Positions 1-37,957 of a stretch of 37,957 bases of DNA are shown here, piece after piece. The stretch is from the NCBI GenBank assembly GCA_900299245.1, contig OMJA01000079.1, forward strand, positions 1-37,957. The letters are read 5' to 3'. How positions within the stretch are numbered: position 1 is the first letter of the stretch; each line of letters starts with the position of its first letter. The notes below the pieces were generated by a model. That model had not been told where the DNA came from, did no database searches, and worked only from the letters and a program-made list of their open reading frames with translations. The stretch is from Nitrospiraceae bacterium. Its GTDB lineage: Bacteria; Nitrospirota; Nitrospiria; Nitrospirales; Nitrospiraceae. A program made the translations under genes and the position numbers.

Positions 1-59
1 GTCTCTCGGATCAGTTGGCGGATTTGATCTTCGTCGTCAACGACTAGGACTGATGGCAT
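1..59 (-). CDS. Response regulator, N-terminal fragment (cut by window edge)
   Basis: Only the first 19 codons lie in the window. Reading leftwards from the ATG at 59-57 the protein begins MPSVLVVDDEDQIRQLIRE, a typical receiver-domain start: a hydrophobic beta-strand followed by the acidic DDED cluster that binds Mg2+ at the phosphorylation site. A Shine-Dalgarno-like GAGG sits 7 nt before the ATG. The start lies inside the 3' end of the upstream hybrid kinase (23-nt overlap, different frame), so the two are probably translationally coupled. It is likely the output partner or an extra receiver for that kinase. The effector domain cannot be seen. Confidence 0.75.
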   Translation of the reverse strand, partial: MPSVLVVDDEDQIRQLIRE

Positions 60-3000
60 CGTGTTCCTCTACAAGTTCGCGGGCCAGTTCGCGGTATCGC
101 TGCTGGGAAGACGGAGTCTCGGAGGCTGCATGGTCCAGCGTCTGTCTGATCGTGCGGGCCAAATCCTGTAACATCAGCGGCTTTAACACGTATTTTGTCG
201 TCCTCTGGTCCTGCGGGGTTTCTGAGGGAGAGGGTTGTTCCGATCCCGAACACAGAATAATCGGAAGGTCAGGACGCAGGAGGCGACACTCTCGTGCTAA
301 CGCATCGCCGCTCATATTCGGCATCGTGCGGTCGGTAATCAGAAGATCGAATCGCTGGGGGGCCATGCGAAACGCCTGTAACGCCTCTGACGCGCTCATA
401 CGAACCACGGCATAATATCCGAGTGACTCTAGCATCTCCCCTCCAAAACGGGCAAGGGATTCTTCATCGTCGACGAAGAGGACGCACTCATGTCCTTGTG
501 GAAGCGGCTCTTCCGAACCCGACGGGGTTGTGCTGGCTGCGGGAGTGGGGAGGATCGGAAGATAGACCTCGACCGTCGTGCCAACATCGATCGTGCTGTC
601 TACGAAGACTGCGCCCCCGTGGGCCGATACAATCCCGTGCACGACCGCGAGTCCCATCCCCAGGCCTTCTCCAAGCTCTTTGGTGGTGAAAAAAGGATCG
701 AAGATGCGGCTCTGGACCTCCGGAGTCATGCCGGCGCCGGTATCCCGAACCATGAGTCGCAGATAGGCGCCGGGCTCCAGGCGGGCCTGCGGGCCAAGCC
801 GGGGTTGTTGAACCTGAACTTCTTCCAGGAAAATGCTCAAGGTGCCGCCGGTCCGCTGCATGGCGCGTAAGGCGTTCTCGACCAGATTGAGGAGTAACTG
901 GTGCATCTGAGACGAGTCGGCCGAGACCGGTGGAGAGGGCACCAGGATATGCTCGTGCATTTGAATCCAGGACGGCACGAGGGGCCGCAGGAGCTTGAGC
1001 GATTCCTTGACGAGGACATGCAGCGAGAGGGGGCGTTTGAGATGGCGTCCCTGCTGACTGAATGTGAGGAGCTGGTGTACGAGATCCCGCGACTTCCGTC
1101 CGGCGACGATAACCTGGTCGAGATGCCGGCGGACTTTATGCTCCTTCGGGAGCCCTTTCAACGCCAGTTCGCTGAAGCCGAGCACGGCGGTCAGGCTGTT
1201 GTTGAATTCATGCGCGATCCCGCCGGCCAAGGTGCCGATGGCTTCCATTTTTTGCAAATGTTGTGTCTGGGCCAGAAGCTGTTCCCGTTCCTGCTCTGCG
1301 CGCTTGCGGGATGAAATATCTTCGTGGGTGATGACCAGTCCTTCCCGTGGCCCGTGGAGCGGCATGACCGTCATGGCAAACCACCGGGGCTGGTCGGTTG
1401 TCGGGCGGGCATACGCCATGGAAAAGCGGTCACGCGTCCCGGTACGAACGGCTTCGATTCCTTCGAGGGCTTCCTGCGCGCTGACATCCCCTTGCAGGAC
1501 GGCGTTCCTGCAAATGGCCAGATAGTTCTGGCCCGGCGCGATCGGCGCAGTTTCGCCCGCGGCCGTGGATGCGAATTGTCGCCACGCCTTGTTCACGGCG
1601 GTAATGTCGCCCGCGTGGTCGAGCACGGCGACTTCTGCGGTCAGCGAATCCAGCACGGCCTGATTCAACGCGTCTTTCTCACCCAGCAGGGCATTGAGCG
1701 CCTTTCGCGCGGAGATATCGACCAGAGTTGCCAGAACCTGGACGCCGGTGGAGGTGCGAAGCGGTGTCAGTCCGATTTCAACCGGAATGTCGGTGCCGTC
1801 TTTTCGCCGTGCCGGAAACTCACGGCCGGCTGCCATCGGGCGGGCGATCGGGGAAGCGAAGAAACTTCGCCGTTGATCGGTGTGGTTCGACCTGAGTGCT
1901 TCGGGCACAAGCATGTCGACCGACCGGCCGATCAGTTCTCCGTGACCGTATCCGAACATGTCCTCTAGCGCTTTATTTGCCAGCGTAATGATTCCGTCTT
2001 CTGAGGAAAGCAGAATGCCGCTCGGAGCGGATTCTACGACCATTCTGAATTGCTCCTCCCGATCGTGTGCAATCTGTTCCATCATGACATGCGGCGTCAG
2101 GTCCTGGAGGGTGCCGCTGACTCGGATGGTTCGGCCGGCCTCATCCCTGAGCACCTGTTCTCCCACAAAGCGCACGTGGCGAACGGCACCGTTCTGGTGG
2201 AGAACCCGGCATCCGATATCCATCGGGGTCCCGGACCGGAGAAATTCCGCCAGGGCTGAATCGAGACGGGCCCGATCATCCGGATGACAGGAAGAGAGGA
2301 GCAGCTCATGGCTGGGAGTGGTCGTATCCGACGGATAGCCCAAAATACGGTACAGTTCATTCGACCAGTGGGCGCGGTTCTCCGGCGGATTCCATTCCCA
2401 GCTGCCGAGATGAGCAACGGTTTCCGTTGAAGACAACTGCTGTTCAAGCCGCTGGGCCGCTGACCGGGCCTGTTGTTGCGCGGCCGGGTCCGAAAACGAA
2501 AACAGGGTCGAGGCCTTCCCCTTCCAGAGAATGGGTGAAGCGGAGACGGTGGCCGTGAGCGCTTCCCGGTGCGGCCGCCCGTCCAATCGGAGAAACCGCT
2601 CTTCGTAGCGCGTGCGAGGCTCTCCGGAACCGCGCATATACTGCAGGCGTTGGTGCGCGGCTTCCTGTCGGTCCGGGTGAATTACCGTTGCCAGCGGTTT
2701 CCCGATGAGCTGTTCGGAAGAGCCGGCTCCGAGCAGACGCAGCCCGGCCGGATTGATATAGCTGATGGTATTGGTTTCGCCGACAACCATAATAGCGTCG
2801 GTCATCAATTCCGCCAACAGATAGGACGGGTCTTGGGAGTCTTTGAGCGCGTCCTCAGCCTGCTGCTGCTGCGTGGCGTCGTGCATGACCCAGATATGTT
2901 GCGTGACCTGTCCCGCCCGATTCTTGACCGGTGAGACGGTAACATCATTCCAAAAGGGCGTTCCGTTTTTCCGGTAGTGACGGACGGTTACGCGGCAGGC

Positions 3001-3306
3001 CCGCCCGTCCTGCAACGCCAGTCCTATTTTCTCAACGGCGCTGCGATCCGTGTGGGGGCCGTGCAGCAATTGCGTGGTTTGACCGATCACGTCATCGTCG
3101 GAATAGCCGGTGAGCAGGCGAAACGCGGGATTGACGGACACGATGGGATGGCGCGGCACTGTGGCATCCGTTACCAGTACGCTGGAACCTGTTGCGGCAA
3201 TGACCCGGGATTGGAGGAACTGTTCACGGCGTTTGCGCGAGATTTGCCAAATCAGTCCGGCGAGGAGGACGAAAGTGCCGAACAGCAGCGCGGTCATGAA
3301 GTCCAA
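37..3306 (-). CDS. PAS-domain hybrid sensor histidine kinase with C-terminal receiver
   Basis: Inner-membrane sensor kinase of about 1090 residues. One N-terminal membrane helix (around TALLFGTFVLLAGLIWQI) is followed by about five PAS/PAC units, seen from repeated GYSDDDVIG/GYGHGELIG-type motifs and the DITERK-like ends typical of PAC. Next come a HisKA domain with the phospho-accepting His in GGIAHEFNNSLTAVLGF, a HATPase with N-box (NLVENALRAM), G1 (DTGAGM) and G2 (GLGMGLAVVHG), and a receiver domain with acidic pocket VDDEE and phospho-Asp in LLITDRTMP. The longest frame opens with TTG at 3342, but its GGAG is only 1-2 nt away. A TTG at 3306 has GGAGG at 5-nt spacing and an ATG at 3297 lies just inside, so I chose 3306; the start is uncertain by about 45 nt. 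The signal is unknown. It overlaps the response regulator at the window edge. Confidence 0.9.
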   Translation of the reverse strand: MDFMTALLFGTFVLLAGLIWQISRKRREQFLQSRVIAATGSSVLVTDATVPRHPIVSVNPAFRLLTGYSDDDVIGQTTQLLHGPHTDRSAVEKIGLALQDGRACRVTVRHYRKNGTPFWNDVTVSPVKNRAGQVTQHIWVMHDATQQQQAEDALKDSQDPSYLLAELMTDAIMVVGETNTISYINPAGLRLLGAGSSEQLIGKPLATVIHPDRQEAAHQRLQYMRGSGEPRTRYEERFLRLDGRPHREALTATVSASPILWKGKASTLFSFSDPAAQQQARSAAQRLEQQLSSTETVAHLGSWEWNPPENRAHWSNELYRILGYPSDTTTPSHELLLSSCHPDDRARLDSALAEFLRSGTPMDIGCRVLHQNGAVRHVRFVGEQVLRDEAGRTIRVSGTLQDLTPHVMMEQIAHDREEQFRMVVESAPSGILLSSEDGIITLANKALEDMFGYGHGELIGRSVDMLVPEALRSNHTDQRRSFFASPIARPMAAGREFPARRKDGTDIPVEIGLTPLRTSTGVQVLATLVDISARKALNALLGEKDALNQAVLDSLTAEVAVLDHAGDITAVNKAWRQFASTAAGETAPIAPGQNYLAICRNAVLQGDVSAQEALEGIEAVRTGTRDRFSMAYARPTTDQPRWFAMTVMPLHGPREGLVITHEDISSRKRAEQEREQLLAQTQHLQKMEAIGTLAGGIAHEFNNSLTAVLGFSELALKGLPKEHKVRRHLDQVIVAGRKSRDLVHQLLTFSQQGRHLKRPLSLHVLVKESLKLLRPLVPSWIQMHEHILVPSPPVSADSSQMHQLLLNLVENALRAMQRTGGTLSIFLEEVQVQQPRLGPQARLEPGAYLRLMVRDTGAGMTPEVQSRIFDPFFTTKELGEGLGMGLAVVHGIVSAHGGAVFVDSTIDVGTTVEVYLPILPTPAASTTPSGSEEPLPQGHECVLFVDDEESLARFGGEMLESLGYYAVVRMSASEALQAFRMAPQRFDLLITDRTMPNMSGDALARECRLLRPDLPIILCSGSEQPSPSETPQDQRTTKYVLKPLMLQDLARTIRQTLDHAASETPSSQQRYRELARELVEEHDAISPSR

Positions 3307-3386
3307 CGGTTCCTCCAGGGAAAAGTCAGAATGCCGACTCAATCTCCATGTCGTTCCAAAAGAGGTCGGAGCTATTGCTCGATTTG

Positions 3387-3403
3387 TCGAGAGTGTCTCT
3401 CGA
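3387..3403. promoter_or_regulatory. Perfect 7-bp inverted repeat in kinase leader
   Basis: TCGAGAG-TGT-CTCTCGA is a perfect 7-bp inverted repeat with a 3-nt centre, lying between the LuxR-type regulator gene and the hybrid kinase start. No T-run follows on either strand, so an operator or leader hairpin is more likely than a terminator. The function is inferred. Confidence 0.3.
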
Positions 3404-3484
3404 AGATAAAGTCTGACTCTGATAAAGGCCGATGCGTTTTCCGGCTAGGTCCGGTTCGGCAGACGTCAGAATAGAGGACGGAGC

Positions 3485-3509
3485 ACGATGTAACATCGTA
3501 CAGACTATA
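3485..3509 (-). promoter_or_regulatory. Possible -10 box with overlapping palindrome, hybrid kinase
   Basis: On the minus strand a TATAGT box (3509-3504) is followed directly by the palindrome ACGATG-TTA-CATCGT (3499-3485), which would cover the transcription start. I see no convincing -35 box, as expected for an activator-dependent or weak promoter. The 252-nt gap at 3343-3594 holds nothing else I can identify apart from the inverted repeat at 3387-3403. Confidence 0.3.
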
Positions 3510-3594
3510 AAGAATCCCGCGTAAAACTCCTAGATGGGGATGCGTGTTAGGAAAGAAATTGTGGATCTACCCGGCTAGGGCCGTCCGACTCCAG

Positions 3595-4251
3595 TTATTG
3601 CTTCCTTTTTGCGAAAAATGCGGCGGCTTGGGCACGCCGCGTGACGCGCAATTTCTGGAACACGTTCGCCAGATAATTTTTTACTGTCTTGTCGCTCAGG
3701 TTCAGGGCCGTGGCAATTTCTTTATTGGTTTGTCCTTCCGCAACGAGGGCGAGCACGCGTTCTTCTTGCGGGGAAAGGGGGTCGGTTCCCGGGAGCGCGG
3801 ATCCGCTGCTGATTCCGCGCAGCCATTGCAGGGCCCGTTCCGTGACGCTCGGGTCCAGAATCGAATGCCCTTCCGCCACCGCATGGACGGCGCGGAGCAA
3901 TGCGGCGGAGTCGATTTCTTTCAGCACATATCCATGCGCGCCGGCCAGTACCGCGGCGAGCACGGAGTCGTCATCCGCGTAGGAGGTCAGAAAGATCACA
4001 CGGATCTGAGGAGCGGTCGCGAGAATTTCGCGGCAGGCATCCACGCCGGATCCGTCCGGGAGCCGCACGTCCATGAGAATCACGTCCGGCTTCAGCCGTG
4101 CCGCATCCCGGACCGCCTCGGCGACGGTTGAGGATTCTCCGACGACCGTGACGTGGTCGTGCTGGGTGAGGACGGTGCGGAGCCCGACCCGGACGACCTC
4201 GTGATCATCGACGAGCAGCAGTCGAACCGTGCGCGCTTTCACTTTCGGCAT
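3595..4251 (-). CDS. NarL/LuxR-family two-component response regulator
   Basis: A 218-residue cytoplasmic DNA-binding regulator. The receiver domain (about residues 8-125) has the acidic pair in LLLVDDHEVVRVGL, phospho-Asp in VILMDVRLPDGSG, conserved T/S in VIFLTSYAD and K in GYVLKEID. A C-terminal LuxR-type helix-turn-helix (about 150-212) reads LSPQEERVLALVAEG then NKEIATALNLSDKTVKNY. The reading frame extends upstream to 4416, but the ATG at 4251 is right: GAAGGAG lies 7 nt before it and receiver homology begins there. The start overlaps the preceding kinase by 47 nt, so kinase and regulator form a coupled two-component pair. Targets are unknown. Confidence 0.95.
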   Translation of the reverse strand: MPKVKARTVRLLLVDDHEVVRVGLRTVLTQHDHVTVVGESSTVAEAVRDAARLKPDVILMDVRLPDGSGVDACREILATAPQIRVIFLTSYADDDSVLAAVLAGAHGYVLKEIDSAALLRAVHAVAEGHSILDPSVTERALQWLRGISSGSALPGTDPLSPQEERVLALVAEGQTNKEIATALNLSDKTVKNYLANVFQKLRVTRRAQAAAFFAKRKQ

Positions 4252-7200
4252 GGCTATTCTCCTTCGGTAAATCGATGGTGATGCGGGTTCCGCGTTGCGG
4301 AACGGATTTGATGGCGAACCGTCCGCCGACTTTCCTGGCCCGTGCGGCCATGTTTGTGAGCCCGTGTCCCACTCCGCGCATACCGGTTGGATCGAACCCG
4401 ATTCCATTGTCGACAATGGACAGGCGCAGAGATCTGGACAGCGGTTTCAACGTGACGGTGGCTTTGGTGGCCTGGGCGTGGCGGAGGCTGTTGCTGAGGG
4501 CTTCGCGGACGATGTTCAGCAGGTGAAGGGCTTGCTCGGTCGAAATGCGGCCCGCAGCCGTTTCGTCGACTGAGACAGTACAACGGAGGGGGTGCGTGGC
4601 TGCCAGCGTCGTCACCATCTCCTGCAACGCGGCCGGGAACGTGCTCCCTTGGAGCACCTGTGATTCCAGCCCCGCGATAAAATTCCGGACCTCGCTCATG
4701 ACGTGGTTGAGCTGCCCGATCGCTTCCGACATCGTGGCGACGGCTTTCTTGTAGTGCCGCTGGGTCATGAGGGGTTTGCAGGCTTCAAGGCCGAGTCCGA
4801 CCGCATAGAGAGACTGTAAGATTCCGTCGTGGAGATCCTGGCTGATGCGCTCGCGCTCATTGATCGCGGCGCGGAGGTCCCGTTCCCGCTGGCGCAGGGC
4901 TTCCTCCATTCGTTTGCGCTCGGTGATGTCGGTGGCTGCTCCGAGCACCATGATTGCGCGACCGGATTCGTCAAGGATGGGCCGCTTGACTGTCTGCAGC
5001 CACCGGACGGTTCCGGCGGCATCGGTGATGCGTTCCTCGGGGATAAACTGGTCCTGCAGACGCTCCATGACATCCCGGTCGTTGCGGAGGAAGCATGCGA
5101 CTTCTTCGGCATTCTTATTGAGGTCGGCGTCGGTCTTCCCGATCAAATCGTCCACCGTCGTGCCGTAGGCCTCGGCCACGGCTTTGTTCACGAGGGTAAA
5201 TCGTCCGTCGCGATCTTTCGCGAAGATGAAATTCGGGTCGGTGTCGATGATTTGCCGGATGAAGGCATGGGATCGCTGGAGATTTTCTTCCGCCCGCTTG
5301 CGCTCGGTGATATCGCGGATGAAGGCGCTGAAGGTGGGGCGTCCCCCGATCTGCGTCGAGGCAATCGCAAACTCGACGGGGAACTCATGCCCGTTCCGGT
5401 GGAGGGCGGAAAACTCAAACCGGCGGCGCACGGCGGATCCGTCCCCCTTCTGCAGTATGCGGTTTAAGCCGTGGGTATGGGCCTGGCGGTAGCGGGCGGG
5501 GATAATGGTTTCGTCCAACGGCAGCCCCAACACGTCCTGAGCGGAATAGCCGAACATCGCCTCGGCCTGGGCATTCCAGCCGATGATGCCGCCGTGCTCG
5601 TCGATGGAGACGACGGCGTCCAGCACGCTTTCCAGAATCGATCGATTGCGGGCTTCGCTTTCCCGGAGCGCTTGCTCCGCTCCCATGCGCACGGTGATGT
5701 CGGTCATGGTACCGACCATCAGCAAGAGACCGTCGTCGGGATGGGTGAGCCGGGCCTGGTTTTCGATCCAGCGGTAGGAGCCGTCCCGATGACGGAGGCG
5801 CGTGACGAAGGAATGAGCGCCTGTGCGCAGGAGCGCGGGAAGACTCCGCGTCATGAGTTCCGCGAGATCCTCCGGATGCATCAAGCTATCCCACAACTCC
5901 GGACGTCCGATGATATCGCTACTGGTGTAGCCCAGCAGCTGATAGATGTTGGGGGTGATGAAGGTATGGGGCCATCCGTCCCCTACTTGGCGTGTGTAGA
6001 CGACGGCCGGATTGTTTTCCAGAATGTCGGATAGTTGTGTTCGGGACCGGCGGAGGGCCTCCTCCATCCGCTTCCGGTCGGTGATATCCCGCACGGCGCT
6101 GAGCATGACCGGTTCGCCGTGGGACACGAAGGCTGAAGTTTTCACGTCGACCGGGAAGCGGGTTCCGTCTTTCCGGATATCGAGGCACTCTGTGTGGATG
6201 CTGAGACCCTGCTCCACGGCTTCAATAGCCGCGGTGAGATGCGGGAATGATTGCGGGTCGATCATTTTTTCGACGGGCAGGCCGGTGAACTCGTCCCGGG
6301 TGTAGCCATAGGTGAGGCAGGCAGCGGGGTTGGCATCGCGAATGACGCCGTCGAAGCTTACGACGAACAACGGATCCGGCATGGTATCGAAAATGACCCG
6401 ATACCGCCGCTCGCTCTCCGCCAGCGCTTCGTCGATCCGTTTCCGCTCGGTGATGTCGAGGACTGTTCCGGACATTTGGATCGGGTGGCCGGACTGGTCG
6501 CGGGCGATGGTTCCGCGGCAGTGGATCGTGCGGATTTCTCCGGTGGGACGGACGATCCGGCATTCCACATCGTAGGGAGCGTTGCCGAGCAAGGCGTCGT
6601 TCATGGCGGCGAGTACCCGGTCATGATCGTCTGGCAGGAGAGCGGTCAGGAATGTATTGGGCGAGACCGAGATCGCTTGCGGCGCATGGCCGAATATTCG
6701 GAACTGCTCGTCGGACCACGCCATCTCGTTCGAGAGGAGATCCCATTCGCAGCTGCCCAGGTGAGCGATGGCCTGGGATTCAAGCAAATGCCGTCGCTGC
6801 TGTGTCAGTTCCAGCTGGGCCTGTTTTTGTTCCGAGACATCCCGTCCGATTCCGGTGATGCCGATGATCGTGCCGGCCGCATCTTTGAGGGTTGCACCGG
6901 TCCAATGGTACGGGATGGTGCGGCCGGTTTTTGTGAGCAGGTGGCCGTCGAGTTCCGCATACCCTTCCGTGAACGCCCGCTGAATTGCCGCGGCGGTCTG
7001 CGTCTGTTCTTCCACGGGCACGAAGGCCAGCGCGGACATGTTCAACAGTGATGCCGGCTCATATTCCGTCACCAGGGCGAGGCGGCTGTTCCACCGTATC
7101 AGATTGCCGTTGGTGTCGAGCGTGAACATGATGTCGGGAACGGTCTCCATGATGTTCTGGAGATCCGCGAGCGCCTGATGCCGTTCCCGCTCGATGCGGA

Positions 7201-8182
7201 TTCGCTCGGTGATATCCCGGATGATGCCGCAGGTGTAGCCGTTCCCCTCATGCTCGAGATACGTGACGGAGACTTCGATGGGAAACTCGGTGCCGTCCTT
7301 GCGCCGGTGAACGGATTCGTACGTGGCCGCTCCGCCCTGTTTGATCGTATCGAGCCGGGATTGAAAGCGTTCCGAGTCATGATAGGGGGCGATATCGTTG
7401 ATGCGGAGATCAAGGAGTTCCTCTTGCGAATAACCCAGTGACCGGCAGACGGCATCGTTGGCATAGATGAATCGTCCGGAGTCGTCGGCCCAGAGGACCC
7501 CGTCCACCGCACGATCCATTGCGAATTGTGTGAAGCGCAACCGGCGCTCGGCCTCGCGCTGCGCCTGTTCGGCCCGTTGCCGTTGAAGCTCGGCGCCGGC
7601 CCGTGTCGCGAAGACCGCCAGGAGAGAGTGCAGCCAGTCGGTATGTCGCAGCCGCTTCGTGTCCATGACCGCGAGCAGTCCGATGATCGTTCCATCTTTG
7701 GTCCGTATGGGGACGCCGCAATAACTGTCGACACCCATCTCCCTCAATTGTGTGAACCGGGGAAATCTCTGCTGGACGTGGTGATCAAAGCAGGCGAAGG
7801 GTCGGGTCAGTGCGGTTTCGCAAGGGGTCTGTGCGAGGGGATACTCGAAGTTGGCTCCGGTGATTCCGCCGGCGGAGACGGCAATGGTCCGGATGGTTTG
7901 CGGACGCTCGTGGGTTACCTCGCCGATGATGGCGTATCGCACTTGCAGGGTTGCGGTCAGGTGGTTGACCAGGGAGGCCAGAAAGTTGTCGCTGGTTTCC
8001 GCGGCTGTTCCTTCGATGATCGCGCGAAGCAGGACGGCCTGTTCCCGTAAGTCTTGCAGTTCACGGTCACGCTGCGTGGTCTGCTCCCGCAAGGTGCGAT
8101 CCCGTTCAGCGAGCTCCCGCGCCACGTCGGCGAGTTGTGTTCGCAGCGATTCCAGTTCGGGCAGTTGTCCCGTCCCACTCAT
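4205..8182 (-). CDS. GAF/multi-PAS sensor histidine kinase, NarX/DegS type
   Basis: A 1325-residue kinase with no obvious membrane segment, so probably cytoplasmic. Order: a short coiled-coil start, a GAF domain (about 50-205, CGVPIRTKDGTIIGLLAVMD), seven PAS/PAC units in series (about 215-1080), then a HisKA_3 domain with the phospho-accepting His in RISQDLHDGILQSLYAVG and a HATPase with N-box REALSNSLRHA and G-box VDNGIGFD. The HisKA_3 type fits the LuxR-type regulator encoded immediately downstream, which it overlaps by 47 nt. The ATG at 8182 has AAGGAG 8-9 nt upstream. One PAS has the WSDEQFRIFGH form of the PAS_3 family. Seven PAS domains suggest several ligands or a redox/energy input; the ligand is unknown. 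Confidence 0.95.
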   Translation of the reverse strand: MSGTGQLPELESLRTQLADVARELAERDRTLREQTTQRDRELQDLREQAVLLRAIIEGTAAETSDNFLASLVNHLTATLQVRYAIIGEVTHERPQTIRTIAVSAGGITGANFEYPLAQTPCETALTRPFACFDHHVQQRFPRFTQLREMGVDSYCGVPIRTKDGTIIGLLAVMDTKRLRHTDWLHSLLAVFATRAGAELQRQRAEQAQREAERRLRFTQFAMDRAVDGVLWADDSGRFIYANDAVCRSLGYSQEELLDLRINDIAPYHDSERFQSRLDTIKQGGAATYESVHRRKDGTEFPIEVSVTYLEHEGNGYTCGIIRDITERIRIERERHQALADLQNIMETVPDIMFTLDTNGNLIRWNSRLALVTEYEPASLLNMSALAFVPVEEQTQTAAAIQRAFTEGYAELDGHLLTKTGRTIPYHWTGATLKDAAGTIIGITGIGRDVSEQKQAQLELTQQRRHLLESQAIAHLGSCEWDLLSNEMAWSDEQFRIFGHAPQAISVSPNTFLTALLPDDHDRVLAAMNDALLGNAPYDVECRIVRPTGEIRTIHCRGTIARDQSGHPIQMSGTVLDITERKRIDEALAESERRYRVIFDTMPDPLFVVSFDGVIRDANPAACLTYGYTRDEFTGLPVEKMIDPQSFPHLTAAIEAVEQGLSIHTECLDIRKDGTRFPVDVKTSAFVSHGEPVMLSAVRDITDRKRMEEALRRSRTQLSDILENNPAVVYTRQVGDGWPHTFITPNIYQLLGYTSSDIIGRPELWDSLMHPEDLAELMTRSLPALLRTGAHSFVTRLRHRDGSYRWIENQARLTHPDDGLLLMVGTMTDITVRMGAEQALRESEARNRSILESVLDAVVSIDEHGGIIGWNAQAEAMFGYSAQDVLGLPLDETIIPARYRQAHTHGLNRILQKGDGSAVRRRFEFSALHRNGHEFPVEFAIASTQIGGRPTFSAFIRDITERKRAEENLQRSHAFIRQIIDTDPNFIFAKDRDGRFTLVNKAVAEAYGTTVDDLIGKTDADLNKNAEEVACFLRNDRDVMERLQDQFIPEERITDAAGTVRWLQTVKRPILDESGRAIMVLGAATDITERKRMEEALRQRERDLRAAINERERISQDLHDGILQSLYAVGLGLEACKPLMTQRHYKKAVATMSEAIGQLNHVMSEVRNFIAGLESQVLQGSTFPAALQEMVTTLAATHPLRCTVSVDETAAGRISTEQALHLLNIVREALSNSLRHAQATKATVTLKPLSRSLRLSIVDNGIGFDPTGMRGVGHGLTNMAARARKVGGRFAIKSVPQRGTRITIDLPKENSHAESESAHGSTAARR

Positions 8183-8549
8183 AGCGCGGCTCCTTGCCAG
8201 ATGATGTCTCGGGATTCAGTTCGACCGTTGCGTGGACAGAGAGAGCGATCGGGCGATCGGTACGCGGTGCAGTTCACGGTTGCACCATCGCGGGGTGGAG
8301 TAACCGATTTGCGATCAATCGAGGCGATGGCCTGGAGGTAGAAGAATTGTGACACGTCCAGAGAGACAGGTGCAGATCGGGCGGCGGGGACTTCATCGCA
8401 CACTCCCCCATGGATCATTCTGGACCGTGACGCTGGGACACGGTAGTGTCCTATGGACCGCTATCAAATGTCTAGATCGAATTGGCCCGCGAAGGATTGT
8501 CGGGCTGACGCGCAGGGAGGACAGGTGCGGCTGGTCGGAAGAAAAAGGT
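8183..8549. other. Intergenic, no supported gene
   Basis: This 367-nt stretch lies between the seven-PAS kinase and tRNA-Leu. It contains a perfect 6-bp hairpin GGACAC-GGTA-GTGTCC (8436-8451) and a looser GGTGCA...TGCACC inverted repeat near 8266-8286. Just downstream of the tRNA on its strand there is a run of five T (near 8542-8546) that may help end its transcript. I found no convincing promoter for the kinase. Confidence 0.4.
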
Positions 8550-8633
8550 TGGTGCCGAAGGCGGGACTTGAACCCGCACGGCTTGCGCCACACGCCCCTC
8601 AAACGTGCGTGTCTGCCATTTCACCACTTCGGC
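8550..8633 (-). tRNA. tRNA-Leu (anticodon GAG)
   Basis: An 84-nt class II tRNA with encoded CCA. The acceptor GCCGAAG pairs perfectly with CTTCGGC; the discriminator is A followed by CCA. The D-stem is GTG/CAC, and the anticodon stem CACGT/GCGTG encloses loop TTGAGGG, giving anticodon GAG (reads CUC/CUU). The long variable arm folds as GGC-GCAA-GCC, and the T-arm is GCGGG-TTCAAGT-CCCGC. The long variable arm and anticodon identify it as leucine. Its 5' end is only 5 nt from the palindromic element at 8639-8761. Confidence 0.97.
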
Positions 8634-8638
8634 TACCG

Positions 8639-8761
8639 GCAGGAGCTTGAAAAACTCCCGCAACTGCGTTCTCGCATCGCTCACCCCCTCAACGTACTCA
8701 ACAGTACGCCTCGGGCGTTCGCTTGCTGCGGCCTCGTTGCAGGACTTTTTGAAGCTCCTGC
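8639..8761. repeat. 123-bp near-palindromic element (REP/MITE-like)
   Basis: The terminal arms (8639-8664 and 8736-8761, starting GCAGGAGCTT) are inverted repeats matching at 23 of 26 positions. The exact centre (8700/8701) is a second perfect inverted repeat, CGTACT-CAAC-AGTACG (8693-8708). The whole unit is therefore one concentric imperfect palindrome able to fold into a long hairpin. It has no coding capacity of its own. From memory, similar dispersed palindromes occur in Nitrospira genomes; I could not check this. It sits inside the leader of tRNA-Leu(GAG). Confidence 0.7.
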
Positions 8762-8848
8762 ATCTCGGTCACGGAATAGACCGTCACTCGGGTTTCGTAT
8801 CTGCGTGGGACGCTTCACGAACGACGGGCAACGGCTTGAGGGAGGCGC

Positions 8849-8878
8849 ATTATAGAAGGCGGGCAAAATTCTTGTCAA
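8849..8878 (-). promoter_or_regulatory. Sigma-70 promoter for tRNA-Leu(GAG)
   Basis: On the minus strand a perfect TTGACA (8878-8873) and a perfect TATAAT (8854-8849) are separated by 18 nt. Transcription should start near 8842, giving a leader of about 200 nt that includes the palindromic element before the mature tRNA. The -35 box overlaps the -35 box of the divergent promoter for the HAD gene. Confidence 0.75.
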
Positions 8879-8900
8879 TAAAGGAGGCGTCCGGTAGAAT
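8872..8900 (+). promoter_or_regulatory. Sigma-70 promoter for the HAD-queE-pepA-nagZ run
   Basis: TTGTCA (8872-8877), a 17-nt spacer and TAGAAT (8895-8900) form a strong consensus-like promoter. The predicted start near 8907 leaves a leader of about 53 nt before the ATG at 8960. The -35 hexamer shares six bases with the -35 of the divergent tRNA promoter. Confidence 0.7.
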
Positions 8901-8959
8901 CGGCCCACTTTCACGCCGGGGTCCGCCTGTGTCCATCGAGCAAGGAGATCGTCCCTATC

Positions 8960-9649
8960 ATGTCGGTCGTCCCCTCCGCATCCCAACGCCGTCTGGCCAC
9001 ATCGGTCGCCGCGTTTTTTGACGTCGACAATACGCTGGTGCCCGGGGAAGCCAGCGAGGTGGGATTTTTCCGCTGGTTGCGGCAGCGCGGCGTCGTCGGC
9101 TGGCCGGAAGCCCGTGCCAGCGCGGCCTGGTGGCTGCGGCACCTCCCGTCGCTGTCGCTGCAGCCGTTGCGTGAACGCAAATTATATCTGGCGGGCAAGC
9201 CCGCGCAAGTCATTGAGGCGCTCGGCGAGGAGTTTTGCCGTGAGGCCCTCTGTCCCCGCGTCTCACCCGCTGCAATGACGGCGATCGACCGGCACCGGAG
9301 CGAGGGCCATTGGGTGATTCTGCTGACAGGATCGCTCGACTTTCTCATCGAGCCGATCGCGGATTCGCTGCAAGCCGATCGCTGTGTGGCAAGCCAGCTG
9401 GAGCAGAGGGACGGGGTCTATACGGGACAGGTGATGCCTCCGTTGCCCTACGGCGAGGGAAAACTCACCTTCGTGCATCGGCTTGCTCAAGAACTGGAGT
9501 TGGATCTTGGGGCCTGCTTCGCCTACGGCGATAGTCCGGGCGATCGAGCCGTTCTGGGTGCCGTGGGGCATCCGACGGTCGTGAACCCGATTCGCGGCAT
9601 GGGCCGCGTGGCCCGGGGCAACGGCTGGCCGGTGGTGTCCTGGCGATGA
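8960..9649 (+). CDS. HAD-IB family hydrolase (SerB-like phosphatase)
   Basis: A 229-residue haloacid-dehalogenase-type phosphatase. Motif I is FFDVDNTLVPGE (the first Asp forms the phospho-enzyme), motif II is VILLTGSLDFL, motif III is the Lys in YGEGKLTFVHRL, and motif IV is YGDSPGDRAVLGAVG. These match the HAD-IB subgroup related to phosphoserine phosphatase SerB; the true substrate cannot be told from sequence. It is the first gene of the plus-strand run and shares a 4-nt ATGA overlap with queE. The GGAG before the ATG is 12 nt away, a little far, but no better start is visible. Confidence 0.9.
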   Translation: MSVVPSASQRRLATSVAAFFDVDNTLVPGEASEVGFFRWLRQRGVVGWPEARASAAWWLRHLPSLSLQPLRERKLYLAGKPAQVIEALGEEFCREALCPRVSPAAMTAIDRHRSEGHWVILLTGSLDFLIEPIADSLQADRCVASQLEQRDGVYTGQVMPPLPYGEGKLTFVHRLAQELELDLGACFAYGDSPGDRAVLGAVGHPTVVNPIRGMGRVARGNGWPVVSWR

Positions 9650-10314
9650 CTCATCACATCCCTCCCCGTGACCAGACGGTCCGGGTCACGGAGATCTTTC
9701 ACAGTATCCAAGGAGAATCGACATACGCGGGACAGCCTTGCGTCTTTATCCGGCTGACGGGTTGCCCGCTTCGTTGTACCTGGTGCGATACTGAGTACAG
9801 TTTTTACGGCGGGACGTCTCTTGCCATCGAGGAAATTCTCGCCAAGGTGCACGCCTATGGCTGTCCGCTCGTTGAGGTGACCGGCGGCGAGCCCCTGGCG
9901 CAGCCGGACGCCTTTCCGTTGATCGCCCGTCTGTGCGATGCCGGCTATACAGTGTTGATTGAGACCAGCGGTGCGATCGATGTGCGTCCGGTCGATCCGC
10001 GGGCGACGCTGATTCTCGATGTGAAATGTCCGGGGAGCGGCATGACCGATCGGATGCATTGGCCGAATCTCGAGCATGTGACGGCGAAGGATGAGGCGAA
10101 ATTCGTGCTGGCCTCGCGCGCGGATTATGAGTGGGCGCGCGGCATCGTGGCGCAATACCGTTTGGCGGAGCGCTGTACAGTGCTGTTCAGTCCGGTCTTC
10201 GGATCGATGGATCTGCGGCAGCTTGCCGAGTGGATTCTGGCCGACCGGCTGGCAGTCAGGTTTCAGTTGCAGATGCACAAATATATCTGGGCCCCGGATA
10301 TGCGGGGCGTATGA
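9646..10314 (+). CDS. queE: 7-carboxy-7-deazaguanine synthase (radical SAM)
   Basis: A 222-residue radical SAM enzyme that converts 6-carboxy-tetrahydropterin to 7-carboxy-7-deazaguanine, a step in queuosine tRNA modification. The N-terminal signature IFHSIQGESTYAGQP is typical of QueE. The 4Fe-4S ligands are in CPLRCTWCDTEYSF (C-x3-C-x2-C), and the SAM-binding GGEPL follows (VEVTGGEPLAQ). The C-terminus has QLQMHKYIW, usual for the family. The ATG overlaps the stop of the HAD gene by 4 nt. Other queuosine genes are not in the window. Confidence 0.95.
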   Translation: MTHHIPPRDQTVRVTEIFHSIQGESTYAGQPCVFIRLTGCPLRCTWCDTEYSFYGGTSLAIEEILAKVHAYGCPLVEVTGGEPLAQPDAFPLIARLCDAGYTVLIETSGAIDVRPVDPRATLILDVKCPGSGMTDRMHWPNLEHVTAKDEAKFVLASRADYEWARGIVAQYRLAERCTVLFSPVFGSMDLRQLAEWILADRLAVRFQLQMHKYIWAPDMRGV

Positions 10315-10374
10315 CAGGCGGCGCGTAGCCCTCAGCTCACGCTGATGGCAGACCGTTTGAACAAGGAGACGGAG

Positions 10375-11883
10375 ATGAAGATCATGCGAGTAGATACCCG
10401 GGCCGGGCGAGCGGAGACCGAATCGACCGAAGTGCTGGTTCTGACTCATTGTGAGGGCGGCGTACTCTCGAAACAGGCGACGGTGATCGATAAATCGATG
10501 GGCGGCGCATTGCGCGAGTTGCTGCAGACCAAGGAATTTGAAGGCAAGGCCAATGAGCTGGCTCTGGTGCACACCCACGGCAAAGTGCCGGCCAAGCGGA
10601 TTCTTCTGGTCGGCCTGGGCAAAGAGAAAGAAGTGACGGTGGATCAGCTGCGGCAGGCCATGGGGCATGCGGTCAAGCGGGTACGTCAGGTCAAGGCGGG
10701 CTTCTTCACCGTTGCCGTGCCGTCCGTCACGCCGCAGGGTTCCTCGTCCGTCGAGGTGGCGCAGGCGATGGCGGAAGGGGCCATTCTGGGCAGCTACCAG
10801 TTTACGGCTTACCGGAGCGACAGCGTTTCGGGAAAAGAAGTGAAGGGGATGTCGCTGCTGGCGGGGGAGACGAGCGCGGTCCGGTCGATTGTCGAAGGAG
10901 TCCGGCGCGGAGTGGCGACGGCTGAAGCCGCGGTGCTGGTCCGGGACCTGTGCAACCATCCGTCGAATGTGATGACGCCGGCCAGGATCGCCAGTGAGGC
11001 GAAGGCCATCGCCAAAGAACAGTCGTTGACGCTGAAGATCCTGGAACAGAAAGAGATGGAAAAACTGGGGATGGGAGCGTTGCTGGGCGTGGCGCGGGGC
11101 AGCCACGAGCCGCCGAAGTTCATCATTCTCGAATATAACGGATCGAAAAAGAAGGACGAGCGTCCGGTGGTGCTGGTGGGGAAGACGATCACCTTCGATA
11201 CCGGAGGCATTTCCCTCAAGCCGGCCGAGAACATGGAGCATATGAAGGCGGACATGACCGGCGGCGCCGAGGTGCTCGCCTCGATCCGCGCGGCCGCCCG
11301 CTTGAAGCTGCCGCTGCACCTCATCAGCATTCTGCCGGTGGCTGAAAATATGCCGGGCGGCCGGGCGATGAAACCGGGCGACGTCGTCACCACGCTCTCC
11401 GGAAAAACCGTCGAAGTGCAGAACACGGATGCGGAAGGTCGTCTGATTCTGGCCGATGCGTTGGCTTATGCCACCCGCTATAAACCGGCGGCATTGATCG
11501 ATATCGCCACACTCACGGGCGCCTGCGTCGTGGCGCTCGGACAATTCGCCATCGGGATGTTCGGGACCGACACAGGGGTGAAGGAGTCGGTGCGCAAAGC
11601 CGGCGTGCGCGCGGGCGAGCGCGTCTGGGAGATGCCGTTGTGGGATGAATACTTCGAGCAGCTGCGCAGCGATGTCGCCGATATGCGGAACATCGGAGGC
11701 CGCGGGGGCGGGATGATCACGGCCGCGTTGTTCCTGAGCAAGTTTGTCGGTGACTGTCCCTGGGTCCATTTGGATATCGCCAGCACGGACTGGAGCGAAC
11801 GGGAACGGGCCTATGTTCCGAAGGGGCCTTCAGGGATTGGTACCAGATTGCTGATTCAATATCTCATCGATCGGACACTCTAA
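10375..11883 (+). CDS. pepA: Leucyl/cytosol aminopeptidase (M17)
   Basis: A 502-residue M17 metallo-aminopeptidase that removes N-terminal residues from peptides in the cytoplasm and usually acts as a hexamer. The catalytic domain carries the metal-site Lys and Asp in VGKTITFDTGGISLKP, the metal-binding Asp in MKADMTGGAEV, and the family signature NTDAEGRLILADAL. The frame is open from 10345, but AAGGAG (10363-10368) lies 6 nt before the ATG at 10375 and fixes the start. It sits between queE (60 nt) and nagZ (22 nt). In some bacteria PepA also binds DNA; nothing here shows that role. Confidence 0.96.
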   Translation: MKIMRVDTRAGRAETESTEVLVLTHCEGGVLSKQATVIDKSMGGALRELLQTKEFEGKANELALVHTHGKVPAKRILLVGLGKEKEVTVDQLRQAMGHAVKRVRQVKAGFFTVAVPSVTPQGSSSVEVAQAMAEGAILGSYQFTAYRSDSVSGKEVKGMSLLAGETSAVRSIVEGVRRGVATAEAAVLVRDLCNHPSNVMTPARIASEAKAIAKEQSLTLKILEQKEMEKLGMGALLGVARGSHEPPKFIILEYNGSKKKDERPVVLVGKTITFDTGGISLKPAENMEHMKADMTGGAEVLASIRAAARLKLPLHLISILPVAENMPGGRAMKPGDVVTTLSGKTVEVQNTDAEGRLILADALAYATRYKPAALIDIATLTGACVVALGQFAIGMFGTDTGVKESVRKAGVRAGERVWEMPLWDEYFEQLRSDVADMRNIGGRGGGMITAALFLSKFVGDCPWVHLDIASTDWSERERAYVPKGPSGIGTRLLIQYLIDRTL

Positions 11884-11905
11884 ATCAGGGTAAGGGATAT
11901 CGACC

Positions 11906-13009
11906 ATGCTCATGTCGCGCGAGAAGATCGGCCAGTTGTTCATGGTGGGGTTTGAGGGCACCTCGGTGACGCCTGATCTGGCGGCGTTCATCAAGGAGTA
12001 CAAGCCGGGTGGCGTTATCCTTTTCTCGCGCAATCTCGAATCGATCGAGCAGATCGTCGAACTGACCAATGCGTTGCAGGCCTGCAGTCCCCATTCGCCG
12101 TTGCTGATTTCGATCGATCAGGAGGGCGGCAGGGTCTCGCGGCTGCCGAAGACCTTTACGATTTTCCCTCCCTGTGAGGTCTTGGGCCGGTGCAATTCGT
12201 CGGAGCTCGCCTATGCGGCGGCGGCGACGATCGCGAAAGAACTCCGGGCCGTCGGGATCAACATGAACATGTCGCCGGTGTTGGATGTGAACAGCAATCC
12301 GGCCAACCCGGTGATCGGTGACCGGGCTTTCGGGACGACGCCCGGCCCGGTCTGCGAGTTGGGCTTGGCAACGGTGGGAGGATTGCAGGACAATCGCGTG
12401 GTGGCCTGCGGGAAACATTTCCCCGGTCACGGCGACACCAGTACTGACTCTCACAAAGAGTTGCCGGTGGTGACGGCGTCGAAAGAACGACTGGAGCAGA
12501 TCGAATTTCCGCCCTTCCGTCATGCGACCGCCCACGGGGTCGCGACGCTCATGACGGCGCATGTGTTGTACCGCGTGCTGGACGATCAACACCCGGCCAC
12601 GCTCTCTCCGGCCATCATCACAAACTTTCTCCGCGGCGAGCTGCAGTATGACGGGGTGGTGTTGACCGATGATCTGGAGATGCACGCGATCACCGACCAC
12701 TACGGCATCGAAGAGGCGACGGTGCGCGCCATCCATGCCGGCTGCGACATGCCCTTGATCTGCAAGGACCGCAACCGGGAGATCGCGGCGATCACTGCGC
12801 TGGACAGCGCGGTTGCGGACGGGTCGATCAGCGTCGAGCGGCTGGAGCAATCTCTGGCCAGGGTCGCCAGGCTGAAGCAGCGGTTCCTCGTTCCGACCAG
12901 ACCGGTGGTGATTTCGGATGCCAAGCTGGTCGTCGGGTGCCGGAGTCATCAGGTGTTGCTTCGTTCCATCCATCAGGCCCGTGAACGGTTGGCGAAAGCC
13001 ACGGTGTGA
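11906..13009 (+). CDS. nagZ: Beta-N-acetylhexosaminidase, GH3 (peptidoglycan recycling)
   Basis: A 367-residue glycoside hydrolase family 3 enzyme expected to cleave GlcNAc from anhydro-muropeptides in the cytoplasm. Markers are LLISIDQEGGRVSRL near the N-terminus, the catalytic-loop motif CGKHFPGHGDTSTDSH (His/Asp dyad of NagZ), and the nucleophile Asp in YDGVVLTDDLEMHAI. There is no signal peptide, in keeping with NagZ. It has a second Met at codon 3; the upstream GGTAAGGG is a weak ribosome site. Its TGA overlaps the GTG start of the next gene (GTGA), suggesting coupled translation with the transporter. Confidence 0.94.
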   Translation: MLMSREKIGQLFMVGFEGTSVTPDLAAFIKEYKPGGVILFSRNLESIEQIVELTNALQACSPHSPLLISIDQEGGRVSRLPKTFTIFPPCEVLGRCNSSELAYAAAATIAKELRAVGINMNMSPVLDVNSNPANPVIGDRAFGTTPGPVCELGLATVGGLQDNRVVACGKHFPGHGDTSTDSHKELPVVTASKERLEQIEFPPFRHATAHGVATLMTAHVLYRVLDDQHPATLSPAIITNFLRGELQYDGVVLTDDLEMHAITDHYGIEEATVRAIHAGCDMPLICKDRNREIAAITALDSAVADGSISVERLEQSLARVARLKQRFLVPTRPVVISDAKLVVGCRSHQVLLRSIHQARERLAKATV

Positions 13010-14289
13010 ACCGCCCGCCCGCCTTTCCAGCCGGTCGCCGGGAACTCTGGGCCTGGTGTTTCTACGACTTTGCCAATTCCTCCTTTTCCACCCTCATCGT
13101 GACGGTGGCCTACAGTGTCTATTTCATTCAGGTGGCTGCCGCCGATGTGTCCCCGCCGGGCATGGCCGAACGCTTGTGGTTTTGGGGATACGCAATCTCG
13201 ATGCTGGTCGTGGCGCTCATTTCTCCGGTTCTGGGGGCGCTGGCCGATATTCGCGCCATCAAACGGCGGGTGCTTATCGGCTCTACGCTGCTCTGCGTGA
13301 TCGGCACGGCCTGCCTGTGGTTAGTGCATCGCGGGGATGTGATGTTGGGGCTGCTGATTTTCGGGATCGCCAATATCGGATTCGATCTGGGGTTTGTGTT
13401 CTGTAGCGCGTTTCTGGTCGAGCTGGTCACGCCCCAGCAGATGGGGCGGCTGTCCGGGTACGGCTGGGGATTCGGGTATGTCGGAGGGCTGCTCTCGCTG
13501 GCGCTGGCCTATCCCTTCATCTCCGGCGGCTTTGCCGAGGCCAACCTCGCCGCGTATCGGATGAGTTTCGTTGTGACGGCGGCGTTCTTTCTCGTCGCAG
13601 CCCTGCCCACTTTTCTATATCTGCAGGAACGGGCTCAGCCGCGTCCACTGTCTGCCGGTCTGGCGGTGTGGCGTGCCGTGACGGTGCAGTTGCGCGAGAC
13701 GGCCCGCCGGCTGTCGACGTATCGGGATCTCCGGCGCTACTTCATTGCCTATCTGCTCTATTCCGACGCCATTAATACGGTGATCGTGGCGTCGGGCATC
13801 TTTGCGAACAAAGTCCTGGACTTCACGCCGGGGGATCTGATTATCTATTTCCTCGTGACGCAGATTACGGCGGGGCTCGGCTCGGTCGGGTTCGGATTTG
13901 TGGCGGATCGGATCGGGGCCGTGCGGTCGATTACGATCACGCTGCTGCTCTGGATCGCCGTCGTGATTGGTGCGGCGGCCGTGCAGACACCGGTGCAGTT
14001 TTATCTGCTCGGTTTGGTGGCCGGTGCGGCGCTTGGCGCCAATCAATCGGTGAGCCGCACGTTGCTCGGCCGGTTTACGCCGCTGGGGCGGCAGGGGGAA
14101 TTCTTCGGGTTCTTTTCCGTGGCCGGCAAATTTGCCGCGATTCTCGGGCCGGTTGTGTATGGTGAAGTCACGGCGTGGACGGGAAGTCAGCGGTGGGCCG
14201 TTCTCTCGATGGCGGTCTTTTTTCTCGTCGGGTTGGCGGTGTTTCTTGGCGTGGATGAACGGCGCGGGATGGCTGCCGCGCAGGAGTGA
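13006..14289 (+). CDS. MFS transporter, UMF1/Atg22-like family
   Basis: A 427-residue inner-membrane protein with about 12 hydrophobic helices. The start RELWAWCFYDFANSSFSTLI is the hallmark of the UMF1 (Atg22-like) branch of the major facilitator superfamily, and an MFS-like loop ADIRAIKRRVL follows helices 2/3. It begins with GTG overlapping the nagZ stop by 4 nt. The substrate is not known. Linkage to pepA and nagZ makes an amino acid, peptide or cell-wall fragment possible, but that is only context. Confidence 0.9.
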   Translation: MNRPPAFPAGRRELWAWCFYDFANSSFSTLIVTVAYSVYFIQVAAADVSPPGMAERLWFWGYAISMLVVALISPVLGALADIRAIKRRVLIGSTLLCVIGTACLWLVHRGDVMLGLLIFGIANIGFDLGFVFCSAFLVELVTPQQMGRLSGYGWGFGYVGGLLSLALAYPFISGGFAEANLAAYRMSFVVTAAFFLVAALPTFLYLQERAQPRPLSAGLAVWRAVTVQLRETARRLSTYRDLRRYFIAYLLYSDAINTVIVASGIFANKVLDFTPGDLIIYFLVTQITAGLGSVGFGFVADRIGAVRSITITLLLWIAVVIGAAAVQTPVQFYLLGLVAGAALGANQSVSRTLLGRFTPLGRQGEFFGFFSVAGKFAAILGPVVYGEVTAWTGSQRWAVLSMAVFFLVGLAVFLGVDERRGMAAAQE

Positions 14290-14298
14290 GGTCTCGAG

Positions 14299-14685
14299 AT
14301 GTCGGTGAAAAAAGGGGATATCCTTGACGAGCACAAACGTCATCCGCATTCCTGCGGATTGGTGGTGAAGGTCATGGGCGGCGGTGACGGATTCGAGAAG
14401 ATTGTTTGTTGCGGGCAGGATCTGACGGAAGAGGATATCGTGGCCGACATGGGGTCTCCCGCCGGCCGGAAAAAAGGCGTGCTGCCGCCGGCGGTCGTCC
14501 TGGACGAAAAAAAGTTGTACCCGGATTCCTGCGGACTCCGGGTGATGATCATGGACGGCGGGGCGGGGTTCAAAGAAATACGCTGCTGTGGACATTCCCT
14601 GACAGTCAGCTCCATGCGGGAGTTAAAATTCGGCCACATGCGGGCCCCTGAGCCGGAGCAAACCGGGCAGGTCGGCCAAGCCTAG
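14299..14685 (+). CDS. Small protein with two desulforedoxin-like three-Cys repeats
   Basis: A 128-residue cytoplasmic protein built from a duplicated 29-residue unit (residues 15-43 and 74-102; 17 of 29 identical). Each unit has the form P-x-SCGL...GG.GF..I.CCG..LT, giving Cys19/37/38 and Cys78/96/97. The C-G...VVKV...GGG...VCCG pattern closely resembles the rubredoxin-like N-terminal domain of desulfoferrodoxin, but the first metal-ligand Cys is replaced by Pro in both copies. A three-Cys metal or Fe site, perhaps completed by His15/His17 or between subunits, is possible; redox function is inferred only. GAGG lies about 7 nt before the ATG. It follows the MFS gene by 9 nt. Confidence 0.8.
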   Translation: MSVKKGDILDEHKRHPHSCGLVVKVMGGGDGFEKIVCCGQDLTEEDIVADMGSPAGRKKGVLPPAVVLDEKKLYPDSCGLRVMIMDGGAGFKEIRCCGHSLTVSSMRELKFGHMRAPEPEQTGQVGQA

Positions 14686-14704
14686 CTGCGACTGGAGGAT
14701 ACCC

Positions 14705-15232
14705 ATGAGCACCGGCGAGCCGCGTTCCAATCGCAATGATGTGATGAAGCGGTGGTGTCACTACATGGAATGGCTGGACCGCCTGGGGTATGCGACGGCG
14801 GGATTCAGTCTGTTGATCCTCGGCATGCTGGTGTTCATCCATGCCTGGTATGTGTTTCTCGCCGGTCAGTTCGACCCGAAGGGGCATGTGCTCATTCTAC
14901 CGGCCGGTCTCCGGCTGCTGAACGACATCCTGCTGGTCATTATTCTCCTGGAATTGTTCCGGACGGTGGTGCGTTTTCTCCAGACCGAAGTGTTGGAACT
15001 GGAACCCTATCTGTCCGTCGGGGTGATTGCCTGTACCAGGAAAATTCTGACGGCGAGTGCCGAGTTGTCGCATCAACAGAACATGACGGAGACCCAGTTT
15101 TATCAGTACCTCATGGACGTGGGGCTGAATGTGACCGTGATCATTGCGCTGATCGGGGCGGTGTTCATGATCCGCCAGCGGCCTCAGCCGTCTCCTCCTC
15201 CAGTCGCCGCGCCAGCCCGCGCTGGCCAGTAA
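14705..15232 (+). CDS. PsiE-family inner-membrane protein
   Basis: A 175-residue membrane protein with four predicted helices (about residues 28-50, 68-92, 100-120, 138-158). The segment NDILLVIILLELFRTVVRFL and the following EPYLSVGVIACTRKILT match the phosphate-starvation-inducible E (PsiE) family, whose biochemical role is not known. The tail is Pro/Ala-rich. GGAGG sits 6 nt before the ATG. It lies 19 nt after the three-Cys protein and is probably cotranscribed. Confidence 0.85.
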   Translation: MSTGEPRSNRNDVMKRWCHYMEWLDRLGYATAGFSLLILGMLVFIHAWYVFLAGQFDPKGHVLILPAGLRLLNDILLVIILLELFRTVVRFLQTEVLELEPYLSVGVIACTRKILTASAELSHQQNMTETQFYQYLMDVGLNVTVIIALIGAVFMIRQRPQPSPPPVAAPARAGQ

Positions 15233-15294
15233 GTCGCTCCCGACTTGCCTGTTTCCCGTGAGTTATGGCATCATGCGCGCTCTTGGAGACCGGC

Positions 15295-15738
15295 ATGGCG
15301 AATCTGCTTGAATACGTCGGCTGCGTGCATATCTATCTCGGTCCCTATCGAGGGAACCCGATCGCGCTCTATTTAAAGCGAACGGAATCGTCCTGTCAGA
15401 TCAGTCCGAAGGCCTATCCCTGGAATGATGTGATGGGTGTGGGCGAGACTCCCAATAAAGCCGCTGCCGATTTCGAAGATAAGTGGAAAACCAAAGGTCT
15501 CGCGGCGGAAATGTATTCCGGTCCATCCTGGGAAGGCGGGATCAAGCCGGAAAAGCCTGCGCCGCCTAAGCCGGCTGCGCCTCCCAAGCCGGCTGCCGCG
15601 CCGGCTGCACCCGTTGCCGCTTCAGTTCCTCAACCAGCTGCGTCAGCCGCCACGGCGGCTCCTGCAGCAGCCCCGGCTACTCCGCCTCCGGCCCCAGCGC
15701 CGGCTGCTTCTCCTGAACCATCCGCCGAAACGAAGTAG
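15295..15738 (+). CDS. Uncharacterised protein with Ala/Pro/Lys-rich tail
   Basis: A 147-residue protein in two parts. Residues 1-80 are an ordinary globular stretch (MANLLEYVGCVHIYLGPYRG...) with no signal peptide; the rest is a low-complexity PAAPPKPAAAP-type tail that is probably disordered. I do not recognise the N-terminal domain. The frame opens at 15265, but GGAG about 7 nt before the ATG at 15295 marks the start. It is the last gene of the plus-strand run and ends 18 nt from the convergent permease gene. Confidence 0.7.
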   Translation: MANLLEYVGCVHIYLGPYRGNPIALYLKRTESSCQISPKAYPWNDVMGVGETPNKAAADFEDKWKTKGLAAEMYSGPSWEGGIKPEKPAPPKPAAPPKPAAAPAAPVAASVPQPAASAATAAPAAAPATPPPAPAPAASPEPSAETK

Positions 15739-15756
15739 TCTTCCCCGCTTCCTGAT

Positions 15757-17259
15757 CTATTCGCGATTGGTCGATACTGGACTGTGAGTCTGTGGCGTGT
15801 GCCCGGCTAATTTGCTGTGGCGCATGCCGTAGAGCCCGTAAATGATGATCCCCGCGATCGTCCACCAGACGAACCGGTGCCAGGTTAGCGACGGGAGCTG
15901 CCACATGAGTCCCAGGCAGGAAAGGGCTCCCAACAGAGGAATCCATGGCATGAGCGGAGTCTTGAACGGGCGGTTCAGTTGCGGGCGGGTATAGCGCAAC
16001 ACAATGAGCCCGATGCAGACGAGGGTGAAGGCGAAGAACGTCCCGATGTTCGTCATGTCGGCGGCGGTGCCGATGGGCACCAGGGCTGCCATGACGGCGA
16101 CAGCGATACCGGTCAGGATTGTCGCATGGTGCGGGGTGCCGAAGCGCGGGTGAACGACCGACAACCACGGCCCGAGCAAGCCGTCGCGTGAGATGGCAAA
16201 GAACACGCGGATCTGCCCCAGCATCATGACGACGAGCACGCTGGTAATTCCGGCGACGGCTCCGATGGCGACGACCGCCGCCCCCCACTTATAGCCTACC
16301 AGGCTCAGGGCTTCCGCCACCGGGGCGTGAATGTCGATGTGGTTGTAGGGAACAAGCCCGGTGAGGACGGCGGCGACGGAGACATAGAGAATCGTACAGA
16401 TGCCGAGCGACGTCATGATACCGATCGGCAGATCACGTTGCGGGTTGCGGGCTTCTTCCGCCGTGGTAGTGACGGCATCGAAGCCGATATAGGCGAAAAA
16501 GACGGTGGCCGCTGCAGCGGTGACGCCGGAGAATCCGTTGGGCATGAATGGCGTCCAGTTCTCCGGGGTGATCGCCGGCGTCCCGACGGCGATGAAAAAC
16601 AGGATGACGGCGAGTTTCAGGCAGACGATGATACCGGTGGCCCTGGCGCTTTCTTTGATGCCGATGACGAGAATGATCGTCACGAGCAGGACGATGATGG
16701 CGGCTGGAAAATTTGCGATGCCGCCTTCCGGTCCTCCGGGCGCATGTGTAGCCCAGTCCGGCAAATCGAGGCCGGCGAGTTTCAGGAGATTATTGAAATA
16801 GCCGGACCAGCCGATGGCGACGGCGACACAGGCGACGCCGTATTCAAGAATCAGATTCCATCCGGTGATCCAGGCGAGAAATTCACCCAGGGTGGCATAG
16901 GAATAGGTATAGGCCGATCCGGCCACGGGAATCATGGCGGCAAATTCGGCGTAGCACAGGGCCGCAAGGACACAGGTCAGGCCGGAGAGGATGAAGGAGA
17001 GGACGATGCCGGGGCCGGCTCCAGGCCGGCCTGCGTCTCCGACGATCGCCGTCCCGATCAACACAAAGATGCCGGTTCCGATGATCGCGCCGATGCCCAG
17101 CGCCGTAAGATCCCAGGCGCTCAGCGTTCTTTTGAGGCGATATTGAGGGTGGTCGGCGTCGGCCAGAATGCGCTCGATCGATTTGGTGCGGAAGAGTCGG
17201 CTGGTCACGGAGTCTGCGATTGCCGGGGGAGTCATCGAGTCGGAAGGCGTGGGATCCAT
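15757..17259 (-). CDS. APC-family amino acid permease (CAT-like)
   Basis: A 500-residue inner-membrane transporter of the amino acid-polyamine-organocation superfamily with about 12 helices. The first helix has ALGIGAIIGTGIFVLIG (the GxG substrate-binding turn) and the next has LAALCYAEFAAMIPVAGSAY, both typical of cationic/CAT-like permeases; FFAYIGFDAVTTTAEEARNP is the usual helix 6-7 region. The preceding glutamine amidotransferase on the same strand may supply or process a gamma-glutamyl substrate. No Shine-Dalgarno is visible, and an extended -10 box places the transcript start almost at the ATG. Confidence 0.93.
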   Translation of the reverse strand: MDPTPSDSMTPPAIADSVTSRLFRTKSIERILADADHPQYRLKRTLSAWDLTALGIGAIIGTGIFVLIGTAIVGDAGRPGAGPGIVLSFILSGLTCVLAALCYAEFAAMIPVAGSAYTYSYATLGEFLAWITGWNLILEYGVACVAVAIGWSGYFNNLLKLAGLDLPDWATHAPGGPEGGIANFPAAIIVLLVTIILVIGIKESARATGIIVCLKLAVILFFIAVGTPAITPENWTPFMPNGFSGVTAAAATVFFAYIGFDAVTTTAEEARNPQRDLPIGIMTSLGICTILYVSVAAVLTGLVPYNHIDIHAPVAEALSLVGYKWGAAVVAIGAVAGITSVLVVMMLGQIRVFFAISRDGLLGPWLSVVHPRFGTPHHATILTGIAVAVMAALVPIGTAADMTNIGTFFAFTLVCIGLIVLRYTRPQLNRPFKTPLMPWIPLLGALSCLGLMWQLPSLTWHRFVWWTIAGIIIYGLYGMRHSKLAGHTPQTHSPVSTNRE

Positions 17260-17268
17260 ATGGCGCGT

Positions 17269-17277
17269 AGTATAGCA
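17269..17277 (-). promoter_or_regulatory. Extended -10 promoter, permease (possibly leaderless)
   Basis: On the minus strand TGC-TATACT (17277-17269) is an extended -10 element without a good -35. Transcription would start near 17262, about 3 nt before the permease ATG at 17259, which lacks a ribosome binding site. This suggests a leaderless mRNA in addition to read-through from the amidotransferase gene. Confidence 0.4.
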
Positions 17278-17328
17278 GCCGGGATGAAAAAAATCGTGTG
17301 AATTACAAAAGCCGTCGCACCATCGGCT

Positions 17329-18069
17329 TCACGCGCGCGGACGGCCGGCGGCGCGAAGGAGGGCTTGAAACAGGCGGCGGTGGGCGATGTGGCGTTCGAA
17401 GAGAAATTCGGGGTGCCACTGGATACCCAGAAAGAACCGGTGGTCCGGGGATTCGACCGCTTCGATGACTCCGTCCGGAGCGATCGCGCTCGCGATCAGC
17501 GTGGGCGCGACGGTCTTGACCGATTGGTGGTGCGAGCTGTTGACCTGCATCGTCGCTTTCGCGACGATCTTCCGGAGGAGACTGCCCGGTGCGATCTTCA
17601 CCGAATGGGACGGATGGACGGCTTTGGTGGTCTGTCGATGGGGAAGCGCCAGGGGAAGTTGCGAGGATAAATCCTGAAAGAGGCTGCCGCCGCAGGCGAC
17701 GTTGACGGTCTGCATGCCGCCGCAGATCCCGAGCAGCGGGATGTCACGGGTTCTGGCCTGGTGTACCAGCTCCAGCTCAAAATTCGCGCGGCGTTCGCTG
17801 ACCAAGGGAAATTTGTAGCGTTGGCGTTCCCCGTACAGGCGCGGGGGAAGGTCCGGTCCGCTGCCGGTGAGCAGCAATCCGTCGACGCGTTCGAGGAGAC
17901 GGCGCCGTCCTGCTGCGTCAGCCACTAACGGAAGGATGAGGGGGATCCCCCCGAGTTCCTCGATCGCGCGGACGTAGCGGGCGCGGAGGAAATAGGTGGG
18001 CTCTCGCCCGCCCCATTCCTTGCGGTCGCCGGCATTGAAGTCGGGCGTCACGCCGATGACGGGTTTCAT
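17329..18069 (-). CDS. Class I glutamine amidotransferase, peptidase C26 (PuuD-like)
   Basis: A 246-residue cytoplasmic hydrolase. The nucleophile elbow is PLLGICGGMQTVNVACGG (Cys), and the remaining triad is in FLGIQWHPEF (His, Glu). An oxyanion-side GSGPDLPPRLYGE loop and the N-terminal KPVIGVTPDF match the gamma-glutamyl-gamma-aminobutyrate hydrolase family, which cleaves gamma-glutamyl amides in putrescine breakdown. The exact substrate is unproven. The ATG is 1 nt after the stop of the exported protein gene and has no clear ribosome site, so translation is likely coupled. The downstream permease is the natural transport partner. Confidence 0.9.
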   Translation of the reverse strand: MKPVIGVTPDFNAGDRKEWGGREPTYFLRARYVRAIEELGGIPLILPLVADAAGRRRLLERVDGLLLTGSGPDLPPRLYGERQRYKFPLVSERRANFELELVHQARTRDIPLLGICGGMQTVNVACGGSLFQDLSSQLPLALPHRQTTKAVHPSHSVKIAPGSLLRKIVAKATMQVNSSHHQSVKTVAPTLIASAIAPDGVIEAVESPDHRFFLGIQWHPEFLFERHIAHRRLFQALLRAAGRPRA

Positions 18070-18070
18070 G

Positions 18071-18484
18071 TTACCGAATTGGTTCTGTGGCCGGTGCGGT
18101 GTAGCTGCCTGTCGCGTTCCCGTCCGCTGCGACTCCGAGGAACCGGACGGAGCGGTCTCCGCTCAGGTGCTCCGGGGTGATCACATACGTCCCGTACATG
18201 CTGGGAACCCAAATGCTCTTGGCGGTTTGTTCATTCAGCCCTGAGAACAGGTAGGCCAATCCGCCGACGATGCCCCCGCCGATGGCAAAGGCCGCTTTGA
18301 AGGGAAAGTACAGAATTGTGGAGACGGCGGCGCCGGCTTGCATGCCTGCTCCCGAGGGTGTGCCCTGCTGGGTATCGGCAGATGACGATTGGCTCCATGC
18401 CGGCGTGGCGACCAGTGAGACGAATGTCATGAGCACCACGAGTGCGATGAGTGGGAGTGTGCTGGTAAATCCACGGTGTGTCAC
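18071..18484 (-). CDS. Small exported protein of unknown function
   Basis: A 137-residue protein with a clear Sec signal peptide ending near SLVATPAWSQS. The mature part has a Ser/Gly-rich linker, a hydrophobic stretch (LYFPFKAAFAIGGGIVGGLAYLFSG) that could insert in a membrane, and a hydrophilic end (YGTYVITPEHLSGDRSVRF). I do not recognise a family. It starts with GTG, preceded by AAGGAGG at about 8 nt. It lies directly upstream of the amidotransferase (1-nt gap), so it may belong to the same envelope-linked uptake function. Confidence 0.75.
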   Translation of the reverse strand: MTHRGFTSTLPLIALVVLMTFVSLVATPAWSQSSSADTQQGTPSGAGMQAGAAVSTILYFPFKAAFAIGGGIVGGLAYLFSGLNEQTAKSIWVPSMYGTYVITPEHLSGDRSVRFLGVAADGNATGSYTAPATEPIR

Positions 18485-18566
18485 AGGAGCCCCTCCTTCC
18501 TCTCTAAGACAGGATTCGAGAATCGTGTCTACGATCCGATGAAAAAAATGATGAGACTGTCATGGC

Positions 18567-18594
18567 GTTATAACAAATTCACTAAGGCTTGCAA
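18567..18594 (-). promoter_or_regulatory. Sigma-70-like promoter for exported protein operon
   Basis: On the minus strand TTGCAA (18594-18589), a 16-nt spacer and TATAAC (18572-18567). The predicted start near 18560 leaves about 75 nt before the GTG at 18484. Confidence 0.45.
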
Positions 18595-18637
18595 ACCCCC
18601 TGCCCTGCTGGAATTGAGCGAATGGCGCGAAATCCGG

Positions 18638-19084
18638 TTACGGCATTAGATCGAGTTCTGTGAGAATGTAGGCGACGACATACTCCTGTCTGGTCGATAC
18701 AGCCTGATTCAGTTCAGGAACGAGTTCGTCGCAGGTGATCCGCTGGTTTTCCTGCTGGAGTCCGGTCGTCAGCCGAAGATCGAGCTTGCACCAGGCGATG
18801 GCCTGCGCGGCGAGGTCCGGAATGCGGGATGCCGCGTCTGCTCGGTCATCTTCGGACAGGGGTTCGAGGGCTTGTCGAATAGGGTCACAGCCTTGAATCG
18901 CTTCTTGCAACGCACTAAGTTGAGTGGCGGCAATATCGACCGATATCTGGATGCCGGCTTTCCAGCTCCGTTTCTTCACGTTGAACACACAGGCCTGTGC
19001 GGTGGCCCCGTCGTCGACCGGCTCCGGTCCAAAGAAGAGTGTGATGCGATATGGTGCAGTATCCGGTGGCGTATCGAGGGCCAT
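18638..19084 (-). CDS. Uncharacterised protein
   Basis: A 148-residue, probably cytoplasmic protein with no signal peptide or membrane segment. The first half looks like beta-strands (YRITLFFGPEP, ACVFNVKKRSWKAGIQISVD), the second is mainly helical and acidic. I recognise no family. There is no ribosome binding site; a TACAAT box (minus strand, 19099-19094) would start transcription only about 3 nt before the ATG, so it may be leaderless. It is divergent from the M24 peptidase gene with 85 nt between the starts. Confidence 0.7.
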   Translation of the reverse strand: MALDTPPDTAPYRITLFFGPEPVDDGATAQACVFNVKKRSWKAGIQISVDIAATQLSALQEAIQGCDPIRQALEPLSEDDRADAASRIPDLAAQAIAWCKLDLRLTTGLQQENQRITCDELVPELNQAVSTRQEYVVAYILTELDLMP

Positions 19085-19130
19085 AGGGTGTGCATTGTAT
19101 CACGGGGGTCGCTCTTGGCATCCTGTTGAT

Positions 19131-19160
19131 TTGACGGCTTCCCGTTTCGGCGAATATGAT
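19131..19160 (+). promoter_or_regulatory. Sigma-70 promoter for M24 peptidase (possibly leaderless)
   Basis: TTGACG (19131-19136), an 18-nt spacer and TATGAT (19155-19160). Transcription would begin near 19167, at most a few nucleotides before the tandem ATGATG at 19170-19175, and no Shine-Dalgarno is present. The fit suggests a leaderless transcript. Confidence 0.5.
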
Positions 19161-19169
19161 GCCTCTGCG

Positions 19170-20372
19170 ATGATGAATGCACAGTTTCACGAGCGTGTTG
19201 CGGCGATTCAGGCGGCAATCCGGGAGAGCGGGTCGGCCGACGGCTGGCTGTTTTATGATTTTCGCGGCAGCGATCCGCTGGCCTATCGTGTGTTGTTGCT
19301 CGATCCGTCCCGCCATGTCACGCGCCGCTGGTACTACTGGATTCCCGCTCAAGGGACTCCGGTCAAATTGCTCCATCGCATCGAACCGCATGTGCTGGCG
19401 GAGCTGCCCGGTCACGACCATCTGTATGTGTCGTGGGAACAGCAGCGGACGCTTCTGGCTTCAATGCTGAAAGGGTCGCGCCGGGTCGCGATGCAATATT
19501 CCCCGCTGAATGCAGTTCCCTATGTTTCCCGCGTCGATGCCGGGACGATCGATTTGATCCGCAGCTTCGGTGTGGACGTTGTCAGTGCCGCGGATCTGGT
19601 GCAACGGTTTGAAGCGGTCTGGACCGATACACAACTCGAGTCGCATCAATATGCGGTCACGGCATTACGGCGGATCGTCGACGAGGCATTCGCCCATGTC
19701 GGCTCGTCACTCCAGGCCGGCCGCTCGCTCACTGAATATGATCTCCAGCAGTTCATCCTCGGTCGGATCCATGATGCCGGCATGGTGACATCAAGCCCTC
19801 CGATTGCAGCAGTGAATGCCCATAGCGCCGATCCCCATTACGGCCCGACGGCGGGGGCGTCATCGCCCGTCTTGCGTGACAGCCTGGTGTTGATCGACCT
19901 CTGGGCAAAACGTACGGAGCCGGGGGCCGTGTATGGGGATATCACATGGACCGGGTTTACAGCTCCTACGGTCCCATCGCGCCACCGGGAGATTTTTAAT
20001 CTTGTCCGTCAAGGTCGCGATGCGGCTCTCTCGTTTGTGCAACAGCGGGTCGCCGCCGGACAATTTCCATTCGGTTGGGAGGTCGACGAGGCCTGCCGGC
20101 AGGTGATCAGCCGGGCCGGGTACGGTGACCGGTTTGTGCATCGGACCGGACATTCGATCGGTGAAGAGGTGCACGGGAACGGAGCCAATATCGACAATCT
20201 CGAGACGCAGGAGAGTCGCCGGCTCATGCCCAGGACCTGTTTTTCGATCGAGCCGGGGATCTATCTTCCTGATGAGTTCGGCATTCGCAGCGAGCTTGAC
20301 GTATATGTCTCCGAAACCGAGGCAGTGGCGTATGGACAGCCGCTGCAGACGGAAATCGTGGCGATCGGCTGA
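19170..20372 (+). CDS. M24-family aminopeptidase (Xaa-Pro peptidase-like)
   Basis: A 400-residue two-domain cytoplasmic peptidase. The N-terminal creatinase-like domain (about 1-165) starts FHERVAAIQAAIRESG. The C-terminal pita-bread domain holds the dinuclear metal ligands: Asp in SLVLIDLWAK, Asp in VYGDITWTGF, His in HRTGHSIGEEVHG, Glu in CFSIEPGIYL and Glu in GIRSELDVYVSE. All five are present, so it should be active, probably on Xaa-Pro dipeptides or N-terminal Xaa-Pro bonds. The open frame extends to 18924, across the divergent gene, but homology and the promoter fix the start at 19170 or 19173. Confidence 0.92.
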   Translation: MMNAQFHERVAAIQAAIRESGSADGWLFYDFRGSDPLAYRVLLLDPSRHVTRRWYYWIPAQGTPVKLLHRIEPHVLAELPGHDHLYVSWEQQRTLLASMLKGSRRVAMQYSPLNAVPYVSRVDAGTIDLIRSFGVDVVSAADLVQRFEAVWTDTQLESHQYAVTALRRIVDEAFAHVGSSLQAGRSLTEYDLQQFILGRIHDAGMVTSSPPIAAVNAHSADPHYGPTAGASSPVLRDSLVLIDLWAKRTEPGAVYGDITWTGFTAPTVPSRHREIFNLVRQGRDAALSFVQQRVAAGQFPFGWEVDEACRQVISRAGYGDRFVHRTGHSIGEEVHGNGANIDNLETQESRRLMPRTCFSIEPGIYLPDEFGIRSELDVYVSETEAVAYGQPLQTEIVAIG

Positions 20373-20409
20373 CCCGCCGGGGACTCTTCCGGTGCGCGCA
20401 GTGGCTTTC

Positions 20410-20439
20410 TTGACAGTGTCTTGTTGTGGCGGCTAGATT
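20410..20439 (+). promoter_or_regulatory. Sigma-70 promoter for tatA-like gene
   Basis: A perfect TTGACA (20410-20415), an 18-nt spacer and TAGATT (20434-20439). The predicted start near 20446 leaves a leader of about 59 nt before the ATG at 20505. Confidence 0.5.
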
Positions 20440-20504
20440 CGTCCATTGTGATAAGGATCGATCGATACCGGTTTTGACCACCTGCAAGCAGGAAGGGTGC
20501 GACC

Positions 20505-21305
20505 ATGTTCGGGACAATGGGCATTTCGGAGCTGATCATTATCCTGGTCATTGTGCTGATTATTTTCGGGGCGGGGCGATTACCGCAGATTGGTGAGGGC
20601 GTCGGCAAAGCGCTCAAGGGTTTCAAAAAGGAAGTCAACGAGATCCCGCCTCCTCAAGAGATAGTCCAGGCGCAACCAGAAGTGATGGCGACGGTTGAGG
20701 CTCCCCAAGTCGATCGGCCCGCTCCTCAGACCGCTGCAGCGGTTCAACCGGCTACGAAAGCGACGAATGTCCCCTATGTACCAGGCCCGGAACTGACGCC
20801 GGGGACGACTGCATCGATGATGTACAATATGGGTCCGCAATCTCCCCAGTCGCCACGTCCTGCTGCTTCGTCTCAGGTCCAGTCGAGCGGAGGTCAACAG
20901 GCTCTGTCGATGGAGGAACGGGCCGCAGCTCCGGCCCCCGTGTCCCGCGCCCAATATCCCCCGCTTCCACCGGGTGCGCAGGCGAAACCTGCGGCGAAAC
21001 GCCCTTCTGCTATTGTCAATAAAGAGGCGGTTGCCCGTGTGCAGGCCCAGCAAGCTGCGTTGAAGGCGAAAGCGGCTCAAGCGCCGGCGGGGTTGTCTCC
21101 CAACGATATGCAGGGCCTCGGTGAAGGGTTGGGTGACGCGTTGAGAACGTTCCGGCAAACTGTCGCAGATGTCCGGAATACCGTGGATCCTCAAGTCCGT
21201 ACTATTCAATTTGAGATGGACTCGGCGCAGAAAGAATTTCAGCAGTCTCTGGAGGCCGCCAGAGAACTCCCGGCGGTGGAAGAAGAACCTCCCAAACAGG
21301 GTTGA
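20505..21305 (+). CDS. tatA: TatA/TatB-like protein with long extended C-terminus
   Basis: A 266-residue protein; TatA is usually 60-90 and TatB about 170 residues. The N-terminus is canonical: a short membrane helix (about residues 7-20, [16 protein letters not shown]), the FGAGRLP hinge, and an amphipathic helix ([16 protein letters not shown], 29-44). A Pro/Gln/Ala-rich linker (about 48-185) follows, then a second helix at 205-220 ([16 protein letters not shown]) that copies the first amphipathic helix, 8 of 16 identical and most others conservative. A charged, probably coiled-coil tail ends the protein. It is likely a component of twin-arginine export. No tatC is nearby. It overlaps the next gene by 4 nt. 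Confidence 0.85.
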
Positions 21306-22165
21306 AGGCTCCAGGCTGTTTTTCGCACGCAATGTTGGTTCAGAGACCTCCAGCAGTCGTACTGCTCTTGCTCACTCTTTCGGTCGTTTCATATAACGGC
21401 TGCTATCAAACATCCCCGGATCCGGCTCCTCAGCTCACGGTCGATACGTTACAAAGATTGTTGCACGATCCTGACGTGGTGGTTCGGAGAACTGCAGCTG
21501 AAGCCTTGGGAAAGATCGGCAATCCGCAGGTTGTGCCCGAGCTGGTTTTGGCTCTAGGCGATGACGCAGCTCTGGTACGTGAAGCGTCTGTGTGGAGCCT
21601 AAGCGGTGTAGGTCCCTTGGATTCGGCTTCCAGAGGACGTATCGCCGGATTACTTGTCGATCCGTCACCAGTGGTGCGTGCGGCTGCCGCACAGACTCTG
21701 GCATCTCTCGATACGACGAAAGAATTATGGCCGGCGGCATTGTCCCAGTTGTCACATGAGGATCCAGAGGTACGCCGTGTCGTGATCCAGGCATTTCAGA
21801 GCATCAACGCTCCTGAAGCGGTGGGGGCGCTTGAGCAACTGCTGTATGATCCAGCATCGCAAGTCCGTCGCGCCGCGGTTGTTACCTTAGCCGAGACCGG
21901 GGATTCCCGCGTCGTCGAACTGTTTCGCCGGCTATTGAGCGCAGACCCTTCGGCTGATGTGCGGGCCGAGATTGCATACAGGCTTCAATTCTTTTCCGGA
22001 AGCGAAGTCTCAGAGGGGCTGAGTGTTGCTGCTGGCGAGGATAAAAATGATCAAGTTCGACGCTGGGCTGAGCAATCTCTTACGGGGTTGCAGGTACACG
22101 GCTCCGGTTCAACGCCTCAACCAATTCCACAAGCTGCGCCTGCGCCTTCTCGTCGATATCCGTAA
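21302..22165 (+). CDS. HEAT-repeat protein with N-terminal signal, possible lipoprotein
   Basis: A 287-residue protein made of about six HEAT repeats (for example [20 protein letters not shown], then [19 protein letters not shown]). A hydrophobic signal ([17 protein letters not shown]) ends in a Cys, but YNGC is not a canonical lipobox. The longest frame starts with TTG overlapping the tatA-like stop (TTGA); an ATG at 21332 is the alternative. HEAT repeats act as protein-binding scaffolds. Cotranscription with the Tat gene hints at an envelope role. Its last 86 nt overlap the 3' end of the convergent PilZ gene, encoding a Pro-rich tail. Confidence 0.85.
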
Positions 22166-22604
22166 ACTGTACTCCCATCCCAGGAAAGAGAAGATGGCGT
22201 TCCGGCCGGTTTCTCGTCCAGGCGACTTTCCCCTTGGCTTTGAGTTTTTCCCAGGGGCGATCCGGTAAGGCAAATTCGACGGATACTTCGGTCCCGGGCG
22301 CAAGCGGCGTCCCGCTCTCAATGAACAGGCCTCCTCCGCCGATTCCGCCCGTCAGGCTATCAAATTGTTTCCCTTCCGGTGTCGAGTAGCGCACTTTGAG
22401 GGCGAGCGGTGCGCGAGGGTATGTGCGGCAATGGGCAAACCGCGTGTCGTCATCGCTTGCCAGGAGTCGGTCGATGACATGCCCCCACGGGATGCCGCCG
22501 AGCAGGGCTCCGGTGGCATCGTGGACGAGAATCATTTCCTGATCGGCATCGACGATGAGGAGTTTCCCCTGATGGCTGGCTGTAATGAGAACCGGAAATC
22601 TCAT
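22080..22604 (-). CDS. PilZ-domain protein (copy 2)
   Basis: A 174-residue cytoplasmic protein. The N-terminal region (1-62, MRFPVLITASHQGK...) is shared with the upstream paralogue. The PilZ domain (about 63-170) has the c-di-GMP contact motif RTYPR (RxxxR), but the usual D/NxSxxG motif reads GGIGGGGLFIES, with Gly in place of the expected Asp and Ser. c-di-GMP binding is therefore plausible but not certain. It lies 48 nt downstream of its paralogue and overlaps the convergent HEAT gene by 86 nt. Confidence 0.87.
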   Translation of the reverse strand: MRFPVLITASHQGKLLIVDADQEMILVHDATGALLGGIPWGHVIDRLLASDDDTRFAHCRTYPRAPLALKVRYSTPEGKQFDSLTGGIGGGGLFIESGTPLAPGTEVSVEFALPDRPWEKLKAKGKVAWTRNRPERHLLFPGMGVQFTDIDEKAQAQLVELVEALNRSRVPATP

Positions 22605-22652
22605 GAGTGAACGGCCTTCCCGTTATCGAGGAAGTACAGCGGCAAGCGTGAA

Positions 22653-23171
22653 TCAGGCCGCCTGACCGGTGCCTTCGAGCGTTTTCACGATGGCATGGAT
22701 GCGCTCACGTGCTTCTGGTGCGATGTCCGAAAAGCGCACCCCCATGCCCGGGCTGAAGGTGTATTGATCGGCTTTGGGGCATACCCAGGCGACAACCCCC
22801 TTTGCGGGAATCCATTCAACGGGCTGCTCGGGCAGAGAGAATTCCATGGCAAGCTTGGTTCCAACCGGCAAGGGAGCCGTACTTTCGATAAAAAGACCGC
22901 CACCGCCGATTCCGCCCGCCCGACTATCGTAATGATTGCCTTCCGGAGTTTTATAGCGAACGCGGAATGCGAGATTGACACGCGGCTCTGAACGGGTTTC
23001 TTTAGGAACGGTTGGTTTTCGATAGGCCAGGATCTGGTCCACGACGAAATCCCAGGAGAGGCTGCCTATCGGCTCGCCGTTTGTGCCGAGCAGATTGACG
23101 ATCTCTCGAGTGGCGTCGAGTTCAAGAACTTTGCCTTTGTGGCGCAGGCTGAGGGATACGGGGAATTTCAC
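22653..23171 (-). CDS. PilZ-domain protein (copy 1)
   Basis: A 172-residue paralogue of the next gene. It has the RxxxR motif as RSEPR, then GGIGGGGLFIES as in its neighbour, and ends in MGVRFSDIAPEARERIH. The frame extends to an ATG at 23204, but that ATG lies inside the -10 box of a good promoter. The GTG at 23171 has GGGAGG 4-5 nt upstream and begins VKFPVSLSLRHK, aligning with MRFPVLITASHQ of the paralogue, so GTG is the start. Its role is probably a c-di-GMP effector or adaptor; the partner is unknown. Confidence 0.87.
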   Translation of the reverse strand: MKFPVSLSLRHKGKVLELDATREIVNLLGTNGEPIGSLSWDFVVDQILAYRKPTVPKETRSEPRVNLAFRVRYKTPEGNHYDSRAGGIGGGGLFIESTAPLPVGTKLAMEFSLPEQPVEWIPAKGVVAWVCPKADQYTFSPGMGVRFSDIAPEARERIHAIVKTLEGTGQAA

Positions 23172-23203
23172 AAGGCCTCCCGGCTCGAGTCTGATACTCC
23201 CCA

Positions 23204-23231
23204 AATATAGCGGGTTATTTTATCTTGTCGA
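23204..23231 (-). promoter_or_regulatory. Sigma-70 promoter for the PilZ pair
   Basis: On the minus strand TCGACA (23231-23226), a 16-nt spacer and TATATT (23209-23204). The start near 23197 gives a leader of about 26 nt to the GTG at 23171, and excludes the ATG at 23204. Confidence 0.6.
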
Positions 23232-23309
23232 GAAATACGTGAGAATTACCCGAATCGTTCGGGCGGCCTAGGTAGCGGAATAGAGGAGATGCGACGGGAG
23301 AGGATGGAC

Positions 23310-23333
23310 GCCGGGCCGCGCGAACGGCCCGGC
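23310..23333 (-). terminator. Hairpin terminator candidate after clpX
   Basis: A perfect 9-bp GC-rich stem GCCGGGCCG/CGGCCCGGC with a 6-nt loop, 13 nt beyond the clpX stop. No clear T-run follows, so it may act as a weak or factor-assisted terminator, or as an mRNA 3'-end stabiliser. Confidence 0.5.
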
Positions 23334-23346
23334 TGCACAGTCATGG

Positions 23347-24603
23347 TCAGGCGCTTTTTGCGTCTTTGTCCTGCTCGAAAATACGAATCGGAGGATTCTT
23401 TCCGGAGATCGCATCTTCTGTGATGAGGACTTCCTTGATTTGCTTTTGCGACGGAGCGTCGTACATCACGTCCAGCATCACTTCTTCAAGGATGGCGCGG
23501 AGTCCGCGTGCCCCGGTCTTTTGCAGATAGGCTTTGCGGGCCACGGCGTTGAGCGCGCCTTCTGTAAACTTGAGCTTCACTTTTTCAAACGAGAGCAATT
23601 TTTCATATTGTTTCGTCAGGGCATTGCGAGGTTCGGTCAGGATGCGAACCAGTGCCCGTTCGTCCAGTTCCTCAAGTGTCGCGACGACAGGCACGCGACC
23701 GACGAACTCCGGAATGAGCCCGTATTTAAGGAAGTCTTCGGGCTGGACATGGGCGAGCATTTCTCCCAGCCGAGCCTCGTTGCGTCCGCGAATTTCTGCA
23801 CCGAATCCCATCGATTTCCGGTTCAAGCGTTGTTCGACAAGAGACTCCAGTCCGACAAACGCGCCGCCGCAGATGAACAGAATGTTGCTGGTATTGACCT
23901 GAATGAACTCTTGATGCGGATGCTTCCGTCCCCCCTGCGGCGGGACATTGGCCACCGTGCCTTCAATCAGCTTCAGCAGAGCTTGCTGCACGCCCTCTCC
24001 CGAGACATCACGGGTGATGGAGGGGCTATCGCTCTTACGGCTGATCTTGTCGATCTCGTCGATATAGACGATGCCCCGTTCGGCCCGCTCGACATCGTAG
24101 TCCGCTGCCTGGAGAAGTTTGAGAATGATGTTTTCGACGTCTTCGCCCACATACCCGGCTTCCGTCAGGGTGGTGGCATCAGCCATGGTGAAAGGCACGT
24201 CGAGATACTTTGCCAGGGTTTGCGCGAGGAGCGTCTTTCCAGTGCCGGTGGGGCCGACGACGAGGATGTTGCCCTTCTGGAGCTCCACATCGTCGACATC
24301 TTTCTCTTTCGAGGAAATACGCTTGTAGTGATTATGGACGGCGACGGAGAGGATCCGTTTGGCGCGCTCCTGTCCGATGACATATTGATCAAGGTGATGC
24401 TTGATGTCGGCGGGCTTTTTCAGCTTGGAAGAGATTTCTTCCTTGGCCTCTTCCCAATCCTCCGCGATGATGTCATTGCACAGATTGACGCATTCGTCAC
24501 AGATGTAGACGGTCGGCCCTGCGATCAGCTTGCGTACTTCATCGCGGCTTTTCCCGCAAAAGGAACACCGCAAATGTCGATCCACCTTCTCCTGCTTGGC
24601 CAT
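23347..24603 (-). CDS. clpX: ATP-dependent Clp protease, ATP-binding subunit ClpX
   Basis: A 418-residue AAA+ unfoldase that recognises, unfolds and threads substrates into ClpP. The N-terminal C4 zinc domain (CSFC...CDEC), Walker [13 protein letters not shown], pore-loop GYVGEDVEN, Walker [14 protein letters not shown] loop ([10 protein letters not shown]) and sensor regions are all present. The open frame extends further upstream, but AGGAGG 5 nt before the ATG at 24603 sets the start. It lies 13 nt after clpP in the classic tig-clpP-clpX order. Confidence 0.98.
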
Positions 24604-24616
24604 GCGTCCTCCTGTG

Positions 24617-25255
24617 TTACTTGCTCTTGGCCCCGTCTTTACCGGCATCCCCGGAGTCCACTGACTTGAGGGGTTTCGACTGCCGCGTGATGACTTCGTC
24701 GATCAGCCCGTATTTCTTGGCCTCTTCCGCGGACATGAAGTAGTCACGCTCGGTGTCGTGGGAGATCTTTTCGATGGGCTGGCCGGTGTGTTTCGCCATG
24801 ATCTCGTTCAGCCGTTCGCGGATTTTCAGAATCTCCTTGGCATGAATGTCGATTTCCGTCGCCTGTCCCTGGAATCCGCCGAGAGGCTGATGGATCATGA
24901 CCCGCGCATTCGGCAGCGCGTAACGTTTGCCCTTTGCTCCGGCGGTGAGGAGCAGGGCTCCCATGCTGGCAGCTTGGCCGAGGCAGATGGTGTTGATCGG
25001 AGGTTTCACATATTGCATCGTGTCATAAATGCCCAGACCCGCCGTGACGCTGCCGCCCGGTGAATTCACATAGAGATTGATGTCCTTTTCCGGATCTTCG
25101 GCTTCCAGGAACAGGAGCTGAGCAATGATGAGATTCGCGAAGACGTCGTCAATCGGGGCGCCCAGGAAAATGATCCGGTCTTTCAGGAGCCGGGAATAGA
25201 TGTCATATGAGCGCTCGCCTCGATTGGTTTGTTCGACTACGATCGGGACCAACAT
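24617..25255 (-). CDS. clpP: ATP-dependent Clp protease, proteolytic subunit ClpP
   Basis: A 212-residue serine protease subunit that forms a double heptameric barrel. The catalytic Ser is in [11 protein letters not shown] and the His in VMIHQPLGG, with the Asp expected in [13 protein letters not shown]-terminal [20 protein letters not shown] is canonical. The C-terminal tail [15 protein letters not shown] is a little longer than usual. It sits between tig (70 nt) and clpX (13 nt). Confidence 0.98.
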
Positions 25256-25325
25256 ATTCTCAATTCCTTTCCGCAGTGAGTGATGGGTGAGCGCCTCACA
25301 TGAGGGGTGCTCACGGGCATCGTGT

Positions 25326-26648
25326 CTAACCTTGGATCACAGAGTTGCGGTAGACGAAGTCCAGAGCTTTGTCCGCCAGGATGCGTGCGCGCAATTCTTC
25401 GATGGAATCCTGGCCGCCCGCCTGAATCATCTTCACGAGTTCGGCTACCGGCACCCGAAGCTCCGTTGCGAGCCTCGTGACTTCGTTGTTCATATCCTCC
25501 TGGCTGACCGAGATCCCTTCTTTCACTGCGATGGCTTCGAGGATCAGGCCGACTTTGACGCGCCGGTTGGCTTCATCCCGGTTTTCTTCGCGGATGGTTT
25601 TGAGCTCTTCAGCCGTTGCGGCCGGCGTCGGATCGGTCGCCTTGCTCCGCTGACGCTCCTGGAGTCTTTGCCGGACGATGGCGTCGAGTTCGCGCGTGAC
25701 GAGGGTTTCCGGAAGGTCGAAGTGGTGGGTTTCCGCCAGTCTTTTCAAAATGGTGTCTTTATAAGACTCGTCGATATCGCGCTTGAGCGCCTTTTCCATT
25801 TCACTGCGCAATTTGTCCTTGATCTCCTGCAGCGTCGAAAACGGGCCGCAATCCTTGGCAAACTCGTCGTCGAGAGCGGGCAGCGTTTTCTTTTTGACGC
25901 CTTTAATCGCCAGTGAGAACTTGACGGTTTTTCCGGCGACGCGGGTATCGGGGTGGCTGCTCGGATAGCTTTGCGGGATATCGACGACCTCGCCCTCTTT
26001 TTTGCCGGACAAGAAGTTATCGATCTCGATACCGAGGAGGGCTGCTTTTGAGCCGACCTTATGGAGTTGCCCTTCCTTCTTTGTCCCCTCCAGCGACACG
26101 CCGTCGAGAAACCCCTCAAGGTCAACGACGGCGAAATCTCCGTCGCCTAAAGCAGTGCCGGCGGGAGCGGCTTCAAGCTTGGCTTGCTGCTCGCGAAGCA
26201 CTTCGAGTGCCCGGTCGACTTGTTCGTCTGTGACGGTGCGTTTGTCCGGCTTGAGGGAAATGGGATTGGGAGCTTTGTAGTCGCGAAGTTCGATCGTCGG
26301 CTTGATTTCGACGGTGGCGGTGAAGGTGAACGGTTCATCCTTCTTGATTTTTACCCGCTCCAGCGGCGGAATCTCGACCAGAACCGGGCTGATGCCGGCC
26401 TCGCGAACGGCGCGGTCATAGAAATCCGGGACAATGCTGCGAATGACATCCTCTTCAACCTCTTTGGCGTAGCGCTTTTCGAGGAGCCCTAACGGGGCTT
26501 TCCCAGGGCGGAACCCCGGAATGCGAACCTGACGGTTCAATTCGGTGTACGCGCGCGAGAACCGCTGCGTGACTTCCTGCGCGGGGACTTCGATTTTCAA
26601 TGCCCGTTTCATGGGGCCCAGCTCGGTCATTTCCATCTTCATCGTCAT
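25326..26648 (-). CDS. tig: Trigger factor (ribosome-associated chaperone, PPIase)
   Basis: A 440-residue chaperone that binds nascent chains at the ribosome exit tunnel. The N-terminal ribosome-binding loop has the signature GFRPGKAP; an FKBP-type peptidyl-prolyl isomerase domain follows in the middle ([15 protein letters not shown] ... SYPSSHP), then the helical substrate-binding arms. The frame extends to 26687, but the ATG at 26648 has AAGGA 8 nt upstream and matches the usual length. It heads the tig-clpP-clpX operon, 56 nt downstream of tRNA-Leu(UAG), which may share its transcript. Confidence 0.96.
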
Positions 26649-26704
26649 TCTGAATGTCCTTCCACGTACCGTGATGGGCGGGCCCAAACGGAGTTGTCGT
26701 CAAT

Positions 26705-26787
26705 TGGTGCGAGAGGGGGGACTTGAACCCCCACGGTTACCCACGAGATCCTAAGTCTCGCGCGTCTGCCAGTTCCGCCACTCTCGC
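26705..26787 (-). tRNA. tRNA-Leu (anticodon UAG)
   Basis: An 83-nt class II tRNA with encoded CCA. The acceptor GCGAGAG pairs with CTCTCGC; the D-stem is GCG/CGC; the anticodon stem CGAGA/TCTCG encloses CTTAGGA, anticodon TAG (reads CUA). A long variable arm and the T-arm GGGGG-TTCAAGT-CCCCC follow. Codon reading and the long arm identify leucine. Confidence 0.97.
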
Positions 26788-26856
26788 ATGGCCGGGAGCG
26801 TCGCGGGGCTGTCGCCGCGCCTGCCGAGACAGCAAAACACGCGATTGTGTAAGCCT

Positions 26857-26886
26857 TTTGTACCGTCGGAGGTGAGCTACTGTCAA
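26857..26886 (-). promoter_or_regulatory. Sigma-70 promoter for tRNA-Leu(UAG)
   Basis: On the minus strand a perfect TTGACA (26886-26881), an 18-nt spacer and TACAAA (26862-26857). The start near 26850 is about 63 nt before the tRNA. No separate promoter for tig is obvious in the 56-nt gap, so this one may drive tig-clpP-clpX too. Confidence 0.55.
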
Positions 26887-27008
26887 CCCATACTCATGCG
26901 GGGTTTTTGGAATTGAGTTCTTGTAGACGGGTCATAATGAACACCAGTGACGATGCCAACGGGAATGCGGACAGTGAAGTCAAAGATGAAGGGGGAATCG
27001 TGGTGGCC

Positions 27009-27054
27009 GTATACTGGTTTCTGGCTCACCTCCACAGGCAGGAGTATACTGGTT
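27009..27054. repeat. Pair of 11-bp direct repeats upstream of HEAT gene
   Basis: GTATACTGGTT occurs at 27009-27019 and again at 27044-27054, 35 bp apart start to start. Each copy begins with the palindrome GTATAC. The repeats lie 82-127 nt before the ATG of the exported HEAT-repeat gene and may be regulator sites. The rest of the 348-nt gap 26788-27135 holds the tRNA promoter and no gene I can support. Confidence 0.4.
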
Positions 27055-27135
27055 GAAGGAGCTGCCGTGCTCGCTTCGTCAGACTGTTGTGCTGTGCAGT
27101 TTGCTTCAGGCTTCCCGTCAGCAAGGAGGTGGTGC

Positions 27136-28218
27136 ATGTCCCGTTCTTTCTTGATCATCGCTTTCATTGTGATAGGGGCTCTGGGTGGATGGGTGTCGCC
27201 GGTCGGGGCCTATCGCGAGTATTTCACTCCGGAACAAAAGGCGCAGCTGGATAAGATTCAAGTCGTCCTGATCGAGTTGTTGGCCTTGACGGATAAAGGA
27301 GGGGTCGATAGCGGCCCCCTGACGTCGGTCGTTTCGCGCCGTCTGAGCGAAGTCGGGTATACAGTGGTGCAGGACCCCTCGAAAGCGTATGATGCAGTTG
27401 TCCGGGTCAAATGCGAGCAGCGTAAAACCTGGGAGGGAACGGCGTCGTCCGGCGGCGATAATGATTTACCCGATGCACCGTCTCGTCTCTGGAAAGGGCC
27501 GGCCTGTCAGCTGTCCTATGCCTTGGGCGGGATGAAGATCAAATGGCAGAAGGAGGTCCGGACTGATTTCGAGGACGCGTCGGCCGCAGCGTTGGCCGCT
27601 CAGGCTGGCGAGCCCGGCGCGTTTGCCATGGCCCGGCTGAAAGATCAGCTCGAAAAATATGAGTTTCCCTTGATTCTTGCCGCCGAGTGGGGGCATGCCG
27701 AGCGTTTGCTCAAGCTGCTGGACTCCTCTGACTCCAGCTTGTCCAGAAAGGTGAAAATCATTTCGCTTCTGGGTGAGATGCAGGCGGATGAAGCATTACC
27801 GAAGCTCAAACAGATACTTCAGGACCGGGATTTGGCCAAGCAGGCATTGGTGGCGATGGGGAACCTCGGGAAGGAAGGGATCCCGCTTCTTGTCGATATC
27901 ATGAACACGTCCGGGATGATCGATGTTCAGGCGGCAGCGGCGAAAGGATTGGGGCAGCTGGGCGGTATTCATGGCGATGCGTCCGTCGTCCTGCCCCTGC
28001 TGGCCAGATTGCAGGATCCGAAGACGGATTGGACCGTATTAACTGAAGTCGCCTGGGCATTGGGCAAGATTCCGGATAAGCGGTCGATTCAGCCCCTCTA
28101 TGATTTGGATAAGAAATTACAGGCGTTGCGCGATCCGGATAACCAGACGTTGAAACGATTGAAAGAGGCCGTCTTTTGGGCGATCAAACAGTGCGATACC
28201 TGGGATCAGTATAGCTAG
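27136..28218 (+). CDS. Exported HEAT-repeat protein
   Basis: A 360-residue protein with a Sec signal peptide ([21 protein letters not shown], cleavage after VGA). The N-terminal half (about 25-165) is an alpha/beta domain containing two Cys ([23 protein letters not shown]); the C-terminal half carries about four HEAT-like repeats ([20 protein letters not shown] onwards). The frame opens earlier, but AAGGAGG just upstream of the ATG at 27136, together with the signal peptide, fixes the start. Function unknown; the repeats suggest a periplasmic scaffold. It is followed by the sigma-54 activator, 71 nt away. Confidence 0.85.
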
Positions 28219-28224
28219 CCGTCG

Positions 28225-28253
28225 TTGACAACGCTGGTGGGCACTCTTATCGT
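28225..28253 (+). promoter_or_regulatory. Sigma-70-like promoter for sigma-54 activator gene
   Basis: A perfect TTGACA (28225-28230), a 17-nt spacer and TATCGT (28248-28253), 4 of 6 consensus. Transcription would start near 28260, within the left arm of the hairpin at 28253-28283. Confidence 0.4.
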
Positions 28254-28283
28254 GCTCTCTGCCGGTTGAACCGGCAGGGAGCA
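28253..28283 (+). promoter_or_regulatory. 13-bp hairpin covering the activator's ribosome binding site
   Basis: Left arm TGCTCTCTGCCGG (28253-28265) pairs with CCGGCAGGGAGCA (28271-28283), with a TTGAA loop; 12 Watson-Crick pairs and one G-U. The right arm contains GGGAG (28277-28281), the Shine-Dalgarno 8 nt before the ATG at 28290. No T-run follows, so translational control seems likelier than termination, although it could also end the HEAT-gene transcript. Confidence 0.6.
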
Positions 28284-28289
28284 TTGATT

Positions 28290-29864
28290 ATGTCGAACCA
28301 ACCCTCCCCCGAACGCTCGTCGAAACCAAGCGAAATCCTCGCCCGCATTACGCTTCAAATGGCGTCAAGCCTCGATCGTCAGGTTGTGTTGGACACCATC
28401 ACACAAGGTTTGGTGGAGGAGATTGATGCGGCCTTTGCTCGTATCTGGCTCTTAGGTCCCGGCGACCTGTGCGCCGACTGTTACAAAGCGGCAGATTGTC
28501 TGAACCGGAGCCGCTGTCTGCATCTTGAGGCCAGTGCCGGGCTTTATACCAATCTCACGGGAGAGTATCGACGCATTCCGCTCGGTGCCTTGAAGATCGG
28601 GAACATCGCGCAAGGCTCCGGCCCCATTTTCACGAACGACGTACTTGGCGATGACCGACTCCCGAACAAACAGTGGATGCAGGATAACGGGCTTCATTCC
28701 TTTGCCGGTTACCCGCTGAAGTTTCGCTCGGAATTGCTCGGCGTCATTGCGTTGTTCGGTCGGCGTCCGCTGAGCGAGGCGGAGTTCGAGCGATTGGCGG
28801 TCTTTGCCAACGAAGCGGCGATTGCGATCAAGAATGCTCAACTTTTTACGGAAGTCGAGCGGCTCAAGAATCGACTCCAGGCCGAAAATCTCTATCTCCG
28901 CGAAGAGATTAAGCTCGCACACAATTTTGAAGAGATTATCGGCGAGAGTCCGGGCATCAAGGCTGTGCTGCGGCACGTCGAGCAGGTCGCTCCTACTGAC
29001 TCGACGGTCCTGATTCACGGAGCCACAGGGACGGGGAAAGAGCTGATCGCCCGGGCCATTCACAATCTCAGCCTCCGCAAGGACCGCCCTCTAGTGCGAG
29101 TCAATTGCGGAGCAATTCCTGTGAACCTCGTAGAGAGTGAATTATTTGGACATGAGAAGGGTTCGTTTACCGGCGCGTTGCAACGTCGCATCGGACGATT
29201 CGAGCTGGCGGACGGTGGCACGATCTTCCTTGACGAGGTCGGTGAACTGCCGCTGGATGCGCAAGTGAAGCTGCTTCGCGTCTTGCAGGAGCGCGAGTTC
29301 GAGCGGATCGGGAGTGGTCTATCGACGAAGGTCAATGTGCGGGTGATCGCGGCAACGAACCGCAATTTGTTCGAGGCTGTCAAGGCCGGTCTGTTTCGGG
29401 CCGATCTCCTCTACCGCCTGAATGTCTTTCCGATCGAAGCCCCACCCCTGTCGGCTCGTGTTTCAGATATCCCTTTATTGGTTCACCATTTCCTCGAGAA
29501 ATATTCAAAGAAACTGTCCAAGGGGCTCGACGGGGTTTCTCAGGCAACCATGGACCGCCTCATGACCTATTCATGGCCCGGTAACATCCGTGAGTTAGAG
29601 AATGTCATCGAGCGGGCGACGATTCTCTCACACGGTCCCACTCTTGAGATTGATGACGCGCTTCTCCATCCCACCGTCCGATCTTCGTTACAGCAGGAGG
29701 AAACGATGGAAGCCGTCGAGCGGGCCCATATCCTGCGTGTTCTTCAGGACGTGAGTTGGGTCGTCGAAGGAAAGCAGGGTGCAGCGACTCGGTTGGATCT
29801 CCATCCCAATACCCTCCGCTCACGCATGCAGAAGCTCGGGATTAAGAAGCCTCGTCTCTCATAA
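28290..29864 (+). CDS. Sigma-54-dependent activator with 4-Cys GAF domain
   Basis: A 524-residue transcription activator. The N-terminal GAF domain (about 17-185) carries Cys61, 64, 70 and 76 (C-x2-C-x5-C-x5-C), suited to an Fe-S cluster or metal. A linker helix follows, then the AAA+ domain (about 214-440) with Walker A GATGTGKE (Lys250), the sigma-54 contact loop GSFTGA (291-296; Ser replaces the usual Ala of GAFTGA) and Walker B TIFLDE (Asp315/Glu316). A C-terminal Fis-type helix-turn-helix ends the protein ([21 protein letters not shown]). No receiver domain, so it is a one-component sensor of the FhlA/NorR kind. The frame opens with TTG at 28266; ATG 28290 has GGGAG at 8 nt. Probable target: the operon beginning at 30104. 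Confidence 0.94.
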
Positions 29865-29894
29865 ACGCATAGATTCTTCCCTGACGCACACGGG

Positions 29895-29914
29895 ATATCG
29901 TGGCGCTACGATAT
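29895..29914. promoter_or_regulatory. 20-bp palindrome, putative activator binding site (UAS)
   Basis: ATATCGT-GGCGCT-ACGATAT has perfect 7-bp arms around a 6-nt centre (itself GCGC). It lies 31 nt after the activator stop and 108 bp before the -24 element at 30022, the usual distance for an enhancer site of a sigma-54 activator acting by DNA looping. No T-run follows, so a terminator role is less likely. Confidence 0.55.
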
Positions 29915-30020
29915 GTCGTAGGAGCGGGCGGTCGCCGAGCTGAACGCGGCAGTCGTAGAACATCATTCAACCTGTTGATTGCGTTCGTTTCTCATCTCCC
30001 ATCAGGCCTGGCATCCTTTC

Positions 30021-30036
30021 CGGCATTCGACTTGCT
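30021..30036 (+). promoter_or_regulatory. Sigma-54 (-24/-12) promoter of dsrE-like operon
   Basis: CGGCAT...TTGCT: GG at 30022-30023 and GC at 30034-30035 with exactly 10 nt between, close to the consensus TGGCAC-N5-TTGCA. The start should be near 30047, about 57 nt before the ATG at 30104. Confidence 0.6.
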
Positions 30037-30103
30037 GAAGTATCTCACGGCGATGGCCATCGCATGACGAGATCACAGTCCTCATTCTGTTGAAGGAGAA
30101 TGT

Positions 30104-30478
30104 ATGAAAACTGCCATCATTATTTTGTCTGATCCGAAGAGTGGTTCCGAAGAAGGACTGGGGCGAGTCTTTAATGCGCTGGCCCTGGCGTCCGAATGTA
30201 AACAGAAGGGCGATGAAGTCGTGGTTGTGTTTAATGGCGCCGGCACGCGCTGGCCGGCCGAATTGACCAAACTCTCGCATCCGGCCAACGGCCTCTACAA
30301 CGCCGTGCGCGATGTTGTGCAAGGTGCCTCATGCGGTTGCGCGGAGGTCTTCGGAGCGACGGAAAGCGTCAAGGCCTGCGGCGTTCCAATTGTGAAGGAT
30401 TATGCGTTATCCGGGACAGCCGGTCTCTTAAGCCTGCGGCGATACATGGCGGAGGGATGGCAGACGATCGTGTTTTGA
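30104..30478 (+). CDS. DsrE/DsrF-like family protein
   Basis: A 124-residue cytoplasmic protein with the alternating beta/alpha pattern of the DsrE fold: KTAIIILSDPKSG, then EGLGRVFNALALASECKQKG, DEVVVVFNGAGTRW and a C-terminal GLLSLRRYMAEGWQTIVF. Relatives carry or relay sulfur, or act as small-molecule binders. Cys77, Cys79 (ASCGCAEVFG) and Cys92 sit where DsrE-type proteins often have reactive Cys, but activity is unproven. AAGGAG lies just upstream of the ATG. It is the first gene after the sigma-54 promoter. Confidence 0.85.
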   Translation: MKTAIIILSDPKSGSEEGLGRVFNALALASECKQKGDEVVVVFNGAGTRWPAELTKLSHPANGLYNAVRDVVQGASCGCAEVFGATESVKACGVPIVKDYALSGTAGLLSLRRYMAEGWQTIVF

Positions 30479-30487
30479 GTGAATTCC

Positions 30488-30515
30488 CAGGGGACGGTCG
30501 TGAGGCCGTCTCCTG
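30488..30515 (+). promoter_or_regulatory. Intercistronic hairpin between dsrE-like and PNPOx-like genes
   Basis: CAGGGGACGGTC (30488-30499) pairs with GGCCGTCTCCTG (30504-30515) around a GTGA tetraloop of the stable GNRA type: 12 pairs, two of them G-U. No T-run follows. It probably stabilises the 3' end of the dsrE-like message or gives partial termination, so that the first gene is expressed more than the next two. Confidence 0.55.
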
Positions 30516-30549
30516 TATACGGTGGATCTGAATCAAAGCAGGAGGCGCA

Positions 30550-31149
30550 ATGGCCACGAAGTATCTCGATCTGATGTTTACGGATGCGGTGGGTCGTGCG
30601 CAGACACGCTATTACGGGCAGGCGGGTAAGATTGCCGGGTCTCCGGAGCGCGATCTGTTAGGCCCGGGAGAGATTGAATTCATTACGATGCAGGACAGCT
30701 TCTATCTCGGGTCGATCAGCGAAAGCGGATGGCCCTATATCCAGCATCGCGGCGGGCCTTCCGGATTCTTGCGGGTGATTGGCAATTCGACCTTGGCGTT
30801 TGCCGACTATAAGGGCAATCGGCAGCTGTTGAGTACGGGCAACCTGTCGGTCAACGATCGGGTCGCACTGTTTCTCATGAACTACACGCACCGCGAACGA
30901 CTAAAAATTCTGGGCCATGCTCGCATCGAAGATGTCCGTGAGCGTCCTGAATTGATCGAACGATTCGCGGATCCGACTATGCGGACGAGCGTGGAACGGG
31001 TGGTCTTCATTGACGTCGTCTCATTCGATTGGAACTGTCCGAAGTACATTACGCCACGCTATTCTGTGAAAGAAGTGGAGGAGCTGGCGTCGTCGCTGAG
31101 AACGCGGATTGCCGAGCTTGAAGCTGCGCTGCGTGCTGTGAAATCGTAA
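30550..31149 (+). CDS. Pyridoxamine 5'-phosphate oxidase-family (FMN-binding) protein
   Basis: A 199-residue cytoplasmic split-barrel protein. FITMQDSFYLGSISESGWPYIQHRGGPSG.. is the typical flavin-binding start of the PNPOx-like family, and LAFADYKGNRQLLSTGNL supplies the phosphate-binding Arg/Asn. The C-terminus ends in a short coiled coil (VEELASSLRTRIAELEAALR), suited to dimerisation. Such proteins may be flavin reductases or F420/FMN enzymes; true pyridoxal synthesis is unlikely given the context. GGAGG sits 5 nt before the ATG. Middle gene of the sigma-54 operon. Confidence 0.88.
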   Translation: MATKYLDLMFTDAVGRAQTRYYGQAGKIAGSPERDLLGPGEIEFITMQDSFYLGSISESGWPYIQHRGGPSGFLRVIGNSTLAFADYKGNRQLLSTGNLSVNDRVALFLMNYTHRERLKILGHARIEDVRERPELIERFADPTMRTSVERVVFIDVVSFDWNCPKYITPRYSVKEVEELASSLRTRIAELEAALRAVKS

Positions 31150-31210
31150 GCAGGTTTGATACAACCCGGTCACGTGCGGCTGACCGTTGAACGAGAAGGA
31201 GGGAGAGACG

Positions 31211-32452
31211 ATGACGGATCTGTCGAGACGACGATTTCTGCAACTGTCGGCTATGACCGGCGGCGCGTTGCTGGCCAGCGATCTGGTCGAACGGCTTCTG
31301 GACCGTAGTGGACAGGCAACCGCAGCTGCCGGCGATCCTATCAGGATCGGCATGCTCGATCCGCTGTCGAGTCCGTATAAAACGTCTTCGATCCATGATG
31401 TCCATGGCGCGAATGTGGCCGTGGACCTTTTCAATAAGCGCGGCGGTGTGCTGGGGCGTCCGGTGATGATTCTTGAAGCCGATGACGCTTCGAATCCTGA
31501 GCAGGCGCTGAAAGCTGCGACGAAGTTTATCAAGGAGGACCGCGTCGACGCACTGATGGGGACGTTCAACGGCGATTGTGCGTTGACGGTCAGCGAACTG
31601 GCTCAACGGGAAAACAAGCTGTTTATGGTAACCGGTTCCTATCTCCCCGAGCTGACCGGCGTCGCCTGTAATTCCCAGACATTCGTGTTTATGCCCCATG
31701 CCCGAATGCTGGCGCAGGCAGTGGTTCCACACCTCGTGAAGGCCTACGGTACCCGCTGGTACATGATCACCACGAGTTCGTTGGACGGTAAGGCAGCCGC
31801 GCAGGCGGTGGTGGAGGCGGCCGAGGCGCATAAAGTAGAGGTTGTCGGCGAAGCGTTGATCCCGTTCGGGTCGACGGAATTTCTGTCGGCGTTGACGGCG
31901 GCGAAAGCCAAGGAACCGACGGCGATCATCTGCAATCTGTACGGATGGGATCTTGTGCATGCGCTCAAGGGATATGGGAAGCTCGAACTGGCGAAGGACA
32001 AGATTGGTATCGGCGGTCTTATCAGCGGCGAGCAGATCGGCCGGCCGCTGGGTTACGCGAATAATGCCGGAATCTGGGGCTTGATCTGGGATCCAAAAAT
32101 CAACACCGAGGGTTCGAGACGATTTATCCAAGGCGTCATCGATAAGTACAATCATACCCCGACGTCCCGCTGCTACTTGGGCTATGCCGCGATGACGCAG
32201 TTGCTCGAAGCGATCCAGCGTGCCGGCTCAACCGACACGGCCGCATTGATCAAGGCATTGGAAGGGCATGAGTTCGACGGCTTGAAGGAGGGACGATCGG
32301 TCTTTCGCGCAGCGGATCACCAACATGTCCAGGATGTATTGGTGGGGGAAGCGTTTGGAAAGGAATTGGGGTTAGGACATTTTAAGATACTGGCGACGGT
32401 GTCCGGTTCCGCCAATTCCGGTGCCGTCGAACAGCACTCGTGCAAACAGTAA
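31211..32452 (+). CDS. Tat-exported ABC-type solute-binding protein (AmiC/UrtA-like)
   Basis: A 413-residue periplasmic type I binding protein of the branched-chain/amide/urea class. The N-terminus carries a twin-arginine signal, SRRRFLQ at residues 5-11, followed by SAMTGGALLASD. The mature protein shows the two-lobed Leu/Ile/Val-type fold: IRIGMLDPLSSPY, NKRGGVLGRPVMILEADD, ALMGTFNGDCALTVSEL. The ligand is not known; UrtA and AmiC relatives bind urea or amides. No permease or ATPase gene follows. The frame opens at a TTG 31187, but GGAGG before ATG 31211 gives the start. Third gene of the sigma-54 operon, 61 nt after the FMN gene. Confidence 0.9.
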   Translation: MTDLSRRRFLQLSAMTGGALLASDLVERLLDRSGQATAAAGDPIRIGMLDPLSSPYKTSSIHDVHGANVAVDLFNKRGGVLGRPVMILEADDASNPEQALKAATKFIKEDRVDALMGTFNGDCALTVSELAQRENKLFMVTGSYLPELTGVACNSQTFVFMPHARMLAQAVVPHLVKAYGTRWYMITTSSLDGKAAAQAVVEAAEAHKVEVVGEALIPFGSTEFLSALTAAKAKEPTAIICNLYGWDLVHALKGYGKLELAKDKIGIGGLISGEQIGRPLGYANNAGIWGLIWDPKINTEGSRRFIQGVIDKYNHTPTSRCYLGYAAMTQLLEAIQRAGSTDTAALIKALEGHEFDGLKEGRSVFRAADHQHVQDVLVGEAFGKELGLGHFKILATVSGSANSGAVEQHSCKQ

Positions 32453-32504
32453 ATGCGAAAGGCACGATCTGCAATCTGCGCGTCAGCAAGAAGTCGAGAT
32501 GTGA

Positions 32505-32535
32505 GGCAGGGTGCAGCGTATCGCTGCACCCTGCC
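32505..32535. terminator. Bidirectional hairpin terminator
   Basis: A perfect 14-bp stem GGCAGGGTGCAGCG/CGCTGCACCCTGCC with a TAT loop, between the convergent stops of the binding-protein gene (32452) and the OmpA-like gene (32560). A second short hairpin CCCACC-GCTT-GGTGGG overlaps its right side. There is no strong T-run on either strand, but the position and stability fit a shared terminator. Confidence 0.75.
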
Positions 32536-32559
32536 CACCGCTTGGTGGGAATGAGCGAG

Positions 32560-33627
32560 TTACTTCGTGACCCGGATTTCGACGCGGCGGTTCTTTGCCC
32601 GGCCTGCATCGGTTGTATTCGGAGCAACTGGCTTGGTATCGGCGAAGCCGTGGGTCGTGGCTGCGGCCAGGCCGCCTTCAGTTAGGGCTTTTGCCGCGTT
32701 GGCTGCCCGCGCTTCAGAGAGTTCCTTGTTCGTCGGGAACGTCTTTTTCAGCGAGCTCTTGATCGGTCGGTTATCCGTGTGTCCGTCCACAGCGACTTTG
32801 TATTCAGGAAAATCCTTGAGGATGGCGCCGACCTGTTTCAGCGCATCCGCACCGGCCGGTTTCAGCTGATCTTCTCCCGATCCGAAGAGGTACCCGGAGG
32901 CGAGGTTGATCAACAGCCGTTCGTTGTTTAAATCGACGGCGATGTTGTTCTGGTCAATCTGTGGCTTGAGAGCCCGGATCAGACCGCGCTGCGCTTCTTT
33001 GAGCTTCGACATTTCTGCCGAGAGGTCACCCCGGAGTCCGGCGAGTTCTTTGTCCCGATCCGCCAACATCCGTTCCAGCTCGGCGACACGTTGTCTGCAC
33101 GCGGCAAGTTCGGCGGCCAGCTTATCTTTGTCGCCGGCCCCGGCTTGGAGCGCGGCGAGTTGCGATTGAGCCGCGGCCAGATCCGCTGCTAATTTATCCT
33201 TGTCGCTTCCCGCTGCTGCCTGTGCTGCAGCCAGTTGGCGTTCCAGCTCGGCGATCCTTGCGTTCGCGCGATCCACCTCGCTTTGCGCAGAAGAGAGTTG
33301 ACTGGCCAGCCTCGACGAATCGCCTGCTCCGGCACGGAGGGCGGCGAGTTCCCGATCGCGGTCGGCCAGCTGGCTTTCGAGAGCCTTCACGCGGTCGCTC
33401 AAGGTTCCGTTTTCTTTGCGGGCGGCGGCCAGTTCATCGGCAAGCCGCTGCCGTTCCTGTTCAAGTGCGGCGAGGCGGGCGGCATAATCTGTCGAGGTAT
33501 TACGCACGGCGCCTTGGGGGCAGATGCGATATTGGAATCCGTTGTCCGGGCACATTGGCTGCCAAGATGAACAGCCGGCCATGGCCAGCAGGCCCAAAGC
33601 CAGGAGCGATGATTTGTATCGAGTCAT
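32560..33627 (-). CDS. OmpA-family lipoprotein with long coiled coil
   Basis: A 355-residue envelope protein. The signal ends in the lipobox LAMAGC (Cys19), so it should be lipid-anchored. A long heptad-rich coiled coil follows (about 45-215), with repeating blocks such as AGDKDKLAAELA and AGSDKDKLAADLA. The C-terminal OmpA domain (about 235-350) has the peptidoglycan-contact motif VDGHTDNRPI and NKELSEARAANAAKAL, so it links outer membrane to cell wall. AAGGAG lies 5 nt before the ATG. It follows mscL by 61 nt and ends at the shared terminator. Confidence 0.92.
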   Translation of the reverse strand: MTRYKSSLLALGLLAMAGCSSWQPMCPDNGFQYRICPQGAVRNTSTDYAARLAALEQERQRLADELAAARKENGTLSDRVKALESQLADRDRELAALRAGAGDSSRLASQLSSAQSEVDRANARIAELERQLAAAQAAAGSDKDKLAADLAAAQSQLAALQAGAGDKDKLAAELAACRQRVAELERMLADRDKELAGLRGDLSAEMSKLKEAQRGLIRALKPQIDQNNIAVDLNNERLLINLASGYLFGSGEDQLKPAGADALKQVGAILKDFPEYKVAVDGHTDNRPIKSSLKKTFPTNKELSEARAANAAKALTEGGLAAATTHGFADTKPVAPNTTDAGRAKNRRVEIRVTK

Positions 33628-33688
33628 GAGATCTCCTTGTTAGTAAAAGGTAAAGTGAACGCGTGATCTATCGGTCGTTGTCACAGCA

Positions 33689-34105
33689 TTAACGGCGCTC
33701 TTTGAGCGCATCCCTGATTTCCATCAACAGTTTCTCTTCGTTTGTTGGTCCGGCTGGGGGAGCCGGGGGCGCTTCTTTTTTGAAACGATTGATTTGCTTT
33801 ACCAGCATGAAAATGACGAACGCGATGATGGTGAAGTCAAATACCGTCTGGAGAAACACGCCATAGTTGACCGTGGGGGCGCCGGCGGCTTTGGCGGCCG
33901 TGAGCGACGGTTGAGGACTGCCGGAGAGGTTGATGAACAGACTGGAGAAATCCACTTTGCCCATCAACAGCCCAAGCGGAGGCATCAACACGTCGCTGAC
34001 CAGCGACGTGACGATCTTTCCGAACGCCCCGCCGATGATCACACCGATGGCCATATCGAGCACGTTGCCCTTCATGGCGAATTCTTTGAATTCTTTCAGC
34101 ATCAT
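33689..34105 (-). CDS. mscL: Large-conductance mechanosensitive channel
   Basis: A 138-residue inner-membrane channel that opens under high membrane tension to release solutes after osmotic downshock. The N-terminal [29 protein letters not shown] is the diagnostic first helix, followed by [14 protein letters not shown] and a second helix ([20 protein letters not shown]). The C-terminal bundle ends [12 protein letters not shown]. Two consecutive ATGs compete; AAGGAGG is 4 nt before the first and 7 nt before the second. It sits between the DUF481 protein and the OmpA-like lipoprotein on one strand. Confidence 0.97.
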
Positions 34106-34157
34106 GGTTCCTCCTTATGAGGATGAGTTAAGGTGAACAGCGCGTGGCGCGGCGACA

Positions 34158-35240
34158 CTATCGTATTTTGGTCGTATCGAAGCTGTATCCGAGCGTAAAG
34201 AGATAGAGGTTGTCGGTGTCGCCGGTGCCAGGCGCCGGCCGGCTGTTGTACCGCGTGGTCACCTGAATGCCGCTCACGAACCCTTCCCAGATCCTGAACC
34301 GGAGTCCGTTGTCCATGGTCAGGTAGTAGTTGCTCGTGTTTTGCATCGACGGGTAAAACTCGTTGTAGTGATAGAATGTGATGCGATCATCGAACATGGG
34401 CCAATTGAATTTCATCGAGACACGGGCTCGAATGGAGGATTGGTCGTCTGCAACGCGGAAGTCTTCATTGAAGAAGGATACGCCGGCTTCCGTATAGAAG
34501 GTCATATCTTTGAAGATGCCGTTAAAATCCCCGCGTTCGATGAATTGAAAGCCGGGTCCGCTCGCGAGGGCTGTTCGCATTTTCAGATCCTGGAAGCGAT
34601 CGTTTTCCACGTACGCAGAGGCGAACCAATAGAAGCGCTTGGTGATGAAGAAGTCGAGCTTGATGGTGCCGCGGGCATTACGCGCGATGAGGGTATTGGC
34701 ATTTTCCCCGTAGACATACCGTCCGTTGATGGACAGGCGAAGTTGTTCGCTGCGCGCCACAAAGTCTCCCAGCAGACTTGCGTTCTTGAGATGGCTGTTG
34801 CCGGTCGTCTGTGAGAATCCCCCTGTCAGACTGCCCGTGTACAGGACCGGCGGCTGAATCAACGGATTCACCGAGCCGATCGCGTCAAGCGGCACCGTGA
34901 GGGAACCCTTGAGCGGCTCGGACTGGATGTTCAGATTGCCGTCGGATCCTGCCGTTGCGGTGCCGACCAGGATGCTGCCCTCTTTCAGATGAAAGGGAAT
35001 CGGGTGATTGACTGAAAGTTTGGCGACGTCGCTCCATTTTACTTTGATGACATTATCCGGGCTGGACGGGGTTTTAATCACAAGGACGCCGCCTGCCATC
35101 TCGATGACTTCGCCGTAGATGTTGCTTCCGTCCTTGAGTGTGACGACATCAAGAGGCAGCGGGGCGTCTGCCGCCTCTGCGGCACTGAAGCCGAGGCACA
35201 GAGTGAAAAACAGAATCGTGGTGACAAGCACGTTCCTCAT
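34158..35240 (-). CDS. DUF481-family outer-membrane protein
   Basis: A 360-residue exported protein with a signal peptide (cleavage near AAEAADA). The first 110 mature residues hold two similar strand-rich units, LKDGSNIYGEVIEMAGGVLV and LKEGSILVGTATAGSDGNLN, each ending in a W/LSDVAKLSV or LDAIGSV segment. The remainder is a DUF481 beta-barrel, with alternating aromatic strands (RFYWFASAYVENDRF, ITFYHYNEFYPS) and a C-terminal strand YSFDTTKIR. The barrel function is unknown. It is likely the first gene of the DUF481-mscL-OmpA unit, served by the promoter at 35342-35370. Confidence 0.88.
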   Translation of the reverse strand: MRNVLVTTILFFTLCLGFSAAEAADAPLPLDVVTLKDGSNIYGEVIEMAGGVLVIKTPSSPDNVIKVKWSDVAKLSVNHPIPFHLKEGSILVGTATAGSDGNLNIQSEPLKGSLTVPLDAIGSVNPLIQPPVLYTGSLTGGFSQTTGNSHLKNASLLGDFVARSEQLRLSINGRYVYGENANTLIARNARGTIKLDFFITKRFYWFASAYVENDRFQDLKMRTALASGPGFQFIERGDFNGIFKDMTFYTEAGVSFFNEDFRVADDQSSIRARVSMKFNWPMFDDRITFYHYNEFYPSMQNTSNYYLTMDNGLRFRIWEGFVSGIQVTTRYNSRPAPGTGDTDNLYLFTLGYSFDTTKIR

Positions 35241-35653
35241 TACTTTCTCCTTAAAATTCTGTATTCAGGCACCGAAGTATTATGACGCGCCCAAAAGCTA
35301 CTCACTCCTGCTAGGGCCAAAAGGCTCCAATTGGAAATGTTTGTATATCCTACTCAGATTATTCTGACAACCTTGGCGTCTTTGTCTGAAGGAATGATTC
35401 TATTTTCCGAATCGGAGATCAAAGTGGATACGTCGCACCCGGGCAAGAGCTGATCCAGGGGCTTGAGTAAGCCTCTAATTGATGAGGCCGACCACACCCT
35501 AGTAGTTCGCTCACGACTGTTTAGCTGTTTCGAACGCGGGGTGAAACGCTGCAGTTACAGCGCCGAGGTATGATTGCTCCGGTCATTTTACGGCAACAAG
35601 GTGGCTCGATGGGACCACCTCTTACGGGTTATGAGGGAGGAAAGACGGGGGGG
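35241..35653. other. Intergenic region between mnmA and DUF481 gene
   Basis: This 413-nt stretch contains the promoter for the DUF481 gene and small hairpins: GGCTT-GAGT-AAGCC near 35461, GCCTC...GAGGC just after it, and AGGTGG...CCACCT at 35599-35620 downstream of mnmA, a weak terminator candidate. I found no coding sequence. Confidence 0.4.
35342..35370 (-). promoter_or_regulatory. Sigma-70 promoter, DUF481-mscL-OmpA unit
   Basis: On the minus strand TTGTCA (35370-35365), a 17-nt spacer and TATACA (35347-35342). Transcription would begin near 35335, leaving a leader of about 95 nt before the ATG at 35240. Confidence 0.5.
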
Positions 35654-36754
35654 TCAGCGAGGTGGATGCGTCACGATAGATTGGATGATTCCACCTCCCA
35701 TCACACGGTCCCCGTCATAGAATACTGCAGACTGGCCCGGGCTGAGCGCCCGCTGTGGTTTCTGGAATTGCACAGTCAGGCTTTCATCGGGGTTTGGTGT
35801 GGCGGTTGCTGGGGATGGAGGGGTGGCGTAGCGAACTTTGCAGTCGAAGGCAGTGGGAGCTGCCAGTAATCGCCGATCCAGAATATTCAAATCGCCGATG
35901 GTACAGGTCGAGCTTAATAGACTTTCTTCAGGCCCGAGGACGACGGTGTTGGTTGCTGGGAGGACCTGCTGGACATACAGGCGATCACCCGTGGCAATTC
36001 CCAGCCCACGTCGTTGACCGGGCGTGTAAAACGGAATGCCCTGATGTGTTCCCAAGCTTGCGCCGGACTCATCGACAAATTGGCCCGGGGTAGCGGAAAG
36101 AGCCGGTTGCTTCTTCAGAAAGGTACGGTAATCGCCATGGCTGACGAAGCAGATTTCCTGGCTTTCTCGCATCTCCTCCGCCGGTAATCCTAATGCATCT
36201 GCTTCTTTCCAGACGTCGGATTTTTGCATATGCCCGACAGGAAAGAGCAATCGATTCAGCCATCCTGTTTGCAGTCGATAGAGGAAATAACTTTGATCCT
36301 TGTGCGGATCGGCGCTTTTTTTGAGAATAGGTTCATTCTTAAGGTGTTCGACCCGTGCATAATGTCCTGTCGCCACGTAGTCCATGCCTTTGGCATCGGC
36401 AATCTCAACGAGTTGGCGAATCTTTACTCGCTCGTTGCAACGCACGCAGGGGTTTGGTGTAGTCCCGCTTGCATAGGCGGCGACGAAATCGTCGATGACG
36501 GCGGAGCGGAACTGCTCACGTGAATCAATGAGTTCGTGGGAAATGTCGAGCTTCTGGGCGACATAGCGGGCAATACCGACTTTGCAGCAACCGCGCTCTT
36601 CCCACCGTTTAGATGCGGCGATTTCTTCATTTTCATGCTCCCAGACCTGGAGCGTGATGCCATGGACTTCGAATCCTTGTCGAGTGAGGAGCAACGCCGC
36701 AACGGAGCTGTCGACTCCACCACTCATTCCAAGCAGAACGGTCGGACGAGACAT
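35654..36754 (-). CDS. mnmA: tRNA-specific 2-thiouridylase
   Basis: A 366-residue enzyme that adds sulfur to uridine 34 of tRNA-Lys, -Glu and -Gln. The PP-loop is LLGMSGGVDSSVAALLL, the catalytic Cys is in TTPNPCVRCNERVK, and the second active Cys is in ESQEICFV. The ATP/tRNA region KDQSYFLYRL and the C-terminal beta domain (TPGQRRGLGIATG) are intact. It lies 36 nt after a bactofilin gene on the same strand. Cotranscription is likely but no functional link is known. Confidence 0.97.
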   Translation of the reverse strand: MSRPTVLLGMSGGVDSSVAALLLTRQGFEVHGITLQVWEHENEEIAASKRWEERGCCKVGIARYVAQKLDISHELIDSREQFRSAVIDDFVAAYASGTTPNPCVRCNERVKIRQLVEIADAKGMDYVATGHYARVEHLKNEPILKKSADPHKDQSYFLYRLQTGWLNRLLFPVGHMQKSDVWKEADALGLPAEEMRESQEICFVSHGDYRTFLKKQPALSATPGQFVDESGASLGTHQGIPFYTPGQRRGLGIATGDRLYVQQVLPATNTVVLGPEESLLSSTCTIGDLNILDRRLLAAPTAFDCKVRYATPPSPATATPNPDESLTVQFQKPQRALSPGQSAVFYDGDRVMGGGIIQSIVTHPPR

Positions 36755-36790
36755 AGTGTCGATATTGTACTGGGCCTGGAGTCAAAAGGG

Positions 36791-37234
36791 CTAGAGGTCT
36801 GGCGTGCGTATTTTACTTCGATGAAGTGCGAGGTCATGGACGTTTTTGGCATTCTGAGGATGTTCTTCGACCCAGCGATGGGCTCCCATATCGCACATGC
36901 CGTGGAAATGTGCTCCGTCCTCAATGGCGATGGCCGGAGTTCGGATATCTCCAATCAGCACGCCCTGTTTCAAAATCTGGATTTTTTCCGTGGCGGTAAC
37001 AGTTCCGTTGATTTTTCCGCTGGTCAGCAGAGTTCCTGCAGAAATAATACCTTTGACGACGGCAAATTCCCCGACTATCAAGGTGCCGGTCGTATGAATC
37101 TCGCCTTCGAGCTTTCCGTCTATGCGGACGGTTCCGTCGAAATTGACGACTCCTTTGAATTCAACCCCTTTCCCTAGAAAGGTGAAATTGTCGTCGTCTG
37201 ATTCGGATGACTTCTTGTCGCCGAGTGCCCACAT
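36791..37234 (-). CDS. Bactofilin family protein (copy 2)
   Basis: A 147-residue cytoskeletal protein. The central beta-helix region (about 18-115) has the characteristic hexapeptide-like repeats FLGKGVEFKGVVNFDGTVRI, GEIHTTGTLIVGE and GKINGTVTATEKI. Bactofilins polymerise without nucleotide and scaffold cell-wall or polar proteins. The C-terminal tail (HRWVEEHPQNAKNVHDLALH) differs from the other copy. It lies 89 nt after its paralogue, and a TATAAT box on the minus strand (37311-37306) lies in that gap. Confidence 0.93.
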   Translation of the reverse strand: MWALGDKKSSESDDDNFTFLGKGVEFKGVVNFDGTVRIDGKLEGEIHTTGTLIVGEFAVVKGIISAGTLLTSGKINGTVTATEKIQILKQGVLIGDIRTPAIAIEDGAHFHGMCDMGAHRWVEEHPQNAKNVHDLALHRSKIRTPDL

Positions 37235-37305
37235 AGGATCCAGAGTCCTTCCAGGTACGGCAAGCTCACCGGGCGTCAGAGAGACATGACCCCGATGAGC
37301 GTTTC

Positions 37306-37311
37306 ATTATA
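37306..37311 (-). promoter_or_regulatory. Possible -10 box for bactofilin copy 2
   Basis: A TATAAT hexamer on the minus strand, 71 nt before the ATG at 37234. No good -35 is seen at 16-18 nt, so it is a weak prediction. Confidence 0.3.
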
Positions 37312-37323
37312 TACAGGAGCGGT

Positions 37324-37824
37324 TCAGCCGTTGACTCTTTTCATGCTCGCCTGGCCTGGCATGCCAACCTGGTGGAGTTGAGTCTCTCGCTGGACTTCGC
37401 GAATCCCCTGAGTCATTTCAAGCGTCCCGTTGAAGAGCACGCCTTCTTCAATCGATAACATTGGGGTTTTAATTCCACCGTTCACAATGGCCGGAGCACG
37501 CAGCTTGATCTTCTCTTTGGCCACCACGTCACCGGTAATCTTGCCTTTGCAAACAATTGTGCCGGCCGTGACCTTTGCGGTTATAACGGCTTCTTCCCCG
37601 ACCAGCAGCACTCCGTCGGTGTGGATCTCCCCATCGAGGCTTCCATCGATCCGGACGGTTCCGTTGTACGAGATCGTTCCTTTGAACTCAACGCCTTTGC
37701 CTACAAAAGCGCTCACATCTTCCGTTGCTTCCTGACGACCTAGATTGGCCGACATCGAGGTTTCTTCTGCCTCGACTTCTTCCGCCATTGTGCGTTTTCC
37801 CTCCGGCTTTTCTGATTTCCACAT
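37324..37824 (-). CDS. Bactofilin family protein (copy 1)
   Basis: A 166-residue paralogue of the next gene. A charged N-terminal region of about 38 residues (KPEGKRTMAEEVEAEETSM) precedes the beta-helix core, which begins VGKGVEFKGTISYNGTVRI. The core shares GEIHTDGVLLVGEEAVI and GKITGDVVAKEKIKL with the second copy. The tail is Gln/Gly-rich. GGAGG lies about 10 nt before the ATG. Tandem bactofilins often form mixed or separate scaffolds; the role here is unknown. The 133 nt beyond it hold no gene I can see. Confidence 0.93.
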   Translation of the reverse strand: MWKSEKPEGKRTMAEEVEAEETSMSANLGRQEATEDVSAFVGKGVEFKGTISYNGTVRIDGSLDGEIHTDGVLLVGEEAVITAKVTAGTIVCKGKITGDVVAKEKIKLRAPAIVNGGIKTPMLSIEEGVLFNGTLEMTQGIREVQRETQLHQVGMPGQASMKRVNG

Positions 37825-37957
37825 AATCGATACTCCTCCTCTGGATCCGTGCGTAATGGGTGACGGGTTGACTCCTGTTAGGTGCTGTATCGGAGTGTCT
37901 AGGGAAGATATTTAGCGTTAGTTGAGAGAAAAGCAACAAATATGCCTTTTCTCAGCA

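What the first reader, a model, noticed from the sequence alone, without database searches (positions are those of the whole stretch)
29895..30036. Enhancer palindrome and -24/-12 promoter in the textbook arrangement
ATATCGT-GGCGCT-ACGATAT lies 108 bp before a CGGCAT-N5-TTGCT element, with a sigma-54 activator gene immediately upstream. The arrangement allows a specific prediction of the regulator-site-target set.
Basis: partly seen in the sequence, partly recalled or inferred. Interest (0 to 1): 0.55.

Follow-up and report, generated by a model that had tools for sequence, protein, structure and literature searches.

The report
Conserved sigma-54 switch in Nitrospira
A bacterial on-switch made of an activator gene, two tandem binding sites and a sigma-54 promoter is real and strongly conserved in Nitrospira relatives; it is an ordinary kind of switch whose target, signal and purpose have not been shown experimentally.

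Summary
The palindrome is at 29895-29914 and a -24/-12 element at 30020-30036, between a GAF/sigma-54-activator gene and a DsrE-like/PPOX/ABC operon. In one sequence the palindrome alone is unremarkable (367 of 2000 shuffles hold one as good). Comparison makes the case: 27 of 79 same-genus genomes carry a close activator orthologue, and all 27 have the site and a GG-N10-GC promoter right after the gene, 128-130 bp apart. At 2 mismatches or fewer the double site is in none of the other 52.

One correction: the enhancer is two tandem 16-bp inverted repeats, CYACGA-N-AT-N-TCGTRG (29888-29903 and 29906-29921), 18 bp centre to centre.

Related activators (about 45%) stand divergent from overlapping gene sets and have the same ACGA-N4-TCGT half-sites. 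Where the activator is missing, the operon can have an ABATE-CGNR regulator instead and no such sites. This is a new member of a known kind (group 3 enhancer-binding protein with its own enhancer). The signal is unknown; a conserved four-cysteine loop in the GAF domain suggests metal or redox sensing (inferred).

The parts
28290..29864 (+). Sigma-54-dependent activator: GAF domain, AAA+ sigma-54 interaction domain (GSFTGA loop), Fis-type HTH. The ORF opens at TTG 28266; ATG 28290 fits where similarity to relatives begins.
   Evidence: Pfam GAF 5.1e-13, Sigma54_activat 9.1e-71, HTH_8 1.4e-4; GSFTGA and Cys69/72/78/84; relatives align from about residue 9-14.
29888..29903 (.). Left enhancer site, imperfect inverted repeat ACACGG-GATA-TCGTGG
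   Evidence: Consensus CYACGA-N4-TCGTRG from 27 loci; position.
29906..29921 (.). Right enhancer site, perfect inverted repeat CTACGA-TATG-TCGTAG
   Evidence: Only exact match to CYACGANNNNTCGTRG in the own genome; position.
29895..29914 (.).
   Evidence: re-parsed.
29968..29980 (-). Possible IHF site (AATCAACAGGTTG on the minus strand); uncertain
   Evidence: Perfect WATCAANNNNTTR (consensus recalled) in the window, but relatives keep it poorly: mean 2.26 mismatches over 27 loci against 2.57 in shuffles.
30020..30036 (+). -24/-12 sigma-54 promoter element; predicted start about 30047
   Evidence: GG, A and TTGC 27 of 27 in the aligned loci.
30104..30478 (+). First gene of the predicted target operon, DsrE-like protein, 124 aa
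   Evidence: Pfam DsrE over its full length but below cut-off, E 0.0018, 18.9 bits against 22.7; structure model poor, pLDDT 60. Behind the promoter in most relatives.
30550..31149 (+). PPOX-type (pyridoxamine 5'-phosphate oxidase-like) flavoprotein, probably same operon
   Evidence: Pfam PNPOx_N 8.9e-9; co-linear in relatives.
31187..32452 (+). ABC-transporter substrate-binding protein, possibly same operon
   Evidence: Pfam Peripla_BP_6 1.2e-69; found behind PPOX only in some relatives.

Best explanation
This is a dedicated sigma-54 switch. The activator encoded at 28290-29864 binds as dimers to two adjacent 16-bp sites (29888-29903, 29906-29921). When its GAF domain receives a signal, the protein assembles on the DNA, which loops so that the AAA+ ring touches sigma-54 RNA polymerase waiting at 30020-30036. 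ATP hydrolysis then opens the promoter and the DsrE-PPOX(-ABC) operon is transcribed from about 30047. Shown at sequence level: the sites, their conserved spacing, and co-inheritance with the activator. Inferred: binding, activation and start. Guess: the signal is a redox or reactive compound sensed through a four-cysteine loop, and the operon is a detoxification or stress module.
For: Activator domains. rpoN present in the same assembly. The double-site pattern is found in 28 of 79 genus genomes at up to 3 mismatches, one per genome (reversed-pattern control: 3 of 79); 27 of the 28 lie directly after the activator gene, and the 28th (3 mismatches, G024) has neither activator nor promoter. Activator homologues at E <= 1e-150 are in 28 of 79: the same 27 plus a 55% homologue, G085. 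Co-occurrence Fisher p = 2.7e-20, not corrected for relatedness. Spacing 130 bp in 18, 129 in 8, 128 in 1 of 27. Arms near-invariant while three of the positions inside the sites have 0.14-0.18 bits. Sister activators (44-46%) carry ACGA-N4-TCGT between themselves and the divergent operon in 10 of 10 same-genus loci examined, two or more exact copies in 9. Nine of 9 DsrE operons with an ABATE-CGNR regulator instead have neither ACGA-N4-TCGT nor a strict -24/-12 match in the 1.1 kb upstream.
Against: No experiment; all 27 loci are from one genus and are not independent. The window's own copy is among the weaker ones: left arm ACACGG, and C where 24 of 27 have T before the GG. In L142, L149 and L160 the next genes are MOSC and hydrolase genes, not DsrE, and in L164/L165 an EF-hand gene, so the target is not fixed. 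G025 has an in-frame TAG in its DsrE gene and G029 a truncated one. The signal and the operon's function are not shown.
Confidence: 0.9

Rival explanations
1. The inverted repeats act as RNA: hairpins that terminate or stabilise the activator's transcript.
For: They begin 23 bp after the activator's stop codon, and TCGTGG-N2-CCACGA could pair.
Against: No T run follows. In the sister class the same half-sites lie between divergent genes, upstream of both. The fixed 128-130 bp distance to the promoter is not needed by a terminator.
Confidence: 0.04
2. Another regulator, not the neighbouring activator, binds the sites.
For: No binding data; the regulator next to an operon is not always the one that acts.
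Against: At 2 mismatches or fewer the double site is in no genome lacking the activator. Of three loci of another family with 44-46% homologues, two (L184, L185) also have a CYACGA-N4-TCGTRG-like site near the activator start; the third (L186) has none.
Confidence: 0.05
3. Chance palindrome and chance -24/-12 match.
For: Single-sequence statistics are weak.
Against: Conserved in 27 of 27 orthologous loci with drifting spacer bases.
Confidence: 0.01

Closest known systems
Group 3 bacterial enhancer-binding proteins (NorR, NifA, FhlA)
   Same: GAF regulatory domain, AAA+ domain with a GAFTGA-type loop, HTH; pairs of DNA-binding domains on one or more upstream sites (group table and UAS passage seen in PMC7175178; NorR's three sites seen there only as a reference title).
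   Different: Scores well below the NCBIfam cut-offs for FhlA, NifA and NorR; four-cysteine insertion in the GAF domain; its site is not the TGT/ACA type that PMC6615313 passages ascribe to FhlA and NifA.
One-component sigma-54 regulons reconstructed by comparative genomics in Clostridiales and Desulfovibrio (PMC6615313, PMC4641369; passages seen)
   Same: Activator beside its target, often multiple sites, mostly 100-250 bp upstream, GSFTGA variants accepted.
   Different: Those main texts hold no TCGT or ACGA string; their motif figures and supplements were not seen, so an identical motif is not excluded.
ABATE-CGNR regulators (PF07336/PF11706; PMC2954205 passages)
   Same: Stands beside the same DsrE-PPOX operon in other genomes of the genus.
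   Different: Unrelated protein, divergent orientation, no enhancer or strict -24/-12 found there.

Membership tests
Group 3 bacterial enhancer-binding protein | GAF + sigma-54 AAA+ + Fis-type HTH | tested here: met
   HTH_8 just at its cut-off (22 of 22 bits).
Group 3 bacterial enhancer-binding protein | GAFTGA or a working variant | tested here: met
   G[SA]FTGA in all 37 aligned activators.
Group 3 bacterial enhancer-binding protein | Binds an upstream site and activates sigma-54 polymerase | not testable with these tools
   Only conservation and co-occurrence.
Sigma-54 promoter | GG and GC 10 bases apart, conserved in relatives | tested here: met
   27 of 27.
Sigma-54 promoter | Transcription start about 12 bases after GC | not testable with these tools
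   Needs start mapping.
Sigma-54 promoter | Organism encodes RpoN | tested here: met
   PF04552 1.1e-57 in G000.
NorR / NifA / FhlA equivalogs | Score above NCBIfam curated cut-off | tested here: not met
   363.8 of 476; 385.8 of 528.85; 410.7 of 830.
DsrE family (first target gene) | Pfam DsrE gathering score | tested here: inconclusive
   18.9 bits against 22.7, but residues 1-124 over profile 1-116; 'DsrE-like' is therefore tentative.

The most novel reading that the evidence does not exclude
The activator, double enhancer and promoter form a portable control cassette for a Nitrospira stress module. It keeps a fixed geometry while the genes behind it change (DsrE-PPOX, or MOSC-isochorismatase-hydrolase, or others), and at one chromosomal position it is exchanged for an unrelated ABATE-CGNR regulator. 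Its GAF domain would sense a reactive or redox signal through a four-cysteine centre; one paper search for such a centre in this protein group returned nothing, and cysteine motifs of the relatives VnfA/AnfA are recalled, not tested.
Probability: 0.3. Interest if true: 0.5.

Novelty: new member of a known kind. Interest (0 to 1): 0.35.

Why it matters
It gives a concrete, testable regulator-site-promoter set in a genus of nitrite oxidisers. The one Nitrospira genome paper I looked into (PMC5767232, passages) mentions sigma-54 only in connection with flagella. The natural exchange of two unrelated regulators at the same operon is a useful comparison for finding the shared signal. As a mechanism it is standard.

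Tried and rejected
Single 20-bp palindrome as the enhancer: rejected, because conserved columns show two 16-bp repeats. IHF site: perfect in the window, weak in relatives, left open. Textbook consensus scan for -24/-12: no excess over chance, so not used as evidence. Genome-collection scan with the activator: its best 80 rows held homologues of 61% identity or less and no close orthologue; used only for organism names. DsrE structure model too poor (pLDDT 60), so no fold search was made with it; the sequence search of solved structures found nothing convincing. GAF model (pLDDT 85): the fold search gives many GAF domains, none informative about the ligand. First protein extraction missed 25 loci through too strict a filter and was redone. 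Paper searches for this system, for the cysteine-type sensor and for the cargo set found no description of it in their listings; the library is open-licence only.

Full report
What is there. Upstream is a GAF/AAA+/HTH sigma-54 activator; downstream are a DsrE-like gene, a PPOX-type flavoprotein and an ABC substrate-binding protein (DsrE below its cut-off). RpoN is encoded elsewhere in the assembly. The assembly belongs to a genus that includes two records titled 'Nitrospira sp.': the MnmA matches in the genomes of L055 and L036 have the same contig number, coordinates and scores as those in the same-genus genomes G010 and G027 (titles). That identification is an inference.

Chance. Taken alone neither element is striking: 367 of 2000 shuffles and 27 of 158 tiles contain an equally good inverted repeat, and the -24/-12 consensus is not enriched in the window.

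Comparison. Of 59 genomes in the first search (own included), 12 besides the window gave a strong orthologue, 75-86% identical. In the genus search 28 of 79 genomes matched at E <= 1e-150: 27 close orthologues, window included (the others 73-86% identical, two of them partial, G067 and G033), and one 55% homologue, G085. The double-site pattern at up to 3 mismatches was found in 28 of 79 genomes, once each, with 3 of 79 for the reversed pattern. Twenty-seven of these are the close-orthologue genomes. The other, G024, has 3 mismatches, no activator and no promoter, and was dropped before the column counts. All 27 have GG[CT]A-N8-GC downstream, with 130, 129 or 128 bp from site centre to -12 in 18, 8 and 1. 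The pattern was tuned on 13 loci seen first, the window among them, so the other 14 are the independent test. G085 has no such site in the fetched stretch and its recognition helix differs.

The real enhancer. Column counts over 27 loci give C[CT]ACGA-N-AT-N-TCGT[AG]G twice, with a 2-bp spacer. The core letters are nearly fixed (for example T, C and T of the left TCGT 27 of 27; A, C and A of the right ACGA 27 of 27), while the outer two of the right site's inner four bases, and the first of the left's, carry 0.14-0.18 bits. The left outer arm is the weakest (A 19 of 27). In the window the right repeat is perfect and the left imperfect.

Wider family. Sister activators, 44-46% identical, stand divergent from CMD-(isochorismatase)-DsrE-PPOX-ABC operons, except L183, where no close DsrE-PPOX copy lies in the fetched stretch (CMD by Pfam). 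Ten such same-genus loci were examined (L179-L183, L192, L194, L196, L197, L204): all have ACGA-N4-TCGT between the divergent genes, nine with two or more exact copies and L204 with one (L183 read by eye). A GGCA-N6-YTGC promoter stands on the operon side in eight (L180, L181, L182, L192, L194, L196, L197, L204), a GGTA form in L179, and a GGCA form can be read by eye in L183. By my arithmetic on those coordinates the pair-to-promoter distance is about 95-97 bp in L192, L194, L196, L197 and L204. In three loci from another family (L184-L186) one had an exact site, one a one-mismatch site and one none.

Regulator exchange. Fifteen further DsrE loci lacking the close activator were chosen from the DsrE search and fetched; some other hits were not fetched. 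Nine have a divergent ABATE-CGNR gene (two of them tested by Pfam; the rest by similarity), five a sister activator, and one is cut by a contig end. None of the nine shows ACGA-N4-TCGT or a strict -24/-12 in 1.1 kb upstream. In seven of the nine the same HEAT-repeat gene lies on the left, as it does in the window and in 5 of the 26 other activator loci, so the exchange appears to have happened in place.

Cargo. Behind the conserved promoter most loci have DsrE-PPOX. L142, L149 and L160 have MOSC and alpha/beta-hydrolase genes, with an isochorismatase-like gene in the first two. L143 has a hydrolase and L162 a YHS-domain gene inserted before DsrE. L164 and L165 have an EF-hand protein. This mix suggests detoxification or stress, but that is inference from family names.

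Sensor. The GAF domain has four cysteines (69, 72, 78, 84) in 26 of 26 orthologues that cover the site. Of the ten more distant homologues aligned, nine cover the site and keep the first two; four keep all four. In the model they lie in the loop between two GAF strands. A metal or redox centre is a reasonable guess, untested.

Literature. A review and two regulon papers seen as passages describe the same architecture as normal. Searches for this Nitrospira system returned nothing on it in their listings.

Noticed in passing
window 30050-30063: Perfect palindrome GCGATGGCCATCGC just after the predicted start; also perfect in the G025 and G033 loci, partly kept in others. Could be a 5' hairpin or an operator.
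   Followed up: no
L190, L191, L193, L198-L203: The DsrE-PPOX operon has a divergent ABATE-CGNR regulator instead of the sigma-54 activator, in seven of the nine next to the same HEAT-repeat gene as in the window.
   Followed up: partly
L143 (DsrE) and L154 (DsrE/PPOX): The target gene is broken in two genomes: an in-frame stop in G025 and a truncated DsrE-PPOX in G029; the upstream sites are intact.
   Followed up: no
L187 around 5423: A 48% homologue without the four-cysteine loop, with a similar HTH, has CTACGA and TCGTAG half-sites about 107 bp after its gene, a possible parallel arrangement.
   Followed up: no
window 26947-28218: HEAT-repeat protein gene directly upstream of the activator on the same strand; found beside the operon with either regulator.
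   Followed up: partly
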